DNA of 13,329 nucleotides from the NCBI GenBank assembly GCA_017997855.1, contig JAGOEF010000024.1, positions 1 to 13,329 on the forward strand. The letters run 5' to 3'. Position numbers and translations under genes: made by a program. Positions 1 through 13,329 of the stretch are shown one piece after another. The notes below the pieces were generated by a model. That model ran no database searches, was not told the origin of the DNA, and saw only the letters and a list, made by a program, of their open reading frames with translations. Positions within the stretch are counted from its first letter, which is position 1, and each line of letters starts with the position of its first letter. This stretch comes from Bacteroidales bacterium (lineage in GTDB: Bacteria > Bacteroidota > Bacteroidia > Bacteroidales > ML635J-15).

Positions 1-180
1 GGATTATCAAAAATAATTCAAGTAAATGGAGAAATTTCAGATGCAACAAAAGTAATTCTGACCAAAATTAATACAAATCGAAAAATATTTTTGGATAATT
101 CAATATGTTACTTTAATTTTACATTGATTTTTTTAACTTATACTTTAATTTTTTATGTATTTACGAAGACAAATATTTGA
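1..180 (+). other. AT-rich leader with a frame open from the window edge
   Basis: Frame 1 is open from base 1 to a TGA at 178-180, overlapping the start of the next gene by 26 bases. The 59 codons read as a short polar stretch followed by a hydrophobic one (FTLIFLTYTLIFYVF). This could be the 3' end of a gene lying mostly outside the window, but the composition is very AT-rich and I recognise no family. The other two forward frames stop early. The stretch must also contain the promoter of the ATPase gene, but I could not place a convincing TAnnTTTG box. The coding reading is weak. Confidence 0.2.
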
Positions 181-1300
181 AGGAATTGGCAAAGAATCGG
201 CTTTTTTATGGGGAGCACGACAAACAGGAAAAACCACACTTCTGAAAATGATGTTTCCCGATTCAATTTATATTGATTTGTTGCTAAACTCCGAATTCCT
301 AAGATTCAGCCATAACTCAAATTTGCTACGAGAAATTGTTGAGGCCAACCCAACTGAAAAGCCAATAATAATTGACGAGATTCAAAGGATTCCCGAGTTG
401 CTTAATGAGGTACATTGGTTAATAGTTAACAAAGGGACTCAGTTTATTTTGAGCGGTTCCAGTCCACGTAAAATTATTCGTTCTGGTGTTAATTTACTAG
501 GTGGCAGGGCATTGCGTTACGAATTATATCCACTGGTTTATCCCGAAATTCACAATTTCGATCTTAACAAAATTTTGAATCGGGGAGCTTTGCCCCGACA
601 TTATTTATCTGAAAATCCGAAACGTTTATTGGATGCATATATTGGTTCATATTTGCGCGATGAGATTATTTCGGAGGCTCGGTTGAGAAACGTGTCAGCG
701 TTTACAAAATTCCTCGAAAGTGCAGCATTCTCGAATGCTGAATTGGTAAATTATTCAAATATTGCAACTGATTGTGGTGTTAGCTCGGTAACGGTTAAAG
801 AATATTTCGGCATACTCGAAGATACATTAATTGGTCGATTCGTTCCGGCTTTTACGCGGAGAGCCAAAAGAAGGGTTGTTGCTTCACCCAAATTCTATTT
901 TTTCGACATTGCGGTTGCCAACTATTTATTAAGCCAAAATCATTTAGCCGAAAAAAGCGAGGCATACGGTAAAGCTTTGGAGCAATTCGTTTATCTTGAA
1001 CTCTATGCACACAGCAGGTATTCCGGTCTACATTACAACATTAGTTACTGGCGGACTGCAACTCAAATTGAAGTTGATTTTATTCTGGGTGATGGCGAAA
1101 TAGCCATCGAAGTAAAGTCGAATGAAAACATACAGTCAAAACATGTAAAAGGCCTCAGGCAATTTGCTTCGGAATATGATGTAAAACGATTGATTGTTGT
1201 CAGCAAAGATCCTTATTACCGTAAAATTGACAACATAGAAATTATGCCGCTCGAAAAGTTTTTACAAGAATTATGGTCGAACAATATAATAAAGGGATAA
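155..1300 (+). CDS. AAA family ATPase with DUF4143 domain
   Basis: This is a 381-residue P-loop ATPase of the AAA_14/DUF4143 type common in Bacteroidota and archaea, at the usual length for the family. Walker A is GARQTGKTT (residues 20-28), Walker B is IIIDEIQ (71-77), and SGSS (100-103) is the likely sensor 1. A winged-helix-like middle segment (about 185-235) is followed by the DUF4143 region. Near the C-terminus the spacing of D308 (EVDF), E319 and K321 (EVK) matches the restriction-endonuclease-like PD-(D/E)xK core often reported for this domain. The biological role of the family is poorly known; ATP-dependent nucleic-acid or stress functions are proposed. The first ATG of the frame gives the canonical MYLRRQI start. 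The gene is AT-rich and stands alone, converging on the tmRNA gene. No secretion signal is present, so it should be cytoplasmic. Family assignment is firm; function is unknown. Confidence 0.9.
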   Translation: MYLRRQIFEGIGKESAFLWGARQTGKTTLLKMMFPDSIYIDLLLNSEFLRFSHNSNLLREIVEANPTEKPIIIDEIQRIPELLNEVHWLIVNKGTQFILSGSSPRKIIRSGVNLLGGRALRYELYPLVYPEIHNFDLNKILNRGALPRHYLSENPKRLLDAYIGSYLRDEIISEARLRNVSAFTKFLESAAFSNAELVNYSNIATDCGVSSVTVKEYFGILEDTLIGRFVPAFTRRAKRRVVASPKFYFFDIAVANYLLSQNHLAEKSEAYGKALEQFVYLELYAHSRYSGLHYNISYWRTATQIEVDFILGDGEIAIEVKSNENIQSKHVKGLRQFASEYDVKRLIVVSKDPYYRKIDNIEIMPLEKFLQELWSNNIIKG

Positions 1301-1301
1301 A

Positions 1302-1331
1302 AAAAACCTCACACCGAAGCGTAAGGTTTTT
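1302..1331. terminator. Bidirectional hairpin terminator between ATPase gene and ssrA
   Basis: AAAAACCT and AGGTTTTT are inverted around a CACACCGAAGCGTA centre; the inner part can pair further (CAC with GTA/G, imperfectly). The A-run on one side and T-run on the other give a U-tract in both directions, so the hairpin can end both the + strand ATPase transcript and the - strand tmRNA transcript, whose mature 3' end lies 11 bases away. Confidence 0.75.
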
Positions 1332-1341
1332 CCTGAGTTTG

Positions 1342-1737
1342 TGGAGCTGGCGGGGATCGAACCCGCGTCCAAACAGGAGACAAAAGGGCTTTCTACATGC
1401 TTATCCTGTTATTGATTGTCGGGAATTGTCGCGAAAACAGGCATCCAAAACAACTCCGTATCTTCTGTTTCTCGCTGTGGTAACGAAGCTTACCACAACC
1501 ACCCCGGAATTGCTGCCACCTCCTGATCGGACCGGAACCGGGTCTGTCCATCCGGGAGATGTCCCGCTCCAACACCTTGTGTCGGAATTAGGCTCATTTT
1601 ACTGTCGTAAAATTAAGCTGCAAGAGCAAAGTTATCTGCGCCAGTTGTTTGGTCGCGGATCAGTTTTACGGGTTAATCCACCTAGCCCGGCATGCTTACA
1701 CAATCACCTCATCTGCTGTCAATACCATGTCAGCCCC
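1342..1737 (-). ncRNA. ssrA: tmRNA (transfer-messenger RNA)
   Basis: On the - strand the RNA begins GGGGCTGACATGG and ends CCAGCTCCA. These ends form the tRNA-like acceptor stem, with a G-U wobble at the third pair, the identity element read by alanyl-tRNA synthetase. The T arm is GCGGG-TTCGATC-CCCGC just before the 3' end. The three bases after the discriminator A are CAA rather than CCA, so CCA must be added after transcription. An internal tag frame ending in ALAA-stop lies at 1613-1642. The length (396 nt) is normal for a one-piece bacterial tmRNA. With SmpB it rescues stalled ribosomes and tags the unfinished peptide for proteolysis. Open frames drawn across this interval on either strand are not genes. 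Confidence 0.97.
1613..1642 (-). other. tmRNA proteolysis-tag reading frame
   Basis: Reading the - strand from 1642 gives GGC GCA GAT AAC TTT GCT CTT GCA GCT TAA, that is GADNFALAA followed by a stop. The ending -ALAA is the hallmark of an ssrA degradation tag recognised by ClpXP-type proteases, and Bacteroidota tags commonly have the pattern G-x-x-N/S-Y/F-A-L-A-A. The exact resume codon (the GGC at 1642) is inferred from that family pattern. Confidence 0.88.
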
Positions 1738-1748
1738 AAACAAGGCTG

Positions 1749-1779
1749 CAAATATACAACAAACGAAGGCAAAGTGCAA
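1749..1779 (-). promoter_or_regulatory. ssrA promoter, Bacteroidota sigma-ABfr type
   Basis: On the - strand there is a TTG (1777-1779), exactly 20 bases, then TATATTTG (1749-1756), which fits the phylum consensus TTG-N19-21-TAnnTTTG. The mature 5' end of tmRNA at 1737 lies 11 bases past the -7 box, as expected for the start point. This is the best promoter in the window. Confidence 0.88.
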
Positions 1780-1794
1780 GAAAATCTTTGATGT

Positions 1795-1809
1795 TGCACA
1801 AATTGTGCA
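1795..1809. promoter_or_regulatory. Perfect 15-bp palindrome in a divergent intergenic region
   Basis: TGCACAA-A-TTGTGCA is a perfect inverted repeat of 7-bp arms around a single base. It lies 16 bases upstream of the ssrA -33 element and 54 bases upstream of the oxidoreductase start codon, a position suitable for a dimeric regulator controlling one or both genes. It has no T-tract, so it is unlikely to be a terminator. No regulator can be named. Confidence 0.5.
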
Positions 1810-1863
1810 GGTTTTCGACCTAAAAATTGTATTTTTACCCCCCTGAACTTAAAAATTTTGGTT

Positions 1864-3081
1864 ATGACAAAAAAAATCCGCATCGGCATACTGAAAGAAA
1901 CCAAGACCCCGCCTGACAGAAGGGTAGTATTGACGCCTGATAATGTTCTCGAAGCCATGAGGCATTTTCCTGAAGCGGATTTTGTGGTGCAAAAAAGCAC
2001 CCTTCGCTGTTTTACCGATAATGAATATCTCGAAAAGGGCATTACCATGGCCGACGACATGTCGGTTTGTGATGTACTGATGGGAGTTAAAGAAGTGCAT
2101 ATACCCGAATTAATTCCCGACAAGCAATACCATTTTTTTTCTCACACCCATAAGAAACAGAGTTATAATCGTCCATTGCTGCAAACACTGGTTGCAAAAA
2201 AAATCACCATGGTCGACCATGAGTGTCTGACATACGAAAACGGAACCCGGGTAGTGGCCTTCGGTCGCTGGGCGGGAATAGTTGGCGCATATAATGCCAT
2301 GCTGGGATGGGGATTGCGCACCGGAGACTACCAACTGAAGCGTGCCGTAGAGTGCTTCGACCGCAGCGAAATGATGGAAGAACTCAAGCATGTAACACTG
2401 GCGAAAAACCTGAAAATTCTTATCACAGGCAAAGGTCGCGTTGGAATGGGTGCCATGGAGACACTTTCGGGGCTGAAATTAAAAATGGTTACAGCGAAAG
2501 AATTTCTTACCCAACAGTTTAACGAGCCTGTAATTTGTCAGATCGATGCTGATGAGTATGTGGAACACAAAGACGGCGGCTGGAAAGATTTCCCGTATTT
2601 CTTTAAACACCCTGACGAGTTTGTATCAACATTTACCCCATTTTCGAAAGTTACCGACATCTGGATTCCCTGCCATTTCTGGGATCAGAATTCACCGGCT
2701 TTTTTAAAACCTGCCGACTATCAGGCTCCGGACTTTCGCATTCAACTGATTGCCGATGTAAGCTGCGATCTGATCGACCCGATACCTTCCACATTACGTT
2801 CATCAAGCATAAAGGAACCTTTTTATGGTTACAATCCGATAACTCAGAAAGAATGTAATGCTTTCGACAAAAACAATGTTACTGTAATGGCTGTAGATAA
2901 CCTGCCCGGCGAATTGCCGCGCGATGCTTCGGGTGAGTTTGGGGCACGCTTTATTGAGGAAGTGATTCCGGCTATTGTTCGTGGCGATGATAAAGGAATC
3001 ATTATGCGGGGTACCATTTGCAGCGATGGAAAACTTACCGAGAGGTATGCTTATCTAGAGGAATTTCTGAATGGAAAGTAG
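1864..3081 (+). CDS. Saccharopine dehydrogenase / alanine dehydrogenase-like NAD(P)-dependent oxidoreductase
   Basis: This 405-residue protein belongs to the AlaDH/PNT-Lys1 superfamily. The N-terminal domain opens with IGILKETKTPPDRRVVLTP (residues 7-25), the substrate-binding start of the family. K76 (GVKE) and H94 (FSH) sit where the catalytic Lys/His pair of fungal saccharopine dehydrogenase lies. A glycine-rich stretch GKGRVGMG (189-196) is the Rossmann nucleotide loop. Near the end VDNLPGELPRDAS (344-356) closely matches the signature of lysine-ketoglutarate reductase/saccharopine dehydrogenase proteins. The likely reaction is NAD(P)-linked oxidative cleavage or formation of saccharopine or a related amino acid, in the cytoplasm; the actual substrate is not determined by sequence. 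The ATG at 1864 is preferred over an in-frame TTG six bases upstream. The gene is divergent from ssrA, stands alone, and is followed by a repeat-rich gap. Confidence 0.85.
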   Translation: MTKKIRIGILKETKTPPDRRVVLTPDNVLEAMRHFPEADFVVQKSTLRCFTDNEYLEKGITMADDMSVCDVLMGVKEVHIPELIPDKQYHFFSHTHKKQSYNRPLLQTLVAKKITMVDHECLTYENGTRVVAFGRWAGIVGAYNAMLGWGLRTGDYQLKRAVECFDRSEMMEELKHVTLAKNLKILITGKGRVGMGAMETLSGLKLKMVTAKEFLTQQFNEPVICQIDADEYVEHKDGGWKDFPYFFKHPDEFVSTFTPFSKVTDIWIPCHFWDQNSPAFLKPADYQAPDFRIQLIADVSCDLIDPIPSTLRSSSIKEPFYGYNPITQKECNAFDKNNVTVMAVDNLPGELPRDASGEFGARFIEEVIPAIVRGDDKGIIMRGTICSDGKLTERYAYLEEFLNGK

Positions 3082-3193
3082 TTAGGTAGAATACAGGAGT
3101 CAGAATACAGAAGGTGGTATTTCGTTGGGAGAGAGAAACCCGCTGCTCCTAGAAACTAGAAATTTCAGCCAGAGATGAATGTTACCTGATTGA

Positions 3194-3260
3194 TAAAGCC
3201 CCTGTCATGCTGAGTACTGGAGCGTAGCGGAAGGCTAATCGAAGCATAGACAGGGGTTTA
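3194..3260. repeat. REP-like long hairpin, unit 1
   Basis: CCCCTGTC (3199-3206) followed by ATGCT pairs with AGCAT, a bulged A, and GACAGGGG (3249-3256). The pairing extends outward to TAAA/TTTA with one bulged G. That is 13 consecutive base pairs apart from the bulge, with a 31-base loop region containing GAGCGTAGCGGAAGG. The stem is strong and may stop transcription from the oxidoreductase gene, although only a short T-run follows. Confidence 0.6.
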
Positions 3261-3277
3261 GAGAGAAAACGTCTTCG

Positions 3278-3327
3278 GATTCACCCTTCGATGAGCACTT
3301 CACTACGTTTCGCTAGTCAGAGTGACA
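3278..3327 (-). repeat. REP-like unit 2, inverted copy of unit 1
   Basis: Read on the - strand this 50-base segment begins TGTCACTCTGACTA and contains CGTAGTGAAG and ATCGAAG. It aligns without gaps to unit 1 (3203-3252, + strand), matching about 30 of the first 42 positions, with weaker agreement in the last eight. It has lost the outer stem-forming arm that unit 1 keeps. Confidence 0.5.
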
Positions 3328-3450
3328 AATTCTATTACCGCTGCGCTACTTAGGCTGACAATTGTAAAAGAATGCCCCTTCTGTATTCTGTCACCTGCAT
3401 TCTGAATTCCAGATAATCGTTATCTTTTATTGCTTGCATTACCCCAAAAA

Positions 3451-4104
3451 TTATCCCACCAGCTTCAATTGCCGAATGGTTTCGACAGGATTTTTCGATG
3501 CGAACACTGTATTACCTGCCACCAGTGCATTTACTCCGGCTTTCACCAGTTCGGGAGCATTTTCGAGGGTAACTCCGCCATCCACTTCAATAATTAAATC
3601 AGGATTGTCGAATTGCTTTAACTCCGCTAACAATTCCAGCTTGCGGTAGGTCGACTGAATAAAACTTTGCCCGCCAAAGCCGGGATTCACCGACATCACC
3701 AGCACCAGGTCGATATCGGCAATCACATTTTCGAGCATCTGCACCGGAGTATGTGGATTTAATGAAACTCCAGCCTTCATGCCTGCATTTTTAATTTCCT
3801 GAACGGTGCGGTGCAGGTGTGTGCAGGCTTCCACATGAACCGTTAGAATATCGGCACCTGCGTCGCGAAAAGCCTGAATATATTTTTCGGGCGACACAAT
3901 CATCAGGTGTACATCGAGGGGTTTATGCGCATCTTTTTTAATGGCCTTTACCACCGGAAGCCCAAACGAAATATTCGGCACGAACACACCATCCATTATA
4001 TCGAGGTGAAACCAATCGGCTTCGCTACGGTTAATCATATCAATGTCTGCTGATAGGTTCAGAAAGTTTGCCGACAGCATCGAGGGGGCAATAATTGTGC
4101 TCAT
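3451..4104 (-). CDS. rpe: Ribulose-phosphate 3-epimerase
   Basis: This 217-residue TIM-barrel enzyme interconverts D-ribulose 5-phosphate and D-xylulose 5-phosphate in the pentose phosphate pathway, in the cytoplasm. The start APSMLSANF (residues 6-14), metal ligands and acid-base residues H33 and D35 in FHLDIMDG, H66 in DVHLM, the phosphate-side loop VNPGFGGQ (139-146) and D175 in EVDGG are all present and correctly spaced. Length and motifs are fully typical, so it should be active. It is the last gene of a - strand run; 92 to 112 bases separate it from the methyltransferase gene, leaving room for its own promoter (an imperfect TATATTTT box lies upstream) as well as read-through. Confidence 0.96.
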   Translation of the reverse strand: MSTIIAPSMLSANFLNLSADIDMINRSEADWFHLDIMDGVFVPNISFGLPVVKAIKKDAHKPLDVHLMIVSPEKYIQAFRDAGADILTVHVEACTHLHRTVQEIKNAGMKAGVSLNPHTPVQMLENVIADIDLVLVMSVNPGFGGQSFIQSTYRKLELLAELKQFDNPDLIIEVDGGVTLENAPELVKAGVNALVAGNTVFASKNPVETIRQLKLVG

Positions 4105-4196
4105 GCAAATGAATTTTTTACTGTGATAAAAATATACAGTATTGTCGAGGTAAAAAAATGTTTCAAGACCTTATTGCAATAATTATTACCTGTCGA

Positions 4197-5084
4197 TTAA
4201 ATTCTGAACCGGGTAACGGCGCCCAGCGGCAATTTTCTTCCCACTGCATCGGCGATATAGATTTCGCCACTTTCGGGATTTGCAGCTGGAAAATGATACC
4301 GGATTAAATTATCGGTAATTAATGGCGAAATACCCAGCGAATAGGTGTTGAGCAGTATAAATGAGTTATTGGAATCGAGAAGTTTCCTGCATAATTCAAG
4401 CAAGGGATTGAGATGTTGAGCAAGAGTCCATTTTTCACCGGCAGGTCCACGGCCATACACCGGTGGGTCGAGTATAATGCCCTGATACCGGCTTCCGCGG
4501 GTAGCTTCGCGCTTAACAAACTTCGTCGCATCTTCCACAACCCAGTGAATATCGGTTAAACCGGATGCAAGCATGTTTTGGTTTGCCCATGTTACTACCT
4601 GCTTTACCGAATCGACATGATACACCTCGGCTCCGGCAGCCCTTGCCACCAGCGACGCTCCGCCGGTATATGCAAACAGGTTCAACACACGGCATGGCTT
4701 AGGAATTGCTGATACCGAATTGTAGATATACGTCCAGTTTGCAGCCTGTTCGGGGAATAAGCCCACATGCTTAAAAGCACTCATTCCCAACTGAAACGAC
4801 AACTTTTTGTTGTTCAGGGTGAAACAAACTTTCCAATCAGCAGGCATGGTTTTCATCAGCTTCCAGTTTCCTTTTTCGCCCTGACCCAAATCGTCGTTAC
4901 TGATGGCACGGGTAAAAACGGCATGACTCAATTTGTCCCATTCTTTTTCGGGTAAAGCGGTATTCCACCACGCCTGAGGTTCAGGACGGGATACTATTGC
5001 GGAACCAAAACGCTCGAGTTTACGGAAGTTACCCGTATCGATCAGTTCATATTCCTTCCAAAGTTCAGCACCATTAATCAGCAT
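4197..5084 (-). CDS. Class I SAM-dependent methyltransferase, RlmI/PF10672 type
   Basis: This is a Rossmann-fold methyltransferase of the family that includes 23S rRNA methyltransferases RlmI and RlmK. Counting from the in-frame TTG at 5102 (301 residues), motif I is VLNLFAYTGGAS (139-150), the SAM ribose acid is D164 (HVD), and motif IV is DPPVYGRG (212-219). The N-terminal part (KLERFG, RPEPQAWW) is typical of the Bacteroidota branch and replaces the PUA domain of RlmI. Where RlmI has a TCS-type cysteine motif after motif IV, this protein reads NTYSLG, so the cysteine used in C5-cytosine transfer appears absent; the target base is therefore uncertain. I chose the ATG at 5084 (295 residues); the TTG at 5102 is the only longer option, as a stop lies at 5139-5141. 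It sits about 70 bases downstream of mqnC on the same strand. Confidence 0.85.
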   Translation of the reverse strand: MLINGAELWKEYELIDTGNFRKLERFGSAIVSRPEPQAWWNTALPEKEWDKLSHAVFTRAISNDDLGQGEKGNWKLMKTMPADWKVCFTLNNKKLSFQLGMSAFKHVGLFPEQAANWTYIYNSVSAIPKPCRVLNLFAYTGGASLVARAAGAEVYHVDSVKQVVTWANQNMLASGLTDIHWVVEDATKFVKREATRGSRYQGIILDPPVYGRGPAGEKWTLAQHLNPLLELCRKLLDSNNSFILLNTYSLGISPLITDNLIRYHFPAANPESGEIYIADAVGRKLPLGAVTRFRI

Positions 5085-5154
5085 ATCAGGAAATTTCAAC
5101 AAATATTCAAAAAATGTTTCGAAAAATATATCATGCTGTCAGAAAACCCGGATT

Positions 5155-6243
5155 TTAGAGGTAATGATAATGCTGATTGCGAAGCAGGGGCACAAAACCA
5201 TTCGACTCAATCAGTTTTTTCATGGCTGAAGCATCCAGCGTATATTGCACACCAGCTGCCGAAACCACATTCTCTTCAATCATTACCGACCCAAGATCGT
5301 CGGCACCGCCCCGCAGACTAAGAGCTGCTGTTTCGGGCCCCACCGTAAGCCATGATGCCTGAATATGGGGGATATTGGTCAAAACAATGCGGCTGATGGC
5401 TATCATACGAAGGTACTCGGAAGCATTTACCGGCTGAATAGACGGATGCTCGCGCAGCAAACGGGTATTGGTCATTGCAAAAGGCCAGGGGATAAAAGCC
5501 AAAAAGCCGGCAGCCCCTTCAGGCTTTTTCGATTGCAAATCGCGAAGCATAATTAAATGCTGAATTCGCTCTTCGATACTTTCCAAATGACCAAACATCA
5601 TGGTTGCCGATGTGCTGAGTCCAAGTTGATGTGCCTCTGACATCACAGCCAGCCATTCCTCAGCCGAGCATTTTGCCGGACTTATCAATTTTCGCACCCT
5701 GTTACTCAGTATTTCGGCGCCTGCACCGGGTAAAGAATCCAGTCCGGATTGCATTAAAGCAACCAGCGTTTCGCGGAAGCTCAATTTTCCGAGTCGTGAC
5801 AGATGTACAATTTCGGGTGGCCCGAGTGCATGTAGTTTCAATTCCGGAAACCGTTTTTTAAGCCTCGTAAACAACGAAGTATAAAAATCGAGATGAAGAT
5901 TGGGGTGCAATCCTCCCTGAATTAACAACTGATTTCCTCCGGCCGCAAAAAGTTTCTCCAGTTTTCTGACGTATTCTTCGTCCGAAAGAACGTAAGCATC
6001 CATACTATTGATGCCGGTACAAAAATTACAAAATTTACAATGCACCACGCAAACATTAGTAATGTTTACATTCATATCGACCATCCAGCTTACATTCTTA
6101 CCGGGATGCAACTGCTGCCTGATTGAATCGGCAACATGCATCAGCAATGGCAAGGGGGTTTCCTGATACAATCTCAGTGCTTCTTCGGAATCGGGAGCAT
6201 ATCCTCCGCCAATTATTTTCTCTATTGATTTTGCATACGACAT
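5155..6243 (-). CDS. mqnC: Cyclic dehypoxanthinyl futalosine synthase (radical SAM), MqnC-like
   Basis: This 362-residue radical SAM enzyme belongs to the futalosine route to menaquinone, where MqnC cyclises dehypoxanthine futalosine. The [4Fe-4S] motif CX3CX2C is at C65, C69 and C72 (NVCVVHCKFC). MqnC rather than MqnE is indicated by LLIQGGLHP, ALGPPEI, TMMFGH, AFIPWPF and the C-terminal GSVMIEENVVSAAG. The protein is full length. The residue after the cluster motif is unusual: NFC (C75) then TG, where MqnC proteins usually read FCxFYR. LPGAGAEIL also replaces the usual LPGGGAEIL. The start ATG at 6243 lies 18 bases after the Crp/Fnr stop, implying co-transcription. The other futalosine genes (mqnA, B, D, E) are not in the window. 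A diverged paralogue with altered substrate is possible. Confidence 0.87.
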   Translation of the reverse strand: MSYAKSIEKIIGGGYAPDSEEALRLYQETPLPLLMHVADSIRQQLHPGKNVSWMVDMNVNITNVCVVHCKFCNFCTGINSMDAYVLSDEEYVRKLEKLFAAGGNQLLIQGGLHPNLHLDFYTSLFTRLKKRFPELKLHALGPPEIVHLSRLGKLSFRETLVALMQSGLDSLPGAGAEILSNRVRKLISPAKCSAEEWLAVMSEAHQLGLSTSATMMFGHLESIEERIQHLIMLRDLQSKKPEGAAGFLAFIPWPFAMTNTRLLREHPSIQPVNASEYLRMIAISRIVLTNIPHIQASWLTVGPETAALSLRGGADDLGSVMIEENVVSAAGVQYTLDASAMKKLIESNGFVPLLRNQHYHYL

Positions 6244-6261
6244 TTGAAACCGGGCATCAAC

Positions 6262-6963
6262 CTACATGTTGCCCATTTTACGCAATTTGCCCTCATCAAC
6301 AATTTTAATGCGTCTGCCACGAAGTTCAATAATGTTTTCGGACTTAAATTCAGAGAGTAGTCTGATTACCGATTCAGTAGCGGTACCAATCAGGTTCGCC
6401 AACTCTTCCCGTGTCAGCGTTATCTTAAGGACATTCTCGGCGTCTGTACCAAACTCATCTTTAATAAAAATAAGAATTTCGGCAAGCCGCTCCCTAACAC
6501 TTTTCTGTGCCATATCGGTTATAAAGTTATTGGCCTCGCCCAATTCTGCACACGCCAACTGAAGCATATCGATGGCAAACTCGTTATTTTTACGGAGTAA
6601 TGCGTACAAATCGGAGGCAATAACATGGCAAACAACCGCATCATCATGTACCTTTGCACTGGTGCAAGCCGGCTCGCCGTTCATTATTGACCGGTAGCCA
6701 AAAACATCGCCCGGCTTTGCAAACTTAATAATCTGTTCTTTGCCAGCCACTCCAGTTTTATAGATTTTAACAACACCGGAGTTAATGCAATATATCCCGC
6801 TGATTCGTTGTCCCTCTTTGTAAATGACAGAAGATTTACGGTAGGATGAACAGGTTTTACGGGCATTCACATAATCCAACTCCTCGGGGTTCAGTTTTCT
6901 GAAAATATTTCGACTGGTTCCAATACAATTTTTACAAATGGGTTCTTCGAAGTAATTACTCAT
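6262..6963 (-). CDS. Crp/Fnr family transcriptional regulator
   Basis: This 233-residue regulator has an N-terminal cyclic-nucleotide-binding-like beta-barrel (about 20-125), a long dimer helix (about 130-165) and a winged helix-turn-helix (about 183-225; TREELANLIGTATESVIRLL is the DNA-binding part). The N-terminus carries C10-x2-C13 and a further C38, with C59, C100, C112 and C138 in the barrel and helix. Such N-terminal CxxC pairs are frequent in Bacteroidota Crp/Fnr proteins; whether they bind an iron-sulphur cluster as in FNR is not shown. GDVFGYRSIMNGEP lacks the arginine-serine phosphate cassette of E. coli CRP, arguing against cAMP binding. It heads the - strand gene run before mqnC, which suggests redox- or oxygen-linked control, an inference from context. 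The ATG at 6963 lies 20 bases from the -7 box. Confidence 0.92.
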   Translation of the reverse strand: MSNYFEEPICKNCIGTSRNIFRKLNPEELDYVNARKTCSSYRKSSVIYKEGQRISGIYCINSGVVKIYKTGVAGKEQIIKFAKPGDVFGYRSIMNGEPACTSAKVHDDAVVCHVIASDLYALLRKNNEFAIDMLQLACAELGEANNFITDMAQKSVRERLAEILIFIKDEFGTDAENVLKITLTREELANLIGTATESVIRLLSEFKSENIIELRGRRIKIVDEGKLRKMGNM

Positions 6964-6983
6964 TGCTTAATGCTATTTTTTTG

Positions 6984-6991
6984 CAAAGATA
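6984..6991 (-). promoter_or_regulatory. -7 box upstream of the Crp/Fnr gene
   Basis: On the - strand the sequence TATCTTTG matches the Bacteroidota -7 consensus TAnnTTTG. Its end lies 20 bases before the start codon of the Crp/Fnr gene. At the -33 spacing the sequence is TTT rather than TTG, so the upstream element is weak, which would suit an activated or self-regulated promoter. Confidence 0.6.
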
Positions 6992-7086
6992 CAACATAAA
7001 CTTCAAATGCTAAAAATGTTATGCATCGTTGTGATGTCTGCTTCGTAAGCTTTCGAAAACGAAGAACTGAATAATGAAATTACATT

Positions 7087-7115
7087 TTGTGGCAAATTTT
7101 ATTTTTATAACTTTG
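7087..7115 (+). promoter_or_regulatory. Promoter of the polysaccharide chain-length gene
   Basis: TTG (7087-7089) is followed after 18 bases by TAACTTTG (7108-7115), close to the Bacteroidota consensus TTG-N19-21-TAnnTTTG. The start codon at 7147 lies 31 bases downstream. The promoter is divergent from that of the Crp/Fnr gene, the two -7 boxes being about 115 bases apart. Confidence 0.68.
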
Positions 7116-7146
7116 CCCAATTCAAAATTAAGTACCGAATGTTGAG

Positions 7147-9171
7147 ATGAGCGATAAAGAAAAGCAATTCAGTTTCGATACGGACAATCTTTTCAGGTTT
7201 ATTGTTAAAAAACAATTGCCTTTGCTGTATGTTTCGCTGGCTGCTTTAGTGGTTTCACTTATAATCAGTTATTTAATCCCTGTTGAGTATAAATCGACAG
7301 TTATTCTTTATCCGGCCTCACCGGGTTCGATTTCTCAGAGCCTGTTGTCGGAAAGCTTTGCCGAAAAAGAGTTATTAAAATTTGGGGAGCAGGAGCAAGT
7401 GGAGCAAATGATGCAGATTCTGCAATCGTCGGCCATTCGCGATAGAATAATCGAGAAATACGATTTATTCAAGCATTACGACATTGACAAAACCGGAGAT
7501 TATCCCATTACATCGCTACACCGGCATTATCAGAAAAATGTAAAAGTTACGCGAACCGAATACATGTCGGTAAAGATTGATGTTTACGACCGTAATCCGG
7601 TAATTGCTGCATCAATTGCCAACGATATAGCCGCATTATACGACAGCACGGTAAACAACATGCAGCGGGAACGAGCATTGAAAGCATTTCTGCTCGTTGA
7701 AAACGAATACAATAATCTGAAAAATAGAATTCAGGGGATACAGGACACGCTGCAAAAAATTCATAAACTGGGAATTTTTGAATTTGAATCGCAGAGTGAA
7801 GTGTATAATGATCAGCTTGCGGTTGCCCTTGCACAAGGCAACATGCGTGGGGTAGCCGAAATCGAGAAGCGCCTTGAAGTTCTTGCGACCTATGGTAGTC
7901 AATACACCAAACTTCGTGACCAGTTACAGGAAGAAGTAAAGAAACTTTCCAAAATAGAAGCCAAATATGCCGAAGCCAAAATAGACCTTGAGCAGGATCT
8001 GCCACATAAATATGTTGTCAGTAAAGGCGAAATTCCCGAAAAGAAAGCCTATCCGATACGATGGCTTATTGTTTTGGTTAGTACTCTGTCAGCATTCCTT
8101 TTTGGGTTAATTGTCTTGCTGCTGACTGATGGTGAAAGTAAAAAAAAAAGCCAAGCCCGGAGCATCCGGGAACTGGCTTTGAAAGTGTTGTCTAAAACAG
8201 GAAACTACGAAATAAACTATAATGTTATGGAACAGTATTTCAGAACTCAAAAACTTTTCGAACTGTCGCTTAAATGGAAATGGCATCTGCTAATAGTTGC
8301 CATTGCTGCGGCTGCCATCGGCACGTTTATTTCATCGCCGCTTATCATTAAACCAAAGTACAAATCAGTGGCCGTTGTATACCCAGCCAATATTTCAACT
8401 TTTTCGGAAGAATCAGAGACCGAACAGATGCTCGAAATTATACAGTCAAGAGATATCCGTTTCAGACTTTTTGATGCTTTCAACCTGGCAGAGCACTATG
8501 GTATCGACCCAAAACATCCACACTTTAAGACATTGATGAACAATGAGTTTGAGAGCAATGTAACATTTCAGAAAACCCCAAATGAAGCCATCGAAATTAC
8601 GGTGACCGACATCGATCCTCAGATGGCCTCCGACATGGTTGATTCGATTCTTTCTTTTTATACGCAAAAAATGCTCGTGCTCTTACGTGGAAAAGCCGCT
8701 GAAATATTACAGCTAAAACAGCTCAGCATGAACCGCAAGCAGCATGAAATCGACAGCCTCACCAGTACAATCAACGAATACCGGCAAAAAAACAACCTGT
8801 TGGATTACAAAACACAGGTAAAAGTCTACTCTGAAGCGGTAAGCGAAGGTCGCAGCCTTGATGAAGCCAGAAAAGTGCTGGATAACTGGAAGCAACTTGG
8901 GGCTGAATATCAAAAAACCGACTCGACTTTATGGTATGCTATCAACGATTTACATCGTTTTAAAAAGGAATATGATGAAGCTTATATGCATGCTACAAAA
9001 GAAGTAACATTCGCCCATGTAATTACCCATCCCTATCCAGCCGATAAAAAGTCGTATCCCGTGAGGTGGCTCATCGTATTGTTTTCGGTTTTAGGTGCAT
9101 TGTTTGCATCGGTGCTGACCATTTCAATCATCGAAAGCCGCAGGGAAAAAAGCCGGAAGAGTGCTGTCTAA
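7147..9171 (+). CDS. Tandem double Wzz/PCP polysaccharide chain-length determinant
   Basis: This 674-residue inner-membrane protein consists of two complete Wzz-type polysaccharide co-polymerase units in one frame. Unit 1 (about 15-331) has TM1 at about 24-43, the post-TM motif EYKSTVILYPAS, a periplasmic coiled-coil-rich part, the pre-TM motif KKAYPIRWLIVL and TM2 at about 305-327. Unit 2 (about 361-674) repeats this: TM3 at 380-397, KYKSVAVVYPA, coiled coil, KKSYPVRWLIVL and TM4 at about 640-662. A single Wzz is usually 300-380 residues, so the length is doubled. No tyrosine-kinase domain is attached. The role is to set the chain length of O-antigen or exopolysaccharide made by a Wzy polymerase. 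The linker (332-360) is encoded by ten As and a hairpin, so a frameshift would separate the units; unit 2 has its own possible ATG at 8227. It overlaps the downstream ligase/polymerase gene by 11 bases. Confidence 0.85.
   Translation: MSDKEKQFSFDTDNLFRFIVKKQLPLLYVSLAALVVSLIISYLIPVEYKSTVILYPASPGSISQSLLSESFAEKELLKFGEQEQVEQMMQILQSSAIRDRIIEKYDLFKHYDIDKTGDYPITSLHRHYQKNVKVTRTEYMSVKIDVYDRNPVIAASIANDIAALYDSTVNNMQRERALKAFLLVENEYNNLKNRIQGIQDTLQKIHKLGIFEFESQSEVYNDQLAVALAQGNMRGVAEIEKRLEVLATYGSQYTKLRDQLQEEVKKLSKIEAKYAEAKIDLEQDLPHKYVVSKGEIPEKKAYPIRWLIVLVSTLSAFLFGLIVLLLTDGESKKKSQARSIRELALKVLSKTGNYEINYNVMEQYFRTQKLFELSLKWKWHLLIVAIAAAAIGTFISSPLIIKPKYKSVAVVYPANISTFSEESETEQMLEIIQSRDIRFRLFDAFNLAEHYGIDPKHPHFKTLMNNEFESNVTFQKTPNEAIEITVTDIDPQMASDMVDSILSFYTQKMLVLLRGKAAEILQLKQLSMNRKQHEIDSLTSTINEYRQKNNLLDYKTQVKVYSEAVSEGRSLDEARKVLDNWKQLGAEYQKTDSTLWYAINDLHRFKKEYDEAYMHATKEVTFAHVITHPYPADKKSYPVRWLIVLFSVLGALFASVLTISIIESRREKSRKSAV
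8140..8182. other. A10 tract plus GC-rich hairpin at the Wzz unit junction
   Basis: Ten As (8140-8149, codons 332-334 plus one base) abut a hairpin with an outer stem AAAGCCA (8147-8153)/TGGCTTT (8174-8180), an inner stem CCCGGA (8156-8161)/TCCGGG (8165-8170) and loop GCA. If one A were lost the frame would end at TGA 8180-8182; if one were gained, at TAA 8193-8195. Read on the - strand the hairpin is followed by ten Ts, the form of a strong intrinsic terminator. The sequence is directly visible; its function is not. Confidence 0.8.
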
Positions 9172-10612
9172 AAAGAAGATAACGGCATTTTATATTTTAT
9201 CGTTGCTGTTTGTTGCAGCAAACGGGCTCATAGTATATTTAACAGAATCTTACCTTTTTAGCGCTATTCCCCTTGTTTTTCTGTTTTTACTATTTTCGCT
9301 CTTTGCGCTCGATAAAATGTTAATTCTATCGTTTGCGTTGGTACCTCTCTCCGTCCCGTTAAAAGAGTTTCTTCCCGGCCTTGATTTCGACATGGCACTT
9401 CCCACAGAGCCATTGCTTTTTCTGATATTACTGATTTTTATTCTGAAACAAATCCGTGACCGTGATTTCGATAAAAACATACTGAAACATCCTGTAAGCA
9501 AGGTATTGTATTTTTATCTGGGATGGATTGCCATTACTACTATTACAAGTAGTATGCCACTGGTGTCGCTAAAATATTTAATGGTAAAACTCTGGTTCAT
9601 TATTCCGTTTTACTTTTTACTCACACAGGTTTTTAAAAATAAACCCAATATTTACAAATCGTTTTGGTTTTATATTGTTCCATTTATTATTGTAATCATT
9701 TACACATTAGTCAGGCACGCTCCCCACTATTTCGACCAAAAATCTTCGAATTTTGTAATGACACCCTTTTTTAATGACCACACATCCTACGGTGCATTGC
9801 TGGCCATGTATATACCGATAATTGCCGGAATGGTTCTCGACAAAACGGGTCGAAAAATAACCAGAATAATCAGTCTTGGCGTTTTGGGTCTTTTTGTAGT
9901 TGCGATTGTTTTCAGTTATACTCGAGCTTCCTGGGTTGGACTTATTGCTGCGATGGGTTTGTTTGTTTTATTGAAATTAAAAGTAAAAATCCGCACACTG
10001 TTTATTGGTGCAGGTATAGTTGGAACACTTTTTATACTGTATCAGGGTCAGATTATGATGAATCTGGAACAGAACAAACAAGATTCATCAACAAATTTAC
10101 AGGAACACGTAAAATCAATTTCAAATGTTGCCACCGATGCCAGTAACCTGGAACGTATCAATCGCTGGAACTGTGCTATCCGCATGTTTCAGGAAAAACC
10201 ACTGTTTGGCTTCGGGCCCGGAACCTATCAGTTTAAATATGCACCCTATCAGTTCTCCTACGAAAAAACCATAATCAGTACCAATGCCGGGGACATGGGA
10301 AATGCGCATAGTGAGTATTTGGGGCCTCTATCGGAATCGGGCATTTTCGGAATGCTTTCGATGCTGGCGATTGTGATTGTTTTCTACCTCACTTCGATAC
10401 GACTTTATTACAAGCTCAAAGACCCAAAAACCAAAACGCTCATTGTCAGCATTATATGCGGCATGACAACCTACTTTATTCATGGTTTGATGAATAATTT
10501 TCTGGATACAGATAAGGCTTCGGCTCCATTTTGGGCATTCTTTGCCATTGTAGTCGCAATTGATGTTTACCATCAGGAAAAATCACCTGAAAAAGCCGGC
10601 GAATTGCTTTAA
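9161..10612 (+). CDS. O-antigen ligase / polymerase-like membrane protein (Wzy_C family)
   Basis: This 483-residue polytopic protein has roughly eleven to twelve hydrophobic segments and the features of the O-antigen ligase (WaaL)/polymerase (Wzy) superfamily: NDHTSYGALLAMY (205-217), SYTRASWVGL (252-261) with the conserved arginine R255, a large periplasmic loop (about 295-395) containing RINRWNCAIRMF, a GFGPGTYQF turn and NAHSEYLGPLSESG with H383, and a late membrane part with HGLMNNFLDT. It would polymerise glycan repeats or attach them to an acceptor such as lipid A core, on the periplasmic side. Ligase and polymerase cannot be told apart here. The start is GTG at 9161, inside the last 11 bases of the Wzz gene, so translation is probably coupled. 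Adjacency to Wzz supports a shared polysaccharide role, although no glycosyltransferase or flippase lies in the window. Confidence 0.87.
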   Translation: MLSKKKITAFYILSLLFVAANGLIVYLTESYLFSAIPLVFLFLLFSLFALDKMLILSFALVPLSVPLKEFLPGLDFDMALPTEPLLFLILLIFILKQIRDRDFDKNILKHPVSKVLYFYLGWIAITTITSSMPLVSLKYLMVKLWFIIPFYFLLTQVFKNKPNIYKSFWFYIVPFIIVIIYTLVRHAPHYFDQKSSNFVMTPFFNDHTSYGALLAMYIPIIAGMVLDKTGRKITRIISLGVLGLFVVAIVFSYTRASWVGLIAAMGLFVLLKLKVKIRTLFIGAGIVGTLFILYQGQIMMNLEQNKQDSSTNLQEHVKSISNVATDASNLERINRWNCAIRMFQEKPLFGFGPGTYQFKYAPYQFSYEKTIISTNAGDMGNAHSEYLGPLSESGIFGMLSMLAIVIVFYLTSIRLYYKLKDPKTKTLIVSIICGMTTYFIHGLMNNFLDTDKASAPFWAFFAIVVAIDVYHQEKSPEKAGELL

Positions 10613-10689
10613 AAAAATATTTAACTTTAACGGTTTTTTGATGCAGCCAAATGGAGGTGGTCTGCGTTAGAATGTTTTAGAATCTGATT

Positions 10690-13329
10690 ATGAAAAAAAT
10701 CGTATTTCTCATACTGTCGGGCATCTGCCTTTCGACGCTATCACAAGCACAAATTTCCACTTTTCCTTATACCGAATCGTTCGACTCGGGTAGCTTTCCA
10801 ACAGCCTGGTCTCAGGAATATATTTCGGGATCTGCAAATTGGGTTGTATCTTACGGGGGCTTTTCGGGCAGCCCATCGGCACCCTATTCGGGAAGTGGGA
10901 ATGCCCTTTTTTCGAGTCCCAATTACGACGGAAACGAAACTTTTATGGTAAGTCCGGCGTTTGATTTTTCGGCAGTTTCGAATCCCCGCCTCAAGTTTTG
11001 GCATGCTCAGTACAACTGGGATACCGATCAGGACAAACTATGGGTTTATTACAAGACCAGCGCAAGCGGCGAATGGATTCTACTCGCTTCGTACACTACC
11101 GCGGTAACTGCTTGGACACAGCGAACCATTGAATTGCCCAATACAGGGTCGGAATACTATATCGGGTTCAAAGCCCAATCAGGCTATGGCTTTGGTGTGG
11201 TAATCGACCAGATTGTGGTTGACAACGCACCTACCTGTAATACTCCTACAGGATTTCAGGTACTCAGTACCTCAACCGAGTCGGTTAACCTGGGCTGGAC
11301 ATCCAATGGCAACCTGTGGCAGATTGAGTATGGACTGAGTGGGTTTACTCAGGGTAGCGGTACTCTTATCGACAACATTACAACAAACCCATATACCATA
11401 TTCGGGCTGAGCGAAGGCACCAGCTATCAGGCTTATGTGAAAACCGTCTGCTCCGGGGCTTCGAGTGGCTGGGCAGGACCTGTTAACTTTACAGCCGACT
11501 GCAACCCAATCAGCAGCAATAATTTTATCGAAAGTTTTGAAAGCACCACGGCCCCGCCTGCTTGCTGGTCTGTAGTATATCAAAACGCCAGTCCGCCTGC
11601 CGGAAATTTGGTTACCCACTCATCGAGTTTTGCCTTCTCGGGAAATAAATCGTTCCGGTTCAGCTCCTATTCTCCAGGTCCACCCTACGGACAATACCTT
11701 GTTTCACCCCAAATTGCGGCATACACCGGGACGCGTGAATTCCGCTTTTGGTACCGTCGTTACAACTCAGGCAGCGAAATATTCAGGGTTGGATACAGCA
11801 CTTCGGGAAACAACCTGACAACTGACTTCAACTGGTCTTCCGAAATTTCGAATGCCAGCGCTGAGTGGAAACTGTATACGCAAACCCTGCCTGCCAATGT
11901 GAAGTATGTTGCTATCAATTACCGAACTGTTTTTCAGTACTATCTGTACGTTGATCAATTGCAGATAAGGATACCTCCCACATGCCCCCAGCCCGAAAAT
12001 CTCTATGTAAGTAACATTACAGCCGTATCTGCCCACCTGAACTGGATTGCCGGTGGAACAGAATCCTCATGGCAAATCGAATATGGACCGGCCGGTTTTC
12101 AGCATGGGGAAGGCACACTGATTACCTCGTCGTTCGCTGTAAATATCCTCAACAACCTAACGCCCAACACGCAATACGATGTTTACGTCAGGGCTGTTTG
12201 CGGTGCCGAAAACAGTGTGTGGACAGGACCTGTTACATTTTCTACTCCATACGGGTGCAGTCCCATAACCGGCATGACGGTTGAAAGTGTTTCATCGGGT
12301 ACCGCATTTATCAATTGGAATCCATCGGGTTCCGAAACATCATGGAATCTTGAGTATGGTCAACAAGGCTTCATTCCCGGTACCGGGACCCTGGTGCAAA
12401 ATATCACGACCAGCGAATACGAAATTTCAGGGCTTATTGCAAATACTTCGTATGAATTCCGCATTCAGGCAGATTGCGGGAGTCCTTTTGGTCTGGCGCC
12501 ATGGTCAATATTGAAGTCATTTGTTACTTTACCATGCGACAACGGATGCGACTATCAGGTTACGCTCGAAGATGCCTGGGGTGATGGTAGGGGCGACAGC
12601 TATATCAGTGTATTGCAGAACGGCTCTGAGACAGGTCAACTGAAACTCAATAATGGTCAGACATTGACACAGGCCTTATATCTGTGCGACGGCGAATCGA
12701 TTTCGCTGGTTCTTCATCCTTCGGCATTTGTGAGTGAGATTGGCTTAACCCTCGACGATCCTTTCGGGAATGAAGTGTACCAACTGGAACCTTATTCACT
12801 GGAAGAAGGAACCGGGATTACCCAATTGTTGAGTTTCACAGCAACCTGCACAGAACCGGAGTGTTTGCCCCCGTTCAACATGAATTTATCAGGCTTAAGT
12901 TCTCAATCGGTTGATTTAAGCTGGAATCATAGTGTTCCGGGAAGTATTTTTCAGATTAGCTATGGTCTTGCAGGTATCACCCCCGAGACCGGCACATTTA
13001 TCGATGCTATAAGCGCTGAAAATTATTCACTGGGAGGTCTGGCATCGCAACAGACCTACGAGGTATACCTGCGGACCGATTGCGGTAGTCAGTTCAGTGT
13101 TTGGACAGGGCCTTACAGCTTTACCACCACTGCCATGGACCTCAGCAATCCTGTTTCATGTAATGCTGCGATTAATATTCCCGACAATCATTGCATAAAC
13201 TTAAGCATCAATATTAATGAAAGTGACAATACGGTACTGGGTATGGACGTACTACTGGAAGAAATCCGTTTCATTATTGAACATCCCTTCGATGGAGATA
13301 TCGACATGAGCCTGACATCACCCGATGGC
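10690..13329 (+). CDS. Secreted multidomain FN3 / choice-of-anchor J surface protein (3' partial)
   Basis: The frame is open from the ATG at 10690 to the window end (880 codons, no stop), so the C-terminus is missing. Residues 1-20 form a signal peptide (KK, hydrophobic core, SQA cleavage). Then come a jelly-roll domain of cleaved-adhesin/choice-of-anchor J type (about 22-182; ESFDSGSFPTAW), FN3-1 (183-271), a second such domain (272-433; ESFESTTAPPACW), FN3-2 (434-520), FN3-3 (522-613), a Cys-flanked beta domain with EDAWGDGRGD (616-720), FN3-4 (723-814), and the beginning of a proprotein-convertase P-like domain (FIIEHPFDGDIDMSLTSPDG at the edge). The FN3 units share YG-x2-GF/I, GTL/F-I and W-x-GP-x2-F, and have paired Cys residues. 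This architecture is typical of type IX secretion cargo, so a C-terminal sorting domain is expected outside the window. Function may be adhesin or protease; no catalytic domain is visible. It follows the ligase gene by 77 bases. Confidence 0.9.
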   Translation, partial: MKKIVFLILSGICLSTLSQAQISTFPYTESFDSGSFPTAWSQEYISGSANWVVSYGGFSGSPSAPYSGSGNALFSSPNYDGNETFMVSPAFDFSAVSNPRLKFWHAQYNWDTDQDKLWVYYKTSASGEWILLASYTTAVTAWTQRTIELPNTGSEYYIGFKAQSGYGFGVVIDQIVVDNAPTCNTPTGFQVLSTSTESVNLGWTSNGNLWQIEYGLSGFTQGSGTLIDNITTNPYTIFGLSEGTSYQAYVKTVCSGASSGWAGPVNFTADCNPISSNNFIESFESTTAPPACWSVVYQNASPPAGNLVTHSSSFAFSGNKSFRFSSYSPGPPYGQYLVSPQIAAYTGTREFRFWYRRYNSGSEIFRVGYSTSGNNLTTDFNWSSEISNASAEWKLYTQTLPANVKYVAINYRTVFQYYLYVDQLQIRIPPTCPQPENLYVSNITAVSAHLNWIAGGTESSWQIEYGPAGFQHGEGTLITSSFAVNILNNLTPNTQYDVYVRAVCGAENSVWTGPVTFSTPYGCSPITGMTVESVSSGTAFINWNPSGSETSWNLEYGQQGFIPGTGTLVQNITTSEYEISGLIANTSYEFRIQADCGSPFGLAPWSILKSFVTLPCDNGCDYQVTLEDAWGDGRGDSYISVLQNGSETGQLKLNNGQTLTQALYLCDGESISLVLHPSAFVSEIGLTLDDPFGNEVYQLEPYSLEEGTGITQLLSFTATCTEPECLPPFNMNLSGLSSQSVDLSWNHSVPGSIFQISYGLAGITPETGTFIDAISAENYSLGGLASQQTYEVYLRTDCGSQFSVWTGPYSFTTTAMDLSNPVSCNAAINIPDNHCINLSININESDNTVLGMDVLLEEIRFIIEHPFDGDIDMSLTSPDG

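Follow-up and report, generated by a model that had tools for sequence, protein, structure and literature searches.

PCP proteins form rings of several subunits beside the polymerase, and phase variation through homopolymers is known to occur in genes for surface sugars. Escherichia coli dnaX has a 3' stem-loop, and a hairpin that stimulates ribosomal frameshifting needs a spacer that separates it from the slip site. Accounts of programmed slippage exist for dnaX, for transposases, and for certain secretion genes (PMC1088944, PMC3711429, PMC5009743). In dnaX of Thermus thermophilus, according to the account of that system, transcriptional slippage at A9 within the gene produces a short and a long product that share their N-terminal part (PMC1088944), and for the two-ORF dnaX genes of Chlorobi and others, slippage at A9 to A10 has been proposed from templates in which the two parts are out of frame (PMC3711429). 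For a large share of bacterial genomes, selection on A/T runs is reported to be evident at a length of nine (PMC1088944). On chain length determinants in combination with frameshifting and slippage, our search of the open-access literature returned one paper, which describes DNA-level G-tract variation in Akkermansia (PMC13055324); it returned no report joining Wzz with slippage or frameshifting, although such a report could exist under other terms or in subscription journals.

Here, we describe a two-unit wzz gene of Bacteroidales in which a run of adenines at the junction between the units is, on the evidence of comparative sequence analysis, probably a programmed slippage site operated mainly by RNA polymerase. 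The window, i.e., the whole 13,329-nucleotide stretch that we analyzed (contig JAGOEF010000024.1 of a Bacteroidales bacterium), contains a single frame of 674 amino acids (ORF 7147–9171) in which two Wzz-type units are fused via an A10 run (Table 1). The Pfam Wzz profile (PF02706) matches this protein in two stretches with a score of 38.1 bits; on its own, unit 1 scores 27.9 bits, which is above the cut-off of 25.5, and unit 2 scores 23.9 bits, just under it. The two units are 26% identical to one another (E value of 7e-35), and Pfam detects no kinase domain in the two-unit protein. AlphaFold predicts two PCP-type units (mean pLDDT of 78.5), each consisting of an alpha/beta base and long helices flanked by two membrane helices, with a low-confidence stretch at residues 330 to 366; the pTM is 0.39, so that the placement of the units relative to each other is not readable from the model. 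The top Foldseek matches are Wzc, KpsE, and WzzE, with E values down to 5e-10. Judging from PCP topology, the linker would lie on the cytoplasmic side of the membrane.

Among the best 120 of 126 matches in a protein search, many are two-unit proteins of about 580 to 770 amino acids with lower identity to the window protein, and one (P0002) is likewise fused, at 673 amino acids and 76% identity. The 90% cluster of the window protein comprises six member sequences from four contigs. Linkers are hypervariable apart from a KKK that 33 of 38 aligned proteins have after unit 1, and the single-unit proteins P0099 to P0102 terminate directly after it. Elsewhere in the window are a tmRNA gene (1341–1737, minus strand; tag peptide GADNFALAA), crossed by a plus-strand ORF (1273–1791) that has no Pfam match and is probably spurious, and a long repeat protein (MAM and fibronectin type III; 10690–13329) that is cut by the window end.

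Table 1. Features of the two-unit wzz locus and its surroundings, in window coordinates
Feature	Position	Strand	Occurrence in relatives
Unit 1: Wzz/PCP-like domain ending at the A-run, two membrane helices predicted	7147..8139	+	Kept in relatives
A10 run, proposed slippage site, KKK in frame	8140..8149	+	A9 to A12 at the same place in 103/145 distinct loci
Stem-loop abutting the run, far stronger than those of relatives	8147..8180	+	Most relatives without it
Linker: predicted cytoplasmic, hypervariable, low confidence in the model	8150..8226	+	
TGA closing the frame reached by loss of one A (or gain of two); 344-aa single unit	8180..8182	+	
TAA closing the frame entered when one A is added or the ribosome makes a -1 step; 349-aa single unit	8193..8195	+	
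Unit 2: second Wzz/PCP-like domain, conserved ATG at its start, possible independent start	8227..9171	+	
Wzy_C ligase/polymerase-like gene whose GTG start falls before unit 2 ends; conserved partner	9161..10612	+	

The junction reads AAA AAA AAA A and encodes KKK in frame. At ten, its length in the assembled sequence, the run is the longest homopolymer in the window, with A8 and T8 as runners-up. The preliminary description of this DNA had claimed that exactly ten As fuse the units and that nine or eleven would end translation early, and the sequence bears this out: a run of nine leads to a product ending in GNWL and a run of eleven to one ending in ESVV. What it said of the A10 tract, the position of the junction, the two units, and the abutting hairpin is also right for the window.

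Relatives of the locus were collected in two sets from genome collections holding one genome per species. A scan of a species-level collection confirmed 325 stretches, the best of which provided a first set of 79 loci; 75 of these contain both units, or 76 with the window added. For the second set, 393 genomes of the same order were searched, with matches in at least 232; the matches listed, which extend to an E value of about 5e-129, yielded 128 places (30 given as loci and 98 fetched), being all of the full-length or unit-1 places listed minus two present in the first set. Profile searches conducted for each unit recovered both in 181 of 218 sources, and the removal of copies at 95% identity or above left 145 distinct loci: the first set contributes 74, counting the window, and the second set adds 71. 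Frame classes were assigned without regard to the A-run, and because the loci share ancestry, the counts that follow do not represent independent events.

A run of nine to twelve As is present at the junction in 103 of these 145 loci, the window among them. The preliminary description had proposed comparing homologous loci for one long gene versus two short ones, and this comparison separates four classes. (i) In 71 loci, unit 2 is out of frame, and joining it to unit 1 would take the gain of one A or a ribosomal -1 step; every one of them has a run of A9 to A12 (36/36 in the first set and 35/35 in the later sample). (ii) In-frame fusions number 35 (window included), with the run in 28 and absent from 7. 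(iii) Ten loci are displaced in the opposite direction, three of them with the run. (iv) The remaining 29 have separate genes, and only one of these (L122) has a run. By frame, the run loci thus consist of 71 of the -1 type, 28 in frame 0, and 3 of the +1 type, plus the broken L122. A fusion lacking the A-run in relatives was offered beforehand as an observation that would speak against slippage; it occurs in 7 of the 35 fused loci and not in the other 28, which keep the run although it is not needed to make the fusion.

The reading frames on either side of the run follow the same division. In all 74 out-of-frame run loci, the frame of unit 2 is open from the run to unit 2, and in the same loci that of unit 1 is open in none and the third frame in four. 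Unit 1's frame closes 0 to 59 nucleotides past the run in all 71 loci requiring one extra A, and within the first set, both alternative frames close within 1 to 84 nucleotides in all 20 in-frame run loci. The first set by itself has unit 2 out of frame in 39 of 76 loci (38 requiring one more A or a ribosomal -1 step and one the opposite), all 39 with a run of nine to twelve and with unit 2's frame open from the run onward. Overlapping open frames also occur without a run, in 7 of the 11 out-of-frame runless loci, all seven displaced in the opposite direction, so that frame overlap alone is weak evidence and the proper control is the count for the third frame. In these seven (L150, L157, L166, L177, L180, L184, and L185), unit 2 lies in the +1 frame and unit 1 stops 13 to 58 nucleotides before the unit-2 ATG; they are probably separate genes with chance overlap. 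One locus with the arrangement (L145) is situated on a 3.1-Mb contig, and the arrangement is therefore not confined to fragmentary assemblies. A search of PLSDB for carriage on plasmids gave no match at an E value of 1e-5.

The presence of the A-run at the junction is not due to chance: in the first set, nine or more As occur at 59 of 76 junctions (window included) versus once in the remaining 136 kb of gene-pair sequence, and in 746 kb of flanking sequence, A/T runs that reach nine or ten number 31. The comparison lends strong support to the central proposal of the preliminary description, that a slippery run would let the cell make single and fused regulators side by side, with the run present in 71 of 71 loci in which an additional A would restore the joined frame.

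The process that we envisage would operate as follows. RNA polymerase would slip on the run and produce transcripts with nine, ten, eleven, or more As; transcripts in frame would specify a covalent fusion of unit 1 to unit 2, and those off frame would reach a stop soon past the run and specify a free unit 1, which is a normal PCP with two helices. In loci of the window's type, the template encodes the fusion and slippage would yield the single unit, and in those of the type represented by the 71 relatives, it is the single unit that the template encodes, and slippage (by one added A) would yield the fusion. Unit 2 might, in addition, be translated separately from its own start, a possibility raised by the ATG that 138 of 145 loci, fusions included, keep there. 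Upstream of this ATG, out-of-frame loci are enriched in A at -12 (0.81) and -3 (0.73), positions that are described as initiation determinants in Flavobacterium (PMC6847099), and separate-gene loci are without the same peaks (0.64 and 0.39, respectively); coding constraint confounds the enrichment, and with the separate-gene class differing, unit 2 may or may not have an independent start. The mixture of products would then enter the polymerization complex of the neighboring Wzy_C-type enzyme and set chain length. From these comparisons, we infer that slippage takes place in the cell, mainly during transcription, and that it would govern the ratio of products and affect polysaccharide length.

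Transcription is favored as the level of slippage by three features: no locus requiring one more A has a run below A9, the run is found in all three codon phases, and strong hairpins are mostly lacking. Run lengths in these 71 loci are 9 (15 loci), 10 (46 loci), 11 (8 loci), and 12 (2 loci), with none at 7 or 8, and the three phases are represented by 49, 19, and 3 loci. Nine is also the length reported for selection on A/T runs and for slippage in T. thermophilus dnaX (PMC1088944). The locus also has what is expected of programmed transcriptional slippage, namely, a run of at least nine at the junction, a conserved open downstream frame, and multiple template frames. Against transcription, the direction is nearly uniform, with 71 loci requiring the addition of an A versus 3 requiring its removal, and the GeneTack paper treats uniform direction as a sign of ribosomal frameshifting (PMC3711429). 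This argument is blurred by the 28 frame-0 loci that carry the run, and an RNA polymerase biased toward insertion would generate the same direction.

The alternative is that the mRNA is faithful and that ribosomes undergo a dnaX-like programmed -1 frameshift on the A-rich codons, leading to the same two products. A step of exactly -1 is what 71 of the 74 out-of-frame run loci need, and a correctly phased A AAA AAA is contained in every run of nine or more As, whatever its phase. However, seven nucleotides suffice for such a site, yet no locus of the +1 A class has a run under nine.

The window additionally offers a strong 3' hairpin. The fold of 8140–8195 has a free energy of -18.8 kcal/mol (z score of -3.0), matched by 4 of 200 shuffled sequences, and the 45 nucleotides past the run fold at -15.5 kcal/mol (z score of -1.7), which makes this the most stable hairpin among the 59 run loci examined, the next being -11.3 kcal/mol. 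Most of the 59 have no strong hairpin after the run, and that of the closest relative (L004) amounts to -3.3 kcal/mol. z scores below -2 were obtained for 7 of 59 loci at an offset of 0 versus 11 of 236 control stretches (P = 0.06), and for 10 of 59 at an offset of 6 and again 10 of 59 at 12 (Fisher's P = 0.003 against the same controls), so a minority of loci may have a downstream stimulatory structure. Overall, downstream structure is barely above that of the controls (mean z scores of -0.52, -0.41, and -0.55 at offsets of 0, 6, and 12, respectively, versus -0.09), most of the 59 loci have no 3' stimulator of the kind that would be conserved under ribosomal frameshifting, and the window's own hairpin begins within the run, which leaves little or no spacer.

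As a conserved stimulator, the hairpin was rejected for most loci, the excess being limited to a minority, and the one in the window may be a local feature that modulates the event. The earlier suggestion of a dnaX-type site with a stimulatory hairpin is correspondingly left with weak support, drawing on the minority excess and weakened by the lack of the hairpin in most relatives, L004 included. A codon-position signature in the linker, considered as a proof of translation, was dropped, given that the bias between close relatives is not significant (43/43/57 over 17 pairs, some of which include duplicates of the same genomes). Read on the minus strand, 8140–8178 has the shape of an intrinsic terminator, a hairpin followed by T10; the minus-strand ORFs of at least 80 amino acids nearby (7547–8005 and 7636–7902) lie inside unit 1 and look spurious. 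Taken together, we regard ribosomal frameshifting as the sole explanation to be unlikely, albeit a serious contender; slippage by RNA polymerase is more likely than slippage by the ribosome, and both may act.

If, instead, the length of the run were altered during DNA replication, cells would switch heritably between fused and single forms. Phase variation of this type has a precedent in the G9 tract of an Akkermansia Wzz-domain gene, which shows its features as described (PMC13055324), and one pair of loci at 93.8% identity, L054 (A10) and L063 (A11), differs by one A and hence in frame, a difference that may be either a real polymorphism or an assembly error. Run length is nevertheless steady, being equal in 24 of 26 comparisons of distinct loci at 78 to 97% nucleotide identity (the exceptions are L054/L063 and L070/L071), and the frames are spread unevenly (71, 28, and 3, plus the broken L122), such that phase variation seems improbable.

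On the tree of the 145 loci, fused and out-of-frame run loci interleave, with minimum numbers of label changes on well-supported branches of 14 for in-frame loci with the run and 19 for out-of-frame loci, as estimated by a quick method that flags long branches. L004, which has A11 and is out of frame, is the sister of the window, which has A10 and is in frame. The template frame thus appears, from the sequences, to have flipped repeatedly while the run persisted. L003 and L071 both have A10 and differ in frame, indicating that the frame also shifts through indels elsewhere. In another sister pair, L042 has A8 and a broken joined frame and L139 has A9 and an open one, which fits a threshold of nine; L042, together with L122 (A9, with the frame of unit 2 broken), could possibly represent decaying slippage sites.

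A run of lysines might also be kept merely as a positive anchor that follows the second membrane helix of unit 1, as could be read from the KKK found after the helix in 33 of the 38 aligned proteins. This reading is contradicted by single-unit relatives and by codon choice. Among 32 distinct unit-1 loci with more than 1 kb of downstream sequence and no unit 2, none has nine or more As (one has A8), which indicates that the run tracks the second unit and not the membrane end of unit 1. Of the 37 sources without the pair of units, 5 are cut at or soon after unit 1 by a contig end, and 3 of those 5 have A9 to A11, with a single contig accounting for two of the three. Separate-gene loci have varied tails, mostly without KKK, and of 74 KKK tripeptides elsewhere in 809 kb of ORFs, just 4 are written with nine As. 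We therefore consider an anchor alone very improbable. Finally, that a sequencing miscount in the window has joined two ordinary neighboring genes, which the preliminary description ranked as an equally serious alternative, can be dismissed almost completely, for although single-base errors in runs are common in principle and the nearest relative, L004, has an out-of-frame unit 2, a miscount does not explain 35 distinct in-frame fusions (28 with the run), a fused P0002, a 90% cluster spanning four contigs, or a joined frame held open in out-of-frame loci as well, unexpected for two ordinary genes, and slippage is indicated instead by the retention of the run in 103 of 145 loci, the interleaving of frames, the open joined frame, and the absence of the run where there is no unit 2.

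The genomic context suggests what RNA polymerase slippage at this site could serve. A Wzy_C match is located by tblastn within 400 nucleotides past unit 2 in 68 of 75 loci, and this context, together with the likeness to PCP proteins, makes chain-length control a candidate role for the window protein. By analogy with PCP rings, mixed rings could form from the fusion together with free unit 1. We tentatively suggest that slips by RNA polymerase set the ratio of free unit 1 to tied unit 1-unit 2 within such a ring, that separate unit 2 may be made as a third product from its own ATG, and that the length of Bacteroidales surface polysaccharide might in this way be tuned by slippage and not by promoters or ribosome binding sites. 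Slippage would here be an old and widespread trait of a surface-polysaccharide gene in Bacteroidales, and mixed rings of tied and free PCP subunits that set chain length are now directly testable. Ordinary gene calling would close unit 1 within 59 nucleotides of the run in 71 of the 145 loci and would, in doing so, hide the fusion.

Each unit shares the PCP layout of WzzE, Wzc, and KpsE, but unlike these proteins, the window protein is a tandem of two units, without a kinase domain according to Pfam. WzzP of Porphyromonas gingivalis is also an overly long chain-length regulator from Bacteroidales (560 amino acids), which its description sets apart as a protein with a pair of membrane helices plus an extended C-terminal region and not two Wzz units (PMC3684754). 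In Akkermansia Amuc_1413, as in the gene studied here, a homopolymer within a Wzz-domain gene (G9) alters the product; there, the change is reported to occur in the DNA and to cause early truncation, whereas the run described here is stable in length and stands between two complete units (PMC13055324). IS630-type transposases and Shigella mxiE and spa13 likewise require homopolymer slippage for a longer, fused product, according to the reports on them (PMC3711429, PMC1088944, PMC5009743), but the Wzz locus is chromosomal, lies beside a Wzy_C gene, and has a template frame that flips between relatives. With E. coli dnaX (A AAA AAG), it shares an A-rich slip site and the -1 direction and, in the window, a 3' hairpin; it differs in that the +1 A class never has fewer than nine As and in that most loci have no strong hairpin. 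The mechanism proposed here is of a known kind; what looks new, within the open-access literature that we searched, is the gene family and how widely it is spread. The nearest likeness in mechanism is to the slippage described for dnaX, which is the same process at A9 within the gene in T. thermophilus, and in which, going by the published accounts, versions with the template in frame and out of frame both exist, as they do among the Wzz loci (PMC1088944, PMC3711429). Unlike in dnaX, what slippage would add or remove here is an entire second copy of the same domain, in a gene for surface polysaccharide.
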